Assembly: GCA_015058655.1 (NCBI GenBank)
Contig: SVBX01000006.1
Coordinates: 1 to 64,000, forward strand
DNA from: Pseudoselenomonas ruminantium
Lineage (GTDB): Bacteria > Bacillota > Negativicutes > Selenomonadales > Selenomonadaceae
Direction: 5' to 3'
DNA length: 64,000 nt
Within the stretch, counting starts at the first letter, position 1; every line of letters starts with the position of its first letter. The position numbers and the translations under genes are program-made. The notes beneath the pieces are model-generated. The model was not told the DNA's origin, searched no databases, and worked only from the letters and a program-made list of their open reading frames with translations. Positions 1 to 64,000 of the stretch are shown piece by piece.

Positions 1-19
1 TATTATTTTGGAAAAAGTA

Positions 20-52
20 AGCGCGAAGCCTTGGCATATAAGGCTTCGCGCT
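20..52. terminator. Perfect inverted repeat, probable terminator of an upstream gene
   Basis: A 13-bp perfect stem (20-32 with 40-52) encloses a 7-nt loop and is followed by GTTTTGG. The short T run makes it a plausible intrinsic terminator for a gene lying before the window. Nothing coding is seen between here and the gene at 195. Confidence 0.6.
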
Positions 53-194
53 GTTTTGGCGTGGCAAAGTCGGGAAATGGCAAGATAAGCGTGTCTATTG
101 TATAAATGAAGGTCTCTTGGACGAATATATGTAGTACCTTTATGGAAATCTTGATTTGTGGTATAATTCAGGCAAGAGGAAGGAGACGCTATCG

Positions 195-1145
195 ATGCCA
201 CAAAAGAAAATGCCGGCAGACAGGTTACTTGGTTTCAAAAATCCACAATATGACTTGGCTGCCAAGCGAATCCTGTCGGAGCGCGCTGTAGCAGCTTACC
301 TGTTGAAGGGGACTGTGCCGGAGTTCAAGGAAGCCAGCCTTGCAGATATTGAAGAGAAGTACATTGAGGGAGATATTCAGGTTAGTGCTGTGCCAGTTAA
401 TCCAGGCAAGACAAATACCGTGGCAGCTCCGAAGAAGATAAAAGGGCTTCGCAATGAGGTGGGAGCCCCTACAGAGGGGTGGACAACCTTTGATGTAATA
501 TTCCATGCCATCACCCCGGAAACAGGCGAACGTATACGCTTGATCATAAATATTGAGGCACAGAAGACATATTCGGAGACTGCACTGAAGTACATTCTTA
601 TGAAGCGAGCTGTGTTTTATGGCAGCAGACTTATCTCCGCACAGAAGGAGACAGAGTTCAGTGGTTCTGATTATAGCGGGGTAAAGAAGGTATACACAAT
701 CTGGATATGCATGGAGTCTCCTACGGACAGAAGCATCATCAACCACTACCGCATGACAGAACGCCACGTGGTTGGCAAATATAAGGAACCACGAGAAAAT
801 TATGACTTGCTCAATATTGTGATGGTTTACCTGGCACCGGGGCCTGTGCGAAACAGGATGCTGTCGATGTTGCAAGTGATATTCCAGGAAACACAAAAAT
901 CTGCTGAAGAGAAAAGTAAAATCCTTAGAAAGAAGTTCGATATTGAAGTTACAGCAGAGATGGAAGAGGAGTTGAGAACGATGTGCAACTTGAGCGAGGG
1001 CATTTATGAGCGCGGAGCGGAAAATAAATTGATAGAGGTAATAATGAATTTGTGGAATGCTGGAAAAGATATGGCTACCATTAAAATCGCTAGTGGTTGG
1101 ACAGAAGAGCAGATTATGCGTATTGTGAACGAGTATAAGAAATGA
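195..1145 (+). CDS. PD-(D/E)XK nuclease family transposase-like protein (Rpn-like)
   Basis: This 316-residue protein resembles the Rpn / PD-(D/E)XK 'transposase' family common in Negativicutes. Visible features are an early FKNPQYD segment, a long basic middle region, and a core with TFDVIFHA followed by a strand ending NIEAQK, which fits the D...ExK pattern of that nuclease fold. The C-terminus is a short helical tail (SGWTEEQIMRIVNEYKK) as is usual in the family. The ATG at 195 is preferred over an in-frame upstream start because GGAAGGAG lies just upstream at suitable spacing. It stands alone, with a hairpin terminator 11 bp downstream. Rpn members are DNA endonucleases linked to recombination and some act in defence; the actual role here is unknown. 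Family assignment is fairly firm, function is not. Confidence 0.7.
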   Translation: MPQKKMPADRLLGFKNPQYDLAAKRILSERAVAAYLLKGTVPEFKEASLADIEEKYIEGDIQVSAVPVNPGKTNTVAAPKKIKGLRNEVGAPTEGWTTFDVIFHAITPETGERIRLIINIEAQKTYSETALKYILMKRAVFYGSRLISAQKETEFSGSDYSGVKKVYTIWICMESPTDRSIINHYRMTERHVVGKYKEPRENYDLLNIVMVYLAPGPVRNRMLSMLQVIFQETQKSAEEKSKILRKKFDIEVTAEMEEELRTMCNLSEGIYERGAENKLIEVIMNLWNAGKDMATIKIASGWTEEQIMRIVNEYKK

Positions 1146-1155
1146 TTATTGATGG

Positions 1156-1182
1156 CGCATGGTGTCAGGCCATGCGTCTTTT
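1156..1182 (+). terminator. Intrinsic terminator after the PD-(D/E)XK gene
   Basis: A 7-bp stem (1156-1162 with 1170-1176) and 7-nt loop are followed by TCTTTTGT. It lies 11 bp after the stop codon of the preceding gene. Confidence 0.6.
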
Positions 1183-1197
1183 GTATAGTAGAAGGAC

Positions 1198-1454
1198 TTG
1201 AAGGTAATAAATTTTTGTGGCGGTGTTGGTGTTGGCAAGAGTACCATCGCCGCAGATACTTTTTTAAAGCTGAAGCGCAGGGACATAAGGTAGAATTGGT
1301 ATGGGAGTATACCAAGTGGCTATGCTATTAGAATGCAACGGACACAGTACAGGATCAGCCATACCTACTCGCTGAGCAGGTACATCGGCTTAAGACGCTG
1401 GAGCGTTATGGTTAAAAGTATGAGGTCTGCGATTCGCCGTTACACCTAATTGGT
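1198..1454 (+). pseudogene. Remnant of a phage-type P-loop ATP-binding protein
   Basis: Reading from TTG 1198 gives a clean Walker A region (GGVGVGKSTIAAD) and then a helix LKLKR. The frame breaks near 1280. The next frame continues HKVELVWEYTKWLCY, passes a TAG (about 1329-1331), continues with DQPYLLAEQVHRLKTLER, passes a TAA, and ends with YEVCDSPLHLI. The order Walker A, VELV(Q/W)EY, Q..(Y/F)..A.Q..RL..L, TDSPL is that of a small AAA/P-loop protein family of phages and plasmids. One frameshift and two in-frame stops show that it is dead. It stops abruptly where the AT-rich ATPase gene begins, which suggests that the insertion of that gene cut it off. The family match is from memory of the motif order. 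Confidence 0.6.
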
Positions 1455-1482
1455 GCTTTTCAAAGAAAGGCGGTTTATAATT

Positions 1483-3267
1483 ATGAAGGTTGAACGTATA
1501 GTATTTATTAATAGGGCACCTTTTGATGCTCTTGATTTGGACTTGTCAAACAAACAAGTAATATCGTTGACGGGAATTAATGGTTCGGGGAAAACCACAA
1601 TATTGTCTCATTTAGTTGATGCTTTTTATGAATTTGCTAGAAAAGGATTTCCAAATGAGTTTTCTGGGATAAAGGCGGGAAAATTATATCGTATTTCATC
1701 ACAGTTATATAATAAAGTTGGGACGAGTAACTCTTTGGTATATATATCCTTTATGGTGGAAGGGAAATATGCTCATTATGTAGATTTACTAGGGAATGTA
1801 GATGAGAAAAAATTTAATGATTTAATGGGAGCTATATGGAATAATAATGATGTGGCTAGCTGGCCTATTAGGTATAGCGATATAGAACATCAGTTAAAGC
1901 ATGAAAATCAATTTGCAAAATATTTGAAGATTGAAAATAACGATGCCATAAATGTATTTTCAAATAATCTTTTAACATATTTTCCTTCTTATCGTTATGA
2001 ACAACCAGGATATTTAAATGACGTGTTTCAAATGGAATTGTCGTACAAATATAGTTCGAATTTTAATGGTTACCTTATTAACCCAATTGAAGTTACATCG
2101 GGATTGCCAGAACTTGCTAATTGGATGATGGATGTAGTGCTTGATAGTGAAATGTATAAGAATAATGATATTTTGCAAAAAATACAGCAGATAGTATCAA
2201 ATATCCTTTTAAATAAACGTAAAGAAGCAGTAAGAATCGGCATAGGACCAAGGAATATGGGAGGCGCAAGGATACAGGTGGTTGATGAAAAAACTGGTTA
2301 TACAATATATCCGACTATATTTAATATTTCTGCTGGTGAATCGGCATTATTGTGTCTATTTGGAGAATTGTTAAAACAAGCAGATAAGATAGGAAAATCA
2401 ATTGAAAGTGTTGAGGGAATAGTACTTATTGATGAAATAGATAAGCATCTGCATATAATGCTGCAAAAAGAAGTGGTTCCAGCACTTATCCAAATGTTTC
2501 CTAAAGTTCAGTTTATTATTTCTACGCACTCGGCTTTTTTTAATATGGGATTAACAGACATAATGGGGGATAGATGTAGCATCTTAGATTTAGATAATTG
2601 TGGAATGGAATGTTTGGCAAATAAGAATGATGTATTTCGTGAGGCATATAATGCTATGATAGAAGAAAATAAACGCTATGTTAATTTTTGTGATTCAATA
2701 AGTGATAGATTAAAAGACATCACAAAGCCTATTGTGTATCTTGAGGGACGTACAGATGAAAAATATTTTAATAGAGCAGTTGAATTGTTTGGATATACTA
2801 ATAAAATTGAATTTCAGTGGATTGGTCATTTAGATAAAAATGGAAATGAAGTATTTACAGGATCAGGAAGTCTTAGTTGTGGTATGCAGTTTATAAAAGG
2901 AAGAAATAATAAGTTTTTGCAGTTTTTCTTATTTGATTGTGATACAAAGAAACAGGAGTCGGATGATGGCAATATAGTGACGATGACTATGCCGTTTTAT
3001 ACCAACCATACTGTAATGAATAAAGGAATAGAAAATGCTCTAGAACTTGATGATATTGAGTTGGATGCTTTTTACGAAGAACATACAAAGAATGGTGATT
3101 ATGGTAAAGTTACGACTATTAGAGAATTCAACAAAATGAAAATGTGTGATTATATATGTTCTATGGATAATACTTCACAAGAGAAAGTATTTGCGAATTT
3201 GAAACCAGTTATTGAAAAAATAATTGCTAGAGCGGAAAAACAGAGTGCAAGAGATTCAAATAGTTAA
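1483..3267 (+). CDS. AAA ATPase with C-terminal TOPRIM-like domain (OLD-like)
   Basis: A 594-residue protein with an ABC/SMC-type ATPase: Walker A GINGSGKT at residues 31-38, signature-like ISAGESALL at about 282-290, Walker B IVLIDE at about 313-318, and the H-loop STHS at about 347-350. The C-terminal third has a TOPRIM-like start, VYLEGRTDEKYF (about 418-429, acidic E421), and a later DCD (about 485-487), as in the OLD nuclease family. OLD proteins couple ATP binding to a nickase/nuclease and several act in phage defence (class 2 OLD/GajA partners with a UvrD-like helicase). No helicase lies beside this gene, so it would be a class 1 or solitary OLD. ATG 1483 follows AAAGGCGG with good spacing. 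The gene is much more AT-rich than its flanks and is bracketed by two decayed genes, which indicates transfer. Confidence 0.7.
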   Translation: MKVERIVFINRAPFDALDLDLSNKQVISLTGINGSGKTTILSHLVDAFYEFARKGFPNEFSGIKAGKLYRISSQLYNKVGTSNSLVYISFMVEGKYAHYVDLLGNVDEKKFNDLMGAIWNNNDVASWPIRYSDIEHQLKHENQFAKYLKIENNDAINVFSNNLLTYFPSYRYEQPGYLNDVFQMELSYKYSSNFNGYLINPIEVTSGLPELANWMMDVVLDSEMYKNNDILQKIQQIVSNILLNKRKEAVRIGIGPRNMGGARIQVVDEKTGYTIYPTIFNISAGESALLCLFGELLKQADKIGKSIESVEGIVLIDEIDKHLHIMLQKEVVPALIQMFPKVQFIISTHSAFFNMGLTDIMGDRCSILDLDNCGMECLANKNDVFREAYNAMIEENKRYVNFCDSISDRLKDITKPIVYLEGRTDEKYFNRAVELFGYTNKIEFQWIGHLDKNGNEVFTGSGSLSCGMQFIKGRNNKFLQFFLFDCDTKKQESDDGNIVTMTMPFYTNHTVMNKGIENALELDDIELDAFYEEHTKNGDYGKVTTIREFNKMKMCDYICSMDNTSQEKVFANLKPVIEKIIARAEKQSARDSNS

Positions 3268-3504
3268 ATATAGGGTATATAATCAAATGGGTTGGCAAAA
3301 GAATGTGATGTTGTGGTGGCAGAATGTATATATCACTGGGCGTGGACTATGAACTGGTCTATGCTGAAGCGTATGGCAAGGAAGCCCATATATTTTACCG
3401 CTCAGGGAGACGCAGCTTTCTGCTATGTTGTTTGGCAATGAAAAGGGCCATATCCATAGATATGCTAATGAGGCGGAGATGCTGGCACAGGTTAGGCTTA
3501 TCTT
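3268..3504. other. Gene-free segment, probably decayed coding DNA
   Basis: No intact gene is seen. Short open stretches exist in two frames but have no start context and no family I recognise. It lies between the OLD-like gene and a clear pseudogene, and its base composition is closer to the core than to the ATPase gene, so it is probably relic sequence. Confidence 0.35.
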
Positions 3505-3964
3505 ATGTGGATTTATGTTTATGCTGATGACTTCCTTGTATCGTGACTTCCGGAGCAGGTTACTCAAAGATATAGGGAGTGCCTGTTACGCTCTTATGCG
3601 ACAAAAAACATGTGCTTACATCGTATTATAACGAGGTACGTATCATCGGTGCCGAAGCGGATTGTAGATTTGGCGCTAATAAGTATTTGCAGGGCTGGCG
3701 ATATCGTGGTAACCTTGGATTAGGTGTGGTTGCCATGTCCTTGGGGAAGAAGGGCTACGCCACACATCAGAATGCCTAGTGGTATACTGCTGAAAACATT
3801 GACCGCCTGTTGATGGAAAGATACATGACGAAAAATCTTGGTGTTCCAAGAAGAAAGCACATCTAAAAGGGGCCGCCAAGCGTACAGAATCTGATGACGA
3901 GAAATTTGAGGAGGGGCTTATCCGTTTGTTGGAGCTGACGAAGAGCATCAATGGTTTGATGTAA
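3505..3964 (+). pseudogene. Decayed YaiI/YqxD (UPF0178) family gene
   Basis: Several frames joined together reproduce this family. ATG 3505 opens MWIYVYADDF (the family begins with an IYVDADACPV-like strand), followed by EQVTQRYR after a stop. At 3579 a second frame gives PVTLLCDKKHVLTSYYNEV and IIGAEAD. A third frame gives CRAGDIVVTLDLGVVAMSLGKKGY and THQNA, then a stop, WYTAENIDRLLMERYMTK, another stop and KGPPKRTE. The last frame ends at 3964 with a TAA. At least two frameshifts and several stops make it non-functional. The family is a PIN-like fold protein of unknown function. The match rests on the order of at least six conserved blocks and is strong. Confidence 0.75.
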
Positions 3965-3983
3965 AATTTAGGAGGTAAGCAAT

Positions 3984-4499
3984 ATGACCATCATAAGGAC
4001 AGAACTGGGAGATATCACGGCACGACACTATGCTGTCACCGTTGTTAACGCTGCCAATGAAAGCCTGCTTGGGGTCGGTGGCGCAGATGAGGCTATCCAC
4101 AGAGCAGCGTGGCCAGAGCTTCTGGCTGAGTGCCGAACATTGCACGGCTGCAAGACAGGGCATGCGAAAATCACCAAGGCATATAGGCTACCATGTGACT
4201 ATGTGATTCACACGGTTGGGCCAGTTTGGCATGGAGGTAGCAATGGTGAGGCGGAACTGCTGGCTGGCTGTTATCGACATTCACTGGAGCTGGCCATGGA
4301 GCATGGTATCCGCAGCGTGGCCTTTCCTTCCATATCCACAGGGGTGTATTCCTATCCTGTCCAGCAGGCTGCGGAGTTTGCCGTGCAGACGGTCAGGGCT
4401 GTGCTGGAAGAGCACCCGGAGGAGTTTGATGAAATCCTGTGGGTGCTGTTTGATAAACGGACTAAGCTGGTGTATGACGGAGCACTGCAGAAATGTTGA
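3984..4499 (+). CDS. Macro-domain protein, probable O-acetyl-ADP-ribose deacetylase
   Basis: A 171-residue stand-alone macro domain. Visible motifs are the start strand [10 protein letters not shown], the catalytic [18 protein letters not shown] at about residues 22-39, [22 protein letters not shown], and the ligand loop [10 protein letters not shown] at about 117-126. The family removes acetyl from O-acetyl-ADP-ribose or ADP-ribose from proteins. The usual loop is LGGGGVDGAIH; here it reads [11 protein letters not shown], so two glycines are replaced by V and E while the Asn and Asp positions are kept. AGGAGG sits before ATG 3984. The next gene, hsdM, begins 85 bp later on the same strand, so the two may be cotranscribed. 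Whether it has a defence role is unknown. Confidence 0.88.
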
Positions 4500-4584
4500 A
4501 GCCATCAAGAAATAGGCATAGTGGAGACGCGGCATTTATTGCGGTGTAATAATCCTTATAAATTAATATAGACAGGAGACAGGC

Positions 4585-6189
4585 ATGGCAAAAAAGAAAA
4601 AAGAAGAAGTTTTGAATTTAGATAATGTACTATTCAAATGTCGGGACATTCTGCGGAATGCCCGTAATTCCGGGTCGTTTTTTGAGAAGCGCGACCTGAT
4701 GCTGACGCTGGTGTTTTTGCGGTTTATTGGTGAGAAATTTGATGATGGTGTAGAGGCCCTCAAGGATAATCTCAGGAAACAAGGGCTTGACCCGGAAGAA
4801 CCTGAAATACAGAAGGCGTTTTTTGATGACCCCTCATTTACGGATGGGACTTACAATCTGCCTAAGGAGGCACGTTGGTCTACCATCATCAATACTCCGG
4901 CTACCAAACTTAATGCAGTGCTTGATACGGCATTGAAAAGTATTTCTGATTCCAGTAATCAGTTGAAGGGGTGCATTGTTAATGGTACATTCACTGCCCG
5001 CAACCTTGGCTCGGCGGATATCAAGAAGGTAGTGGATGAAGTAGACAAAATCAGCCACAAGAAATTCGGCGAGGAGAAAGACCTTATTGGCCGTGTGTAT
5101 GAGTATTTCCTGAAGGAATTTGCCGTGAATGCGACAAAAGAAGAGGGGGAGTTCTACACACCCCATGATGTGGTGCAGCTAATTGCGGCCATGATAGAGC
5201 CTTTTGATGGGACACTGTATGACCCCTGCTGCGGTTCAGGAGGCATGTTTATCCAAAGCACGGATCTCGTTCGGGCTAAAATGGGAGACATCAGCCGCAT
5301 AAATGTTTACGGACAAGAAAAGGAAGCGGCCACCTGGCGGTTGGCAAAGATGAATCTGGCACTTCGTGGTATCAGTCATAATATTGGAACTATGAGCGAT
5401 TCTTCCTTTACTAATGACCTACACAGGGGACTTTATTTTGATTACATCATGGCCAATCCACCATTCAATTTGAAGGGCTGGTGGAATGAAAACTTACTGC
5501 GGGATGCTCGCTGGACGGATTATGCCATCCCTCCTGCCAGCAATGCCAACTATGCCTGGATTCTCCATATCCTTCATCATATAAAGCCCCTTACCGGAGT
5601 GGCTGGGTTCTTGCTGTCTAATGGTGCATTGGCTGACTCTGATGCCAAGGAGATTCGGCAGAAACTCATTGAAAATGACAAGGTGGAAGCTATAATTATT
5701 TTGCCGCGTGACCTTTTTATCACCACGGATATCAGTGTTACCCTTTGGATTCTGAATCAGAACAAACGGGGCGGGGAATATCATGGTCGGAACCTCCGTA
5801 ATCGTAGCGGAGAAATTCTTTTTATGGATTTACGTACTTGGCGGGAAAATGCGGTGAAGGGGGAAAATAAGAAAAAGGTTATGTTGGATGCTCAGCAGAT
5901 AGAGCGTGCTACAGAGATATATCACCGTTGGCAGGAAGTAGGTGCTGACGGCATGAATTACGCCCATCCGGAACTTTATCGAAGCGTTTACCGCACGGAA
6001 ATCGAAGCTAACGATTATAGTTTGGTGCCCTCTAACTATATTGAGTTTATAGACCATGATTTAGATATTGATTATCCAGTAGAGATGGCAAGAATTCAGG
6101 CGGAAATGAAGGCATTACTGGCACGGGAAAGAAAGAGCCAGGAGAAACTGGCAGCAGCCTTTGAGGGAATTGGATATGGAATCGAATAA
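4585..6189 (+). CDS. hsdM: Type I restriction-modification system, DNA methyltransferase subunit M
   Basis: The 534-residue M subunit of a type I restriction-modification enzyme, an adenine N6-methyltransferase that uses S-adenosylmethionine and works with HsdS and HsdR. An N-terminal helical HsdM_N domain (about 1-160) is followed by the N6_MTase core: EFYTPHDVVQLI, SAM motif I (DPCCGSGGMF, about residues 213-222) and catalytic motif IV NPPF in IMANPPFNLKGWW. Length is normal for the family. CAGGAG precedes ATG 4585. Its 3' end overlaps hsdS by 14 bp, so M and S are translationally coupled. All three subunits are intact. Confidence 0.95.
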   Translation: MAKKKKEEVLNLDNVLFKCRDILRNARNSGSFFEKRDLMLTLVFLRFIGEKFDDGVEALKDNLRKQGLDPEEPEIQKAFFDDPSFTDGTYNLPKEARWSTIINTPATKLNAVLDTALKSISDSSNQLKGCIVNGTFTARNLGSADIKKVVDEVDKISHKKFGEEKDLIGRVYEYFLKEFAVNATKEEGEFYTPHDVVQLIAAMIEPFDGTLYDPCCGSGGMFIQSTDLVRAKMGDISRINVYGQEKEAATWRLAKMNLALRGISHNIGTMSDSSFTNDLHRGLYFDYIMANPPFNLKGWWNENLLRDARWTDYAIPPASNANYAWILHILHHIKPLTGVAGFLLSNGALADSDAKEIRQKLIENDKVEAIIILPRDLFITTDISVTLWILNQNKRGGEYHGRNLRNRSGEILFMDLRTWRENAVKGENKKKVMLDAQQIERATEIYHRWQEVGADGMNYAHPELYRSVYRTEIEANDYSLVPSNYIEFIDHDLDIDYPVEMARIQAEMKALLARERKSQEKLAAAFEGIGYGIE

Positions 6190-7297
6190 GCAATATCGGC
6201 TGGGAGAGTTGATTGAACAGTCTAATGAACTAAATAATGATGGCGATTATACGGAACAACATGTTAGAGGCATTGCAAATACAAAGGAATTTATGCCTAC
6301 CAAAGCTGATATAAATGGGCGTGATTTGAGTAAATTCCAGGTTGTTAAGCCCAAAGAATTTGCATTCAATCGTAGAACTACTCGAATGGGAGAAAAGATT
6401 GCTATAGGCTTTAACGAATCAGATGAAAATATTATCGTAACGGAAGACTATGTGGTTTTTAATGTTCGCGATAAAGAAGTCCTTATGCCAGAATTCTTGT
6501 TTATTTTTCTTAATCGTGGAGAATTTGACCGTTATGCTAGGTGGGATTCATGGGGAAGTGCTACAGAATTCTTTAACTGGGAAAATATGTGTGCGGTACA
6601 TATCACCTTGCCTGCTATAGCTATTCAGCAAAAAGTTGTAGCAGTCTATAACGAAATGAAAGAGAACCTTGTAGCATATGAAAGTGGACTGGAAGATTTG
6701 AAGCTTACTTGTGATGGATTTATTGAGGATTTAAGGCGTAATAACGTTTCAAAGGAAATTGGTGAGTATATTGTCAGGCATGATGTTCGCAATAGTGATA
6801 ATAAGATATCAAATGTTATGGGGATAAGTGTGCTTAAACAATTTCGTAAGCCCTCATCTAAGGTGGATGTGAATAATCTGTCTAATTACAAGGTGGTTAA
6901 GCCAAGACAAGTTGCTTTTGTTCAAACTACCAACAATGAAAAGGTGTTTGCGTATGCATTTAATGATTCCAATGAAGATATTGTAGTTTCTTCGGTAGAT
7001 GAAGTTTTCTCCATTGATGAAGAAAGGCTTTATCCTGAATATTTATGCATGTGGTTTAATCGTACTGAATTTGATAGATATGCAAGATTTAATTCTTGGG
7101 GTACTGCAAGAGAAACTTTTGTTTGGTCTGATTTAATCAAAGTGAAGATACCTATACCTGATATACGTGTGCAGAAAAGTATTGCAGATATTTATAGCTG
7201 CTATATTGAGCGTAAGCGTATAGCAGAAGAATTACGGGAACAGCTGAAGAATATCTGTCCAATTTTACTCAGAGGGGCACTTATGGCAACGGATTGA
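6176..7297 (+). CDS. hsdS: Type I restriction-modification system, specificity subunit S
   Basis: The 373-residue specificity subunit that sets the target sequence of the M2S and R2M2S complexes. It contains two similar halves, each a target recognition domain followed by a conserved helical spacer. The matching blocks are EFDRYARWDSWGSATEFFNWE (about residues 120-140) and EFDRYARFNSWGTARETFVW (about 302-321), each followed by a proline-rich strand and a helix. The halves are unusually alike, so the two half-sites may be related. ATG 6176 is chosen over a TTG at 6161 because GAGGGA lies 7 bp before the ATG. The gene overlaps hsdM and is followed by hsdR after 10 bp. Confidence 0.9.
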   Translation: MESNKQYRLGELIEQSNELNNDGDYTEQHVRGIANTKEFMPTKADINGRDLSKFQVVKPKEFAFNRRTTRMGEKIAIGFNESDENIIVTEDYVVFNVRDKEVLMPEFLFIFLNRGEFDRYARWDSWGSATEFFNWENMCAVHITLPAIAIQQKVVAVYNEMKENLVAYESGLEDLKLTCDGFIEDLRRNNVSKEIGEYIVRHDVRNSDNKISNVMGISVLKQFRKPSSKVDVNNLSNYKVVKPRQVAFVQTTNNEKVFAYAFNDSNEDIVVSSVDEVFSIDEERLYPEYLCMWFNRTEFDRYARFNSWGTARETFVWSDLIKVKIPIPDIRVQKSIADIYSCYIERKRIAEELREQLKNICPILLRGALMATD

Positions 7298-7307
7298 GGT
7301 GAGAGAA

Positions 7308-10300
7308 ATGGCTGGATTGAAGAATTACAATGGACGTTTTTGTGAATCGGATTTTGAAGATGCTTTGATATCGCTGCTAGAGCAAGAGCAGTGGACATAT
7401 ATGCAAGGTGACAAGATTCCTCGTAAGTCTAATCGTGAGGTACTGTATCTGGACGATCTGGAAGACTTCCTCACAAAAGTCGAGCCTAAGCTGACCAACG
7501 AAGATATCCGGCAGGTGACGGACAAGGTTCGTCTGGCAGGGGCAGAGAGTGACTTTGCCACTTTGCACCTGCTCTATGGCTGGATGGTAGATGGTGTCCA
7601 GATTTTTGCCGAAAACGGCGAGCCTCGCACGGTGCCTTTGATTGACTTTGATAATTGCCAGGAGAACAACTTCCGCGTGGTGAACCAGTTCATGGTTGAG
7701 TACACGGATAATGGACAAACTCATACCCGCCGCCCGGATGTGCTGCTGTTTGTCAATGGTATGCCTGTGTGCATTATGGAACTGAAGAATCCTGCCGACG
7801 GAAAAGCTACCATTTATGATGCCTGGGAGCAGATAAATATTCGCTACTGGCGGGATATTCCTCAGCTCCTGCATTATGCGCCGTTGGCCTGTATATCAGA
7901 TGGGGTGAAGACTAGGCTGGGGACGGTACGTACGCCCTATGAGCATTTCTATGCCTGGCGGCGGGTGAATACGGAGGATGAGCTTTCTACCTCACCTTTT
8001 GATGAACTGATGACTATGGTGCAGGGGGTATACCGTCCAGAGCGTTTTCTGGAGATTTTCCGGGATTACATCTATTTCCAGGACAGCCAATACGACAGGG
8101 ATGAGTTCGAGATTGTCTGCCGCTATCCCCAGTTCTTTGCGGCCCGTCTGTTGAAGGAAAGTATTATCAAGTCAGTGGAATCCGGCACGGGGAAGGGGGG
8201 CACCTACTTTGGTGCTACTGGTTGTGGCAAGACATATACCATGGCTTTCCTGGCACGGCAGCTTTCTATGCGTTGTGAGGATGTACCTGCTATTGGCTCG
8301 CCTACTATCATCATGATTGTAGACCGTGAAGAATTGCAGAAGCAGGGGGCACGTCTCTTTACCAAAAGCTCGGAGTTCCTGGGACTGGGCGAGGTCAGCG
8401 TAGTGCTTGACCGCAAGACGCTTCGGGAGGAACTTTCTGCCAGAGAAAGCGGCGGTTTCTTCATCTGCACCATCCAAAAGTTTTGTGACCGTAAAGAAGA
8501 TAAAATCGGACTGCTCTCGGAGCGCAGCAATATCATCTGTTTTTCCGATGAGGCCCATCGTACGCAGATTGAGCGTGCCAAGTCAATCAAGTTTGGCAAA
8601 GATGAAAACGAGAATATGAAGGCCATGCTGTCAAAGCCCTATGCTGAAGTGTTGAAGGAAGCTTTGCCCCATGCTACCTTTGTCGGTTTTACTGGGACGC
8701 CAATTGATGCTACCTATCAGACTTTTGGCGCAGAAGTTGATCGCTACACTATGGATCAGGCGGTGGCAGACGGCATAACTGTGCCAATAAAATATCATCC
8801 CCGCATTGCCAGAGTCCTGCTGGATGGTGCAAAGGTCAAGCTTATAGAAGACTATTACAAGCAGTGTGCTGATTCTGGGGCAACGGCTGACGATATAGCC
8901 GCAAGCAAGAAGGCCATGAGTTCCATGGAGATAATTTTGGGCGAGAAGTCGCGGCTGGAGCGTCTGGCGGTGGATATTCATGACCACTATGAGAAAATGT
9001 GCGCGGGTGACCCTGAGCGTGTGCAGAAGGCCATGATTACTTGCTCTACCCGTCCAATTGCTTATGCGCTTTTGCAGATTTTCCAAGAGAAATATCCTGA
9101 CTATTTTGTACCCCGCAAAGTGCCGGAAGGGACGAAGATTTCCGAAGAAGAAATGCGCAGTTTGCCTGAAGTACCCTTTATGGCCATGGTGGCAAGTGTT
9201 GGCAGCAATGATCCGGAGGATATGTATCAGTATCTGGGGGGCACGAAGAATAAGCAGCGCAATACGGAATTGGAGGAAAACTTCAAGCAGGACAAGTCTA
9301 ATTTCCGTATTGTGATTGTGGTGGATATGTGGATTACCGGCTTTGATGAGCCATCCCTCACATATCTCTACAATGACAAGCCCTTGCAGCGCCACCAGTT
9401 GGTGCAGACCATCAGTCGCGTTAACCGCAAATATCCAGGCAAGAGCTTTGGCCTGGTGGTGGATTACATCGGCATAAGGGATGAGATGCGTCAAGCTCTG
9501 AAAATCTACGGTGGCACGGAGAATGTTGCGCCAACTGATGATGATGTGGAGCAAGCAAAAACGGCTTTCCGTGAGTATCTGGAAATTATCAAACGCCTGT
9601 TCGCTAACTATGATTTGAGCATTTTCCTGAATTCTGAGGCTGACCCAGTGGAGCGTTATCGCGCACTGTCTAAGGCGGCTGAATATGTGTTCACCAAAAA
9701 TCAGATGCTGGAACTGGTCAGTGAGGACGGAAAGAGAAGCAGCCGTGTGAGTTTCAAGAAGTATTTCCTCACCATGACCAAGCGCATGCGGGCGGCCTTT
9801 GCTATTTGCCAGCCCTCTGGTGTGCTGGAAGAGGAAGAATCTGCCTTGGCGCAGTGTTTTGGTGCTATTGCTGGTTTTGTGCGCAAGATGAGCGGCACCA
9901 CAGAGCTTGACACGGATGTGATGAACCGTCAGGTGGAAAAGATGGTGCAGGAAGCCTTGAAATATAACAAGGTGGAGAGCATTCTATCTGAAGGCGAGCA
10001 GGAAGATATTTTTGGGCCGGAGTTCACGGCAGCCCTGGCTGAAATCAAAATGCCTGCCTCCAAGCTGGAAATGTTGGTGAAGATGATGCGCAAGGGCATC
10101 ACCGAGTATAAAAAGACCAATCTGGCGGCGGGCAAGAAGTATCAGGAAATGCTGGAAGAAACTATCCGCAAGTATCATGAGCGGCGCAAGAAACTCACTG
10201 AAGAAGAAGCCGGGGCTACCCAGGAAGAAGCATCTGAAGCCATCATTCGCGAAGCTACCGAACAGGCTATGAAAATCATGAAGGAAATGCAAGCTGACAG

Positions 10301-10637
10301 AGAGAGCTTCCGCAAGATAGACCTGACCTTTGAGGAAAAGGCATTCTATGATATCCTCATGCAGCAGCGTGAGGAAGCAAACTTTGAATACGGCGAGGAC
10401 AAGGAGCAGGACGGCATTGTCATCAATGAACGCTGCCGGGAGTTGGCGAAGAAAATCAAGGAAATCATTGATATGAAATCCAGCTTTGCAGATTGGCTCA
10501 ATAATCAGAATGTCCGCGACCAGCTGAAGTTTGATATCAAGATTTGTCTGGTCAAGAACGGCTACCCGCCGCAGTACAGCCCGGAGGTCTTCAAGAAAGT
10601 CATGGAGCAGGTGGAGAATTTCAAGGAGAACCATTAG
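7308..10637 (+). CDS. hsdR: Type I restriction-modification system, restriction subunit R
   Basis: The 1109-residue motor and nuclease subunit that translocates and cuts unmodified DNA. The N-terminal PD-(D/E)XK nuclease shows D144 in RPDVLLFV and E158-x-K160 in MELK. The superfamily 2 helicase has Walker A GATGCGKT (302-309), a DEAH box (414-417), FTGTPI, and motif VI in QTISRVNRKYPGK. A helical C-terminus of about 250 residues completes the typical HsdR plan. ATG 7308 is preferred over GTG 7299 because GAGGTG is 6 bp before the ATG. No frameshift or missing motif is seen, so the system should be able to restrict. Confidence 0.95.
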   Translation: MAGLKNYNGRFCESDFEDALISLLEQEQWTYMQGDKIPRKSNREVLYLDDLEDFLTKVEPKLTNEDIRQVTDKVRLAGAESDFATLHLLYGWMVDGVQIFAENGEPRTVPLIDFDNCQENNFRVVNQFMVEYTDNGQTHTRRPDVLLFVNGMPVCIMELKNPADGKATIYDAWEQINIRYWRDIPQLLHYAPLACISDGVKTRLGTVRTPYEHFYAWRRVNTEDELSTSPFDELMTMVQGVYRPERFLEIFRDYIYFQDSQYDRDEFEIVCRYPQFFAARLLKESIIKSVESGTGKGGTYFGATGCGKTYTMAFLARQLSMRCEDVPAIGSPTIIMIVDREELQKQGARLFTKSSEFLGLGEVSVVLDRKTLREELSARESGGFFICTIQKFCDRKEDKIGLLSERSNIICFSDEAHRTQIERAKSIKFGKDENENMKAMLSKPYAEVLKEALPHATFVGFTGTPIDATYQTFGAEVDRYTMDQAVADGITVPIKYHPRIARVLLDGAKVKLIEDYYKQCADSGATADDIAASKKAMSSMEIILGEKSRLERLAVDIHDHYEKMCAGDPERVQKAMITCSTRPIAYALLQIFQEKYPDYFVPRKVPEGTKISEEEMRSLPEVPFMAMVASVGSNDPEDMYQYLGGTKNKQRNTELEENFKQDKSNFRIVIVVDMWITGFDEPSLTYLYNDKPLQRHQLVQTISRVNRKYPGKSFGLVVDYIGIRDEMRQALKIYGGTENVAPTDDDVEQAKTAFREYLEIIKRLFANYDLSIFLNSEADPVERYRALSKAAEYVFTKNQMLELVSEDGKRSSRVSFKKYFLTMTKRMRAAFAICQPSGVLEEEESALAQCFGAIAGFVRKMSGTTELDTDVMNRQVEKMVQEALKYNKVESILSEGEQEDIFGPEFTAALAEIKMPASKLEMLVKMMRKGITEYKKTNLAAGKKYQEMLEETIRKYHERRKKLTEEEAGATQEEASEAIIREATEQAMKIMKEMQADRESFRKIDLTFEEKAFYDILMQQREEANFEYGEDKEQDGIVINERCRELAKKIKEIIDMKSSFADWLNNQNVRDQLKFDIKICLVKNGYPPQYSPEVFKKVMEQVENFKENH

Positions 10638-10659
10638 AATAAAAGAATGCAAAGCAATG

Positions 10660-10687
10660 TGTCAATTCTTTCACCTTATGGTACAAT
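10660..10687 (+). promoter_or_regulatory. Possible promoter for the cobQ operon
   Basis: TACAAT at 10682-10687 is a fair -10 box. The best -35 candidate, TGTCAA at 10660-10665 with 16-bp spacing, is weak. No cobalamin-riboswitch-like structure could be recognised in the 151 bp before cobQ. Confidence 0.35.
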
Positions 10688-10788
10688 TATCATGGTTTAT
10701 GTGAGAGCATGGGGGCAGGATATTGCTCCCTTAACAAGTTGAATTATTTTATTGCAGCAAATCCGCACTACTATTGGAGGTCTTTTCC

Positions 10789-12339
10789 ATGTCTAAGAGC
10801 ATCATGCTGATGGGGACCAGTTCCCATGTAGGCAAGAGCATCATCACCACTGCCCTATGCCGTATCTTTCACCGACAGGGGATGAAAGCAGTGCCCTTCA
10901 AGGCTCAGAATATGGCCTTGAATTCTTATGTTACCAGAGAAGGGCTGGAGATGGGGCGGGCCCAGGTGGCACAGGCGGAGGCTGCCGGACTGGAGCCTGT
11001 GGTGGATATGAATCCAGTGCTTTTGAAGCCTACAGGTCATTCGTGCTCCCAAGTCATCATCAATGGCAAGCCCGTGGGCAATATGAGCGCCCGTGAATAT
11101 CATACGGGCTACTCCTTGAAGGCTTTTTCTGCTGTCAAGGAAGCGCTTTTGCGTTTGCAGGAAAATTATGAAGTGCTGGTCATCGAGGGGGCGGGCAGTC
11201 CTGCCGAAGTGAATCTCAAAGCCAATGATATCGTGAATATGCGGGTGGCAAAGCATCTGAACGCCCCGGTGCTGCTGATTGCAGATATTGACCGTGGTGG
11301 TGCTCTGGCTTCTCTGGTAGGTACGCTAGAGCTCCTGGATGAGGACGAAAGGGCACTGGTCAAGGGGCTGGTCATCAACAAGTTCAGGGGAGATATAACC
11401 CTGCTGCAGCCAGCGATTGACTTCCTTGAGGAAAAGACTGGCAAGCCTGTGCTGGGAGTGGTCCCCCATATTGACGAAATGGGCATTGATGACGAGGATT
11501 CTGTCTCTTTGGAGGAAAAGCAATCCGCTCCCGCCGATGCCAAAGATAAGCTGAGGCTGGCAGTGATACAGACTCCGAAGATTTCAAACTTCACGGATTT
11601 TTCCAGCCTGGCGGCAGAACCGGATGTGGAGCTTTACTATGTGCAGGAAGCCTCCCATCTTGGCGAGCCCGATTTGATTCTCCTGCCCGGTTCCAAGAAC
11701 ACCACAGAGGATTTGCTGTACCTGCGTGAAAGCGGCCTGGAAAGGACTATCCAGGAGAAAGTGCAACAGGGGACTCCCCTCTGGGGTATCTGTGGCGGCT
11801 ATCAGATGCTGGGGGAAAAGATAAGAGATCCCCGGCATATGGAATCTGACCATGACGAGGTGGAGGGCATGGGCCTGCTGCCCATGGTGACTACTTTTAC
11901 CTCTGAGAAGCTGCTGACCCAGGTTAAGGCTTCCTGCAAAGACTTGTGCTTCGCTGATGCCCGGAAAGCTATGACCGCCGACAATATGCCAGGCTATGAA
12001 ATCCATATGGGACAGACTGAATTCACCGCCGAGGTAAAGCATCCCTTTTCTATCGATTGTTCCAATGGACAAGACACTGCAGAAATCGATGGGGCTGTGA
12101 GCACTGATGGCAGAGTGTTGGGCACTTATATCCATGGCATCTTTGACCATGACAGCTTCCGACGCCAACTCCTGAATGCACTGCGCCAGAAGAAAGGCTG
12201 GGAGGCTTTGCCAGAGCAGCGCAATCAGCATCGTGACAAGGAAGCCGCCTATGACAGGCTGGCAGATATCGTAGCTCAAAGCCTTGATATGGAAAAACTG
12301 GCAGAAATCATGGCAGGAGGTGCGGACAGCTCATGTTGA
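10789..12339 (+). CDS. cobQ: Cobyric acid synthase
   Basis: CobQ/CbiP amidates four side chains of adenosylcobyrinic a,c-diamide with glutamine and ATP, in the late anaerobic-type cobamide pathway. The N-terminal half is a P-loop dethiobiotin-synthetase-like domain opening with MGTSSHVGKS (about residues 7-16). The C-terminal half is a class I glutamine amidotransferase-like domain with the nucleophile region GICGGYQMLG (about residues 328-337) and a catalytic His in YIHGIFDH. The 516-residue length is normal. GGAGG lies 8 bp before ATG 10789, which is downstream of an in-frame ATG at 10774 without a site. It overlaps cbiB by 7 bp. Confidence 0.95.
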   Translation: MSKSIMLMGTSSHVGKSIITTALCRIFHRQGMKAVPFKAQNMALNSYVTREGLEMGRAQVAQAEAAGLEPVVDMNPVLLKPTGHSCSQVIINGKPVGNMSAREYHTGYSLKAFSAVKEALLRLQENYEVLVIEGAGSPAEVNLKANDIVNMRVAKHLNAPVLLIADIDRGGALASLVGTLELLDEDERALVKGLVINKFRGDITLLQPAIDFLEEKTGKPVLGVVPHIDEMGIDDEDSVSLEEKQSAPADAKDKLRLAVIQTPKISNFTDFSSLAAEPDVELYYVQEASHLGEPDLILLPGSKNTTEDLLYLRESGLERTIQEKVQQGTPLWGICGGYQMLGEKIRDPRHMESDHDEVEGMGLLPMVTTFTSEKLLTQVKASCKDLCFADARKAMTADNMPGYEIHMGQTEFTAEVKHPFSIDCSNGQDTAEIDGAVSTDGRVLGTYIHGIFDHDSFRRQLLNALRQKKGWEALPEQRNQHRDKEAAYDRLADIVAQSLDMEKLAEIMAGGADSSC

Positions 12340-13289
12340 CGGCTATCTCAGCCTTTCTCATAGATGCCATTATCGGGGATCCTAATGGCAAATGGCATCC
12401 GGTAGTCCTGATGGGCAAGCTGATATCTTTCCTGGAACGGGCCTTTTATCGTCCTGCGGACAGCGATGGCAAGAAGTTCGCCATGGGAGCCATGCTGGTG
12501 ATCATAGTGCTGCTGATATCTTACGATGTGGCAGCTGCCCTTATGCATTTTTCCTATTATCTGCCGGGCTGGGGCAGTGCCATGGCGGGGGCGCTGATCC
12601 TATCCTTCATGATTTCTCCAAAGAGCCTTGCTAAAGCCGGCAAAGGCATATGCGCCCTGTTGCTGTTGGGCAATCTTGAGGAAGCCCGCAAGAAGGTGGG
12701 ATGGATAGTGGGCCGGGATACGGACAAATTAAGTGAGGCCGAGATTGCCAGGGCTACAGTGGAGACTATTGCAGAAAACACCGTGGATGGAATAATCGCC
12801 CCGCTGTTTTTCTTTGCCATTGGCGGCGTGCCATTGGCTGTGCTCTACCGGGCAGCCAATACTATGGATTCCATGATTGGCTACAAGAATGAGAAATACC
12901 TTTACTTTGGCCGGGCGGCTGCCAGGTTGGACGATGCCTTGAATCTGATTCCTGCCCGTCTGACAGGTCTGCTCTTTATCGTGAGTGCCTGGCTCTTGGG
13001 GTTTGATGCCCGCCATGCGCTGAACACTATGAAGCGGGATGCCGACAAGCATCCCAGCCCCAACGGCGGGTACGCAGAAGCTACGGTAGCAGGGGCTCTG
13101 CATATTCGGTTGGGAGGAGTCAATTCCTACTTTGGCAAAGAGAGTTTTCGCGCTTATATGGGGGATCCCATACAGGTTACGGGGCCGAAGCATATCATGG
13201 AATGCATTCGCATGATGTATACGGCTACGGTGCTTTATCTCATTGGCTTCTACATCGTATTCCAATGCTTGGGCTACAGCCTGTACTGA
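12333..13289 (+). CDS. cbiB: Adenosylcobinamide-phosphate synthase, integral membrane
   Basis: CbiB/CobD (318 residues) attaches the aminopropanol-type arm to adenosylcobyric acid, giving adenosylcobinamide (phosphate). It is a polytopic membrane protein: hydrophobic segments are visible near residues 1-15, 45-90, 150-175 and 295-318. Family signatures include DAIIGDPNGKWHPVVLMG near the N-terminus, ETIAENTVDGIIAPLFF, and NGGYAEATVAGAL. It overlaps cobQ and is followed by cobS after 13 bp, so the three form one operon. No decarboxylase for threonine phosphate is present in the window. Confidence 0.93.
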   Translation: MLTAISAFLIDAIIGDPNGKWHPVVLMGKLISFLERAFYRPADSDGKKFAMGAMLVIIVLLISYDVAAALMHFSYYLPGWGSAMAGALILSFMISPKSLAKAGKGICALLLLGNLEEARKKVGWIVGRDTDKLSEAEIARATVETIAENTVDGIIAPLFFFAIGGVPLAVLYRAANTMDSMIGYKNEKYLYFGRAAARLDDALNLIPARLTGLLFIVSAWLLGFDARHALNTMKRDADKHPSPNGGYAEATVAGALHIRLGGVNSYFGKESFRAYMGDPIQVTGPKHIMECIRMMYTATVLYLIGFYIVFQCLGYSLY

Positions 13290-13302
13290 GGGAGGTAATT
13301 CA

Positions 13303-14067
13303 TTGCGCTTGTTTTTCGTTGCCTTGCAATTTCTCACCAGAATACATATCGTAAAGCAGGACAGCTGGACAGCCGAGGATTTTGGGCGCTCTACCAGGTT
13401 CTTCCCTTTGGTGGGAATAGTGTTAGGCTTTATCTATGTGCTGGCTGCTGCTATCCTCTTCGATTTTCTCCCCAAGAATACCGCTGCTTCACTTATGCTG
13501 ATAATCACTATAGCCATGACTGGCGGGCTGCATTACGATGGCTTCATGGATACCATGGATGGCCTTCTTTCAGCCCGCAGCCGGGATCGCATGCTGGAAA
13601 TCATGAAAGATAGCAGGGTAGGTTCTTATGGAGCTTTGTCTGCCATGTGCCTGCTGCTCCTGCAGTGGTCTTTTTTGAGTGACCTGGAGGAAAGCGCTTT
13701 ATTCATGGCGCTCTTTTTGATGCCTGTTATTGGCCGCATGGCCATGGTGATGGTCATTGCCGTGTTTCCTTATGCCCGTCCTCAAGGCTTGGGCAAGGCT
13801 TTTGCAGATATGGCCGATAAGAAAACAGTGCTTCTGGCAGGCGTAATCACGATCATGGCAATCTTGCCATGGGAGCCTGTGTTCATGGCCATAGCGTCAC
13901 TGCTGGCAGGCTTGGCATTCGCCTGGCTTTTTGGCTATTATGGAACCAAGCAGCTGGGAGGCCTTACAGGGGACTTATACGGTGCTATAGAGCTGATGAC
14001 GGAAACGGTGGTCTTGGGAACTTTTTGCCTGGAAGGGACTTTTTCTATCCTGCTCAAAGCGCTGTGA
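13303..14067 (+). CDS. cobS: Adenosylcobinamide-GDP ribazoletransferase (cobalamin synthase)
   Basis: CobS (254 residues) joins adenosylcobinamide-GDP to alpha-ribazole, the last assembly step at the membrane. The signature GGLHYDGFMDTMDGL, with its conserved aspartates, is at about residues 67-81, followed by MKDSRVGSYG. Five to six hydrophobic segments are visible. The start is TTG 13303: GGAGG is at 13291-13295, and this start gives the family's usual length and the usual opening FFVALQFLTRI. An upstream in-frame ATG would overlap cbiB heavily and lacks a site. cobU and cobT are not nearby, so the pathway must be completed elsewhere. Confidence 0.93.
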   Translation: MRLFFVALQFLTRIHIVKQDSWTAEDFGRSTRFFPLVGIVLGFIYVLAAAILFDFLPKNTAASLMLIITIAMTGGLHYDGFMDTMDGLLSARSRDRMLEIMKDSRVGSYGALSAMCLLLLQWSFLSDLEESALFMALFLMPVIGRMAMVMVIAVFPYARPQGLGKAFADMADKKTVLLAGVITIMAILPWEPVFMAIASLLAGLAFAWLFGYYGTKQLGGLTGDLYGAIELMTETVVLGTFCLEGTFSILLKAL

Positions 14068-14098
14068 GAAATTTGAGCTGTATTTTTTGTCGTTAAGG

Positions 14099-14127
14099 TT
14101 TACAAGCCATGGATAGCATGGTATAAT
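14099..14127 (+). promoter_or_regulatory. Strong sigma-A-type promoter for the rimP-nusA-infB operon
   Basis: TTTACA (14099-14104) and TATAAT (14122-14127) are separated by 17 bp. It leaves a leader of about 150 nt before rimP. Confidence 0.85.
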
Positions 14128-14213
14128 TGTACACAACTTTGGGAACTTGATTGTTTTAGAATGTGAGCGTTCTGCTGATAGATTTTTGCGTTATCTGAAT
14201 TTAAGCGTTGTGG

Positions 14214-14239
14214 AAAGAGTGGGCTTAGGCTCACTCTTT
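14214..14239 (+). promoter_or_regulatory. Terminator-like hairpin in the rimP leader (possible attenuator)
   Basis: An 11-bp stem (14214-14224 with 14229-14239, one G-U pair) with a 4-nt loop begins with A residues and ends in CTTTC. It lies about 90 nt downstream of the promoter and 50 nt before the rimP start. Its place inside the transcribed leader of a NusA-encoding operon suggests attenuation or control by NusA; that is inference. Confidence 0.55.
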
Positions 14240-14289
14240 CATATTTATGTGGAAAATTATCAGAGCAGCTCACAGATGGAGGTGGAAAG

Positions 14290-14751
14290 ATGGCCCGCAA
14301 AGAGAATATCGAGCAGCAGGTGGAAAAAATCGTCCTGGAGCTGCTGGAGGAACAGAGCGAAATCGAGATGGTAGATGTGGAGTATGTGAAGGAACATGAC
14401 TGGTACCTGCGCGTCTTCATCGACAAGGAGGGCGGCATCGAGATAGATGACTGCCAGGCTCTAAGCGAAAAGCTGGAAGAGAGGCTTGATGCGGAGGACT
14501 TCATCACGGATAGCTACATATTGGAAGTGAGTTCTCCGGGCATTGACCGGGTGCTCAGGAAGCAGCGTGATTTCCAGCGCGAGCAGGGCAAGAAGGTCGA
14601 TGTGACCCTTTATGCTCCATTGGAGGGCTCCAAGGAGAAGGAAATTACAGGGGTGCTCACTGGCTTCGATGAAGAGAGCATCACCCTGGATGGAGAGCTG
14701 AAGCTGCCTTTGGAAAAGACAGCCCAGGTTCGTCTGCATATTGATTTCTAA
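14290..14751 (+). CDS. rimP: Ribosome maturation factor RimP
   Basis: RimP (153 residues) is needed for late assembly of the 30S subunit. The N-terminal domain runs to about residue 80, with VDVEYVKEHDWYLRVFIDKEGGI and DFITDSYILEVSSPGIDRVL, and is followed by an SH3-like C-terminal domain. GGAGG lies 7-11 bp before ATG 14290. It is the first gene of the conserved rimP-nusA-ylxR-L7Ae-infB block. Confidence 0.95.
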   Translation: MARKENIEQQVEKIVLELLEEQSEIEMVDVEYVKEHDWYLRVFIDKEGGIEIDDCQALSEKLEERLDAEDFITDSYILEVSSPGIDRVLRKQRDFQREQGKKVDVTLYAPLEGSKEKEITGVLTGFDEESITLDGELKLPLEKTAQVRLHIDF

Positions 14752-14798
14752 CAGATAATATGGGGCATGAAGCCCTTTGATTTAGGAGGAACATTATT

Positions 14799-15941
14799 TT
14801 GGCAAGAAGAGCTACTAAAGCTAAGGCGAAGGACAGCGGGCAGGAATTTCTCACTACCCTTCGTGAGTTGGGCGCAGAGCGTGGCATTGATGAGAATGTG
14901 CTTTTTGAGGCTATTGAGGCAGCCTTGATTTCTGCTTACAAGCGGAATTTTGCCTCTGCCCAGAATGTGCGCGTGACTCTCTCCCGTGAGACGGGACACT
15001 ATCATGTGTACGCTATCAAGACCGTAGTGGAAGAGGCTGAGGACGAAATCACGGAGATTTCCCTGGCTCAGGCTCGTACCATCCGTCCTGAATACGAGGT
15101 GGGCGATGTTATTGAAATAGAGGTCACTCCTGCCAATTTCGGCCGCATCGCTGCCCAGACTGCCAAGCAGGTGGTGGTGCAGCGCATCCGCGAGGCTGAG
15201 CGCGGCATTATCTACGATGAGTTCCAGAGCCGTGAAAGCGATATCATGAGCGGACTGGTGCAGCGGGTGGAGAATGGCAATGTGTTCATTGACCTGGGCA
15301 AGACTGAGGCTGTGCTCACTCCCGCCGAGCAGATTCCCGGTGAAAGCTATGAGCACGGCGATCGCATCAAGGCCTTCGTGGTGGAGGTCAAGAAGACCAA
15401 CAAGGGACCCCAGATTGTGGTTTCCCGCACTCATCCCGGTCTCTTGAAGCGCCTCTTTGAACTGGAAGTACCTGAGATTCAGGACGGTATCGTGGAAATC
15501 AAGTCTGTGGCCCGCGAGCCTGGCCATCGCTCCAAGATTGCCGTGTACTCCAGCGATGAGGCCGTGGACCCGGTAGGTTCCTGCGTGGGCTATCGCGGCA
15601 TGCGCGTGCAGGCCGTGGTGGACGAGCTGGGCGATGAGAAAATCGACATCGTGAAATGGAACGAGGATCCTGCCAAGCTTATCGCCAACGCTCTCAGCCC
15701 AGCCAAGGTTGTCTCTGTGGCTGTGAACGAAGAGGAGAAGGTTTCCCGGGTAATCGTGCCCGATTATCAGCTTTCTCTTGCCATCGGCAAGGAGGGGCAG
15801 AACGCCCGCCTGGCTGCCAAGCTCACCGGCTGGAAAATCGACATCAAGAGCGAAAGCCAGGCCGTTGGTGAAGTATTGGACGAGAATATGAGCGAAGTCC
15901 AGGTGGAAGGCGAGGAGTCCTTTACCGCAGAGGTTGAATAA
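14799..15941 (+). CDS. nusA: Transcription termination/antitermination factor NusA
   Basis: NusA (380 residues) binds RNA polymerase and nascent RNA and controls pausing, termination and antitermination. The N-terminal polymerase-binding domain (about 1-130) is followed by an S1 domain (about 135-200) and two KH domains (about 205-345), the second carrying [14 protein letters not shown]. As in other Firmicutes, the proteobacterial C-terminal acidic repeats are absent. The start is TTG 14799 with TAGGAGGA 8 bp upstream; the start codon may lower initiation, and the leader hairpin upstream of rimP could add autoregulation. Confidence 0.95.
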
Positions 15942-15944
15942 GCC

Positions 15945-16238
15945 ATGAAGACCAAGAAACTTCCTGAAAGATTCTGTCTCGGCTGCCAGCAGAGCCTGCC
16001 CAAGAAATCCTTGGTGCGCATTGTTCGCAGCCCTGAGGGAGAATACGCTGTAGATGCCACCGGCAAGCTGCCTGGGCGTGGCGCCTATATCTGCCCTAAA
16101 GCCGAATGCTTCGAAAAAGCTCAAAAGTCCCGGGGACTGGAACGCTCCTTCAAGGGAAAGGTACCCCAGGAGGTTTATGAGCAACTGGCAGAGCAGGTCG
16201 CTTCCCTGGAGAAGTCACAAGCGGAGGCTGGGGCCTGA
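15945..16238 (+). CDS. rnpM: YlxR family protein (RNase P modulator RnpM)
   Basis: A 97-residue YlxR/DUF448 protein. The family motif [19 protein letters not shown] and the later [10 protein letters not shown] are both present. The Bacillus member has been described as a modulator of RNase P, and YlxR proteins have also been linked to transcription control. It starts 3 bp after nusA and ends 1 bp before the L7Ae-type gene, so it is in the same operon. The cysteines in CLGC and near C-P-x-x-x-C are conserved in the family. Confidence 0.9.
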
Positions 16239-16239
16239 T

Positions 16240-16557
16240 ATGGCAATAACCAAGGAACAGCGAATCGTGAATCTTCTGAGCATGGCCCAGCGGGCGCGCC
16301 GCATCGTATCAGGTGCCTTTGCTGTGGAACAGGCTATGCAGGGGCATAAGGCAGAATTGCTGATCATGGCGGCAGATGCAGCAGAAGAATCCAGAAAAAA
16401 AATGATTACATTAGCCGATAAATATAAGGTTCCCTATGTTGAGGCTCTTGACCGCGAGATGCTCGGCTCCTGTCTGGGCAAGGAGTACCGCGCGGCAGCA
16501 GCTCTTACAGACGCTGGTTTTGCGGCGCAGCTCAAAAAGCTGATGGAGGAACCATGA
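16240..16557 (+). CDS. L7Ae/L30e/S12e/Gadd45 family RNA-binding protein (YlxQ-like)
   Basis: A 105-residue L7Ae-fold protein, which typically binds kink-turn RNA. Visible family features are the early [21 protein letters not shown] helix region, LLIMAADAA, and the end [13 protein letters not shown]. It sits between ylxR and infB, the conserved position of B. subtilis ylxQ. The start is ATG 16240, 1 bp after the ylxR stop, with GGAGG at 16222-16226 inside ylxR. Its exact RNA partner is unknown. Confidence 0.9.
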
Positions 16558-16579
16558 GAAAATAAACGGGGGTGGATCA

Positions 16580-19108
16580 ATGTCAAAACGCAGAGTTTTT
16601 GAATTGGCCAAGGAATTTAATACAGATAGCAAGGTTGTGCTTGATATTCTCAAGCGACATAACTATAAAGTTAATAATAATTTCAGCGGCGTAGGCGAGG
16701 CTGAGTATGAAGTAGTGAAGCAGGAAATGCAGAAGTCAGGCAAGGCTGCAGCTCCCGCCAAGAAGAAGCCGGAAAAGGACTATAGCAGCCAGGATGGGCG
16801 TGTCAAAACGGAAAAGACTAATCAGCCCAAGGAGAACGCCGCAGCGGAGAAGGCCAAGAGGCCTGCACAGGAAAAGGAAGAACGCCAGATGCATCGAGAG
16901 CAGCAGCCTGTTCATAGCGAACGCAAAAAAGAAGAGCCGAAGAAGGAAAGCCACTCTGAGCACCGTGACCACAAAGAACATAACAATCGCAATGAGCGCA
17001 ATGACCGCAACGAGAAGAGCGAGCGCAGCGGAGAGCGTCAGGGGGGCGGCCGCGACCACAAGAATGATGGCAAGGGCAGCAATAACAATGGCCGTGATGG
17101 GCACAAGGGCAATGGACGCAGCGAGAAGAACGAGCGCGGCGGCCGCAAGGGCGACAAGAACGACCGCAACAATGGCAATAACGGTTTCAACAACAATGAT
17201 CGCCGCGGCGGCCGCAAGAACAAAGGCAACAAGCGTGGCAGTGCCCCGCAGCCGGCACCGAAAGCGCAGATTGCCCGTCCCACCCATATCAAGGTAGGGG
17301 AGAGCATCGCAGTCAAGGACCTGGCTTCCAAGATGAGCTATACGGCTGCGGAAGTCATCAAGAAGCTCTTCATGATGGGCGTCATGGCTACCATCAACCA
17401 GGAGATTGACTATGATACGGCTGCTCTGGTGGCGGCTGAGTTTGGCGTGGCCTGCGAGGAACTGCCTCCCGAGGTTGACCCCACTCTCATTCCCGAGATT
17501 GAGGATGATCCTAAGTCCCTGAAGCTTCGTCCCCCTGTGGTGACGGTCATGGGCCATGTCGATCACGGCAAGACCTCCCTGCTGGATGCTATCCGCAACA
17601 CCTCTGTGTCTACCCATGAGGCAGGCGGCATCACCCAGCACATCGGTGCTTATCAGGTCATGTGCCAGGGCAAGAAGATTGTCTTCCTGGATACTCCGGG
17701 CCATGAGGCCTTCACGGCTATGCGTGCCCGTGGTGCTCAGATTACGGATATCGCAATCCTGGTAGTGGCGGCAGATGATGGTGTCATGCCCCAGACTGTC
17801 GAGGCTATCAACCACGCCAAGTCTGCTGATGTTCCCGTCATTGTGGCTATCAACAAGATTGACAAGCCTGGTGCCAATCCGGACCGTGTGAAGCAGGAGC
17901 TCATGGAACATGGCCTGGTGCCCGAGGAATACGGTGGAGACACCATCATGGTGCCCGTTTCTGCCAAGAAGCGCATGGGCCTTGACAACCTGCTGGAAAT
18001 GGTCCTGCTGGTAGCCGAGGTCAAGGAGCTCAAGGCCAATCCGAACCGTGATGCCCGCGGTGTCATTGTCGAGGCAAAACTGGACAAGGGTCGCGGCCCT
18101 GTGGCTACCGTACTGGTGCAGAATGGTACCCTGCGCATCGGCGATTCCATCGTCTGCGGCACAACCTACGGCAAGGTTCGTGCCATGGTCAACGATAGGG
18201 GCGACAATGTGAAGAAGGCCGGCCCCTCTGTGCCGGTGGAGATCCTTGGTCTTAATGATGTGCCTTCTGCCGGTGACATTCTGGCTGTGTTGGAGGAGAA
18301 ACAGGCTCGCTCCATTGCAGAAGCTCGCGTAGAGCGTCAGCGCACCAAGCTTATCAAGGCCAAGAAGGTATCCCTTGATGACCTCTTCCAGCAGATTCAG
18401 GAAGGCGAGATCAAGGACCTCAACATTGTAGTCAAGGCTGATGTTCAGGGTTCTGTTGAGGCTCTCAACAGTTCGTTGCTGTCCCTTAACAAGAACGATG
18501 AAGTGCGCGTTGCCATCGTGCATTCCGGCGTTGGCGCCGTCAACGAAAGCGATGTCATGCTGGCTTCTGCTTCCAACGCCCTCATCATCGCCTTCAATGT
18601 GCGTCCCGATGCCAATGCCCGCAAGATGGCAGACAATGAGAACATCGATATCCGCACTTACCGTGTCATCTATGATGCGCTGAACGATGTGAAGGACGCC
18701 ATGAGCGGCATGCTGAAGCCCAAGTACAAGGAAGTTATCCAGGGTCGTGTGGAAATCCGCAAGGTCATGAAGTTCTCCAAGGCACTGGTAGCAGGTTCCT
18801 ATGTGCTGGACGGCAAGATCTTCAACAACTCCAAGATCCGCATCATTCGCGACAACATCGAGATCTTTGACGGTGAGCTGGATTCCCTGCGCCGCTTCAA
18901 GGATGAGGTCAAGGAAGTGGCCGCTGGCTACGAGTGCGGTATCTCCATCGTGGACTTCCGCGACTTCCAGGAAGGGGACATCATCGAAGCCTATACCATG
19001 GAAGAGATTGCTACTTCTATTACCGAGGCCAACAAGGCCGCTGCCAAGCGCCGTGAGGAGCAGGCTAAGGCCGCTGAGGCTGCCAAGGCAGAAAACGAAA
19101 ATAAATAA
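16580..19108 (+). CDS. infB: Translation initiation factor IF-2
   Basis: IF-2 (842 residues) is a GTPase that delivers initiator tRNA to the 30S subunit and promotes subunit joining. The N-terminal IF2_N subdomain (residues 1-55) is followed by a charged Lys/Glu segment and a highly repetitive Asn/Arg/Gly/Asp-rich linker (about residues 110-230). A second IF2_N domain comes before the G domain, which shows [12 protein letters not shown] (G1), DTPGHEAF (G3), and NKID (G4). Domains II to IV follow, ending with a short Lys/Ala/Glu tail. The low-complexity linker is expected for the family, although it is long here. GGGGTGG precedes ATG 16580. Confidence 0.97.
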
Positions 19109-19123
19109 GCAGTGAAATATTTG

Positions 19124-19169
19124 ACAGGAAACGCAGGCTGGCATATAACCAGGCCCTGTCGTTTCCTGT
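19124..19169 (+). terminator. Hairpin between infB and rbfA, possible partial terminator
   Basis: A 10-bp perfect outer stem (19124-19133 with 19160-19169) encloses a second CTGG/CCAG pairing and is followed by TTCTTT. It lies inside an otherwise continuous operon, so it would act as a partial terminator or an RNA-processing or stability site. Confidence 0.6.
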
Positions 19170-19191
19170 TTCTTTATGAGGAGGTGTTTCC

Positions 19192-19578
19192 ATGAGCCAG
19201 TTGCGAGTGGAAAAAGTACAGGAATTGATGAAACAGGAGATCAGCTCCATTATTCTGCGGGAACTAAAGGATCCCCGCATTGGTTTTGTGACGGTGACCT
19301 CTGTGGAATGCACGGGAGACCTGCGGGAAGCAAAGGTTTATGTGAGCCTCATGGGTAATGAGCAGCAGGTGAAGGACTGCTGGCAGGGCCTTCAATCCTC
19401 TCTTGGCTTTGTACGGCGTGAAATTGGCAAGCGCATCCGTCTGCGCTTCACCCCGGAAATCAGTTTCGTGGTGGATAAATCTCTGGATTACAGTGACCAT
19501 ATCCAGAAACTGCTCTTGAAGATCCAGGCAGAAGAAGGCACGCAGATGAATGAAGAAACAAAGGGTGAGGAAGCATGA
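19192..19578 (+). CDS. rbfA: 30S ribosome-binding factor RbfA
   Basis: RbfA (128 residues) binds the 30S subunit and helps 16S rRNA maturation, notably at low temperature. The KH-type fold is evident from VQELMKQEISSIILRELKDPRIGFVT and VTSVECTGDLREAKVYVS, followed by GFVRREIGKRIRLRFTPEISF. GAGGAGG is 9 bp before ATG 19192. Its stop overlaps the start of the next gene by 4 bp. Confidence 0.95.
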   Translation: MSQLRVEKVQELMKQEISSIILRELKDPRIGFVTVTSVECTGDLREAKVYVSLMGNEQQVKDCWQGLQSSLGFVRREIGKRIRLRFTPEISFVVDKSLDYSDHIQKLLLKIQAEEGTQMNEETKGEEA

Positions 19579-20561
19579 TGCTTACTCTGGAAGAAACCTT
19601 GGGACTGCTCAAGGGGGCAGAAAAAATCATCATCACTTCCCATGAGAATCCCGATGGAGATGCCATAGGCTCATCTCTGGCACTTGCCCGTTACCTGACG
19701 GTGATGGGCAAGGAAGCAATGGTCATGATAGATGATGAAATTTCCCCTGGCTTCAAAGTGCTGCCGGGAGCTGAAGAAATTGCAGCGCCGGAGGAAGGCC
19801 AGCAGTACAGTGCTGACTTGTTGGTGGTGCTGGATGCAAGCCTTGATCGGGTAGGAAAAGTGACGGAGGTTGTTTCCGCCCCCATTCTGAACATTGACCA
19901 TCATCCCACTAATGATGGCAAGGCAGAAAAACTTTACCTGGACGGAAAGCGGGCTGCAACAGCAGAAATCATCTATCAGCTGCTGGAACTGGCAGAAGCA
20001 GAGCTTGACAAGGAAATGGCTATGGCTCTTTACACGGGGTTGGCCACAGATACGGGCTTTTTCCGTTTCTCCAATACTACCCCTCTGACCATGAGAGCAG
20101 CGGCGAAAATGCTGGAGGCAGGAGCAGAGCCACATGTGATTTCCGAGTCGTTGGAGCAGCGTCCTTACTCCCATGTAAAGGGGCTGGCAGATGCTATGCA
20201 GCATATTGAGCTTTGGCATGGCGGCAGGGCAGCCGGTGCATTCCTGAGCTACGAAGTCATGGAGAGCATCGAGGCCACAGAGGGCCTTATCGACATGCTC
20301 CGCGTCATTGAGGGCGTAGATATCGCTGCAGTGATGAAGTACAAGGAGGAAGGCAAGGCTCGGGTAAGCATGCGTTCCAAGGGGGTAGATGTGAGCAAGA
20401 TAGCCATGCAATTTGGTGGCGGCGGCCATGTGAAGGCGGCTGGCTGCGGCATCGAAAAGCCCTTTGCCGAGGCTAAGGAAATGTTGCAAAGAGCTATAGA
20501 TGAAGCCCTTGCCCCCACAGATCCTGCAGACGACAAGGGAGAAGCCGGGGAGGTGCAGTGA
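19575..20561 (+). CDS. nrnA: Bifunctional oligoribonuclease / pAp phosphatase (DHH family)
   Basis: NrnA (328 residues) degrades short RNA oligonucleotides and removes the 3' phosphate from phosphoadenosine phosphate. DHH-domain motifs are HENPDGDAIGSSLAL (about 27-41), VVLDAS and NIDHHPTN. The C-terminal DHHA1 domain has the GGGGHVKAAGC motif (about 276-286). It is coupled to rbfA (ATGA overlap) and to truB. In Firmicutes nrnA is commonly found beside rbfA and truB. Confidence 0.92.
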   Translation: MMLTLEETLGLLKGAEKIIITSHENPDGDAIGSSLALARYLTVMGKEAMVMIDDEISPGFKVLPGAEEIAAPEEGQQYSADLLVVLDASLDRVGKVTEVVSAPILNIDHHPTNDGKAEKLYLDGKRAATAEIIYQLLELAEAELDKEMAMALYTGLATDTGFFRFSNTTPLTMRAAAKMLEAGAEPHVISESLEQRPYSHVKGLADAMQHIELWHGGRAAGAFLSYEVMESIEATEGLIDMLRVIEGVDIAAVMKYKEEGKARVSMRSKGVDVSKIAMQFGGGGHVKAAGCGIEKPFAEAKEMLQRAIDEALAPTDPADDKGEAGEVQ

Positions 20562-21442
20562 TGGCGTTATCTGGCTTCATAAATATCCTCAAGCCTCCTG
20601 GCATGAGTTCCCACGATGTGGTGGGGTTCGTGCGCAAGGTGCTGAAGGAAAAGCGGGTAGGGCATGCAGGCACGCTTGACCCTGCGGCTGCGGGAGTGCT
20701 GCCCATAGCTATAGGTCAGGCAGCCCGGCTGATTGAGTATCTGGAAATTACGGACAAGGTATATCGAGCGGAAATATGCTTGGGAATTTCTACGGACAGC
20801 GGAGATGACACAGGAAAGGTGCTGGAGAGAAAGGCGTTCATCATGCCCGCAGATTGCACCATAGAAAATGTCCTGTCAAAATTCCGGGGATATATCAAGC
20901 AGGTTCCTCCGGCTCATTCTGCCATCAAGATTGAGGGGCGAAAAGCCTGTGATTTGATTCGTCAGGGTGTAGAGGTGGAAATTCCCACAAGGGAGGTAGT
21001 CATTCACAGACTGGAACTGTTATCTTCTTGGGACGGAGGTTTCCGCATTGAGGTGGAATGCTCCAAGGGCACTTACATTCGCAGCCTTTGCATGGACATT
21101 GGCGAAGCTATGGAAATACCTGCCCTGATGTCTTTCTTGGTACGCCAAAGAGTAGGCAGTTTCGAAATAAGGGATGCCCTGACTTTGGAAGAATTTGAAG
21201 CCATAGGAGCTGAGGCAATCCTTTCCCCGGAACCTTTTTTGCACCATCTGCCTCGCTATGATCTGCGACAGGACAGAATGAAGGCTTTCCTGAACGGACT
21301 GTCTACCACGGACAGGTTTTATAAAGGGGACGATGGGCCTTTACGGGTGTATGCCGGCGATCAATTCCTGGGCATTGGCGGCTACAATATCAAAGACCAA
21401 AGCATCAGACCCCATAAGGTCGTGCAGATAGCGAGAAATTAA
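20561..21442 (+). CDS. truB: tRNA pseudouridine(55) synthase TruB
   Basis: TruB (293 residues) makes pseudouridine 55 in the T-loop of tRNAs. Motifs are GFINILKPPGMSSHDVV at the N-terminus, the catalytic-Asp block HAGTLDPAAAGVLPI (about residues 31-45), and VECSKGTYIRSL, followed by a PUA-like C-terminal end. ATG 20561 overlaps the nrnA stop codon and has GGGGAGGTG just upstream; a GTG at 20558 is also possible. Confidence 0.95.
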   Translation: MALSGFINILKPPGMSSHDVVGFVRKVLKEKRVGHAGTLDPAAAGVLPIAIGQAARLIEYLEITDKVYRAEICLGISTDSGDDTGKVLERKAFIMPADCTIENVLSKFRGYIKQVPPAHSAIKIEGRKACDLIRQGVEVEIPTREVVIHRLELLSSWDGGFRIEVECSKGTYIRSLCMDIGEAMEIPALMSFLVRQRVGSFEIRDALTLEEFEAIGAEAILSPEPFLHHLPRYDLRQDRMKAFLNGLSTTDRFYKGDDGPLRVYAGDQFLGIGGYNIKDQSIRPHKVVQIARN

Positions 21443-21462
21443 GCAGGGAGAGCGAGCATCCC

Positions 21463-22401
21463 ATGGAGATTTATAATAAACTGGCAGACTTAAAAAGCAA
21501 ATATCCCAAGTTGGTGGTTGCCCTGGGCATGTTCGACGGAGTGCACATCGGCCATCAGAGCATTGTTCAGCGGGCTGTGGAACTGGCAAAGAAAATCGGG
21601 GGCAAGTCCCTGGTCTTTACCTTCAGCAATCATCCGCTGTCGGTGCTGGCGCCAGACAGGATGCCGCCTCAAATTGGCAATAATTTCCTGCGGCAGGCCA
21701 GACTGGAAGCCTTGGGGGTAGATGTGCTGATGAACATCCCTTTTACCAGGGCTTTTTCCCAGGTAAGTCCTGAAGACTTCCTGCTGCTCCTGCAGGCTCA
21801 CTTTGCCCCGTGCTATGTGGTTACGGGTGCTAACTACACTTTTGGCGAGCGAGGCAGGGGAACCCAACGACTCCTATTGCGGGCAGGGAAGGACTATGGC
21901 TTTGAGGCGGAAATCTGCCCTACGGTGCTCCATGATGGCAAGCCCATCAGCAGCACGCGCATCCGGGAGTTCATCAAGGCAGGGGACCTGGAATCCGCTA
22001 ATGCTTTCCTGGGGTATCCCATGACCATCATCGAACGGGTTCAGCACGGAGATAAGCGGGGCCGTCAGTTGGGATTTCCCACGGCAAATATTGCCATAGG
22101 GGAGAATCGCGCAATCCTTCCCAAAGGTGTCTATGCGGCGGTGGCTAAGTACGGCGGTGAGTCTTATGGCGCTCTGGCTAATATTGGCAACAACCCTACC
22201 TTTGAAGGGGAACGGGCTGTGCGTCTTGAGGTCAATATTCAGGACTTCAATAAAAATATCTATGACCAAATGCTGACTGTGCAATTCCTTCGGCTTCTGC
22301 GCCCGGAGAAGAAATTTGCTTCTGTGGAACAGCTGGTGAAACAGATGCACCGGGATAGGGAGAAGGCAAAAAGCATTTGGTTAGGCCACATAGGGAAATA
22401 G
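21463..22401 (+). CDS. ribF: Bifunctional riboflavin kinase / FAD synthetase
   Basis: RibF (312 residues) converts riboflavin to FMN and FMN to FAD. The N-terminal nucleotidyltransferase domain has GMFDGVHIGHQ (about 23-33) and ISSTRIREFI (about 166-175). The C-terminal kinase domain has GRQLGFPTANI and later NIGNNPTF. It ends the rimP-ribF operon; no clear terminator is seen in the 116 bp after it. Confidence 0.95.
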   Translation: MEIYNKLADLKSKYPKLVVALGMFDGVHIGHQSIVQRAVELAKKIGGKSLVFTFSNHPLSVLAPDRMPPQIGNNFLRQARLEALGVDVLMNIPFTRAFSQVSPEDFLLLLQAHFAPCYVVTGANYTFGERGRGTQRLLLRAGKDYGFEAEICPTVLHDGKPISSTRIREFIKAGDLESANAFLGYPMTIIERVQHGDKRGRQLGFPTANIAIGENRAILPKGVYAAVAKYGGESYGALANIGNNPTFEGERAVRLEVNIQDFNKNIYDQMLTVQFLRLLRPEKKFASVEQLVKQMHRDREKAKSIWLGHIGK

Positions 22402-22517
22402 CGGACAGGGCGAAGCTGGATGTTGACTGAAAGCGAACTGAATGCCTGTGTCGTTTTGGCAGATAGTGACGATTGAGGAATTTATTGAAACCGAAGATAT
22501 AACTCGGAGGTGATTGC

Positions 22518-23558
22518 ATGAGCCGAAATAAATTGTATTTTGCTTCAGATTATCAGGAGGGGGCACATCCGAGGATTTTAGAGAAATTGGCAGAAACCAA
22601 CCTTTGGCACAGTTCAGGATATGGGACAGATGAAATCTGCGAGTCTGCCAGAGCTCGCATACGCACAGCCTGCGGGTGTCCTCAGGCAGATGTGCATTTC
22701 CTGGTAGGGGGGACGCAGACAAACGCTACGGTGATAGATGCCTTGCTGCGTCCCTATGAAGGCGTCATTGCGCCTGACAGCGGCCATATCAGCCTGCATG
22801 AAGCAGGAGCCATAGAGGCCAGTGGACATAAGGTTTTGACTATCCCACATCAACTGGGCAAGGTAACTGCTGAGGCTGTTGAATCGTGCTGCAAAGCATA
22901 TGAAGATGATTTGAACCGTGAACATATGGTTAAGCCGGGCATGGTGTATATCTCTCAGCCCACGGAGTATGGCACCCTGTATTCCCTGCAGGAGCTGAAC
23001 GAGCTTAGCAGGGTTTGCAGGAGCAAGCACCTTCCCCTGTATTTAGATGGAGCCAGGCTGGCCTATGCGCTGGCTTGCAAGGATAACAATGTCACCTTGA
23101 AGGACCTGGCTCAGCTTTGCGATGTTTTTTATGTCGGTGGAACTAAATGCGGGGCTATGCTAGGAGAGGCTGTGGTCATTCCCCGGCCGGGGCTGATACC
23201 GCATTTCTTCACTATCATGAAGCAGCATGGTGCTCTGCTGGCTAAAGGCAGGATGCTGGGTATCCAGTTTGATGTGCTGTTCGAGGATGGCCTGTATGAA
23301 TCAATAGGAAAGACAGCTTTGGAAGCAGCAGGCAAAATAAGAGCATGCCTTATCTCCAATGGCTTCAAGCTGGCCTTTGATTCCCCTACTAATCAGGTAT
23401 TCGTTAGCTTGAGCGAAGATGAGTATGAAAAACTGAGTCAGACGGTGGAGTTCAGTTTCTGGGAGAAGGCAGCGGATGGTCGGACGATAGTGAGGTTGGC
23501 GACCAGCTGGGCTACATCTGATGAAGATGTGGAGAAATTGGTGGCTGTGCTGATGTGA
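22518..23558 (+). CDS. Low-specificity L-threonine aldolase-like PLP enzyme
   Basis: A 346-residue fold-type I PLP enzyme of the beta-eliminating lyase / threonine aldolase family, which splits threonine into glycine and acetaldehyde. Visible motifs are YFASDYQEGAHP at the N-terminus, VGGTQTNATV, ISQPTEYGTLY, and LYLDGARLAYA. The PLP-binding lysine lies in YVGGTKCGAM (about residue 209). GGAGGTGATT, a near-perfect ribosome site, precedes ATG 22518. A strong bidirectional terminator follows. Substrate cannot be fixed from sequence alone. Confidence 0.85.
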   Translation: MSRNKLYFASDYQEGAHPRILEKLAETNLWHSSGYGTDEICESARARIRTACGCPQADVHFLVGGTQTNATVIDALLRPYEGVIAPDSGHISLHEAGAIEASGHKVLTIPHQLGKVTAEAVESCCKAYEDDLNREHMVKPGMVYISQPTEYGTLYSLQELNELSRVCRSKHLPLYLDGARLAYALACKDNNVTLKDLAQLCDVFYVGGTKCGAMLGEAVVIPRPGLIPHFFTIMKQHGALLAKGRMLGIQFDVLFEDGLYESIGKTALEAAGKIRACLISNGFKLAFDSPTNQVFVSLSEDEYEKLSQTVEFSFWEKAADGRTIVRLATSWATSDEDVEKLVAVLM

Positions 23559-23616
23559 TTCCTCCAAAGACAAAGAGTGGCAGCTTCTATTTTTCCATCA
23601 TCGTGTTTCCCTTCAT

Positions 23617-23653
23617 AAAAATAAGACGGGGCAGTTTGCTCCGTCTTATTTTT
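23617..23653. terminator. Bidirectional terminator
   Basis: A 13-bp stem (23617-23629 with 23641-23653) has A residues on the left and T residues on the right. It serves the aldolase gene on the plus strand and the exported-protein gene on the minus strand. Confidence 0.85.
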
Positions 23654-23693
23654 AGTGGTCTTAAAATGCAAGTATGGCGTACTGCGGATATTC

Positions 23694-24098
23694 TCAGCCT
23701 GCAGCTTTTTCCCAGTGGGTATTGGTGTGAGTGCGCCAGCGGAATTTCCCATGATATTCGGGGATATTAGGATTCTGGACATAGCAAGTGTAGGCTACAT
23801 ATTCTCCTGCGGGAACATAGATATCGTCCACATAGTGGCGAATGCCAACATCTGACCACATTTCTTGCCCGTTATCGGCGATGAGCGTGAGATCAATCTC
23901 TGTCCATTTTACATATGCTCCCTGATCGCCTGAGTTCTCGAAGTAGCCGACAACCTCCGCCTCTCCAGGTTCGTGCAGGTAGATATGCTCAATGCTGAAT
24001 TTGATATGCGGTTTTGCCTCTGCCCCCTGGGGAAGAGCAGCAGCCCAGACTATAGACAGGACAGTCAGAGCCAGTAATCGCAATGCCAGTGACCTCAT
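23694..24098 (-). CDS. Small exported protein of unknown function
   Basis: A 134-residue protein with a clear signal peptide: a basic start, a hydrophobic core (LALRLLALTVLSIVW) and an Ala-rich cleavage region ending QGAEA. The mature part of about 110 residues looks beta-rich, with two FEN/KWTEIDL-type strands and a Tyr/Trp-rich end. I do not recognise a family; it resembles small Ig-like extracytoplasmic domains. ATG at 24098 is chosen because AAGGAGG lies 8 bp before it, whereas the ATG 6 bp upstream is too close. The next gene upstream on the same strand is a putative lipoprotein about 235 bp away. Confidence 0.65.
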   Translation of the reverse strand: MRSLALRLLALTVLSIVWAAALPQGAEAKPHIKFSIEHIYLHEPGEAEVVGYFENSGDQGAYVKWTEIDLTLIADNGQEMWSDVGIRHYVDDIYVPAGEYVAYTCYVQNPNIPEYHGKFRWRTHTNTHWEKAAG

Positions 24099-24333
24099 AA
24101 ACATGCCTCCTTTTTCATCAGATAATTCACTGAATTCTTTATGCGCTTCTCTAATCGAATTCTATCATAAGACCATGCCTGAAACAAGCCGACTCGTAAA
24201 TTTATCTGTTTCGGCTAAGGCCAGATGCATGGTTCCGAAGGCATCCTGATACTCTGGCGGCAGATCATGATCGCTATTCAAGCATGCATTGTTGCCATCG
24301 CTGTAATTGAATACGATGGCAATGAATTCTGCG

Positions 24334-24921
24334 TTACAGAAGACCTTCTGTGTCTATCTTATCAAGAAAGAATTCAAGAAAGACACTTGTGCCGCACCAG
24401 CCGTGGGGCAGGGTGGAGGCACCGCCTTCGGCATAGACGGTGATTTTTTCATCGGTATCATAGAGAACCAGAAAGCGCAGAGAGGTTCCTAAAGCACTGT
24501 TTCGCAAGTTGCTGCCGTTTATGGCCGGGAGATTGTATTTCCTGATTATATTTTGCAGATCAAGCATCGCTTCTGCTGGCAGGTCTTTCTGAAATACCAG
24601 TGGGTTGGTGGTTCCTTGACGGTCACAGGACAGCAAGAAATGAGCCTTGTCACCCTTCCGTTCTGCTTCCAGAAGATAAACCCCGGCAGGGAGCGGAGGC
24701 AGGGCATTTCCATCTGATGATTTTGCTATGTTGCCTCTGTACTTGAATTTCAAGTAGAATTTTTTGATGTTGTCTGAGCTGATAACCTTCGGTGCATTGG
24801 GGGCGGAGAAATCAGCCAGACCTCCGCCAGTTGGCCTGTCAGAACAGCATCCCGAAGGGATAAAACTGAGCAATCCTAAAAATGCAAGCCCAAGGCACAG
24901 GCATGTTTTGTAAAGTTTCAT
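24334..24921 (-). CDS. Putative lipoprotein of unknown function
   Basis: A 195-residue protein with a lipoprotein-like N-terminus: Lys, then a hydrophobic stretch (LCLGLAFLGLLSFI) and PSGCC, which could be a weak lipobox. The mature part has a beta-rich feel, with FYLKFKYRGNIA, LPAGVYLLEAERKGDKAHFLLSC and LRFLVLYDTDEKITVYAEGG. I do not recognise a family. Three ATG codons in a row occur at 24927, 24924 and 24921; AAAGGA spacing favours the last. The 235 bp after it, before the next minus-strand gene, show nothing recognisable. Confidence 0.55.
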   Translation of the reverse strand: MKLYKTCLCLGLAFLGLLSFIPSGCCSDRPTGGGLADFSAPNAPKVISSDNIKKFYLKFKYRGNIAKSSDGNALPPLPAGVYLLEAERKGDKAHFLLSCDRQGTTNPLVFQKDLPAEAMLDLQNIIRKYNLPAINGSNLRNSALGTSLRFLVLYDTDEKITVYAEGGASTLPHGWCGTSVFLEFFLDKIDTEGLL

Positions 24922-25124
24922 CATCATGTTCCTTTCTTTGCTTTTGCATCAGCAACTGTGGAATGGTTCTATACAGTATATCGCATAAAATGAAGAATGT
25001 ATAAGAGAAGAATTAATTGCAAATGCAGTGTTCAATGTCTTAACAATCATATTTTAATTGCTAAAAAGTCTTGATTTTTCCTTGAGTATATGTATAAAAT
25101 TAAGAATAGAGGATATAACTCGGA

Positions 25125-25260
25125 AGAAGATGTTTCCCACCTCTATAGGTGGCGAGTTCCTTATTTACTAACAGGTGGTGAGCATATATCTCCCGCCTCG
25201 TTGAAACGCCAAGAGGAAGTTTTGCCTGCGGCAAAACTGAAACAACGGCGTTATAATTTA
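25125..25260 (+). other. Structured leader upstream of a small gene; AT-rich gap 24922-25319
   Basis: The 398-bp gap has no convincing gene. Its right half carries stacked inverted repeats: a 6-bp stem with 4-nt loop (25137-25152), and a 9-bp perfect stem with 3-nt loop (25218-25226 with 25230-25238) set inside an outer CGCC/GGCG pairing (25207-25210 with 25247-25250). This could be a regulatory 5' leader, or a leftover end of an IS200/IS605-type element. I cannot decide between these. Confidence 0.4.
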
Positions 25261-25319
25261 AAGGTGCCTTTAGTTTCACAAGGCATACCAAGAATATTCA
25301 TTACAGGGAGGAATTTTTA

Positions 25320-25538
25320 ATGGCGCGTCAAGTGAATTATGATCAGAAAATCGAGGCAATCAAGGCAAAAATTGAGACTAGGTCAGCACAACTGAGGGAC
25401 CTGAAGGAAGAGTTGGCAAAGATTGAAAAGGCTGCTGCTGCTAGCAAGAATGAGGAAATTGCTAATTTCATTGTTAGCAAAGGATTGAATCCGGCAGAAG
25501 TTTTGGCAGTTCTTCAGGAGAGATTTGGTCAGAACTAA
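25320..25538 (+). CDS. Small coiled-coil protein of unknown function
   Basis: A 72-residue charged protein. Residues 8-45 form a clear heptad-type helix (alternating Ile/Leu with Lys/Glu: QKIEAIKAKIETRSAQL and LKEELAKIEKAA). The C-terminus, IANFIVSKGLNPAEVLAVLQERF, looks like a short helix-turn-helix or helical hairpin, which gives the whole a loose resemblance to H-NS/nucleoid-associated oligomerisation regions. That resemblance is only suggestive. AGGGAGG is 8 bp before ATG 25320. It has its own terminator and a structured leader, so it is a single-gene unit. Confidence 0.65.
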   Translation: MARQVNYDQKIEAIKAKIETRSAQLRDLKEELAKIEKAAAASKNEEIANFIVSKGLNPAEVLAVLQERFGQN

Positions 25539-25622
25539 ATTTTGCATAATACATGCATCGAGGGATTGCCTGTTGAAACTTTACGGTTATGACTGATTGT
25601 CATCATTGATAAGGAATAAAAC

Positions 25623-25661
25623 AATAAGGCCAGCGTCTATTTTGAGGACGCTGGCCTTATT
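25623..25661. terminator. Bidirectional terminator between the small gene and glgB
   Basis: A 15-bp perfect stem (25623-25637 with 25647-25661) with a 9-nt loop has A and T residues at the flanks. It serves the coiled-coil gene and the convergent glgB gene. Confidence 0.9.
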
Positions 25662-25674
25662 GTCTTTGTCGATG

Positions 25675-27723
25675 TTATTTCTTGCGCAACACCACGGCAC
25701 TGCGGGCAGGAATGTAGATCTTCAGCCATTCCTTGCCGTCTTTGGCATACAAGGGATCAGGAATGGTAGCATGGACAACGCTGTCATCCGCCAGTCCGTT
25801 GCCGCCGTACGCAGGTGCATCTGTGTTCAGCATGACCTTGTATTTTCCTTTTGGTACCAGGAAACCGTAGTCCGGGAAGGAACGGGTGGGGGAGAAGTTG
25901 AAGATGAAGATGAGGTCGCCGCGCATATAAGCAAGCACCTGATCGCCATCATTGTGCCAGATTTCCACCACAGGCTGTTTCTGGAAGTTCTTGACAGTCT
26001 TCAAGCAGGAAAGCATGTCTCTGTCGAAGTCCCCCAGATAGTGGTAGCAGAGATTCTTGTCGTCGACCAGGTGCCACTGGCGGCGGGCATACTTATAGCT
26101 CCAGCCATTGCCTTCGCGGGGGAAGTCAATCCATTCAGGATGACCGAACTCATTGCCCATGAAGTTCAGATAGCCGCCATTGAGAGCAGAGGCGGTCACA
26201 AGGCGAATCATCTTGTGGAGGGCGATGCCCCGGTCTACCACGCCATTGCGGTCATTTTTGCTGAAATGCCAATACATGTCCGCATCGATAAGGCGGAAAA
26301 TAATGGTCTTGTCACCTACCAGAGCCTGGTCATGGCTCTCGGCGTAGGAAATGGTCTTTTCATCCTGACGGCGGTTGGTGACTTCCCAGAAGATGCTGGA
26401 GGGCTTCCAGTCCTCATCTTTCTGTTCTTTGATGGTCTTGATCCAGTAATCCGGTATGTTCATGGCCAGACGATAGTCGAAGCCATAGCCGCCATCTTCG
26501 AACTTGGCAGCCAGACCGGGCATGCCGCTGACATCCTCGGCGATGGTGATGGCACCGGGCTTCACCTCATGGATGAGCTTGTTGGCCAGGGTCAGGTAGC
26601 AGATGGCGTTGTCATCCTGGTGACCGTTGAAGTAGTCGCCATAGTTCATAAAGGCTTCGCCAAGACCGTGGCTGTAATAGAGCATGGAGGTGATGCCGTC
26701 GAAGCGGAAACCGTCGAAGTGGAACTCTTCCAGCCAATATTTGCAGTTGGAAAGGAGGAAATGGAGCACATCGTCCTTGCCGTAGTCAAAGCAAAGGCTG
26801 TCCCAGGCAGGATGCTCATGGCGGTCGCCGGGATAGAAGAACTGATTGGGGTCGCCGCAGAGATTGCCAAGACCCTCTACTTCATTCTTCACGGCATGGC
26901 TGTGAACTATGTCCATGATAACTGCCAGTCCCATGCTGTGAGCGGTGTCGATGAGATCCTTCAGCTCTTCAGGGGTGCCGAAGCGGCTGCTGGGGGCAAA
27001 GAAGGAGCTGACATGGTAGCCGAAGCTGCCGTAGTAGGGATGCTCCTGGATGGCCATAATCTGCACGCAGTTATAGCCGTCTGCCTTGACTCTGGGCAGA
27101 ACCTTGTCTTTGAATTCCTTGTAGCTGCCGACTTTTTCTGCATCCTGTGCCATGCCTACATGGCACTCGTAAATAAGTAGAGGGGAGGTGTCAGCCTTGA
27201 ATTTTTCATCATGCCAGGTATGCTTCTTCCTGGGATTCCAGACCTGGGCAGAGAAAATCTTGGTCTGCTCGTCCTGCACCACTCGCTGTGCCCAGGCAGG
27301 GATGCGCTCGCCTTCCCCGCCACGCCAGTGAACCTTCATCTTATAAAGGTCACCGTGCTTGATCTTTCCGGCGGGGATAACAAGCTCCCAATCCCCGGTG
27401 CCGGGAATATGCTTGAGTTTATAGGCTTCGTCTTCCTGCCAGTTGTTGAAATCGCCTATCAGGTAGATAGAGAGGGCATTGGGAGCCCATTCACGGAAAA
27501 CCCAGCCACGGCCCTGCTTGTGCAGGCCGTAGTAAAGATGCCCCGTAGCAAAGTCCGACAGGGAGCGCTTGCCATTCTGGGTCAGCTGGCTGATTTTCCA
27601 CAGGGCATGATCATGACGCCCCCTGATAGCATGCTCGTAAGGCCTGAGCCATTCATCGTGTGCAATGATGCCAATGTCTTTGTTTTTTGCCATAAAATGC
27701 GCCGCAACAGTCCGTCCTGCCAC
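25675..27723 (-). CDS. glgB: 1,4-alpha-glucan (glycogen) branching enzyme, GH13
   Basis: A 682-residue branching enzyme that makes alpha-1,6 branches in glycogen. An N-terminal CBM48 domain (about 55-150) is followed by a GH13 barrel: the conserved DIVHSHAV, the nucleophile Asp in FRFDGITSM, the acid Glu in TIAEDVSGMPG, and SHDQALVGDKTI. A C-terminal all-beta domain ends the protein. The sequence looks closer to the eukaryote-like GH13_8 branching enzymes than to the Escherichia type. GTG 27723 is the likely start, with GGAGG 8 bp upstream; an ATG at 27693 has no site. No glgA, glgC or glgP lies nearby. Confidence 0.93.
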   Translation of the reverse strand: MAGRTVAAHFMAKNKDIGIIAHDEWLRPYEHAIRGRHDHALWKISQLTQNGKRSLSDFATGHLYYGLHKQGRGWVFREWAPNALSIYLIGDFNNWQEDEAYKLKHIPGTGDWELVIPAGKIKHGDLYKMKVHWRGGEGERIPAWAQRVVQDEQTKIFSAQVWNPRKKHTWHDEKFKADTSPLLIYECHVGMAQDAEKVGSYKEFKDKVLPRVKADGYNCVQIMAIQEHPYYGSFGYHVSSFFAPSSRFGTPEELKDLIDTAHSMGLAVIMDIVHSHAVKNEVEGLGNLCGDPNQFFYPGDRHEHPAWDSLCFDYGKDDVLHFLLSNCKYWLEEFHFDGFRFDGITSMLYYSHGLGEAFMNYGDYFNGHQDDNAICYLTLANKLIHEVKPGAITIAEDVSGMPGLAAKFEDGGYGFDYRLAMNIPDYWIKTIKEQKDEDWKPSSIFWEVTNRRQDEKTISYAESHDQALVGDKTIIFRLIDADMYWHFSKNDRNGVVDRGIALHKMIRLVTASALNGGYLNFMGNEFGHPEWIDFPREGNGWSYKYARRQWHLVDDKNLCYHYLGDFDRDMLSCLKTVKNFQKQPVVEIWHNDGDQVLAYMRGDLIFIFNFSPTRSFPDYGFLVPKGKYKVMLNTDAPAYGGNGLADDSVVHATIPDPLYAKDGKEWLKIYIPARSAVVLRKK

Positions 27724-27940
27724 GGCTCCATCCTCCAATCCCAAAGAAAGATTTTATCCCTTAAAAAATATTCACAAATTAATTATAACGCAAATTGTCA
27801 GTTTTTGCTATAGTTAGGAGTAACTCATAATGGAAAATTGGTGAGAGGAAACAGAGCTATTTTAGATTGGACATCGATGCTGATTTTTGGTAAAATGCTT
27901 TATTACGAGCTTACTAGTAACGAAAGGTTTTGGAGCAAGC

Positions 27941-29272
27941 ATGGCAGACATGAAGGAAAGAAAATATTGCAAGCTGATAGTTTACGGCTGTCAGGGGAAT
28001 GTCTCTGACGGTGAGCGCATGGCGGGACAGCTGAACGCTATTGGCTATGAGCGGACAGAGGACATGGAGCAGGCTGACCTCATTCTCATCAACACTTGTT
28101 GCGTGCGGGAGACAGCGGAGGACAAGGTCTACGGCAAGATTGGGGAAATCAAGGCCCTGAAGCGCAAGAAGCCGGAACTGATCTTTGGCATAGCTGGCTG
28201 CATGGCTCAGAAGGAGGGGGAGGCTCTCATAAAGCGTGCTCCCCATATCGACTTCGTGCTTGGCACCAGCAAGGTGCATTCCCTGTCCCAAACCGTGCGC
28301 CACATTGAAGCGGAGCGGGGGCATGTGGTGGATGTGAACCTCACGGAAACCGAGCTGCCGGACGAGTCTGAGGCCCCTGTGCTTCGGGATGGCAAACTAT
28401 CTGCTTGGGTGCCTATCATGTATGGCTGCAATAATTTCTGTACTTACTGCATAGTGCCCTATGTGAGAGGCCGGGAGCGCAGCCGCCTGCCGGAGGATAT
28501 CCTGCGGGAAGTGGAGCAGGCTGTCAAAGCCGGCTATAAGGAAGTGACTCTGCTGGGGCAGAATGTGAACTCCTATGGCAAGGATCATAAGCAAGCAGAC
28601 TTTGCCGAACTACTGGCTATGGTGGACAAGGTGGAGGGCATTGAGCGGGTGCGCTTTATGACCTCTCATCCCAAGGATTTGAGCGACAAGGTGATCGAGG
28701 TTATCCGTGATGGCAAGCACCTCTGCGAGCATATCCATCTGCCGGTGCAGCATGGCAGCAATAAGATATTGAAGGCCATGAACCGGGTCTATACGGCGGA
28801 AGCCTATAAAGATTTGGTGAAGCGCATTCGCACAGCCATGCCCGAGGTGAGCCTGACCACTGACCTGATTGTGGGTTTCCCCGGTGAGACGGAGGAAGAT
28901 TTTGAGGAACTCCTGACTTTCCTCAAGGAAATTCGCTATGATGCAGCCTACACCTTCATTTATTCCAAACGTTCCGGCACTCCTGCAGCGGAGATGGAAA
29001 ACCAGGTACCTGAGGATGTGAAGAAGGCCAGGCTTCAGAAGCTCATGGAAGTACAGAACGAAATCAGCCTGGAGATAAATAAGTCCCTTCAGGGCAAGAC
29101 CATGGAGGTCATGGTGGAAGGCCCCAGCAAGAATGATGAAACAGTCTGGATGGGGCATACCCGCAGCAATAAAATCGTGCTTTTCCCCCACGGTGAGGAA
29201 AAGGAAGGGGATTTTGTCCAAGTGAAGATAACCAGCCCCCAGACCTGGGTGCTGAAAGGTGAGGTTTGCTAA
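27941..29272 (+). CDS. miaB: tRNA-2-methylthio-N6-dimethylallyladenosine synthase MiaB
   Basis: MiaB (443 residues) is a radical SAM methylthiotransferase that modifies A37 of tRNAs reading UNN codons. The UPF0004 domain (about 7-130) carries three cluster-binding cysteines in YGCQGN, INTCCVRE and GIAGCMAQ. The radical SAM cluster is CNNFCTYCIVPY (about residues 165-176), and a TRAM domain is at the C-terminus (about 375-440). The usual CQMN motif reads CQGN. ATG 27941 is chosen over upstream in-frame starts; it has GGAG 5 bp before it and the usual family length. mutS follows after 10 bp. Confidence 0.93.
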   Translation: MADMKERKYCKLIVYGCQGNVSDGERMAGQLNAIGYERTEDMEQADLILINTCCVRETAEDKVYGKIGEIKALKRKKPELIFGIAGCMAQKEGEALIKRAPHIDFVLGTSKVHSLSQTVRHIEAERGHVVDVNLTETELPDESEAPVLRDGKLSAWVPIMYGCNNFCTYCIVPYVRGRERSRLPEDILREVEQAVKAGYKEVTLLGQNVNSYGKDHKQADFAELLAMVDKVEGIERVRFMTSHPKDLSDKVIEVIRDGKHLCEHIHLPVQHGSNKILKAMNRVYTAEAYKDLVKRIRTAMPEVSLTTDLIVGFPGETEEDFEELLTFLKEIRYDAAYTFIYSKRSGTPAAEMENQVPEDVKKARLQKLMEVQNEISLEINKSLQGKTMEVMVEGPSKNDETVWMGHTRSNKIVLFPHGEEKEGDFVQVKITSPQTWVLKGEVC

Positions 29273-29282
29273 GGAGGCCACA

Positions 29283-31880
29283 ATGGAATTTACGCCAATG
29301 ATGCAGCAATACCTGGCCACGAAAGAGCAGGAGCCTGATGCCCTGCTCTTTTTCCGGTTAGGGGACTTTTACGAGATGTTCTTCGAGGATGCCAAGACTG
29401 TATCCAGGGAACTGGGCCTGACCCTCACCAGCCGCAGCGGCGACAAGGAGAACTGCCCCATGTGCGGGGTGCCTTACCATGCAGCGGAGCAATATGTGGG
29501 CAAGCTTATCGCCAAGGGCTACAAGGTGGCTATTGCCGAGCAGATTGGCGACCCAAAGGCCAAGGGGCTCACCAAGCGGGAAATCATCAAAGTGGTGACC
29601 CCGGGTACGGTGCTGTCGGACAATGCTCTGGTAAATGCCAATAACAATTACATCGCCTTGCTCCATGAGGATGCAGTCAGCGGGGATATTGTGCTGGCAG
29701 GGGCGGATATCTCCACTGGTGAATGCTTCTATGGACTTTATCAGGGGGCAAACCGGCTGCAGATGATGCTGGATGAGCTCTACCGCCTTATGATGCCTGA
29801 GTTGGTATTGGTAGGGGCCATGAGCTTTATGGAGACTCTGCAGGAGTTTGTGGAGCTCCGCATGCCAAACTGTCTCTTTACCCGTCTGCCTGAGGTTACG
29901 GAGGAGATGGAGAACATTCTGGTGCAGCATTTCGATGCTTCCCAGCGTCCCTCCCAGCAGTTGGTGAAGGAAGGGGTGGCAACGCTGCTTTCTTACCTTC
30001 ATCGTACAGTAAAGACTGACCTTTCTCAGATCAGCAAGCTGACGGTACTGGATGCCACGGAAAATCTGGTGATAGACACCTATACTTTGCGAAATCTGGA
30101 AATCACCAGGAACCTCAGGGACGGGGGCAAGAAGGATACCCTGCTGGATGTAATGGATATGACCCAGACTGCCATGGGAACCCGTCTCTTGAAAAAATGG
30201 CTGGAATATCCTTTGCTCAGCATCATGAGCATCGAGGCCCGCCTTGATGCAGTGGAGGAACTGGTAAATGACATGAACCGTCGCAGGAGCCTGCGTGAAG
30301 CCTGCAAGGAGGTTTATGACTTCGAGCGTCTGCTCACCCGCATAGAAGTGGGGACAGCCAATGCCCGTGATCTTATTTCGCTGAAGGTTTCCCTGGCCTG
30401 CTTGCCCGCTATCCGCAAGTCGCTTGCAGAGGCTCAGGCAAGGCTTTTGCAACAGGGCCATGAGGGGATTGAGGAGTTCCAGCCGTTGGTGGAACTGATT
30501 GAACGGGCTATTGTGGATGAGCCGGGCTTTTCTGTCAGGGAGGGTGGCATTATCAAGGACGGCTACAATGAGGAGCTGGACGAGTACCGCCGCCTTTCCC
30601 GTGACAGCAAGTCCATGTTGCAGGAAATCGAGGAGAGGGAGAAGGCTGAGACAGGCATCAAGACTCTCAAAATCGGCTACAACAAGGTTTTTGGCTACTA
30701 TATCGAGGTGCGGAAGAGCGGCACGGATATGGTGCCTGCCCACTATGTGCGCAAGCAGACTTTGGCCAATGCGGAGCGGTATATCACCGATGAGCTCAAG
30801 ACCTTCGAGACCAAGATTCTGGGAGCTCAGGAAAAGATTGAGACCATCGAGTACAATCTCTTTACGGAAATACGGGAAGTAATCAAGGGCAAGTTGGCAG
30901 AGATTCAGCAGACTGCCCATGAAATTGCCGTGGTGGATGTGCTGGGGAGTCTGGCGGAGGTGGCCGCTAATTACAACTATGTGCGTCCCCGTCTGAAAAA
31001 TGATGGTGTCATAGATATCAAGGATGGCCGCCATCCGCTGGTGGAGCGCATCCTCACCCGTGACCTGTTTGTCCCCAATGACACGCACCTCAGTCACGGT
31101 GACAGCGAAATCATGCTGATTACCGGGCCCAACATGGCGGGCAAGTCCACTTATATGCGTCAGGTAGCTCTGCTGACACTTATGGCTCAGATAGGCAGCT
31201 TTATCCCTGCCCGGGAGGCTTCCATTTCTCCCGTGGACAGGATTTTCACCCGCATCGGTGCCAGCGATGACCTGGTCAGTGGCCAAAGCACCTTCATGGT
31301 GGAGATGAACGAGGTGGCCCAGATCTTGAAATACGCCACTAAGGATAGTCTTGTTATCTTAGACGAGATTGGTCGTGGCACCAGCACCTTTGATGGCATG
31401 AGCATTGCCCGGGCAGTGATTGAGCATATCGAGAAGAAAGTCCACGCCAAGACCCTCTTTGCTACCCACTACCATGAATTGACGGATCTGGAAGACGACA
31501 AGATCAAGAATTTCTGCGTGGCGGTGAAGGAGCGGGGCACCCAGGTGGCCTTCCTGCGGCGCATCGTGCCGGGGGCGGCCGACAAGTCTTACGGCATCCA
31601 TGTAGCCAGGCTGGCGGGGTTGCCCAAGGTGGTGACTCAGCGGGCAGAGGATATACTGTCAGAATTGGAGTCAGAGCATGGGGAAATTGTGCCCAGGACT
31701 AAGACAGCCAAGGCCGAAGACAAAGCATCAACAGAAGAGCTAATGATGCCTTCACTCTTTGCTTCCAGCTTAAGTGATAGCCTGCTGGCACTGGATGTCA
31801 TGACTATGACCCCTCTTGAGGCTATGAATGAGCTATACAAGCTGCAGGAGCAGGCTAAGAAGGAGGCAGGCAGAGCATGA
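29283..31880 (+). CDS. mutS: DNA mismatch repair protein MutS
   Basis: MutS (865 residues) recognises mismatches and small loops and recruits MutL. The N-terminal domain has the mismatch-contacting FYEMFFEDA (about residues 27-35, with the Phe-x-Glu motif). The C-terminal ATPase has Walker A GPNMAGKSTYMRQ (about 617-629), Walker B LDEIGRGTSTFDG, and the signature LVSGQSTFMVEM. AAGGAGG is just before ATG 29283. It overlaps mutL by 4 bp, so they are translated together. Confidence 0.97.
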   Translation: MEFTPMMQQYLATKEQEPDALLFFRLGDFYEMFFEDAKTVSRELGLTLTSRSGDKENCPMCGVPYHAAEQYVGKLIAKGYKVAIAEQIGDPKAKGLTKREIIKVVTPGTVLSDNALVNANNNYIALLHEDAVSGDIVLAGADISTGECFYGLYQGANRLQMMLDELYRLMMPELVLVGAMSFMETLQEFVELRMPNCLFTRLPEVTEEMENILVQHFDASQRPSQQLVKEGVATLLSYLHRTVKTDLSQISKLTVLDATENLVIDTYTLRNLEITRNLRDGGKKDTLLDVMDMTQTAMGTRLLKKWLEYPLLSIMSIEARLDAVEELVNDMNRRRSLREACKEVYDFERLLTRIEVGTANARDLISLKVSLACLPAIRKSLAEAQARLLQQGHEGIEEFQPLVELIERAIVDEPGFSVREGGIIKDGYNEELDEYRRLSRDSKSMLQEIEEREKAETGIKTLKIGYNKVFGYYIEVRKSGTDMVPAHYVRKQTLANAERYITDELKTFETKILGAQEKIETIEYNLFTEIREVIKGKLAEIQQTAHEIAVVDVLGSLAEVAANYNYVRPRLKNDGVIDIKDGRHPLVERILTRDLFVPNDTHLSHGDSEIMLITGPNMAGKSTYMRQVALLTLMAQIGSFIPAREASISPVDRIFTRIGASDDLVSGQSTFMVEMNEVAQILKYATKDSLVILDEIGRGTSTFDGMSIARAVIEHIEKKVHAKTLFATHYHELTDLEDDKIKNFCVAVKERGTQVAFLRRIVPGAADKSYGIHVARLAGLPKVVTQRAEDILSELESEHGEIVPRTKTAKAEDKASTEELMMPSLFASSLSDSLLALDVMTMTPLEAMNELYKLQEQAKKEAGRA

Positions 31881-33835
31881 AGGGCGAAAGCATTATCCAT
31901 GTGCTTGATGACAATACCATCAATAAGATAGCTGCCGGCGAGGTGGTGGAACGACCTGCCTCTGTGGTGAAGGAACTGGTGGAAAATGCCATGGATGCCG
32001 GAGCCACCCGCATTGAGGTGGAGGTCATGGCCGGGGGCACTAGCTTCATGCGGGTGACGGACAACGGCAAGGGCATGAGCGAGGCTGATGCCCGCATGGC
32101 TATCCAGCGTCACGCCACCAGCAAAATCAAAGAGGTCAGTGACCTCAATACCATCGGCACACTGGGCTTCCGTGGGGAGGCTCTGCCTACTATCGCTTCT
32201 GTGTCACGCTTTTCCATGCTGACTCGCCCCCAGGGGGAGGATCTTGGTACCAGGGTGGAGATCAGCGGGGGCAAGGAGCCGGAGTTTTCTGAGGCAGGTT
32301 GCAGCCTGGGCACCACCATCAAGGTGGAAGATTTGTTTTTCAATACCCCTGCCAGAAAGAAGTTTCTCAAGACCAACCACACGGAAGGGGCGCATATCAA
32401 CGACTTCATTGTGAAGCTGGCCCTGTCCCGCCCGGATATTGAGTTCCACTTCATCAACAATAATAAAAAGGCGGTGGTGACTCCCGGCAAGGGGAATCTT
32501 TTTGACACCATTGGGGCTATCTACGGGCCTCAGGCGGCAGATTCCCTGCTGGCCGTGTCCTTCGAGGATGAGGAAGTGAAGATTTCCGGCTTCATCACTA
32601 AGCCCACCTTCCTCAAGAGTAGCCGTAGCTGGCAGACCTATATCGTGAACTCCCGCATCGTGCAGAACAGGGCCGTTGCCAAGGCCATAGACAATGCCTA
32701 CAAGTCCCTGATACCCAAGAGCGGCTATCCCTTGGCGGTGCTGAAGATTGAGGTGCCGCAGCGCAGCATTGATGTGAATGTCCACCCCCAGAAAAGCGAG
32801 CTGAAGTTCGAGGACGAAAGCCGCATCTTCAAGGCAGTCTACAAGTCTGTCAAGGATGCTATCCGTCCCGCAGAGGTGCAGAATCTCACCCAGGTGGCGG
32901 CAGTGGTGGAAAGGCCCAAGGCCCATTTCACACCTCAGCAGGAGGCCATGGAGTTTGTGCCAGCCTCGGAGCCGCTGCAGCCAACTGTCAGCAAGAGCAG
33001 AGCCAGTTCCTCTCCCCAGGACTTTGGCAAGGCACCTGCTTGTGCGCCCAAAGAAATGCCCTGGCAGGATAAGCCGGCAATGACTATCAGCGAGGCCAGG
33101 GAACAGCTTAATAGTCGAAGTTACAATACAGCAGATTCAAAAGTTGAAAGAGTTGCAGAAGAAGTCAATGAGGTTTTAGTTGAAAATAATAAGGTGGTTT
33201 CCCATGTTTCCGTGGAAAATGCCGGTGTCAACGAGGAAACTGTCTTTGCCTTTGCGGGGGGCCTGATGCCCATCGGCCAGGTAGCCCTGACCTACATCGT
33301 AGCTCAGGATGGGGAAGGCCTTTATATCATTGACCAGCACGCCGCCCACGAGCGCATCCTCTTTGACCATCTCTGCGCTTCGGCAGACAAGATTCCCTCC
33401 CAGCAGCTGCTTCTGCACCAGGTGCTTTCCTTTGACAGCAGGGAGTATGAGATGATAGAGGAGCATCAGGAACTCTTTGGGGAACTTGGCTTTGCCTTGT
33501 CTCCCGCGGGGGACAGGGAGATGCGCCTCAGCGAGATTCCCGCGGATGTGCCTGTGGCAGAGGCGGAAGATCTCATCAGGGAAATCCTGGGAGGACTCCA
33601 TGACCTGCATTCCGTTTCTGCCGCCGAGATACGCCAGCATGTACTGGCCACCACCGCCTGCCGGGCAGCCATCAAGGCAGGAGAGGTGCTGAATCTAAAG
33701 CAGATGCAGATTTTGTTGGAAGAACTGATGAATACAGCCTTTCCATATACATGTCCACATGGGCGGCCAACGATTTTGAAGTTTTCCAGTGAGGATCTTG
33801 CCAAGATGTTCAAACGCACCGGGTTTGGTTTATGA
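31877..33835 (+). CDS. mutL: DNA mismatch repair protein MutL
   Basis: MutL (652 residues) links MutS to nicking and excision. The GHKL ATPase has IAAGEVVERPASVVKEL, ENAMDAGA, DNGKGM and TLGFRGEALPTI. The C-terminal domain carries endonuclease-type motifs, the CPHGRPT block near the end and DQHAAHERI (about residues 486-494). The canonical DQHA(X)2E(X)4E appears here with Asp in place of the last Glu. A variable Ser/Pro/Glu-rich linker covers about residues 330-445. Organisms with such a MutL usually lack MutH. Confidence 0.95.
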   Translation: MKGESIIHVLDDNTINKIAAGEVVERPASVVKELVENAMDAGATRIEVEVMAGGTSFMRVTDNGKGMSEADARMAIQRHATSKIKEVSDLNTIGTLGFRGEALPTIASVSRFSMLTRPQGEDLGTRVEISGGKEPEFSEAGCSLGTTIKVEDLFFNTPARKKFLKTNHTEGAHINDFIVKLALSRPDIEFHFINNNKKAVVTPGKGNLFDTIGAIYGPQAADSLLAVSFEDEEVKISGFITKPTFLKSSRSWQTYIVNSRIVQNRAVAKAIDNAYKSLIPKSGYPLAVLKIEVPQRSIDVNVHPQKSELKFEDESRIFKAVYKSVKDAIRPAEVQNLTQVAAVVERPKAHFTPQQEAMEFVPASEPLQPTVSKSRASSSPQDFGKAPACAPKEMPWQDKPAMTISEAREQLNSRSYNTADSKVERVAEEVNEVLVENNKVVSHVSVENAGVNEETVFAFAGGLMPIGQVALTYIVAQDGEGLYIIDQHAAHERILFDHLCASADKIPSQQLLLHQVLSFDSREYEMIEEHQELFGELGFALSPAGDREMRLSEIPADVPVAEAEDLIREILGGLHDLHSVSAAEIRQHVLATTACRAAIKAGEVLNLKQMQILLEELMNTAFPYTCPHGRPTILKFSSEDLAKMFKRTGFGL

Positions 33836-33906
33836 ACTTAAAGGACACGAAGGAATATGGCTGAAAGTCATTGAATATTAACTTGAAGCATATCTGGGAG
33901 AGACGC

Positions 33907-34240
33907 ATGATGGGGAAGGTTATCACTTTAGCCGAATACAGACGGTTGGGATGGATGCAGCGTGGCATTTTGCCTGTATTTTGCTGCATGCCTTCTGCAG
34001 AAGCGCAGCCTGTGTTGCTGAACCAGCGGCTGGCAAAGTTGTTGCATGATCTGCCCTATGTGATGTCGGATGATGTGGCGGAAACGCTGAGTTGATGCGC
34101 TTTTGAACTATCTGAAAGGACGCAATCAGCAAGATATAGTAGCAGATAATGTGGAAAAGTTCAAGCAGGAGTTCGATAGGTATATAGATCAGTGCGTCAG
34201 AGGCAAGGATCCAGCGAAGCTTAGGATTGTTGTAAAGTAA
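33907..34240 (+). pseudogene. Small gene disrupted by a frameshift
   Basis: From ATG 33907 or 33910 (after GGGAGA) a frame reads GKVITLAEYRRLGWMQRGILP and VLLNQRLAKLLHDLPYVMSDDVAETL, then stops at 34095. In the next frame the protein-like text continues without a break as LNYLKGRNQQDIVADNVEKF and QEFDRYIDQCVRGKDPAKLR to a stop at 34240. The intact product would be about 110 residues. I do not recognise the family. Programmed frameshifting is possible but no slippery site is obvious, so I treat it as broken. Confidence 0.5.
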
Positions 34241-34271
34241 ACAATGCGTTTGTATTGACAAACGCATTGTT
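34240..34271. promoter_or_regulatory. 14-bp palindrome, likely autoregulatory operator
   Basis: A perfect 14-bp inverted repeat (34240-34253 with 34258-34271) separated by 4 bp covers the -35 box of the antitoxin promoter. This is the arrangement expected for repression by a ribbon-helix-helix antitoxin. No T run follows, so a terminator is less likely. Confidence 0.7.
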
Positions 34272-34283
34272 ATAGCATAAAAT
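34255..34283 (+). promoter_or_regulatory. Promoter of the RelB/PIN toxin-antitoxin operon
   Basis: TTGACA (34255-34260) and TAAAAT (34278-34283) are spaced by 17 bp. The -35 box lies inside the palindrome described separately. Confidence 0.8.
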
Positions 34284-34306
34284 TGGGTCAAAGGAGGATG
34301 ATTGTC

Positions 34307-34627
34307 ATGGCTGCAACAGCAACAGTACAGTTTCGTCTTGAGCCGGAAAAGAAAAAAGCTGCTGAAGAGTTATTTAATGGTATGGGCCTTACTTTGACTA
34401 CTGCGTTTGCTCTTTTCATACAACAATCTCTTAACTGCAACGGCTTGCCTTTTCCTGTACTTGGCAAGCAGCAGGCTGAAAATATCATGCCCAGAAACCA
34501 GGATATTGACGAGCGTATGGCTGCGTTAAGCAAAATCAACAGTTTGTGCCGCAAGGCCCCCCCTGACTTTGACTACGCCAAAGAATTAGCAGAAGCGAGG
34601 GACGTGAAGTATGAAAGTGTTCATTGA
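34307..34627 (+). CDS. RelB/DinJ family antitoxin
   Basis: A 106-residue antitoxin. The N-terminus is a ribbon-helix-helix: ATVQFRLEPEKKKAAEELF then MGLTLTTAFALFIQQSL, as in DinJ/RelB, followed by GLPFPV. The C-terminal half should wrap the toxin. AAGGAGG lies 9 bp before ATG 34307. It overlaps the PIN toxin by 17 bp and is preceded by a palindromic operator, so it should repress its own promoter. RelB/DinJ usually pairs with a RelE/YafQ-fold toxin; here the partner is a PIN protein. Confidence 0.85.
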   Translation: MAATATVQFRLEPEKKKAAEELFNGMGLTLTTAFALFIQQSLNCNGLPFPVLGKQQAENIMPRNQDIDERMAALSKINSLCRKAPPDFDYAKELAEARDVKYESVH

Positions 34628-35027
34628 CACTAACGTTATCCTTGACAGAGTTTTGTTCAGAGACGAGCCAAACTTTTCTTCTGCCAGGATATTTGAGGCT
34701 TCAGCTACAGGCAAGATAGATGGTTATATCGCTGCCTTGTCATTCTCGCATATTGCGTATATACTAGGGAAACGTTTTTCTTTGGACGAGATACGTGAAA
34801 TGTATATAGGTCTATGTACGATATTCAATGTCGTTGGACTTAGCAAGTCAAATATCATCGCAGCCTCGCGAAATCGTGATTTTACTGATTTTGAGGATTG
34901 TTTGCAATACGAATGCGCTAAGAATATAGGGGCAGATTATATCGTTACTAACAACAGCAAAGATTTTACGAAATCAGGAATCAATGTATTGAGACCAGAT
35001 GAGTTTATAAAAATGATGCTTATGTGA
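34611..35027 (+). CDS. PIN-domain ribonuclease toxin (VapC-like)
   Basis: A 138-residue PIN-domain protein. The N-terminal strand KVFIDTNVILD carries the first acidic residue; later acidic residues are in FTDFEDCLQYECA and GADYIVTNNSKDF, matching the four-acid active site of PIN nucleases. These toxins usually cleave tRNA or rRNA when freed from the antitoxin. The reading frame overlaps the antitoxin, which supports tight coupling. GAGGGACG precedes ATG 34611. No disruption is visible. Confidence 0.88.
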   Translation: MKVFIDTNVILDRVLFRDEPNFSSARIFEASATGKIDGYIAALSFSHIAYILGKRFSLDEIREMYIGLCTIFNVVGLSKSNIIAASRNRDFTDFEDCLQYECAKNIGADYIVTNNSKDFTKSGINVLRPDEFIKMMLM

Positions 35028-35037
35028 ACATGGCATA

Positions 35038-35368
35038 AGAGTATCTGAATATTCGGCAGGCCTTGGCTGTAACAGGACCGGAAAGGTTCAGTGCTGTCGA
35101 AAAGATGCACGACAGGATATTGGGCAGCATCGAGCGGGCAGGCAGCATGGTAGAAAATGTCAACAGTCGACTTCGCCCATATATGGAAATCAAGAAGCAT
35201 GTTTCTTCCCAGTTCTACAGCTTAATTCAGCTTTACCTGAACACGAAGAAGTACCGCAGGTCAAGGCTAGAATCAAGGGTGGGCCGCAGCCCGGTAAAAA
35301 TACTTACCGGCAAGCAGTGGCCAGAATTTATTGAGTTGTTGGAGGAACGTGGCTTCTGGGCAGAGTAG
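35038..35368 (+). pseudogene. C-terminal fragment of an IS transposase
   Basis: An open frame of about 105 residues shows a transposase-type C-terminus: SMVENVNSRLRPYMEIKKHV, LIQLYLNTKKYRRSRLESR and SPVKILTGKQWPEFIELLEE. I recognise the N-S-x-(L/I)-RP...K-YRRSR pattern from ISNCY/DDE-type transposases. There is no start codon of its own and the frame begins at a stop just after the PIN toxin, so only the tail of the gene is left. It indicates that an insertion sequence once lay here. Confidence 0.6.
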
Positions 35369-35954
35369 ACGGCCAAAGAAGTTGCGTAAATTTCATATAC
35401 ATAAGCGAAAATTCAACAGTTTTTTACACTGAATAGGTGGGGGTTGTTTTATGCTGTTTTTAGGCAATTGTTACCCCAAAATGGCTGGTTTTGAAACACG
35501 CCTGGAATGCTACCCGCGAGTTTTCGTTATGACCGTACTATAGCCAAGACCAATGCAGAATTCGAGGTAGAGATCTTGCTAGAGACGGTCATGAGCCATA
35601 GCAAGGGCAAGGTGGCAGAACTGGGGAATGAAAAAACAGTTAAGGAGAAAATGCAGGCGAAGACGGAAAAAGGTTAAGCAAAAATTCTTAGCAGTGTAGT
35701 GATTGATGTGGTATAGATATTATTTAAATATCAGAAATGATTCTTAAATAATAACTTTCCAAATATAACAAAAGAATCGAAAAATACACAAGTATCGCCT
35801 GTGGCAATGAAGGAGTTTGGACTTTACTGTCGAAGTAAAATTTATTATAGTAATCGGTGGTGCTTTAATGTATAATTTGAACTGTGGTTTTTATATTTAT
35901 CTATAAATTTTACTTATATTTGACAATTACGCCAAGGAGTCTTTGGATATAGTC
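35369..35954. other. Intergenic scar region upstream of the BREX operon
   Basis: No intact gene is seen. The left part (to about 35480) may include the end of the lost insertion sequence. At about 35515-35676 one frame reads YDRTIAKTNAEFEVEILLET followed by a Lys/Glu-rich end and a stop, with no start, and looks like a remnant of another gene. The right part is AT-rich. TATAAT at 35871-35876 may be the -10 box of the BREX operon promoter, but I see no good -35 box at 17 bp. Confidence 0.4.
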
Positions 35955-37400
35955 ATGGAAAAGCAAGATATTGAGTTTGTTGACAGGAGTATGGCTAATG
36001 TTACGCCGAGCGAACTTAGTGAGGGAGAAAGAATTTGGCAAGTCTTGGAAACACCACGGTTTGAGTATGGATTTCGTAATGATAGCATTGAGAGGCAAAG
36101 ATTTCGTGATTTGTATACCCAGATACATGGCATGTCTTGTAGTCTTGATGATGATGGACTGGCAGGAATGATTACTAGCATAGGTTTTGTCTATGCTGGT
36201 AAGGTGTATGCTATATCGGAAGCCGCTAAGCAATGGTTGAGGGGGCAGTTAGACAGTTACCGAGCCTCAGGCATCAGTATCGCTTATTATGGATCGTTAT
36301 ATGATAATTGTTTTGATGAGTGCACAGAAGCCAAAATTATTTCGGCGGAGATGCTGCGAGCATTACTGTCTGAACTTACTCTGAGTTATGATGTGCAGTC
36401 TGACTTTATTGCTCTTAGTGCGGGTAAGGCAACAGAATTGGAACTGTTGCAGAGTGAAATACTGCGCGTATGGGGCAATAGCCCCTTGGAGAAGCTGGAT
36501 GAACTTGCGCAGCGTTTGCCACTTGTGCCACATGATAAGGTAAAATGGGCTTTGCTGAATGATGACGCGTTTGTCTGGAACGGTAGTGATACCTATGTGC
36601 TTAGTGATGCTCTGGACTTGGAAGAAGAAGAAATTGCAGATTTGGTGCATCAAATAGATGAGCACTGCTCAAAGTCAGGCCAGGTATCTCTGTTGGAGTT
36701 GCCATTGAACCAATACAGAGAAAGAAATACGGATTTCTCTGATACAGCTTTATACAGTATAGTATATGGATATGTTGCAGATAGATATGAAAGACGTGAT
36801 AGAATATTGTATCCTAAAGGTGGCGGGCAAAGTATAGAGGCAGCTGTGCATGAATTTTGTTTAGGCAGGGAACGATGTACCTATGAGGAACTAAAGGATG
36901 TTGCAGTCCGTGCTACGGGTAGGGTACGCTTGTCAGAAATCGTAGATGCTGCACAGTCTATAATGGTACGCATTGATCACGATAAATATGTATCAGATAA
37001 TCAAGTAAGCTTTGAATGTGATGAAATCGATTCGGTGTTGGACAGGATGGTTGGAGATGGATTCCTGGGGCTAAAGGAAATATCAGCATTTGGATTATTT
37101 CCATCATGTGGATTTGCTTGGAATCTATATCTGTTGGAAAGCTATTGCCGCAGGTTTAGCAAACGGTATATATATCGATGCAAGTCGGCCAATTCATCAA
37201 ATGTTGGTGTTGTCACACTTAAAACTTGTCAGTGGAGTTATTATGAACTGATGACTCACGCTGTGGCTATGTCTAATGTTAAATTGGACAAAAAAAGTAT
37301 ATTTGATTTCTTGCAGGGTACGGGGTATATAGAGCGTAAAAGGTATAATCTTATAGATGATTTATTGAAAGAAGCAGATGAACTACGTAAAAGGGGTTAG
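35955..37400 (+). CDS. Unrecognised protein, first gene of the BREX-like operon
   Basis: A 481-residue protein I cannot assign to a family. The N-terminal third is mixed and charged. The middle and C-terminal parts show two similar helix-rich blocks that look like winged-helix repeats: LVPHDKVKWALLNDDAFVW with SDTYVLSD, and GRVRLSEIVDAAQSIMVRI with DHDKYVSDN. This suggests a DNA- or protein-binding adaptor; it is inference only. No catalytic motif, signal peptide or membrane segment is seen. The start is uncertain: AAGGAG is 15 bp before ATG 35955 and 3 bp before an in-frame TTG at 35943. It ends 5 bp before brxP with the same AT-rich composition, so it is probably part of the operon. Confidence 0.65.
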   Translation: MEKQDIEFVDRSMANVTPSELSEGERIWQVLETPRFEYGFRNDSIERQRFRDLYTQIHGMSCSLDDDGLAGMITSIGFVYAGKVYAISEAAKQWLRGQLDSYRASGISIAYYGSLYDNCFDECTEAKIISAEMLRALLSELTLSYDVQSDFIALSAGKATELELLQSEILRVWGNSPLEKLDELAQRLPLVPHDKVKWALLNDDAFVWNGSDTYVLSDALDLEEEEIADLVHQIDEHCSKSGQVSLLELPLNQYRERNTDFSDTALYSIVYGYVADRYERRDRILYPKGGGQSIEAAVHEFCLGRERCTYEELKDVAVRATGRVRLSEIVDAAQSIMVRIDHDKYVSDNQVSFECDEIDSVLDRMVGDGFLGLKEISAFGLFPSCGFAWNLYLLESYCRRFSKRYIYRCKSANSSNVGVVTLKTCQWSYYELMTHAVAMSNVKLDKKSIFDFLQGTGYIERKRYNLIDDLLKEADELRKRG

Positions 37401-37405
37401 TAAAC

Positions 37406-39736
37406 TTGTATTCGTATACCTATGATGAAGAGACAGGTGGGATTCTTTTGAATTCCACACCGACGGTTTTTTCAAGAGAACCACGTCCTGTGTATGCTCC
37501 AGAGTTGGATTTATTAGGGTTCGACAAATATTGGAACTATGATGGGCAGACAGATGTGCCATATATGTGGGCTGAATCTGTGCAGTATTATTATCGAGGC
37601 AAGCCAGTAGCAAGGCTTAAAGGTGGTAATCTGTATGAGGCTCCAGAAATAATTTTGACTACAGATGCCAATGGCGTATTTGTAGAGCCAGAACCTAATG
37701 GAGGTAAGTTGCGTCCTGTAGATATTGAACGGATGGTCGAAAAGAACCGTGATATGGTTGATGTTATCGAAAATGATGCAGTTAAGAGACTGATAGCCAT
37801 TTACGAAAAGTATAAACATAAGCTCGATATTTTCCATGTTGCGTTTTCAGGTGGCAAGGATAGTGCAGTTCTGCTAGAATTGGTCAAGAAGGCGCTTCCA
37901 AAGGAGAGCTTTGTGGTTATTTTTGGTGACACAGGCATGGAGTTCCCAGATACTTATGAGGCGGTTCGTCATGCTCAGGCAGAATGTGGGCAGGACGGTA
38001 CGCCTTTTTATGTTTCTCGTTCGCATTTTGATCCACATGATTCCTGGAAAATATTTGGCCCGCCAGCCAGGGTGCTTCGTTGGTGTTGTAGTGTACATAA
38101 GAGTACGCCGCAAACGTTGAAACTTCGGGAAATAACAGGAAAAAATGATTATGTAGGAATGGATTTTGTAGGTGTGCGTCGCCATGAAAGTGTAACGCGC
38201 AGTAAATATCAGTATGAAAACTATAGCAAGAAGCAAAAAGGACAATACAGCTACAATGCAATTCTAGATTGGACGTCCGCAGAAGTGTGGTTATATATTT
38301 TTGCTAAGAAAATTTATGTAAACGGAGCCTATAAAAAAGGCAATTCTAGGGCGGGCTGTTTATTTTGTCCTATGAGTGGAGATCTTAGTAATTATATTCG
38401 CAGAAAGGACTATACTGAAGAAATAGATAGTTATGTAGATATGATTGAAAAAGAATATGGCAATCCAGATCCTGAAAAAGCTAGATCATATGTCGTAAAT
38501 GGTGGTTGGAATGCTAGGAAAAATGGAAGAGAACTTGCCATAAAAACGGATAGGTGTCTAGAAAAGAATGATGGAGATATGCTAAATATTAAAGTTAGAA
38601 ATCCTGAATCTAATTGGCAAGAATGGATTAAAACTATAGGCGTTTTTGGTATATCTGAAAAGGGGTATACAATAACATATAAGGATAAAATTTTCGACTT
38701 TTATGTTACAGAATATACCGATGAATATGTGGTATCTATCTCGTCTAAAGCTTTGAAGCAGGAACCAACATTTGGAAAATTCTTTAGACAAGTGTTTCGC
38801 AAGGCAGCATCTTGTGTTGGATGTATGGTTTGTGAAACTAACTGCCCTCATGGGTGTATAAAATTTGTAAGTGGCAAAGTCACTATAGATGGGTGCATAC
38901 AATGTCATCAGTGTCATCAAATAGATAGCGGTTGTTTACTATTTCACTCAACCAGACAGCCGCAAGGTGGAGGTAAAGGAATGAAGAGCCTAAATTCGTT
39001 TGCAGATCATGCGCCTAAACCGGAGTGGTTGCAGTCTTTCTTTGAGTTAAAGGAAGAGTTTTTTGAAAATAATACGTTAGGACCTATGATGTATGATATG
39101 TTTAGACGCTTCTTGAAGGATGCAGAATTAAACAAGAAAAACCATTTTACGCCTTTTGCGGAACTTGTTTCTAATATTGGCTGGGAAACAGGGACATCTA
39201 TGGGATTAATTTTGACGAATTTAGCAGCGCAAAATCCACAAATCAGGTGGTATATAAATAATTTTGAATTAGGCCAATACTACCCAAGAGCAAGGGTAGA
39301 AGAAATGTTGGTGGCGTTGGATGTAAAGCCCAAAGATGCGAAATCTATTGTCAAGGCATATAAACGCATTGTGGCTACTCCATTAGGGACTATTCTTAAT
39401 TTTGGTCATGTAACAGATGAATTTGAAATTGCTAGAACTAAATGCACTATAACTGATAACCGTGTAGTCCTTTATGCCCTCTATAAGTTCGCTGAGCAGT
39501 GCAATGACTATAAGGAATTCACGCTGACTTGGTTACTGAATGATGAGGTAAAAAGAGATGGTATTAGCCCAACTCGGTTGTTCGGATTGGAGCGTGAGGA
39601 AATGAAATCAATACTGATGGGACTTACTGCGCATTATCCTGAATTCATCAACGCGACATTTACCAATGACCTTGACAAGATTTCGTTGACAGAAAAGAAT
39701 TCGGCAGATGTGTTGCGTCTGTTCGAGGAGGTATGA
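37406..39736 (+). CDS. brxP: BrxP: PAPS-reductase-like (DndC/SspD-like) protein with ferredoxin insert
   Basis: A 776-residue protein that marks type 4 BREX loci. The PP-loop adenylation domain has SGGKDS at residues 148-153 in a phosphoadenosine-phosphosulfate-reductase-like fold. CC at 227-228 and C318/C321 (GCLFCPM) resemble the four-Cys iron-sulfur set of DndC. A ferredoxin-like cysteine cluster follows at about 470-510 (CVGCMVCETNC, then CIQCHQC), fit to hold one or two [4Fe-4S] clusters. The C-terminal 250 residues are helical and end with LTAHYPEFINATF. DndC and SspD use such PP-loops to activate DNA for sulfur insertion; a like role here is inferred. The start is TTG 37406 with AAAAGGGG 9 bp before. 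It overlaps brxC by a few bases. Confidence 0.88.
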   Translation: MYSYTYDEETGGILLNSTPTVFSREPRPVYAPELDLLGFDKYWNYDGQTDVPYMWAESVQYYYRGKPVARLKGGNLYEAPEIILTTDANGVFVEPEPNGGKLRPVDIERMVEKNRDMVDVIENDAVKRLIAIYEKYKHKLDIFHVAFSGGKDSAVLLELVKKALPKESFVVIFGDTGMEFPDTYEAVRHAQAECGQDGTPFYVSRSHFDPHDSWKIFGPPARVLRWCCSVHKSTPQTLKLREITGKNDYVGMDFVGVRRHESVTRSKYQYENYSKKQKGQYSYNAILDWTSAEVWLYIFAKKIYVNGAYKKGNSRAGCLFCPMSGDLSNYIRRKDYTEEIDSYVDMIEKEYGNPDPEKARSYVVNGGWNARKNGRELAIKTDRCLEKNDGDMLNIKVRNPESNWQEWIKTIGVFGISEKGYTITYKDKIFDFYVTEYTDEYVVSISSKALKQEPTFGKFFRQVFRKAASCVGCMVCETNCPHGCIKFVSGKVTIDGCIQCHQCHQIDSGCLLFHSTRQPQGGGKGMKSLNSFADHAPKPEWLQSFFELKEEFFENNTLGPMMYDMFRRFLKDAELNKKNHFTPFAELVSNIGWETGTSMGLILTNLAAQNPQIRWYINNFELGQYYPRARVEEMLVALDVKPKDAKSIVKAYKRIVATPLGTILNFGHVTDEFEIARTKCTITDNRVVLYALYKFAEQCNDYKEFTLTWLLNDEVKRDGISPTRLFGLEREEMKSILMGLTAHYPEFINATFTNDLDKISLTEKNSADVLRLFEEV

Positions 39737-39738
39737 GT

Positions 39739-42700
39739 ATGGCAGAAACAGGAAGAGGGAACTATAGCCAATTTTTTGATGTCAATGAAGACTACTTTCC
39801 TTGTATAGATGACTCAGCTATCAAAGGCGGGGCTAGATGGGACAATACCTATCCTCATAAGACATTCGTCAAGCTGTTGAAGGCTACAGAGTTGATGCTT
39901 GGAGGGACTACGAACCGATCCCTATGGATTCATGGTGGCTATGGTACAGGAAAGTCGCAGTGTGCATATACGCTTAAAGAAATCCTGAGTGCATCGGAGG
40001 AAGAACTGCTCGCTTACTGGAATAGCTATGATGCATTGAAGAATGAGAAGGATCTATTGGATAAGCTGTGCGGTCATAGGGAGCGGGGAATTCTGACCGT
40101 ATATCGTTATGCTACGGGGAGCATTCACAATATGCAGGCGTTCTTTGCAGCGGTCCAGGCCAGTGTTAGTGAGGTTATGGTCAACGATGAGCGTATCACG
40201 TATTACGGTGAGAACACGCTGAAAGATACTATTATTGCTTGGCTGGAGCAGCCTGAGCAGAGAGCGTTCTTGGATGCACTTTTGAAAAAGCCTGAGTGGA
40301 TGGCCACTTTTGCGGAGGAGAATGCAGAAGAAATCCTTGCTTCGCTTAAAAGGCCTCAAGCTAATGTTGCAGAATTGATGGATAATCTTTTCAGGCTGGC
40401 AGAGAATGAAGGCATTACTGCTATGAAGCTGGATGCAGATAAGTTGAAGGCTTGGTTACGCGATGTAATCCTGAAGAACAACATCAAGATTGTCTTCTTT
40501 TGGGATGAGTTCAGCGATTTTTTTAAGAACAATAGAAACTCTTTGGGTGATTTTCAGCAGGTGGTGGCTCTTTGTCAGGAATGTCCGTTTTATATGGTGA
40601 TTGTCACACATCAAACCAGTGAAATAATTGATGAGCATGATGAAGGATGGAAGGTCGTTCAGCAGCGCTTTGAACGCGTTGAGATTACACTTCCGGACAA
40701 TATTGCCTTTGAACTTATTGGTCACGCTTTCAAGGATAAACCAGCAGCAAAGGCCGCCTGGAATGCTGTCGCAGATGAGCTTAATAATAGACTGCCTGAT
40801 TCTAGGGCTGCAGTTATGAAAGCAATCAAGATAGGCCAACCCAATATTATCAAGGATATTATGCCTATTCATCCGATGGCGGCTTTGGTATTAAAGAATA
40901 TAGCCTCGGCATTTGCCTCGAATCAGCGTAGTATGTTTGATTTTATCAAGACACAGGATGCGCAAGATACTAAGGCTTTCCAATGGTTCATTAGTAATTT
41001 CGGTCCAGATGATGATTATCCGCTGTTGACGATTGATATGTTGTGGAATTTCTTTTATGTTAGGGGCGGAGATAATCTTACGCCGGATATCCGCATGGTT
41101 CTGGATGCTTTTGCACAGCAGAGTGGCCTGCGGGACGATGAGCAACGCGTTTTGAAGGCTATCCTTATCATGCAGGCTCTAGACAAGCGTTATAGTGGAG
41201 AAATTGAGCTGCTGAAGCCGACAGAGCAGAATATCAGTTATGCTTTTGAGGGCATCACGTCTGGTCTTGATTCGGCATGTAAAAACATTGCCAAGCGGTT
41301 GGAACGCGATAATGTGTTGGTAAAAAAACCTCTGGGTAATAATAAGTATGCCTATGAGGTAGCTGTGCTTGCTGGTGATCAAGCTAAAATTAACGCGGAC
41401 AAGAAATTGATTCGGCAGAATAGCTCTACAGATAAATTGGTAGAGAGCGGCAATCTGTCTGGATGCTTGTCTTTGCCACCATCACTGAAAGGACGATTCT
41501 GTCCCGATGAGCAGCAGGGCGGTTTACCTACAGCGACAAATGCCAGTTTTAAGCGTGTCATCAATAAGTTGAAGAGCGGTGGCGAGGCTTGGCAAGAAAA
41601 ATCTGTGCTCGTTTTTGCCAAGGATGAAGGTGAGGCAGTAGAACTTCGCAAGAAAATCAAGGAAGCAGTAACGAATGAAGAGTATAGGGATATTTTGTTT
41701 ATTGATGCAACGGAGAGCCAACTGGGCGATGATGAGTTCGATAGTTACGTAGAATTTGCAGCTATGGCAATGTATTATCAAGGAAACAACAATACGACTG
41801 CCCGCGATAATGAAACGAAGGCTAAAAATGTCCTTGCTATTACTTGGAAGAACAAAATCTATAGTGGTCCATTTACGGTCTATAGCTATGATTGTCAGGA
41901 TGGCGAACGTGTTCAGGGCGGTCAGCAAGTTATCGATGCCATGAAGGCCAAGGTGCTGAAACGTTATTGTTATGTGCCAGATTTTGGAAAGGGCCTGACG
42001 GAGACGCAGTTCAAACTTACCAATTCCAAGCAGGCGGCACTTTGCGGTGCTAACCAAAAGACAAGTGGCATTATGCAGGGCGCAGAAAAAGGTACTTTAG
42101 TGGCTGTTTGGCAGAAGGATGAGTATTGGCAGCAGCCGGAAACATCTGCTGAGGGCATTTCTGAAATCAAGCGGAAGCTGAATGCTCAGATAGAAGAATT
42201 CTTCAATGCGACCGGACAAGTTGCAATTTGCGATGTGCTGGAGTTCTTGGAAGTTTCCTATGGTTATAGGCCCAGCAACTTGATGGCATTTATGACAGGG
42301 TTCCTGTTGAAAGAATATGGGGTTCCTCCTTATCGCTATACTGACCAGAACGGTACCCGTGAAGAGATGTCACCTGACAAATTAGCGGAAATGATAGATG
42401 GAGGTCTCAAACGTGGCACTCAGACATATATAGTCAAAATGACTCCCGAGGAGAAAGCTTTTTATGAAACTACAGAGAAGGCCTGGGGAATTGCACAGAA
42501 TACTTTATCGTCTCCGGCCAGAGCGTCAAGTTGCGTAAAAACAGCAATGCAGCGTCTGGGCTTGCCAGTGTGGTCGTTGCAATATGTGGATAATAATGGC
42601 GTATATGATCAGGTGCGGCAGTACATTTCTTTTGTCCAGAAACATGGAGCAGAAGAGCAGCAGGCAGTCACGGATATCGGTAAAGCAGCCAAGAACGATG

Positions 42701-43884
42701 GAAATCTGGGAGATACGTTGCGCGGGTTGCTCACGGAGGAGAATTGCAGGCAGGGAATACTGAGTTTCTTGGAACATTTTGAAGATGGAAGATTGTTGGA
42801 ACTGGCAGAAAATATAGGTGCCAGTGACAGACTGCTTGATGATGTCAAGAAATTGTTCAGCGCAGTGGAATATTCCAGTCTTTGGAATGAGGAGACAGGC
42901 AAGGAACAGATTAAGAAACTGGTGGTCGATTACACATTCGTGCAGGAAACTAATGCCATTATTGATGCTGCTGCGCATTCCAAGCGTGAAGCCAAGGGAG
43001 AATGGCGTGAAAAGCTGAAATATGTGTTGTGTTCGTGTGAACGTCTGCAGGAAACTTATCCTGAGTGGAAAGAACTGCTTGCGTCGCTTAAAAAGATGGC
43101 ATTGGAACAGGATTTACTGCCGGAACAACTGCAAGATTTTGTCAGGGAACTCTCAGTGCATGCGGCAGAACTCAAGCAATATTTCTCAGAGGAAGTTCAG
43201 GCTTTTAAAAAGATTTATGTTGATTATCTTGAGAACCTGTCTAATGATGACATTGATCAGATGCGCCCAGAACTGGTCAATATTTTCGTGAAATCACGTA
43301 CAGTTAGCAATAGCACAGTCAGGGATGCTGCAGATAAGGTGCGTCAGAATCAGATACGTACACAGTTGTTCCAGTTGTGGAAGAGCAAAACCGGCTCAAA
43401 GACACCGAGGGTTTGGTCAACATTGCATAAGACACCGATTCTTTCAGTTGTAAGTGATGAAGAGTATTCAGCAGCCAAGAAAGCGTTTGAAACACTGAAT
43501 CGTCCATATCCGACTAAGAATGAGATGAAATCTGCCCTGGATTTCCTGGAATCAAGCTTTTCCATTGATAGATTAATGGATGAGGATGCTGTACGAAAGG
43601 GATTCATTAAGGTACTCGGTAGCTACTATAGTATTCTCGGTGATTTGGACAGGGTACGTGATGAACTGGATGAGTTAGCAATAGATGCGTATGACTGGGA
43701 TCAGGATCCGCGCATAAAAGCAAAAATCAAGAAAATGGCTGAGATTGAGTACGATGCTGGCGGTAGTGATAAGGTCGTGGCTAAGATAGAGTCCATGAAC
43801 AATGAAGAGCTGAAGAGATATCTGGTTGAGCAAGTACGTAATAATATAGACTTAGGTATGGAGATTCTGAACGGAGGCAAGTGA
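39739..43884 (+). CDS. brxC: BrxC: large P-loop ATPase of BREX (type 4 form)
   Basis: A 1381-residue ATPase with Walker A GGYGTGKS (residues 66-73) and a Walker B-like FFWDEF (about 253-258) in an AAA-type module of about 450 residues, followed by a long helical region. It belongs with the PglY/BrxC group of large BREX ATPases, which move or sense DNA or hold the complex; the exact biochemistry is unsettled. ATG 39739 is chosen because GAGGAGG lies 7 bp before it, while ATG 39733 is only 1 bp from the site. It is tightly linked to brxP and pglZ, both overlapping or adjoining it. Confidence 0.85.
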   Translation: MAETGRGNYSQFFDVNEDYFPCIDDSAIKGGARWDNTYPHKTFVKLLKATELMLGGTTNRSLWIHGGYGTGKSQCAYTLKEILSASEEELLAYWNSYDALKNEKDLLDKLCGHRERGILTVYRYATGSIHNMQAFFAAVQASVSEVMVNDERITYYGENTLKDTIIAWLEQPEQRAFLDALLKKPEWMATFAEENAEEILASLKRPQANVAELMDNLFRLAENEGITAMKLDADKLKAWLRDVILKNNIKIVFFWDEFSDFFKNNRNSLGDFQQVVALCQECPFYMVIVTHQTSEIIDEHDEGWKVVQQRFERVEITLPDNIAFELIGHAFKDKPAAKAAWNAVADELNNRLPDSRAAVMKAIKIGQPNIIKDIMPIHPMAALVLKNIASAFASNQRSMFDFIKTQDAQDTKAFQWFISNFGPDDDYPLLTIDMLWNFFYVRGGDNLTPDIRMVLDAFAQQSGLRDDEQRVLKAILIMQALDKRYSGEIELLKPTEQNISYAFEGITSGLDSACKNIAKRLERDNVLVKKPLGNNKYAYEVAVLAGDQAKINADKKLIRQNSSTDKLVESGNLSGCLSLPPSLKGRFCPDEQQGGLPTATNASFKRVINKLKSGGEAWQEKSVLVFAKDEGEAVELRKKIKEAVTNEEYRDILFIDATESQLGDDEFDSYVEFAAMAMYYQGNNNTTARDNETKAKNVLAITWKNKIYSGPFTVYSYDCQDGERVQGGQQVIDAMKAKVLKRYCYVPDFGKGLTETQFKLTNSKQAALCGANQKTSGIMQGAEKGTLVAVWQKDEYWQQPETSAEGISEIKRKLNAQIEEFFNATGQVAICDVLEFLEVSYGYRPSNLMAFMTGFLLKEYGVPPYRYTDQNGTREEMSPDKLAEMIDGGLKRGTQTYIVKMTPEEKAFYETTEKAWGIAQNTLSSPARASSCVKTAMQRLGLPVWSLQYVDNNGVYDQVRQYISFVQKHGAEEQQAVTDIGKAAKNDGNLGDTLRGLLTEENCRQGILSFLEHFEDGRLLELAENIGASDRLLDDVKKLFSAVEYSSLWNEETGKEQIKKLVVDYTFVQETNAIIDAAAHSKREAKGEWREKLKYVLCSCERLQETYPEWKELLASLKKMALEQDLLPEQLQDFVRELSVHAAELKQYFSEEVQAFKKIYVDYLENLSNDDIDQMRPELVNIFVKSRTVSNSTVRDAADKVRQNQIRTQLFQLWKSKTGSKTPRVWSTLHKTPILSVVSDEEYSAAKKAFETLNRPYPTKNEMKSALDFLESSFSIDRLMDEDAVRKGFIKVLGSYYSILGDLDRVRDELDELAIDAYDWDQDPRIKAKIKKMAEIEYDAGGSDKVVAKIESMNNEELKRYLVEQVRNNIDLGMEILNGGK

Positions 43885-43889
43885 TAGCT

Positions 43890-46178
43890 ATGGATATGAG
43901 CGCTGTAGAAGCATATTTCGTATCGCCGCAGTCACATAAACCGTTTTATCTGGTAGTAGGGGATGAGGATTATAAGGATGCACTGGTAACACTGTCTAAT
44001 CGTGTTACTTCTGTATTGCGTGTTAGCAATTATTGTCGTACTCCTGATCGGATACCCAATTTGGACAAGATGAAAGATGATTTGCAGACAGCTGATGTTT
44101 CCTGTGAACACAATAGGGTGTTGGTGCTGGGATTAGGGGAATACTTGGCTTTGGAGGGAGAGGAGTATGCCAAGTCATATCTTCAATCTCTGAAAGATTT
44201 CAACCTTGGTGCTGGCAAGGCGGTTTTGCTTCTACGCGGTGTGGCAGAACAAGTCAAGTCTATCATCAAAGGTGATAGGAGGCTTAAGGAGAGTGGCCGT
44301 ATTGCCATAGCATCTGATACATATACTGCTATTTCTTTGCAACTTGCAAATCCAGAATTGGCCATATACGAGAAGCATGGTCTTAAGGCGATTATACATG
44401 CCATGGAGGATGGTGGTGCAGGCAAAATATGCGCTTCCACAGTAATGAATTTTACACATGCACTACTGTCAGTTAAACGTGTGAAGGATGCATACGAGGC
44501 AATCGTAAAACACATCTGGTTAGGGAAGGTAAACAAACAATATGGCACTGATGATACATGGGATAGGTTATTGGAGGAATTACGTAGAAATGGTTTTAAA
44601 CTAAATCATGTTTTTGAAAAACATGATATGCGTAATTTCCAGTTGGCTTATTTGCATGATTATTTGTCTCGGGATGAATATGAGGCATGGCTCTGCTATC
44701 TATACCTTTTGCTACATAAGGAAGAATATGCCGGACAATATTTAGGACTGGTCTTGGATTCTTCCTGTGGGCTTGATGAATTTAAGAAAAATCTTATATA
44801 TAGCATTGCCACCATAAGGCATACATCTCCGAAATATAAGGAATTATATAAGGAACGCAAGCGCTTGTTGTTTCAGTACACAGAGGCAGAGATGACTCCT
44901 TTTGTGTTGGAGAACAGCAGCAGAGAGGCCAGGGAAAATGTGTATGCTCTAACTGATTTGACCATGCAGGAACGCCAAGCCATAATTATCTGGATAGGAA
45001 GAAACGGGAAGCCGGATTTTCTGTCAGATGTATATCCTGATTTGGCTGACTATCTTTCTCCGTATACTTTTGACGGTGCTAGTGTAGATTCTAATCTGGC
45101 TGCGTTGTTGACCAATTATATAGAAAGCTATAAGCAACAAAAAGTGTCAAACCGCTTAGAACAATCATTTTCTGACCAAGTGGATGAGCTGGCTTTGCAG
45201 CGTATCTATAATAGGTTGCCTCATAGAGATGAATTGGTAAAAGAAAAACGCGATGATGCTACGCTTTTAGTCTGGATCGATGCGCTTGGCCTCGAATATA
45301 TTGGCTTTATCTCTAGGTTTGCCAGCAATAGGGGCTTATTTATGTCCGTGCAATTAGGCAGAGCCAGTCTGCCCACAATCACCTGCAGAAATAAATCATT
45401 CTTTGAGGAGTGGCCAGAAAAAAGCAGAACCAAGGTAGAGACGCTGGATGAAGTAAAACACAAGGAAAAAGGCGGCTTTCGCTATGGTCAGGACAGGGAT
45501 GCCGAAAAATATCCTGTATATCTGGCCAGGGAGCTTGATATTATTCGTGATGCATTGGAGCATATATCAACCGAACTTGTAGGTAGAAAGCATGAACGTG
45601 TTGTGATAGCCAGTGATCATGGAGCATCGCGTCTTGCAGTTCTTCATGGAAAAGAAGAAAAGTACCCAACTGATACGCAGGGAGAACATTCAGGACGATG
45701 CTGCAAGTTCTTTGAGGGATGCGATTTGAAGTTTGCGATTAAGGATGAAGAGGCTGGCTATATTACTCTGGCTGATTATGGTCGTTTCGCAGGCAGTCGC
45801 GCGGCAAACGTCGAAGTCCATGGAGGAGCAACGCTGGAAGAAGTCGTTGTACCTTTAATAACCTTATCACTTGCTGATAATAGTTTCAGCGTCAAAATCA
45901 CAAATGATAATATAACAGCTGATTATAAGCGTGGTATCAAGTTTAATTTGAGTCTTAGCAAATTCAGCAACGAGAATCTTGCTTTGGGCTATGATAATCA
46001 GCGGTATCTAGCACAGCGCTTAGATGATTACAACTACGAAGTAGAGATTTCTGCTATAATCAAAGCTGGCACATATTCATTAGATGCATATCTGGGAGAT
46101 AATCTTGTGGAACATCTCAGTATTGTTGTATCTGGAAAGAGTGCTATGATAAATGATGATTTTGATGATTTGTTCTAG
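43890..46178 (+). CDS. pglZ: PglZ: BREX alkaline-phosphatase-superfamily protein
   Basis: The signature BREX gene. In this 762-residue protein the alkaline-phosphatase-like core lies in the C-terminal half: the metal/nucleophile strand LLVWIDALG (about 459-467), LPTIT (about 494-498), ASDHGASR (about 574-581), and the family hallmark HGGATLEEVVVP (about 644-655). The N-terminal half is helical. PglZ is essential for BREX defence and modification, but its substrate is not settled. GTG 43881 (3 bp after GGAGG) and ATG 43890 (12 bp after it) are both possible starts; I chose ATG. It is followed by brxL after 11 bp. Confidence 0.9.
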   Translation: MDMSAVEAYFVSPQSHKPFYLVVGDEDYKDALVTLSNRVTSVLRVSNYCRTPDRIPNLDKMKDDLQTADVSCEHNRVLVLGLGEYLALEGEEYAKSYLQSLKDFNLGAGKAVLLLRGVAEQVKSIIKGDRRLKESGRIAIASDTYTAISLQLANPELAIYEKHGLKAIIHAMEDGGAGKICASTVMNFTHALLSVKRVKDAYEAIVKHIWLGKVNKQYGTDDTWDRLLEELRRNGFKLNHVFEKHDMRNFQLAYLHDYLSRDEYEAWLCYLYLLLHKEEYAGQYLGLVLDSSCGLDEFKKNLIYSIATIRHTSPKYKELYKERKRLLFQYTEAEMTPFVLENSSREARENVYALTDLTMQERQAIIIWIGRNGKPDFLSDVYPDLADYLSPYTFDGASVDSNLAALLTNYIESYKQQKVSNRLEQSFSDQVDELALQRIYNRLPHRDELVKEKRDDATLLVWIDALGLEYIGFISRFASNRGLFMSVQLGRASLPTITCRNKSFFEEWPEKSRTKVETLDEVKHKEKGGFRYGQDRDAEKYPVYLARELDIIRDALEHISTELVGRKHERVVIASDHGASRLAVLHGKEEKYPTDTQGEHSGRCCKFFEGCDLKFAIKDEEAGYITLADYGRFAGSRAANVEVHGGATLEEVVVPLITLSLADNSFSVKITNDNITADYKRGIKFNLSLSKFSNENLALGYDNQRYLAQRLDDYNYEVEISAIIKAGTYSLDAYLGDNLVEHLSIVVSGKSAMINDDFDDLF

Positions 46179-46189
46179 GAGGGGTGGGC

Positions 46190-47695
46190 GTGAGTCCTCT
46201 TGAAAAAAAGCTTAGGGGCTACTTTGATGATATGGTCGTTTATAAAGATCTGAAGCATCAGGGAAATGTATTCTCAGCACTCAGCCTGCCATCATTTATG
46301 CGCGACTGGATTTTGAGAAAGTTCGAGGACAGAGAAGATGGCACGTTCGATGCTGACAGGTTGGTAAAATTCGTCCATAAATATCTGCCAAAGAAAGATG
46401 ATTGGATTGCCATCAAGAATCGTATAGTTATAGAACGAGAAAACGTGAAGTTCCTAGCGAAAATCGCTGTAGATATTGATATAAAGACAGGCAAGGTATC
46501 ATTTGCTTTACCAGATTTTGGTCTTTCATGCAAGGATACCATCATAGAAAATGATGTATGGGATACCTGCAAGGCCGATTTGGTCGGTGCCCACGAGATT
46601 TGGGGCATGGTTGAGCTTGGATATCAGTCCCCGGATGATTTTGACTGGAGCTTTAACTATGATGCTCACCAAAGCAAATCTAAGGAAAGCAAGAAGGGAA
46701 AAATCAAGCTGACGTCGTTCAAGGCGTTTTGTCCATATAGGACGGATTTGGAGTATTTTAAGGATATCAGTAAGGAATTTGAGCCCTCAGAGTGGATAGA
46801 TGTACTTTTGGGAGCAGTTGATTATAATGCGTCTGGCTATCCTGATGAAGAAAAGAAATTAACTATGCTGACTCGATTGTTGCCATTTTTGGAAAAGCGC
46901 CTGAATCTAATCGAGCTTGCACCTAAGGGGACTGGTAAGTCATATCTGTTTGGCAGTGTAAGTCGTTTTGGCTGGCTATCCAGTGGCGGTGTTATGAGTC
47001 GTGCTAAAATGTTCTATGACCAGAACCGTCGCACGGAGGGCTTGGTAGCAGGGAATGACTTCATTACCTTGGATGAAGTGCAGACTATATCATTCACGGA
47101 TACGGACGAGATGCGCGCTGCGCTCAAAGGATACCTACAATCCGGTAAATTCACGGTTGGCAACTACGAAGGAACAGCATATGCTGGGGTAATCCTTTGC
47201 GGCAATATCAGCAAAGAAGCCATGGATGAGGATGGCTATGGTAATATGTTCCAGGAATTGCCCAAAGTGTTCCAGGAATCTGCTCTGCTTGAACGTTTTC
47301 ACGGATTCATTAAAGGATGGAATATTCCTAGGATGAATGATGATATGAAAGCCTCGGGCTGGGCACTGAATTCGGAATACTTCTGCTCAATTATGCATGA
47401 TATGCGCGATGATATGAGTTACAGGGCAGTGGTGGATGCTTTGGTTGAAGTCCCACCAGGTGCTGATACAAGAGACACTGAAGCAGTGAAAAGGATAGCG
47501 ACAGCATACCTGAAATTGTTATTTCCTTATGTACGCAAGTCTAGCGATATTTCCTCTGATACATTCAGGCATTATTGCCTGGATAGGGCAAGGAAGATGC
47601 GTGATACTATAGTGTATCAGTTAGGGTTACTGGACAAGGAATATAGCGGCAAGGATATCCCTGCATTCAAGGTTTGCGCAGATTATGATAAATGA
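46190..47695 (+). CDS. brxL: BrxL: AAA+ BREX protein lacking the Lon-like C-terminal domain
   Basis: A 501-residue BrxL. The N-terminal DNA-binding-like region is followed by an AAA+ module with Walker A APKGTGKS (residues 244-251) and Walker B-like FITLDEVQ (about 291-298), then GVILCGNIS and LLERFHGFIKGWNIPR, all features of BrxL. Type 1 BrxL proteins are nearer 680 residues and end in a Lon-protease-like domain; here the protein stops after the AAA+ helical part, so that domain is missing. Whether this is normal for type 4 I cannot tell. GTG 46190 with AGGAGGGG about 6 bp before is the best start. The next small gene starts 10 bp later. Confidence 0.88.
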   Translation: MSPLEKKLRGYFDDMVVYKDLKHQGNVFSALSLPSFMRDWILRKFEDREDGTFDADRLVKFVHKYLPKKDDWIAIKNRIVIERENVKFLAKIAVDIDIKTGKVSFALPDFGLSCKDTIIENDVWDTCKADLVGAHEIWGMVELGYQSPDDFDWSFNYDAHQSKSKESKKGKIKLTSFKAFCPYRTDLEYFKDISKEFEPSEWIDVLLGAVDYNASGYPDEEKKLTMLTRLLPFLEKRLNLIELAPKGTGKSYLFGSVSRFGWLSSGGVMSRAKMFYDQNRRTEGLVAGNDFITLDEVQTISFTDTDEMRAALKGYLQSGKFTVGNYEGTAYAGVILCGNISKEAMDEDGYGNMFQELPKVFQESALLERFHGFIKGWNIPRMNDDMKASGWALNSEYFCSIMHDMRDDMSYRAVVDALVEVPPGADTRDTEAVKRIATAYLKLLFPYVRKSSDISSDTFRHYCLDRARKMRDTIVYQLGLLDKEYSGKDIPAFKVCADYDK

Positions 47696-47705
47696 TGGTG
47701 ATGTG

Positions 47706-47900
47706 ATGACTGAATGCTATGTTTGTGGGAAAAAGAGACTGAGCAAAAACGAGGTAGGGCTTACCAAAAAACTTATGGGCAAGCGTAGCCAAAAATTCTA
47801 TTGCCTGTCGTGCTTGGCAGAAGAACTGGAAGTCACGAAGGTAGAGTTGTTGGATAAAATCGAGGAATTCAAAGATGAGGGATGCAGGCTGTTTGAATGA
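47706..47900 (+). CDS. Small zinc-ribbon protein in the BREX-like operon
   Basis: A 64-residue protein with two CxxC pairs: CYVCGKKRLSKNEVGL near the N-terminus and FYCLSCLAEEL at about 32-42. This gives a four-Cys zinc ribbon, followed by an acidic helix ending VELLDKIEEFKDEGC. Zinc ribbons of this size bind DNA, RNA or proteins; no family is recognised. An in-frame ATG at 47685 overlaps brxL by 11 bp and could also be used; ATG 47706 has a weak GGTG site. It lies between brxL and the next gene with no gap for a promoter. Confidence 0.7.
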   Translation: MTECYVCGKKRLSKNEVGLTKKLMGKRSQKFYCLSCLAEELEVTKVELLDKIEEFKDEGCRLFE

Positions 47901-47906
47901 AAGGGG

Positions 47907-48719
47907 ATGGTGGTGCTGTCTTTGTTTAAAGGAATAATATCATGTGATGAATTTGAGTTTAATTTTGAATTTAGTGAAGCTAGCAAAGATGTAGATATTG
48001 CTCATCCTGAATCATGGGCGTATGAAGTCAAAAATGAAGATAATGAAACACTGGAAATGTATATGCTTAATCAGGATAATACTAATTTTTTTGATGAAGC
48101 ATATGAATATGCTTTAGCTAGTCTTTCTGCAAAGGGAAAAGTACCTGTAGGTGATATAGATAATTTTCATAGTGTTATCAACGCTTATTTGAGTGGGAAA
48201 TTTTCTTCGATAAAACTCAAACTCGAAATTTATGATGAAAATGATGACATTATCAAACAGACATCTCTTTTTGCTCCTAGAGAGGTTGATATCTGTTACA
48301 TAAGGCCAGATGAAAACGAATTCATTGACACAGGAATGATTGCTTTTCATAGAATAGGTAAATTCTTGAAGAAGGCTAAATGGCAGTCTACTTTTGATGA
48401 ACATGATAGCAAACAGATTCTTTGGTTCGGCCTGGAGGGGGAATCTCCTATTGATTGCTGGTCTATTACCAGAGAACGCATTATGGAAGACAGGGTTATT
48501 CCATTTTGGTTCCCGGATCGCGGAATGATTGATTGGAATGAGGTCTGTCCAGATTGGAATTACGCTGTTGAAACGTGGATGTTCGGTGAGTGTGGAGAAA
48601 CAGAGCCAGATGGAGTGAAAAAGGCGATAGAAGATTGTCCTATAAAACTGAATTCAGAGGACACACCGGAAGTGCTGAGGAGTAAGTTTGAAGCATATTT
48701 TGAAGAGAAGAGGTCATAA
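47907..48719 (+). CDS. Unrecognised acidic protein in the BREX-like operon
   Basis: A 270-residue acidic protein with no family I recognise. It has alternating strand-like stretches rich in Asp/Glu/Asn (FEFNFEFSEASKDVDIA, IYDENDDIIKQTS) and Trp/Phe-rich parts (WFGLEGESPIDCW, VIPFWFPDRGMIDWNE, ETWMFGECGE). No catalytic motif, signal or membrane segment is seen. ATG 47907 touches AAGGGG; the GTG codons at 47910 or 47913 would space better, so the start is uncertain by two codons. It ends 2 bp before the cysteine desulfurase start. Negatively charged proteins of this kind in defence loci are sometimes DNA mimics, but this is only a guess. Confidence 0.6.
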   Translation: MVVLSLFKGIISCDEFEFNFEFSEASKDVDIAHPESWAYEVKNEDNETLEMYMLNQDNTNFFDEAYEYALASLSAKGKVPVGDIDNFHSVINAYLSGKFSSIKLKLEIYDENDDIIKQTSLFAPREVDICYIRPDENEFIDTGMIAFHRIGKFLKKAKWQSTFDEHDSKQILWFGLEGESPIDCWSITRERIMEDRVIPFWFPDRGMIDWNEVCPDWNYAVETWMFGECGETEPDGVKKAIEDCPIKLNSEDTPEVLRSKFEAYFEEKRS

Positions 48720-48721
48720 TA

Positions 48722-49849
48722 GTGATTTATGCAGATCATGCTGCGACTACCAAACTTCTTCCAGAAGCATTTGATGCCATGTTTCCGTTCTTGAACGATG
48801 AGTATGGTAATCCATCGCAGCCGTATAGACTTGGTGTACATGCTAAAAAAGCACTGGCCCAGGCTAGGGAAAATATTGCATCCTGCATAGGTGCAGAACC
48901 AGAAGAAATTTACTTTACATCTGGTGGATCAGAAAGTGATAACTGGGCAATAAAGTCTGTGTTGTTTCAAAGTAGTGAGCAGAAGAGAATCGTTACATCA
49001 ACAATTGAACACCATGCTGTGTTGAACTCTTGTAGTATGATGCAGCATTTAGGCGTTCCTATAACATATTTACCTGTGGATAGTCAAGGCCTTGTGCATT
49101 TAGACCATATGGCAGATGCAATACACGAGCATACTAGCTTAGTATCTATTATGTTGGCCAATAATGAAATTGGTACAATCGAACCGATTAAAGAATTGGC
49201 CGCTTTGACTCATGATAAAAAGGCCTTATTTCATACAGATGCGGTACAGGCTGTAGGTCATATACCTATTAATGTAAAGGAATTAGATGTGGATATGCTA
49301 TCTGCCTCCGCTCATAAGTTCCGTGGCCCAAAGGGTGTTGGATTCCTCTATATTAGGAAGGGAATTACATTACCTCCGTATATAAGTGGTGGAGTGCAGG
49401 AACGAGGGAAGAGAGCTGGAACTGAAAACGTTGCTGCAATTGTTGGTATGTCAGCGGCTTTAGTTCATAGCGTCAAGCATATGCGAGGACATAGCGAATG
49501 CCTGAGACAAATTGAGCAGTCATTTATATCCGCATTAACAGAGCACCAGGTTGATTTTAAGCGCAATGGCGCAAAAAATCATTTACCGGGATGTGTTAAT
49601 GTCTCATTTCGTGATAGCGATGGGGAAATGTTGATGCACCGACTAGATTTGAAAGGAATCTGCATATCTACCGGTTCTGCATGTGATTCTGTAGATACAG
49701 CGATATCCCATGTTTTGCAGGCTATCAAAGTGCCTGCCGAGTATGCTGAAGGCACGATAAGAGTAACTTTTGGCGATGAAAATTCGATAGAGGATGCCGT
49801 TGCTGTTGCTAATGAATTGAGTAAGATACTTTGTTCTAATGATGGTTGA
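48722..49849 (+). CDS. Cysteine desulfurase, IscS/NifS/DndA-type
   Basis: A 375-residue PLP enzyme that takes sulfur from cysteine onto its own catalytic Cys. Motifs are YADHAATT at the N-terminus, SGGSESDNWAIK, HHAVLNS, NNEIGTIEPI, the PLP lysine K199 in SASAHKFRGPKG, and the catalytic Cys C321 in STGSACDS. The loop around C321 is short and matches group I IscS/NifS/DndA enzymes more than SufS. The GTG 48722 start follows AAGAGG with 2 bp between it and the upstream stop. No isc or suf scaffold gene is beside it. Its position at the end of an operon with a DndC-like brxP suggests it feeds sulfur to that enzyme; that link is inferred. Confidence 0.9.
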   Translation: MIYADHAATTKLLPEAFDAMFPFLNDEYGNPSQPYRLGVHAKKALAQARENIASCIGAEPEEIYFTSGGSESDNWAIKSVLFQSSEQKRIVTSTIEHHAVLNSCSMMQHLGVPITYLPVDSQGLVHLDHMADAIHEHTSLVSIMLANNEIGTIEPIKELAALTHDKKALFHTDAVQAVGHIPINVKELDVDMLSASAHKFRGPKGVGFLYIRKGITLPPYISGGVQERGKRAGTENVAAIVGMSAALVHSVKHMRGHSECLRQIEQSFISALTEHQVDFKRNGAKNHLPGCVNVSFRDSDGEMLMHRLDLKGICISTGSACDSVDTAISHVLQAIKVPAEYAEGTIRVTFGDENSIEDAVAVANELSKILCSNDG

Positions 49850-49905
49850 TTCTGTCAGATTATGGCGTTTTCAAAATGGTGGATAAAGGACGTTAGGAGG
49901 AGGCC

Positions 49906-50097
49906 ATGCTTACAGAGAGGTAAAAAGCGCTTGTTCGTGAAGAGAATTTTGTGCATATGTATGATAAAGAGCTAGAAATGTTTTATCAGTATCTCGACTG
50001 GGCTATGGTAGCGAAGGAGATGGGGGATGACAGCAGCAAGATGCCCATAGCATCTTTCTATAAGTCAGATGAAAAGCTGAATCTGGAGGTAGAGACT
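49906..50097 (+). pseudogene. Upstream in-frame extension of the antitoxin, broken by a stop
   Basis: ATG 49906 has a very good AGGAGGAGG site, but its frame meets TAA after five codons and then continues open as YDKELEMFYQYLDWAMVAKE and MPIASFYKSDEKLNLE into the antitoxin gene. Either a longer gene was broken and only its antitoxin part is still read, or the short open frame is a leader. I cannot tell which. Confidence 0.4.
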
Positions 50098-50319
50098 ATG
50101 GTAACTTTAGAAATGACACAAGCCTTGTCAGAACTTAATCAGGCAAATTATCAAGCAGCGATGAAGTTTATTAGATATCTGCTTTCCACGCAGAGTAAGC
50201 AGGAAACGTCGGTTGTAGATACCTCCAAGCGTTTCGGTATATCTCAGGGGAACTTGCAGGTGCCAGATGATATTGATTTTTGCAATGACGAGATTGCAGA
50301 TTTATTTGGAGTAAAATGA
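50098..50319 (+). CDS. Small antitoxin partner of a PIN toxin
   Basis: A 73-residue protein directly before, and overlapping by one base, a PIN toxin. It starts with a helix (EMTQALSELNQANYQAAMKF) and ends with an acidic tail (VPDDIDFCNDEIADLF). The ending FGISQGNLQVPDDIDF matches the 'FG(I/L)xxGxxxVPEDFD' tail of antitoxins that pair with PIN toxins in Firmicutes and cyanobacteria (DUF2281-like or Phd-like). ATG 50098 has GGAGG 9 bp upstream. Confidence 0.7.
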   Translation: MVTLEMTQALSELNQANYQAAMKFIRYLLSTQSKQETSVVDTSKRFGISQGNLQVPDDIDFCNDEIADLFGVK

Positions 50320-50723
50320 TGAATATACTTTTGGATTCGCACATCCTGCTGTGGACTTTGGATGGCAGCTCACAGCTGGCAGAGAAGGGCAGAGAGCTTA
50401 TTACGGACGCGCACAATGAAATCTACTACAGTGCGGCCTCTATATGGGAACTCTCCATCAAGCACCAGTTGCATCCCAAACAAATCCGCTACCCGGCGAA
50501 AATGCTGCGCGAGCTGTGCCAGCAGGCAGGCTTTACAGAAGTACCTGTACTGGTTTCGCATGTAGAAGCAATGGAGACTTTAAGCCGTCCACAAGATGCT
50601 CCTAGGCATAAAGACCCGTTCGACAAGATTTTGATTGCCCAGGCCAAGGCTACAGGCATGATGTTTTTGACACATGATGCCATGCTGCCGTATTATGACG
50701 AGTCCTGCATTATCAAGATTTGA
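50319..50723 (+). CDS. vapC: PIN-domain toxin, VapC family
   Basis: A 134-residue PIN-domain ribonuclease toxin. The family opening is NILLDSHILLWTLDG (first acidic residue D7). SIWELSIK holds the conserved Glu, and the later acids are in HKDPFDKILIAQAKA and LTHDAML. It belongs to the group with signature 'D-x-H-x-LLW' that pairs with small antitoxins such as the one just upstream. Its start overlaps the antitoxin stop; ATG 50319 has GGAG 7 bp before it, while an ATG 3 bp earlier is closer. It has its own terminator. Confidence 0.88.
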   Translation: MNILLDSHILLWTLDGSSQLAEKGRELITDAHNEIYYSAASIWELSIKHQLHPKQIRYPAKMLRELCQQAGFTEVPVLVSHVEAMETLSRPQDAPRHKDPFDKILIAQAKATGMMFLTHDAMLPYYDESCIIKI

Positions 50724-50747
50724 GCAGGCAAGGTACAGCTAGCGATT

Positions 50748-50782
50748 AACAACCTTTCCAAAACCGGGGGAGGTTGTTTTTG
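50748..50782 (+). terminator. Intrinsic terminator after vapC
   Basis: AACAACCT (50748-50755) pairs with AGGTTGTT (50771-50778), with an inner TTCC/GGGG pairing, followed by TTTT. Confidence 0.75.
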
Positions 50783-50800
50783 ATGACATTTGTCCTTTCC

Positions 50801-50828
50801 TTGACATCAGCCCCCTGTTTGCTACAAT
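50801..50828 (+). promoter_or_regulatory. Promoter for the PF09820-type gene
   Basis: TTGACA (50801-50806) and TACAAT (50823-50828) are spaced by 16 bp. The gene start is 46 bp downstream. Confidence 0.75.
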
Positions 50829-50873
50829 TGAAGCAAAGAGAATATTCCATCATGGCAGGAAGGAGTGAGGGAT

Positions 50874-52445
50874 ATGGCAGAAGAAATCAGGCGGCTGCCT
50901 GTCGGGGTGCAGAGTTTTGAGGACCTTCGAGAAGGCGGCTTTGTCTATGTGGATAAGACGAAGTATATTTATGAGCTGGCACGGAGAAGCAAGCAGTATT
51001 TCCTCAGCCGCCCCCGGCGCTTTGGCAAGAGTTTGTTCCTTTCCACCTTGAAAGCTTATTGGGAGGGGAAGAGGGAACTCTTTGAGGGGCTGGAGATTGC
51101 AGAGCTGGAAAAGGACAATGAGAAGGCTTTTGAGGCTTATCCTGTGTTTTATTTTGATTTCAACGGGCAAAATTATCAGGCTGCAGCTTTGGAAGATGTG
51201 CTGGATAAGATGCTTAGTCGATGGGAAGAGCAATACGACTGCAAGGGGCAGGGGACACTAAGCGGACGATTCCAGGACCTTTTGATTGCCGCCAGAGAAA
51301 AGACCGGCAAGAAATGTGTGGTGCTGGTGGACGAATATGACAAGCCGTTACTTGAGGTACTGGAAAACAACGAACTGGAGGAGCACAACAAGGCAGTCTT
51401 CAAGGGCTTCTTCGGTACCTTGAAAAGCTATGATGAATATCTTCAGTTCGTCTTTATCACCGGGGTTACGAAATTTAGCAAGGTGAGCATATTCAGCGAC
51501 CTGAACCAGCTTAAGGACATCTCTTTGCAAAAGTCCTATAGCGCTATTTGTGGTATGACCGCAGAGGAAATCTGCAGCCATTTCCAGCCTGAGCTGACGA
51601 GGATGGCTGCAGAGCACAATCTGTCCAGGGAAGAATGTCTGCAAGAGCTGGCCAGAATGTATGACGGCTATCATTTCTCCCCTGATTCTGCTGGCATCTA
51701 CAATCCATTTAGTGTGTTGAATGCCATGGATTCAGGAAATTTATCAGCTTTCTGGTTCTCAACCGGCACACCCACCTTTTTGGTGAGGCGACTAAGGAAT
51801 ATGCACTTCGATATGAGGCAGTTTGGAGGCCAGGATATTTATGCGGAGGAGTACGTCCTGACAGATTATCGGGGGGATAACCCCGATATCATCCCATTGC
51901 TGTACCAGACCGGATATCTCACTATCACGGGCTATGACAGGGAGGAACAACTCTACATTCTGGGCTTCCCCAATGCAGAGGTGAAGTACGGGTTCTTGAA
52001 GAGCTTGCTACCGGCTTATGCACCCACCGCTGTCACGGGCAGTGGCAAGGATGTTGTCACCTTGCGCCGCCGCATCCGGGCAGGGGATGTAGATGGCATG
52101 CTGGATGCTCTCACTGCTCTTTTTGCCAGTATCCCTTACACTACAGATGATGCACCTTTCGAGCATTATTTCCAGTCGGTGATTTATATAGTCTTCACTC
52201 TCCTGGGACAGCATACTCATTGCGAAGTCCACAGCAGCCGGGGGCGGGCGGATTGCGTGCTGGAGACAGATAAGTTTGTCTATATCTTCGAATTCAAGGT
52301 AGATAAGTCAGCCAAAGAAGCCCTGGAGCAGATTGAGGCCAAAGGGTATGCCGCACCCTTCAAGGCAGATCAGCGGCAGATCTTCAAAATCGGTGTGAAC
52401 TTCGATTCAGAGGCCAGAAGCCTCTCGGAGTGGTTGGTGGGATGA
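50874..52445 (+). CDS. AAA-ATPase-like protein with C-terminal PD-(D/E)XK nuclease-like domain
   Basis: A 523-residue member of the AAA-ATPase_like (PF09820) family joined to the PD-(D/E)XK-like DUF1703 domain, widespread in anaerobic Firmicutes and Fusobacteria. The N-terminus is LPVGVQSFEDLREGGFVYVDKT. The P-loop region reads RPRRFGKSLFLS (about residues 45-56), and Walker B reads VVLVDEYDKPL (about 146-156). The C-terminal part has HCEVHSSRGRADCVLETDK and then IFEFKVDK, fitting a D...ExK nuclease core. ATG 50874 with AAGGAG 9 bp before is chosen over GTG 50865. The gene is a single unit with its own promoter. The function of the family is unknown; defence or mobile-element roles are guesses. 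Confidence 0.88.
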   Translation: MAEEIRRLPVGVQSFEDLREGGFVYVDKTKYIYELARRSKQYFLSRPRRFGKSLFLSTLKAYWEGKRELFEGLEIAELEKDNEKAFEAYPVFYFDFNGQNYQAAALEDVLDKMLSRWEEQYDCKGQGTLSGRFQDLLIAAREKTGKKCVVLVDEYDKPLLEVLENNELEEHNKAVFKGFFGTLKSYDEYLQFVFITGVTKFSKVSIFSDLNQLKDISLQKSYSAICGMTAEEICSHFQPELTRMAAEHNLSREECLQELARMYDGYHFSPDSAGIYNPFSVLNAMDSGNLSAFWFSTGTPTFLVRRLRNMHFDMRQFGGQDIYAEEYVLTDYRGDNPDIIPLLYQTGYLTITGYDREEQLYILGFPNAEVKYGFLKSLLPAYAPTAVTGSGKDVVTLRRRIRAGDVDGMLDALTALFASIPYTTDDAPFEHYFQSVIYIVFTLLGQHTHCEVHSSRGRADCVLETDKFVYIFEFKVDKSAKEALEQIEAKGYAAPFKADQRQIFKIGVNFDSEARSLSEWLVG

Positions 52446-52511
52446 TATTTGCTTTGAGCATAAAGTACAATAATATCGTTTGTGATACAACAATAAGAAT
52501 AAAGCTGGAAT

Positions 52512-52541
52512 TTGACAGTCAATCGGTATACATGGTATACT
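52512..52541 (+). promoter_or_regulatory. Promoter for the 3D-domain protein gene
   Basis: TTGACA (52512-52517) and TATACT (52536-52541) are spaced by 18 bp, about 56 bp before the start. Confidence 0.7.
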
Positions 52542-52596
52542 CAACAAGATGACTATACAAGAATTTTTAATGGCTTGTCTGTAAGAGGTGGTTGTA

Positions 52597-53280
52597 TTGG
52601 GGAGAGTTTTTCGAATCATTACAGTCCTGACCTTGATTATGATTTTTTTCAGCGTCACGGCCTTTGCTGCAAGGATTATTGTGAAGGAGGGCTGCCGGGG
52701 CCATGCGGTGCGCACGGTGCAGACCCTTCTGATAGAGCAGGGTTACCTGAAAGGAGAGGCTGACGGCATTGCAGGCCCTATGACGGCGGCAGCCATCAAA
52801 AAGTTCCAGAAGGATAAGGGGTTGGAAGTTGATGGCATCTGCGGCGCGGCTACTTTTGAAGTCTTGTCAGGGGGAAAGGAATATCAGGCTCCTGAGGGAC
52901 ATGAGGATGATTACTGCGAGACCCATGGTGACCACTTCAAACCCAAGCAGGTGGCTGTGAAGCACAAGTCCTATGAGCCGAACCCTTCGGTCTATGCCAA
53001 AGGGCGCTGTGTCTATGTGGATGCTACGGCCTACAGTGCTTTTGACCCTGGCAACAAGCCTACCACCTCCAGCGGCACTTTAGTGCGGCATGGGGTGATT
53101 GCAGTTGACCCTTCCTTCATACCCCTTGGCACCCGGGTCTTTATCCCTGGCTATGGCGAGGCGGTGGCAGAGGATATCGGCTGGGCTATCAAGGGCAATG
53201 TCATTGATGTGGCCTTCGATACACATGAGGAAGCTATGGCCTTTGGGCGACAGCATTTGGAAATCTATATTATTGATTGA
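52597..53280 (+). CDS. Exported peptidoglycan-binding and 3D-domain protein (cell-wall hydrolase-like)
   Basis: A 227-residue secreted protein. The signal peptide has a hydrophobic core (IITVLTLIMIFFSV) and an Ala end (TAFA). A PG_binding_1 repeat follows (HAVRTVQTLLIEQGYL...GPMTAAAIKKFQKDKGLEVDG). A linker of about 50 residues leads to a 3D domain: VYVDATAYSA, GVIAVDPSFIPLGTRVFIP, and DIGWAIKGNVIDVAFDT with the conserved aspartates. This plan is that of YocH/SleB-linked or resuscitation-type muralytic enzymes, likely a lytic transglycosylase. TTG 52597 after AGGTGG is the better start; GTG 52588 is possible. Confidence 0.85.
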   Translation: MGRVFRIITVLTLIMIFFSVTAFAARIIVKEGCRGHAVRTVQTLLIEQGYLKGEADGIAGPMTAAAIKKFQKDKGLEVDGICGAATFEVLSGGKEYQAPEGHEDDYCETHGDHFKPKQVAVKHKSYEPNPSVYAKGRCVYVDATAYSAFDPGNKPTTSSGTLVRHGVIAVDPSFIPLGTRVFIPGYGEAVAEDIGWAIKGNVIDVAFDTHEEAMAFGRQHLEIYIID

Positions 53281-53289
53281 ATCTGACAG

Positions 53290-53316
53290 GCACGGCTTAT
53301 GCTAAGTCGTGCTTTT
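53290..53316 (+). terminator. Terminator after the 3D-domain gene
   Basis: A 10-bp stem (53290-53299 with 53303-53312, one G-U pair) and 3-nt loop are followed by TTTT. It lies just before the ribosome site of the next gene. Confidence 0.7.
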
Positions 53317-53337
53317 CTATTTGAAAGGCAGGAGCTT

Positions 53338-54132
53338 ATGAACGAAATGCATCCCTTAGCAGTGGTTACCACCAAGGAAAAATATTCTACCAAGGCGGTG
53401 AGGATTGCCAAAGAAACAGCGGAAAAACTTGGGCTTCCCTATGTGCCCAGAGGTAGGTTTTCTTTGCCGGAACTGCGTCAGCAGTATGGAGTGGAGAATT
53501 TCCTGGTAGTGAAAAAAGGGTTGCTTTTTCTGGAGGGGCCGGAGGAAACACTGCATTTTCACCCCAATATGGCTCATATCAGAGTGAAGAATTTGCGCTT
53601 TGGCCGGGGAGATCATCTGGTGAAAGCCTTGGATATACAGCCGGGGGACAAACTGCTGGACTGTACCCTGGGGTTGGGGGCAGATGCTATTGTGGAGAGC
53701 TTTGCGGCAGGACCGGAGGGCTCTGTGACAGGGCTGGAGTCTCAGCCTTTGATAGAGGCAGTGGTGAGCTACGGCCTGCAGAATTTTGAAGGGGACGGAG
53801 AGAAGATAACGGCGGCCATGCGGCGGGTGAAGACGGTGTGCATTGATGCCCTGACTTATTTGAAGGAGCAGCCGGATAATTCCTTTGATGCCATCTACTT
53901 TGACCCCATGTTCCGTTATCCGTTGATGGACAGTGAAAATCTCAGCCCCCTGCGTTCCCTGGCTGATGGCAGGGCGCTCACGAAGGAAACCGTGTCGGAG
54001 GCCTGCCGGGTAGCCAGGAAGCGGGTGGTCATGAAGGAAAATGCTCGCAGCCTGGAGTTTGAAAGACTGGGCTTTAAGACCATCATGGGGGGCAAGTACA
54101 GCAAGGTGCATTATGGGGTTATGATACTTTGA
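53338..54132 (+). CDS. Class I SAM-dependent methyltransferase, RsmJ-like
   Basis: A 264-residue Rossmann methyltransferase. The first 80 residues form a small N-terminal domain (ALxVTTKEKYSTKAVRIAKE). SAM motif I is DCTLGLGADA (about residues 109-118), motif II-like is GLESQP, and motif IV is YFDPMFRYP (about 193-201). DPM(F/Y) with this order is the hallmark of RsmJ/YhiQ, the 16S rRNA m2G1516 methyltransferase; the Firmicutes group is divergent, so the substrate here is not certain. ATG 53338 has AGGAG 4-8 bp upstream. Confidence 0.75.
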   Translation: MNEMHPLAVVTTKEKYSTKAVRIAKETAEKLGLPYVPRGRFSLPELRQQYGVENFLVVKKGLLFLEGPEETLHFHPNMAHIRVKNLRFGRGDHLVKALDIQPGDKLLDCTLGLGADAIVESFAAGPEGSVTGLESQPLIEAVVSYGLQNFEGDGEKITAAMRRVKTVCIDALTYLKEQPDNSFDAIYFDPMFRYPLMDSENLSPLRSLADGRALTKETVSEACRVARKRVVMKENARSLEFERLGFKTIMGGKYSKVHYGVMIL

Positions 54133-54179
54133 ATTCATAAGCCAGTAAATCATTTAGACAGGAATAGGGGGAGCAGAAC

Positions 54180-56186
54180 ATGGAGATAAGGAAGACGGCA
54201 TGCCCATACGATTGTCCGGATTGCTGCGGGCTGCTGGTAACGGTAGAGGAAGGTAGGGCTGTGAAGGTGGCAGGTGATCCGGAGCACCCTTTTACCCGTG
54301 GTACCCTCTGTCCCAAGATGGCTCATTATGAGCGGACGGTACATTCTCCCAAGCGTTTGACTACACCTCTGAAGCGGGTGGGTGTCAAGGGGGAGGGCAG
54401 GTTCACACCTATCAGTTGGGAGGAAGCTATAAAAACGATTGCCAGTCGCTGGCAGGAGATTATCCGCAGTGACGGGGCAGAAGCCATTTTGCCCTATTCT
54501 TATGCAGGCACTATGGGCATCTTGCAGCATGATGCCTGCCATGCCCTGTTCTATGCCTTGGGGGCTACGAGTCTTGACCGTACCCTCTGTGCCCCAGCCA
54601 AGGGACAGGGGTACAAGGCAGTGATGGGAGGCAGTCTGACTACCTCCCCCCAGGAGGCCCAAGATAGTGATTTTATCCTGCTTTGGAGCCTCAGCATGCT
54701 GGCTACGGACATTCATTTCAAGCATGATGTGGACAGGGCCAGGAAAAATGGTGCCAAGGTTCTTTGCATAGATACCTATGCCACCCAGACTGCAAGGTGG
54801 GCTGATGATTTTATCTGCATCAAGCCGGGCACAGATGGCGCACTGGCCTTGGGTATGCTGCATGTTATCGACAGGGACGGCCTGGCGGATGAAGCCTTTA
54901 TCACCCGGTATGTGCAGGGCTGGCAGGAATTGAAGCAGGAGGTGCTGCCGCGCTATACGCTTGCTGAGACTGCCAGCCTTACAGGTGTTCAGGCAGAGAG
55001 AATAGAGGAACTGGCCCATGCTTTTGCCCAGGCCCGCGCCCCCTTCATCCGCCTGGGTAGCGGCCTGTCCCGTTATGGCAATGGAGCCATGACCTGCAGG
55101 CTTATCACCTGTCTGCCTGCCGCAGTGGGAACATATGGGAAAAGGGGCGGGGGGCTTCTGACCTCCTCCGGCGGCAGCAAGGCCTTTGACCGGGATATTA
55201 TTCGCCGCCCGGATTGGGAGAAAAAGGGCGTGCGCCACATCAATATGATAAAACTGGGCGAGGTGCTGACAGACAAGAGCCTGCAGCCACAGGTAAAGGC
55301 GCTCTATGTGTACTCCACCAATCCTGCTTGCACGGCGCCTGAGCAAAACAAGGTCATGGAGGGGCTGGCTAGGGAGGATTTATTCACGGTAGTGCATGAG
55401 CGTTTCATGACGGATACTGCTCGCTATGCTGACATTATCCTGCCTGCCACCACTTCTCTTGAGCATGAGGATATTTACTACTCCTATGGTCACTATGTAA
55501 TCCAGCGGGGGGCAAAGATCATTCCCGCTGTAGGTGAGAGCAAGTCCAACTGGGAGGTAGCACAACTGCTGGCTGAGGCGATGGGCATTCAGGGGAACTT
55601 TTTCAGTCAAAGCCAGGAGAAAATGGTAGAGCAGCTGATGGAAACTACCACCAAAGTCTGGCCCTTGCCTGTTGATAGGGCGAAACTGGCAACAGGTGAG
55701 CCGGTTGCCCTGCCCTTGCCTGAGAATTACAAGCTGGACTTCAAGACTCCCTCGGGCAAAATTGAGATTTTCAATCCAAAGCTAAAGCCTGCCTTGCTGG
55801 ATTACTTCCCCCCTCATTATGCAGAAGATGAAGGTGAGTTTATCCTCATAAATTCCCCTGACCCCAGAGTCTTGGATAGTTCTTTCAACGAGAGAGAGGA
55901 ACTGACAAGGGGAAATATCATGGTGTTGCAGCTTCATCCGGAAGATGCCAGGCGGCTGGGGCTGACAGAAGGAGACAGGGTAAGAGCCAAAAACCGGCAG
56001 GGAGAGGCTGTATTCACCCTCAAAGTCAGTTCCGGAGTGGCCAGAGGCACAGCTGTAAGCGAGGGGGTATGGTGGCAGGAATATACTGAAAGTGGCAACA
56101 CCAATCGACTGACTTCAGCTCGTACCACGGATATGGGCGATGGCAGCACCTTTTATGATGTGCGGGTTGATTTGAAAGCAGAATAA
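54180..56186 (+). CDS. Molybdopterin-dependent oxidoreductase (soluble, [4Fe-4S])
   Basis: A 668-residue protein of the DMSO-reductase superfamily. The N-terminal [4Fe-4S] motif is CPYDCPDCC (about 8-16) and the fourth Cys lies in GTLCPKMA. The molybdopterin domain has YSYAGTMG and later YSTNPACTAPEQNKV, with the C-terminal dinucleotide-binding domain carrying VLQLHPEDARRLGLTEGDRVR. No Tat signal is present, so it acts in the cytoplasm. There are no partner subunits nearby. The metal-coordinating residue is not certain; LDRTLCAPAKG gives a Cys in a fitting place. The substrate is unknown. AGGGGGAG precedes ATG 54180. Confidence 0.85.
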   Translation: MEIRKTACPYDCPDCCGLLVTVEEGRAVKVAGDPEHPFTRGTLCPKMAHYERTVHSPKRLTTPLKRVGVKGEGRFTPISWEEAIKTIASRWQEIIRSDGAEAILPYSYAGTMGILQHDACHALFYALGATSLDRTLCAPAKGQGYKAVMGGSLTTSPQEAQDSDFILLWSLSMLATDIHFKHDVDRARKNGAKVLCIDTYATQTARWADDFICIKPGTDGALALGMLHVIDRDGLADEAFITRYVQGWQELKQEVLPRYTLAETASLTGVQAERIEELAHAFAQARAPFIRLGSGLSRYGNGAMTCRLITCLPAAVGTYGKRGGGLLTSSGGSKAFDRDIIRRPDWEKKGVRHINMIKLGEVLTDKSLQPQVKALYVYSTNPACTAPEQNKVMEGLAREDLFTVVHERFMTDTARYADIILPATTSLEHEDIYYSYGHYVIQRGAKIIPAVGESKSNWEVAQLLAEAMGIQGNFFSQSQEKMVEQLMETTTKVWPLPVDRAKLATGEPVALPLPENYKLDFKTPSGKIEIFNPKLKPALLDYFPPHYAEDEGEFILINSPDPRVLDSSFNEREELTRGNIMVLQLHPEDARRLGLTEGDRVRAKNRQGEAVFTLKVSSGVARGTAVSEGVWWQEYTESGNTNRLTSARTTDMGDGSTFYDVRVDLKAE

Positions 56187-56198
56187 AGGGCATACTGA

Positions 56199-56233
56199 AA
56201 AAGGCAGGTAGCCATTTTGGCCGTCTGCCTTTT
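56199..56233. terminator. Bidirectional terminator
   Basis: AAAAGGCAG (56199-56207) pairs with CTGCCTTTT (56225-56233), with a second inner GCCA/TGGC pairing. It separates the oxidoreductase from the convergent aminotransferase. Confidence 0.85.
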
Positions 56234-56253
56234 GCTCATTTAATCAACATGAT

Positions 56254-57552
56254 TTAAAGCTGTTGCTCCATCAGAACCATGTCAAGAGCGTTCAGCACTT
56301 CATTTATATCCTCTTCCGTAATCACCAGCGGTGGCTGGAAAGCCATGACATTGCGGCCGATGCCGTTTTTACCGATGATGAAGCCGCGGTCTTTCATGGC
56401 TTCGAGAACGCTGTCCAGTTCCTCGGGGGCGGGGCTGCCGTCTGGCTTTACGAACTCCGCTCCGTCCATCAGACCCAGGCCACGTATGTCGCCGATGATG
56501 GGATGCTTCTGCTGAAGTTCCTTCAAACCCTTGCGAAGCTGCTCGCCACGGGCGTTGGCATTTTCCATCAGCTGATGCTCTTCAATGTATTCCAGCACTG
56601 CCAGACCAGCTGTACTGGACACGGGATTGCCACCCAGGGTGGAGGCGCCGGGGCGGGTGTAGGTGTCGGCAATCTCTGCCGTGGAAATGAAGGCGGAGAT
56701 GGGGGCGCCGTTGCCCAGGGCCTTGGCCATGCTCATGATGTCGGGCACCACATCGAAGTTCTCGATGGCAAACATCTTGCCTGTGCGGGCAAAGCCTGTC
56801 TGAACCTCGTCATCGATGAAGAGGGCACCGTAGTGGGAGAGGATTTCTTTAACTCTCTTAAAATAACCTTTTGGGGGCACCACAATGCCTGCATTGCCCT
56901 GTATGCTCTCGGCGATGAAGGCGGCGGGCTGGCCGGAGGTAGCGGTCTTGATGATGTCTTCAATGGCATCGGCGCAGGCCAGATTGCACTCCGGGTGCTT
57001 CTTGCCCAAGGGGCAGCGGTAGCAGTAGGGATTGGGGGCGAAGTTGATGCCGCCTACAGGATTGGGATCGGTGCGCCACATGCCGATGCCTGTGAGGCTC
57101 ATGGTGAGCTTGGTACGGCCGTGGAGGCCGTTTTTGAGGGCTATGAATTCGCTCTTGCCTGTGTAGATCTGTGCCAGCAAGGCGGCACCCTCATTGGCTT
57201 CGGTGCCCGTGGAGCAGAAGAAGGACTTCTGCAGGTTGCCGGGGGTGACCTCGGCCAGCTTTTCGGCCAGATTTACGAAGTTTTCCGTCAGGTAGATATT
57301 GCAGACATGCTGCAGGGTGTTGACCTGCTCAGTGACTTTTTTATTGATTTCAGGATTGCAGTGGCCACAGTTGATGACGGAGACACCTGCGAAGCAGTCC
57401 AGATACTTCTTGCCCTCACTGTCGTAGAGGTATTGCATGGAGCCGCGGATGAACTGGCGGGGCTCCTTGTAGAAATGGGCCAGGCAGGGCATGATGTATT
57501 TTTTCTTCTTCTCGATGATGCCCTGGGGGCCAAGGTAAGTTTTTTCTGCCAT
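56254..57552 (-). CDS. Class III PLP-dependent aminotransferase
   Basis: A 432-residue class III aminotransferase. The motifs are [54 protein letters not shown], and the PLP lysine in [13 protein letters not shown] Cys-rich insert, [13 protein letters not shown] then C after three residues (about residues 172-188), is seen in the AGXT2/PydD-like branch. Donors and acceptors such as beta-alanine, GABA or alanine-glyoxylate are possible; sequence does not settle it. The U32-family gene lies just upstream on the same strand, 15 bp away, so they may be cotranscribed. AGGAG in the upstream gap supports ATG 57552. Confidence 0.88.
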
Positions 57553-57567
57553 AATACTCCTGCTTTC

Positions 57568-59523
57568 TTAGATAGAATCGCGGCTCTGGCGGAAACGATA
57601 GGTGCCAAGGCCAAATTCCCTGGGACTGTTTTGCTGAAGTTTTTCCAGCACATCTCCATCAAAGTGTTCCTGCCCCTGGGATAGCTTGTCAAGGCTTTCC
57701 CGGTAGGCCTTGGTCACCTGGGCTGTCAGCTCCGGGCTGTAGTCCTGTGCTTCGAGTCTGTAAGATGCTATGCCGTTGAATTTCTCCAGATAGGGATATA
57801 GGCACAAGTCCTTGGCAAAGAGAATGTGGTTGCGTCCGTACTGGTCAAGGCGTAGGCTATGCTTTTCACCTGCCTTGTCCAATAGGGCATAGCGGCGGTC
57901 GTAGACCTCCGGATTGTCCAGGAAATGGGCGTGGGGCAGGCTCATGCCCGGCAGGTCGTGGTCACAGATCATGGACTCGTAGGAGCCGTGGACGATGACC
58001 TCTATGGGAAGGGGAGAGTGCTCCACGATGGCTTTCAGCTGGGAGAAGGACAGCTCCAGGGAGGCGCAGCCTTGAGCAATGCCGTTTTCCTTAATAAACT
58101 TGGCAGACAGATGATTGAAAAGATTGAAGGAGTGGTCGGCGTAGATGGGATAGCCTGTCAACTTCTGGGCCAGCTGCAGGGAGCCCAGGTTGCTCACCAT
58201 CAGGCCGTCAGGCTGTTGTGAAAGACCATTCAGAGCGTGAAAAAACTGCTCCAGCTCCCCACACTCCCTGCGGCGGGTGGTGCGGGGGGTCATAACGACA
58301 GCTTTGACGCCAGCTTTGTGGGCATAGTCTATTATTTCTTCGTATTCCTTGAGCTTCCAGGGGCGGTTGGGCCGATAGGCTTCGCCGCCGAGGTAAACGC
58401 AGTCGGCACCATTATCTATGGCAGCCTTAGCTCCCTCGGTGGAGCCTGCCCGCACTGCGAGGATACGATGGGGGGCATTTTCCGCTTCAATGGCGGCTTC
58501 CTGCTTCAGCACCTCATCCTGGAAGCCTGCTTCCTTTACGGCATTGCTGAAGAAGCGTGGTTCCCGCTCCCCGGTGAAGCCGATGTCCTGTTTGGTAGGG
58601 GAGCCAAAGGCGAAAGTAGTGGTGAAGTCCCTGGCCCTGTTTTCGTAGAGGGAACGCCAGCCTTCCTCATCTACTTCATAGCCCAGAGGGTCAGCTATAT
58701 AGGCATCAATGGCCTTGCGATAGGTAGAGACAATGCGACGGATGAAGGGGGCGGGACGCATGCGGCCCTCAATCTTGAAGGAAAATACTCCCGCCTGGAT
58801 GAGCTGAGGGATAGAGCGATACATGCACATGTCCTTGAGAGCCAGCTTGTAGGGACCCTCGCTGTCCTTGTCCAGCACTTCTCCTGTTTTTTCGTCTATG
58901 AGCTGATAGGGCCAGCGGCAAGGCTTCAGGCAGCGTCCCCGGTTGCCGCTCTGGCCGAAGAGGACACCGGAGTGTATGCACTGGCCGCTTTCGGAGATGC
59001 ACATATCCCCGTGCATGAAGTATTCTACCTCGATGCCCGTGCGCTCACAGAAAAGACTAAGCTCGGAGAGGGTCATTTCCCTGCCAACCACAATGCGGGT
59101 AATGCCGTATTCCTTTAGCCTTTCGATGGCGTTCTCATTGTGGGTGTTCATCATGACGGAAGTGTGCAGGGGAATGGTGATGCCCATCTCATGTACCAGT
59201 TCCAATACTGCAAAATCCTGTACCAGGATGGCGTCAGGGCGGATTTCCTCCAGATAGGCCAGATATTCTTTGAGGGCAGGGATCTCCTCGTCGCTGATGA
59301 GGTTGTTGAGGGTGATGTAGAGGCGCACATCATGGGCGTGGGCGTAATCCACTGCCCGCTTCAAGGCTTCATCATCGAAGTTGAAATCGCCTTCGTGCAT
59401 GCGCATATTGAAATGCTTGCCGCCCAGATACACCGCGTCGGCGCCGGCCTCCACGGCGGCTTCCAGGGCCTCCCAGGTGCCTGCAGGGGCCAAGAGCTCT
59501 ACGGATTTACGATTAAGAAGCAT
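57568..59523 (-). CDS. Peptidase U32 family protein (RlhA/TrhP-like)
   Basis: A 651-residue U32 protein. The N-terminal domain has LLAPAGTWEALEAAVEAGADAVYLGG, RIVVGREMTLSEL, and the cysteine-rich CISESGQCIHSG and NRGRCLKPCRWPY. The GRMRPAPFI motif follows, then a second U32-like repeat (ILAVRAGSTEGAKAAIDNGAD). Members RlhA and TrhP make 5-hydroxycytidine or 5-hydroxyuridine in RNA using prephenate, with an iron-sulfur cluster; the peptidase name is historical. Doubled U32 proteins of this length are common in Firmicutes. AAGGGAG precedes ATG 59523. Confidence 0.9.
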   Translation of the reverse strand: MLLNRKSVELLAPAGTWEALEAAVEAGADAVYLGGKHFNMRMHEGDFNFDDEALKRAVDYAHAHDVRLYITLNNLISDEEIPALKEYLAYLEEIRPDAILVQDFAVLELVHEMGITIPLHTSVMMNTHNENAIERLKEYGITRIVVGREMTLSELSLFCERTGIEVEYFMHGDMCISESGQCIHSGVLFGQSGNRGRCLKPCRWPYQLIDEKTGEVLDKDSEGPYKLALKDMCMYRSIPQLIQAGVFSFKIEGRMRPAPFIRRIVSTYRKAIDAYIADPLGYEVDEEGWRSLYENRARDFTTTFAFGSPTKQDIGFTGEREPRFFSNAVKEAGFQDEVLKQEAAIEAENAPHRILAVRAGSTEGAKAAIDNGADCVYLGGEAYRPNRPWKLKEYEEIIDYAHKAGVKAVVMTPRTTRRRECGELEQFFHALNGLSQQPDGLMVSNLGSLQLAQKLTGYPIYADHSFNLFNHLSAKFIKENGIAQGCASLELSFSQLKAIVEHSPLPIEVIVHGSYESMICDHDLPGMSLPHAHFLDNPEVYDRRYALLDKAGEKHSLRLDQYGRNHILFAKDLCLYPYLEKFNGIASYRLEAQDYSPELTAQVTKAYRESLDKLSQGQEHFDGDVLEKLQQNSPREFGLGTYRFRQSRDSI

Positions 59524-59603
59524 TTATAAAACTCCCTTATAAATAAGATTTATCGCACAAAACTTATATCAGTATAGCAGGATTTTGTATTGCTAGCAAT
59601 GTT

Positions 59604-59632
59604 TTGACAGCTTACAGCTTTTTTGATATATT
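59604..59632 (+). promoter_or_regulatory. Promoter of the Rrf2 regulator gene
   Basis: TTGACA (59604-59609) and TATATT (59627-59632) are spaced by 17 bp. Confidence 0.7.
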
Positions 59633-59692
59633 TATGAAGAAATCTGACTGCACGCTGATAGTTTTGCGTTGCAGATTCGATAGAGGTGCAAG

Positions 59693-60145
59693 ATGAAATT
59701 ATCCACAAAGAGCAGATATAGCGTTACGGCTTTATATGAACTGGCTTTGCACTACGGTGAGGGAGCAGTATCGTTGAAGAATGTTGCGCAGAGTCAGGGG
59801 TTATCGGAAAATTATCTTGAACAATTGATGGTGCCTTTGAAAAAGGCTGGCATCGTAAGCAGCCTGCGTGGGGCACAGGGGGGCTACCTTTTGGCCCGCA
59901 ATCCCGCCGAGATAACCATTGGGGATATCATCACTACTGTGGAAGGCCCTATAACCCTGGTAGACTGCTTGCTTGAGAGCGCAGAGTCTGCAAAGCAGCC
60001 TTGCCACAAGGCTGGTAGGTGCGTGACTCGCGGAGTTTGGGGAAGAGTGGCAGACAGCATAAATGATGTTCTCAATGGCATTACCCTTTACGACCTTTGC
60101 CATAGCAATGTATCTGAAAGCAAAACGGCGTCGCAGGCGCACTGA
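59693..60145 (+). CDS. Rrf2 family transcriptional regulator (IscR-like)
   Basis: A 150-residue Rrf2 protein. The winged-helix N-terminus is MKLSTKSRYSVTALYELAL, with the recognition helix region GLSENYLEQLMVPLKKAGIV. Three cysteines at the family positions (DC, PC and RC in LVDCLLESAESAKQPC then HKAGRC) could hold a [2Fe-2S] cluster as in IscR; CymR-type members lack them. No isc operon is nearby, and its targets are unknown. It is transcribed from its own promoter. Confidence 0.88.
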   Translation: MKLSTKSRYSVTALYELALHYGEGAVSLKNVAQSQGLSENYLEQLMVPLKKAGIVSSLRGAQGGYLLARNPAEITIGDIITTVEGPITLVDCLLESAESAKQPCHKAGRCVTRGVWGRVADSINDVLNGITLYDLCHSNVSESKTASQAH

Positions 60146-60171
60146 GAGGACTCTAAAATTTGTCAGATTGT

Positions 60172-60200
60172 TTGTCATGGCAAGGTGAATCATGTATAAT
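60172..60200 (+). promoter_or_regulatory. Promoter of the rodZ-ygiQ-nrdR operon
   Basis: TTGTCA (60172-60177) and a perfect TATAAT (60195-60200) are spaced by 17 bp, 55 bp before rodZ. Confidence 0.8.
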
Positions 60201-60255
60201 GAAGCGAGGGCAGCCGGCAGGTCTGGCATGCATACATGTGGGAGGTCTTATGTAA

Positions 60256-61071
60256 ATGTTAGGGGATAAGTTGCGAACTGAGCGCGAAAGACAGGGGCTT
60301 ACTATCAAGGATATAGAGAAGGGCACAAGCATTCGTGCCCATTACATAGAATGCATCGAAAAGGGTGAGTATGAAAGCCTGCCGGGTGAGGTGTATACCA
60401 AAGGGTTTATCCGCAATTATGCTACATTTTTGAAGCTGGATGCAAAAGCTCTGGTGGGAGAATTCAATGAGGAAAGGCATCCGGAGGCCGTAAGGGCGGA
60501 GCAGCAAGCACAGGAAGCGGCGCAAAAAGAAGAGAAGACTTCCGAGATTACCATGGATAGTGCTTTCGGAGGGGACTTTACGGACTCTGTCAATCGTCAG
60601 AACAAAATCCTGGCAGCCGTGGTGTGCCTGTTAGTGCTTGGCGGAGCGTACTTCCTTTTTTCTTCAGGCGAAAGCCAACAGGTGGCACAGGTACCTCAGG
60701 AAACAAAGCAGGTGCAGCCAGCCGTAAAGAAATCTTCCAAGGCTGAGGTTGAGGATAAGCCTGTTGCGAATCCTGCACGGCGTGACGATGTGGAGGTTGT
60801 GGCTACCTTTGAGGACCGTTGCTGGACGCAGGTCATCGCTGATGGGAAAACACTATACGAGGGCACAATGGAAAAAGGCGAGACTATGAGCTGGAAAGCC
60901 CAGGAAACTGTCAGCATCACGGCGGGCAACGCCGGTGCCGTAGCTCTTTCTGTCAACGGCAAGGATATGGGCAAGGCAGGAGAAATCGGCCAGGTGGTGG
61001 AGAAAGTTTTCACTCCTGGCGGAGAGAAGAAGGAAGGCAGCGAAGTAGACAAGAAGGACAAGGATAAATAA
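60256..61071 (+). CDS. rodZ: RodZ-like cell-shape protein
   Basis: A 271-residue membrane protein of the RodZ family that links MreB to the wall machinery. The N-terminal Cro/C1-type helix-turn-helix covers residues 1-65 (LRTERERQGLTIKDIEKGTSI, YTKGFIRNYATFL). One membrane span is at about 117-135 (LAAVVCLLVLGGAYFLF). A Lys/Gln linker leads to a DUF4115 domain (about 185-250; DRCWTQVIADGKTLYEGTM). The C-terminus is highly charged. It overlaps the next gene by one base. Confidence 0.88.
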   Translation: MLGDKLRTERERQGLTIKDIEKGTSIRAHYIECIEKGEYESLPGEVYTKGFIRNYATFLKLDAKALVGEFNEERHPEAVRAEQQAQEAAQKEEKTSEITMDSAFGGDFTDSVNRQNKILAAVVCLLVLGGAYFLFSSGESQQVAQVPQETKQVQPAVKKSSKAEVEDKPVANPARRDDVEVVATFEDRCWTQVIADGKTLYEGTMEKGETMSWKAQETVSITAGNAGAVALSVNGKDMGKAGEIGQVVEKVFTPGGEKKEGSEVDKKDKDK

Positions 61072-62954
61072 TGCAAGATTTTTTGCCGATCAGTAAAGAG
61101 GATATGGATAAGCGTGGCTGGGAGCAGTTGGATTTTGTGTTTGTGTCCGGGGATGCCTATGTGGATCATCCTAGCTTTGGCCCTGCCATACTCTGTCGCC
61201 TGCTGGAAAAGCACGGCTATAAGGTCGGTATCATTCCCCAGCCGGACTGGCATTCTACCAGGGATTTCACATCTCTGGGAAAACCCCGGCTGGCTTTTCT
61301 TGTTTCAGCGGGGAATATGGATTCATTGCTGAATCAGTTTACTGCTGCTAAGAGAAAGCGCAGCCAGGATGCTTATTCTCCCGGCGGTGAAGCTGGGTAC
61401 AGGCCTCTTCGGGCTACGGCAGTCTATTGCCACAAGATCCGTGAGACTTATCCTGATGTGCCCCTTGTCATCGGCGGCATTGAAGCAAGCCTTAGGCGCT
61501 TTGCCCATTATGACTACTGGTCGAATGAGGTGCGTCCCTCCATGCTGGCTGAGTCCGGTGCAGATATGTTGGTCTATGGCATGGGGGAGAAGGCTCTTCT
61601 TGCCATAGCTGCTGATTTGCAGCAGGGGGTGGAGATAGGCAATATCCAAGATGTGCCAGGCACCTGTTTCAAGGTGCCTGGGTTCGATTATATCTGGGAT
61701 TATCTGCCGTTGGCTTCATATGAGGAAGTGGCAAGGGACAAGAAGAAATTTGCCGAAGCCTACAAGCTGGAGTATCTGGAACAGGATGCCTTGCGAGGGA
61801 GAAAATTGGCTCAGCAGAACGGAGATATCTGTGTGGTGCAGAATCCTCCGGCATCGCCGCTTACCGAGACAGAAATGGATGAGGTGTACGACCTGCCATA
61901 TTGCCGCACATGGCATCCTATCTACGACAAGGCAGGAGGAGTTCCTGCTATCAAAGAGGTGCAGTTCAGTCTGGTGAGCCAGCGTGGCTGCTTCGGAGGC
62001 TGCAACTTCTGTGCCATTATCTCCCATGAGGGTCGAGTGATACAGCGGCGCAGCCAGGAGTCAATCCTGAGGGAAGCGGAAATACTCACCAAGCTGCCTG
62101 GGTTCAAGGGCTATATCCACGATGTAGGCGGTCCCACTGCCAATTTCCGCCAGCCCTCCTGCCAGAAGCAGCTGCAGCACGGTACTTGCCGGGGCAAGGA
62201 TTGCCTTTCCCCTGTGCCTTGCAGGAATCTGGAGGCTGACCATGGGGATTATCTGGAGCTTCTGCGCAAGCTCAGAGCCATACCAGGGGTGAAGAAAGTT
62301 TTTGTTCGTTCAGGTTTGCGTTTTGACTATATCATGCAGGCCAAGGACGGCATGAAGTTCCTGGAGGAGCTTTGCAAATACCATGTCAGCGGACAGCTGA
62401 AGATTGCCCCTGAGCACATCACAGACAGGGTGACATGGGTCATGGGCAAGTCAAATAAAAAGGTCTATGTGGACTTTGTGCGGAAGTTTGAAGCTGTCAA
62501 CCAAAAACTGGGAAAAAAACAGTATCTGGTGCCATATTTCATGTCCAGCCACCCTGGCTCAACCCTCACGGATGCGGTAGAACTGGCAGAGTTCTTGCAT
62601 GAGATGGGTTATCATCCCCAGCAGGTGCAGGATTTCATTCCTACGCCCGGGACTCTTTCCACCTGCATGTACTACACAGGGCTCCATCCCTTGACAGGGG
62701 AGCAGATTTATACAGCCAAGAGCTATGAAGAAAAACATATGCAGCGTGCCCTGATGCAGTATTGGCTGCCGGGAAATTATGAGATTGTGTGCAAGGCATT
62801 GAAGATTGTTCACAGGGAAGACTTAATAGGCTACGACAAGCATTGTCTGGTGCGCCCCCGTAAAAAACAGGGGAGCAGGGGAGATCTGAAGGACAGCAGG
62901 CAGCCAAGGCAGAATAATCATCAAAACGCAAGGAAAAAGAAGGTGCATAAATGA
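61071..62954 (+). CDS. YgiQ family radical SAM protein
   Basis: A 627-residue YgiQ/UPF0313 radical SAM protein. The N-terminal extension (FVSGDAYVDHPSFGPAILCRLLE) leads to the radical SAM cluster CFGGCNFCAI (about residues 307-316), then HDVGGPTANF and the SGQLKIAPEHI block. A Lys/Arg/Asn-rich tail follows at about 595-627. The enzyme's reaction is not known. It is coupled to rodZ on one side and nrdR (4-bp overlap) on the other. Confidence 0.9.
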   Translation: MQDFLPISKEDMDKRGWEQLDFVFVSGDAYVDHPSFGPAILCRLLEKHGYKVGIIPQPDWHSTRDFTSLGKPRLAFLVSAGNMDSLLNQFTAAKRKRSQDAYSPGGEAGYRPLRATAVYCHKIRETYPDVPLVIGGIEASLRRFAHYDYWSNEVRPSMLAESGADMLVYGMGEKALLAIAADLQQGVEIGNIQDVPGTCFKVPGFDYIWDYLPLASYEEVARDKKKFAEAYKLEYLEQDALRGRKLAQQNGDICVVQNPPASPLTETEMDEVYDLPYCRTWHPIYDKAGGVPAIKEVQFSLVSQRGCFGGCNFCAIISHEGRVIQRRSQESILREAEILTKLPGFKGYIHDVGGPTANFRQPSCQKQLQHGTCRGKDCLSPVPCRNLEADHGDYLELLRKLRAIPGVKKVFVRSGLRFDYIMQAKDGMKFLEELCKYHVSGQLKIAPEHITDRVTWVMGKSNKKVYVDFVRKFEAVNQKLGKKQYLVPYFMSSHPGSTLTDAVELAEFLHEMGYHPQQVQDFIPTPGTLSTCMYYTGLHPLTGEQIYTAKSYEEKHMQRALMQYWLPGNYEIVCKALKIVHREDLIGYDKHCLVRPRKKQGSRGDLKDSRQPRQNNHQNARKKKVHK

Positions 62955-63442
62955 AGTGTCCATATTGCAAGCAGGCTGACAGCCGGGTTATCGACAGCCG
63001 TGCGGCAGACGATGGTGCTACTATACGCCGCCGCCGGGAGTGCAACGGCTGTCACAAGCGCTTCACCACCTATGAGGTGGTGGAGAAAGTGCCTCTGATG
63101 GTGGTAAAGCACGATGGCCGCCGGGAGGTATTTGACAGAAATAAGATTTTGAACGGTATTATCCGTTCCTGCGATAAGCGGGACATTTCCATGGAGCGCA
63201 TTATAAGCTTTGTGAACGATGTGGAGCGGGATATTCGCAATACTATGGTGCAGGAAGTGCCTTCCAAGAAAATTGGTGAGATGATTATGGAGCGGCTGAA
63301 AGATTTTGACGAGGTGGCTTATATCCGCTTTGCCTCTGTTTACCGCCGCTTTGCGGATATCACCAACTTCCTGGAGGAGCTGAAAGATTTGCAGGAGCGC
63401 AAGAACCGCCCTCTGGATATCAGATATCATGGGCAAGATTGA
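62951..63442 (+). CDS. nrdR: Transcriptional repressor NrdR
   Basis: NrdR (163 residues) is the ATP/dATP-sensing repressor of ribonucleotide reductase genes. The zinc ribbon is MKCPYC then CNGCHKRFTTYE, and the ATP-cone covers about residues 49-139 (VVKHDGRREVFDRNKIL, RFASVYRRFADI). No nrd gene is in the window. ATG 62951 overlaps the end of the ygiQ-type gene, so both are cotranscribed. Confidence 0.95.
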   Translation: MKCPYCKQADSRVIDSRAADDGATIRRRRECNGCHKRFTTYEVVEKVPLMVVKHDGRREVFDRNKILNGIIRSCDKRDISMERIISFVNDVERDIRNTMVQEVPSKKIGEMIMERLKDFDEVAYIRFASVYRRFADITNFLEELKDLQERKNRPLDIRYHGQD

Positions 63443-63466
63443 AATGAGCAAGCGAGGTCAGAGAGT

Positions 63467-64000
63467 TTGGATTGGGCATTGAAAAAGGAATTGCAGCAGA
63501 TGCTGGCAGAGGAGCAGGGATATTATCGTTACCCCCCCGGAACAAGGACGAAGTTTGCTCTGGCTTATCCCAATTCCTATTTCCTGGGCATGTCTAATCT
63601 AGGACTGCACATTATCTATGAATTGCTGAATAAGCGGGGGGATACTGCTTGCGAGCGGGTATTTTTGCCGGAGCGCAAGAAAATCCAGCAGTATGAGAAC
63701 ACTCGTACTCCCCTCATGAGTGTGGAATCTCAGCTGCCGTTGCTGGATTTTGAGATAATTGGCTTTGTGCTCTCCTTTGAAATGGATTATTTCAATCTGG
63801 TAAAGATGGTGGAATTGGGAAAGGTAAAGCTGCGCTCTGAGGAACGGGGGGATAAGGATCCGCTGGTGATTGCAGGTGGCCCATGTGCTACTTTCAATCC
63901 CGAACCGCTTTCTCAAGTGGTGGATGCCTTCGTCATAGGCGAGGGCGAGGTCATCATGCCGGCTCTGATGGATGCCTATCATGGGGCTAAGGCAGAGGGA
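63467..64000 (+). CDS. Radical SAM protein, TIGR03960-like, cut by the window edge
   Basis: The first 178 residues of a longer protein that runs past the window. The text YRYPPGTRTKFALAYPNSY, LGMSNLGLHIIYELLN, GFVLSFEMDYFNL, AGGPCATFNPEPLS and FVIGEGEVIMPAL matches the N-terminal B12-binding-like domain of TIGR03960 radical SAM proteins, which are commonly found before ribosome-biogenesis genes such as rng in Firmicutes. The radical SAM motif lies beyond the end. TTG 63467 is the likely start; GAGGTC is 8 bp upstream. It begins 24 bp after nrdR. Confidence 0.8.
   Translation, partial: MDWALKKELQQMLAEEQGYYRYPPGTRTKFALAYPNSYFLGMSNLGLHIIYELLNKRGDTACERVFLPERKKIQQYENTRTPLMSVESQLPLLDFEIIGFVLSFEMDYFNLVKMVELGKVKLRSEERGDKDPLVIAGGPCATFNPEPLSQVVDAFVIGEGEVIMPALMDAYHGAKAEG

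Follow-up and report, generated by a model that had tools for sequence, protein, structure and literature searches.

A complete type 4 BREX operon with its own cysteine desulfurase in Pseudoselenomonas ruminantium, and a predicted winged-helix string encoded ahead of brxP

Cysteine desulfurases of the DndA/SspA type feed PP-loop proteins, and enzymes of these two kinds occur together in both the Dnd (DndABCDE) and Ssp (SspABCD–SspE) systems. According to a paper of January 2026 (PMC12839542), type 4 BREX has a phosphorothioate apparatus in place of a methyltransferase; a cysteine desulfurase is counted there in 255 of 457 taxa (56%) as a possible sixth core component, it is often accompanied by a small zinc-finger protein, and housekeeping enzymes can substitute for it. 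A further paper (PMC11931770) gives brxPCZL as one of the known phosphorothioate-synthesis families. The sulfur reading of type 4 BREX is already established in outline by published work.

Here we describe such a locus in Pseudoselenomonas ruminantium (host genome 3.1 Mb, in 50 contigs). The window, to which all unprefixed coordinates refer, is the whole stretch of 64,000 nucleotides analysed, from the start of contig SVBX01000006.1. Eight genes, all on the forward strand, occupy positions 35955–49849 in the order g1–brxP–brxC–pglZ–brxL–zinc ribbon–g7–desulfurase, an arrangement proposed in the initial annotation and borne out by the ORF listing and by reading of the sequence. The gaps, originally put at 0–11 bp, were given nearly exactly: neighbouring genes are in fact 2–10 bp apart or overlap by 4 bp (brxP/brxC and brxC/pglZ). 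The operon is also, as had been stated, AT-richer than its surroundings (42.0% G+C, against 50.0% in the remainder of the window). PIN-domain toxin genes, each preceded by a small gene, flank it on both sides (34283–35027, where the small gene is RelB-like, and 49951–50723), and an AAA-ATPase/PD-(D/E)XK protein is encoded at 50865–52445; these neighbours place the operon within a defence-type island after mutL.

The locus is a true type 4 BREX anti-phage operon, complete and of the ordinary kind, and the identification first made from its letters is upheld by strong model matches for all four defining products. The PADLOC BrxP match spans residues 1–772 of the brxP product (37406–39736; E=2e-258), which also matches Pfam PAPS_reduct (1e-28), and the BrxC match spans residues 10–1379 of the AAA+ ATPase (BrxC/PglY) encoded at 39733–43884 (E=0). 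The type 4 PglZ (43881–46178) scores 476.9 bits with NCBIfam NF033445 (BREX_PglZ_4; cut-off 140) and 5e-175 with PADLOC; BrxL (46184–47695) gives 4e-216 with PADLOC and 368.7 bits with TIGR02688 (cut-off 329.3). The reported lack of a Lon part in BrxL agrees with its Pfam domains (BrxL_N and BrxL_ATPase, that is, N-terminal and ATPase domains), and this is the usual form, because the best PADLOC model is itself only 482 aa long. Among the seven operon proteins scanned with PADLOC, none matched a PglX methyltransferase model. Downstream of brxL are genes for a 64-aa zinc ribbon (47706–47900; cysteines C4, C7, C33 and C36) and, at the end of the operon, a NifS/IscS/DndA-like cysteine desulfurase (48722–49849; PADLOC DndA 8.9e-133, SspA 2.5e-131). 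With both desulfurase and small zinc finger encoded, the operon has the six-component type 4 form of PMC12839542, which it resembles in its four defining genes, its BrxL without Lon, the DUF4007-like C-terminus of BrxP and the desulfurase with zinc finger, and from which it differs in the addition of g7.

Likeness to Ssp extends to the desulfurase, the PP-loop protein, a BrxC/SspC-like ATPase and a DUF4007/SspB-like domain, but the operon has PglZ and BrxL and lacks SspE. Neither SspB nor SspE was matched among the seven operon proteins, similarity to SspC and SspD is only partial, and SspC models span only part of BrxC. Dnd likewise has a NifS-like desulfurase and a PP-loop protein, but BrxP reaches 32.8 bits where the DndC cut-off is 290.4, and the desulfurase 330.4 where that for DndA is 480; no Dnd models other than these two were matched in the operon.

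An undescribed, extended eight-gene subtype had also been suggested. We reject this in favour of a common seven-gene form with one local insertion, g7 (47907–48719, between the zinc ribbon and the desulfurase). The 270-aa product belongs to no family among Pfam, NCBIfam, PADLOC and PHROGs models, and the gene (G+C 36.8%) is missing from every other BREX operon examined, including 30 from the same order (represented in the comparison collection by Selenomonadaceae, including Quinella). Searches of plasmids, viral contigs and 398 genomes of the phylum gave no relatives; the sole clear one found, 62% identical, lies outside BREX, in locus L084. A region there (L084:554–9858) carries a PLD-helicase, an SMC-like ATPase, a PC4-like protein and an HNH nuclease, with no BREX genes, and is perhaps another defence island. 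The best reading of g7 is that of an accessory gene that is mobile.

How widely are the other seven genes kept together? We scanned some 85,000 species genomes with a BrxP alignment and kept the best 80 loci, which are those with BrxPs closest to that of the window and which come from Bacillota, Synergistota, Spirochaetota, Desulfobacterota, Verrucomicrobiota, Planctomycetota, Bacteroidota and one archaeon. Of these 80, 74 extended 1.4 kb or more upstream of brxP, and a g1 homologue directly precedes brxP in 72 of the 74; in the exceptions, L158 and L161, a large gene takes its place (with HARE-HTH repeats in L161). All 55 loci that were complete downstream encode the zinc ribbon, and 44 the desulfurase. 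The 30 same-order operons have the order g1–brxP–brxC–pglZ–brxL–zinc ribbon–desulfurase with small variations, and it is kept in many other phyla besides. Full-length BrxP is missing in five of the six genomes of the window's own genus, and the nearest BrxPs, 63–66% identical, are in Butyrivibrio, Synergistaceae, Ruminococcus, Akkermansiaceae and others; horizontal acquisition of the operon would form part of the best explanation. A search of plasmids for type 4 BREX yielded three distant BrxP matches only. Complete type 4 operons, desulfurase included, are present on three IMG/VR contigs classed as viral (L169, L171 and L186).

BrxP is a sulfur transferase of the PP-loop (PAPS-reductase-like) kind that has ferredoxin-type cysteines and, at its C-terminus, a DUF4007-like part. 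The SGGKDS motif (at 148) and eight ferredoxin-type cysteines are kept, and the AF2 model (pLDDT 91.8) has a fold that matches those of PAPS/APS reductases and of TtuA, a 4Fe-4S sulfur transferase. The desulfurase, similarly, has kept its PLP lysine region (HKF, 198) and cysteine loop (STGSACDS, 316). The initial annotation would have counted it as a refutation if the desulfurase and its flanking genes were not conserved beside brxP in other genomes; this is not the case, as desulfurase and zinc ribbon genes both recur beside brxP across phyla. Its central proposal, that the desulfurase supplies sulfur to BrxP and that the self mark is a sulfur modification, is still the best reading, but it is not new, having already been published. 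Judged from sequence, the operon probably marks self DNA with sulfur, and the zinc ribbon would be part of the sulfur module. This small protein seems to accompany PP-loop enzymes beyond BREX as well: eight IMG/VR contigs (L174–L178, L183, L185 and L187) have PP-loop proteins of 520–580 aa, often two consecutively, followed by a 72-aa zinc-ribbon homologue, with no BrxC. Besides this enzyme, the host genome has a single desulfurase-like match (C32:73613-74416), which is SufS-like and 31% identical, so the BREX copy may be the host's only NifS/IscS-type enzyme; equally, the presence of the SufS-like enzyme, together with the 11 of 55 complete operons that lack a desulfurase, means that the BREX copy may be dispensable.

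The first gene, g1 (35955–37400), encodes an unnamed protein of 481 aa that matches no Pfam, NCBIfam, PADLOC or PHROGs family. Its AF2 model, from a 40-row alignment (pLDDT 92.3, pTM 0.68), has a repeated helix-helix-helix-strand-strand pattern, and we take g1 to be a predicted series of about seven tandem winged-helix (wHTH) domains. In Foldseek, the top matches are to the winged-helix strings of UFL1/DDRGK1 and SelB, and single units match winged-helix DNA- or Z-DNA-binding domains in VIA-align (Z up to 8.9); that comparison covered mainly residues 88–219, so the remaining units depend on the AF2 secondary-structure pattern. The protein may bind DNA. Homologues keep a C-terminal core of 460 aa and vary at the N-terminus. 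With g1 alone as query, a scan of genome contigs gave no match, the sequence probably being too divergent to be reached through exact peptide seeds. Of 398 genomes that sample the phylum evenly, 15 have BrxP and 383 do not; g1 was found in seven of the 15 and in three of the 383 (Fisher p=2e-9), one of these three (L229) being on a contig that ends about 170 bp past g1. Since it was not detectable in the other eight BrxP genomes, we reject the idea that g1 is universal to type 4 BREX; it marks a BrxP subfamily. Some upstream genes are of other kinds: in L065 (11441–14242), the usual g1 is replaced by a gene encoding RNA polymerase alpha-CTD and sigma-70 region 4 domains, the same domains are apparent by eye in L074 (960–3932), both proteins being 933–990 aa long, and in L076 (1–4492) brxP is preceded by a tandem pair of g1-like genes (784 and 685 aa). 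What looks new here is g1 as a conserved gene for a predicted winged-helix string before brxP, together with cassette-like swaps of parts of g1 and of BrxP in relatives of the operon; the main text of PMC12839542, figures and supplements aside, does not describe a conserved gene in this position.

These swaps are clearest in L054 and L055, which are nearly identical in BrxC (98%), PglZ (96%) and BrxL (99%), but only 70% identical in BrxP and 77% in g1, with differences confined to BrxP residues ~215–632 and to g1 past residue 240. We compared fourfold-degenerate sites at conserved residues inside each block and in its flanks. In this pair, 13 of 43 such sites were identical in BrxP 320–640 versus 124 of 145 in the flanks (p=1e-11), and 30 of 65 in the C half of g1 versus 78 of 85 in the N half (p=5e-10). 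For L191 and L069, the figures were 2 of 15 in BrxP 516–640 and 114 of 137 outside it (p=8e-8). This last segment (38951–39325 in the window), the first half of the DUF4007-like part, is an exchangeable cassette that occurs in Selenomonadaceae as two allele classes, with silent sites saturated inside it and conserved flanks: L067 and L069 share one allele (83%), whose identity to every other is ~42%, although identity in the PP-loop regions is 74–95% across the split (95% for L067 against both L057 and L063). Because silent sites and protein diverge together, with sharp edges, recombination must have replaced whole blocks, and selection alone is not enough. The control pair L138/L162 had no replacement block. 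There was no silent-site contrast in BrxP for L057/L063 or L066/L068, where the amino-acid differences may thus reflect rapid divergence rather than replacement.

The exchanges show diversifying use of the cassettes rather than sequence recognition as such; BrxP 516–640 and g1 are candidate DNA-recognition parts. A partial distance-matrix correlation over 73 operons gave no support for general co-evolution between the C half of g1 and variable BrxP (r=0.09 overall, −0.04 among close pairs). Joint exchange is therefore at most occasional and a matter of individual pairs; few lineages contribute the close pairs, and a single pair, L054/L055, shows the g1 exchange clearly.

We also draw attention to seven loci in one Selenomonadaceae genus that have g1 and BrxC (L207, L208, L209, L210, L224, L225 and L228) and lack the PP-loop half of BrxP, BrxL, the zinc ribbon and the desulfurase. 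PglZ is encoded in all five that are long enough (L207, L209, L210, L225 and L228), L208 and L224 being cut by contig ends, and two of the seven keep a DUF4007-like fragment, in the order g1–(DUF4007-like)–brxC–pglZ. Their proteins are more conserved than their silent sites (86% versus 67% for BrxC of L225 and L210), which indicates maintenance by purifying selection. The joint loss of PP-loop, zinc ribbon and desulfurase supports the linkage of the sulfur parts, and these loci are possibly BREX without a self mark of its own.

Taken as a whole, we give a probability of about 0.85 to an acquired type 4 BREX of seven genes plus an insertion, in which desulfurase and BrxP would make a sulfur mark at a site read by the BrxP cassette and g1. 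The desulfurase would remove sulfur from cysteine and pass it to BrxP, which, through its PP-loop and Fe-S parts, would activate a DNA phosphate and insert sulfur into the backbone at a short site, as the self mark. BrxC would assemble the complex on DNA, and PglZ and BrxL would block replication of unmarked DNA. Reading of the site would fall jointly to the winged-helix string of g1 and to the DUF4007-like part of BrxP, in its first half, and exchange of these reading parts between operons would change specificity. It is possible, although we advance it tentatively and with some doubt, that g1 is a dedicated specificity subunit of a large type 4 subfamily, picking the phosphorothioate site together with the BrxP cassette and exchanged as HsdS is; the proposed likeness is to type I restriction, where cassette exchange in HsdS changes specificity.

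Other readings concern the individual parts. The string might bind the promoter, or foreign DNA or RNA, and control the other genes, making g1 a regulator of the operon or a sensor of invaders, and we regard this as a serious contender, if somewhat short of an even chance: g1 is HTH-rich and the first gene of the operon, its N-terminal modules are highly variable, its Foldseek matches bind protein or RNA rather than DNA sites, and the general test of coupling with BrxP was negative. Yet proteins of this type, with 460–1,400 aa and at least seven wHTH units, would be unusual as repressors, a regulator would not be expected to exchange its C half along with BrxP, as g1 does in L054/L055, and persistence of g1 in loci without the BrxP PP-loop suggests work with BrxC and PglZ. 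The desulfurase, for its part, might be a bystander or a host Fe-S enzyme at the end of the operon, with BrxP drawing sulfur from housekeeping SufS or NifS. Its absence from 11 of the 55 complete operons and the substitution mentioned in PMC12839542 would fit this, but we think it unlikely, as the gene stands at the operon end in the other 44, across phyla, and disappears along with the zinc ribbon from loci without the PP-loop. Less likely still is a self mark made by methylation by another protein, with BrxP only building Fe-S clusters or modifying something else, which has against it both the lack of PglX among the operon proteins scanned and the phosphorothioation reported for brxPCZL (PMC11931770).

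On our preferred reading, of an acquired type 4 BREX with a sulfur mark, the locus extends by one genome a group of phosphorothioate defences whose recognition is recent. What merits further attention is the candidate role of g1 and the BrxP cassette in reading the site: natural pairs such as L067/L063 and L054/L055, which differ mainly in BrxP and g1, offer a direct test of which part reads the DNA site, and the reduced loci would show whether BREX can function without a self mark.
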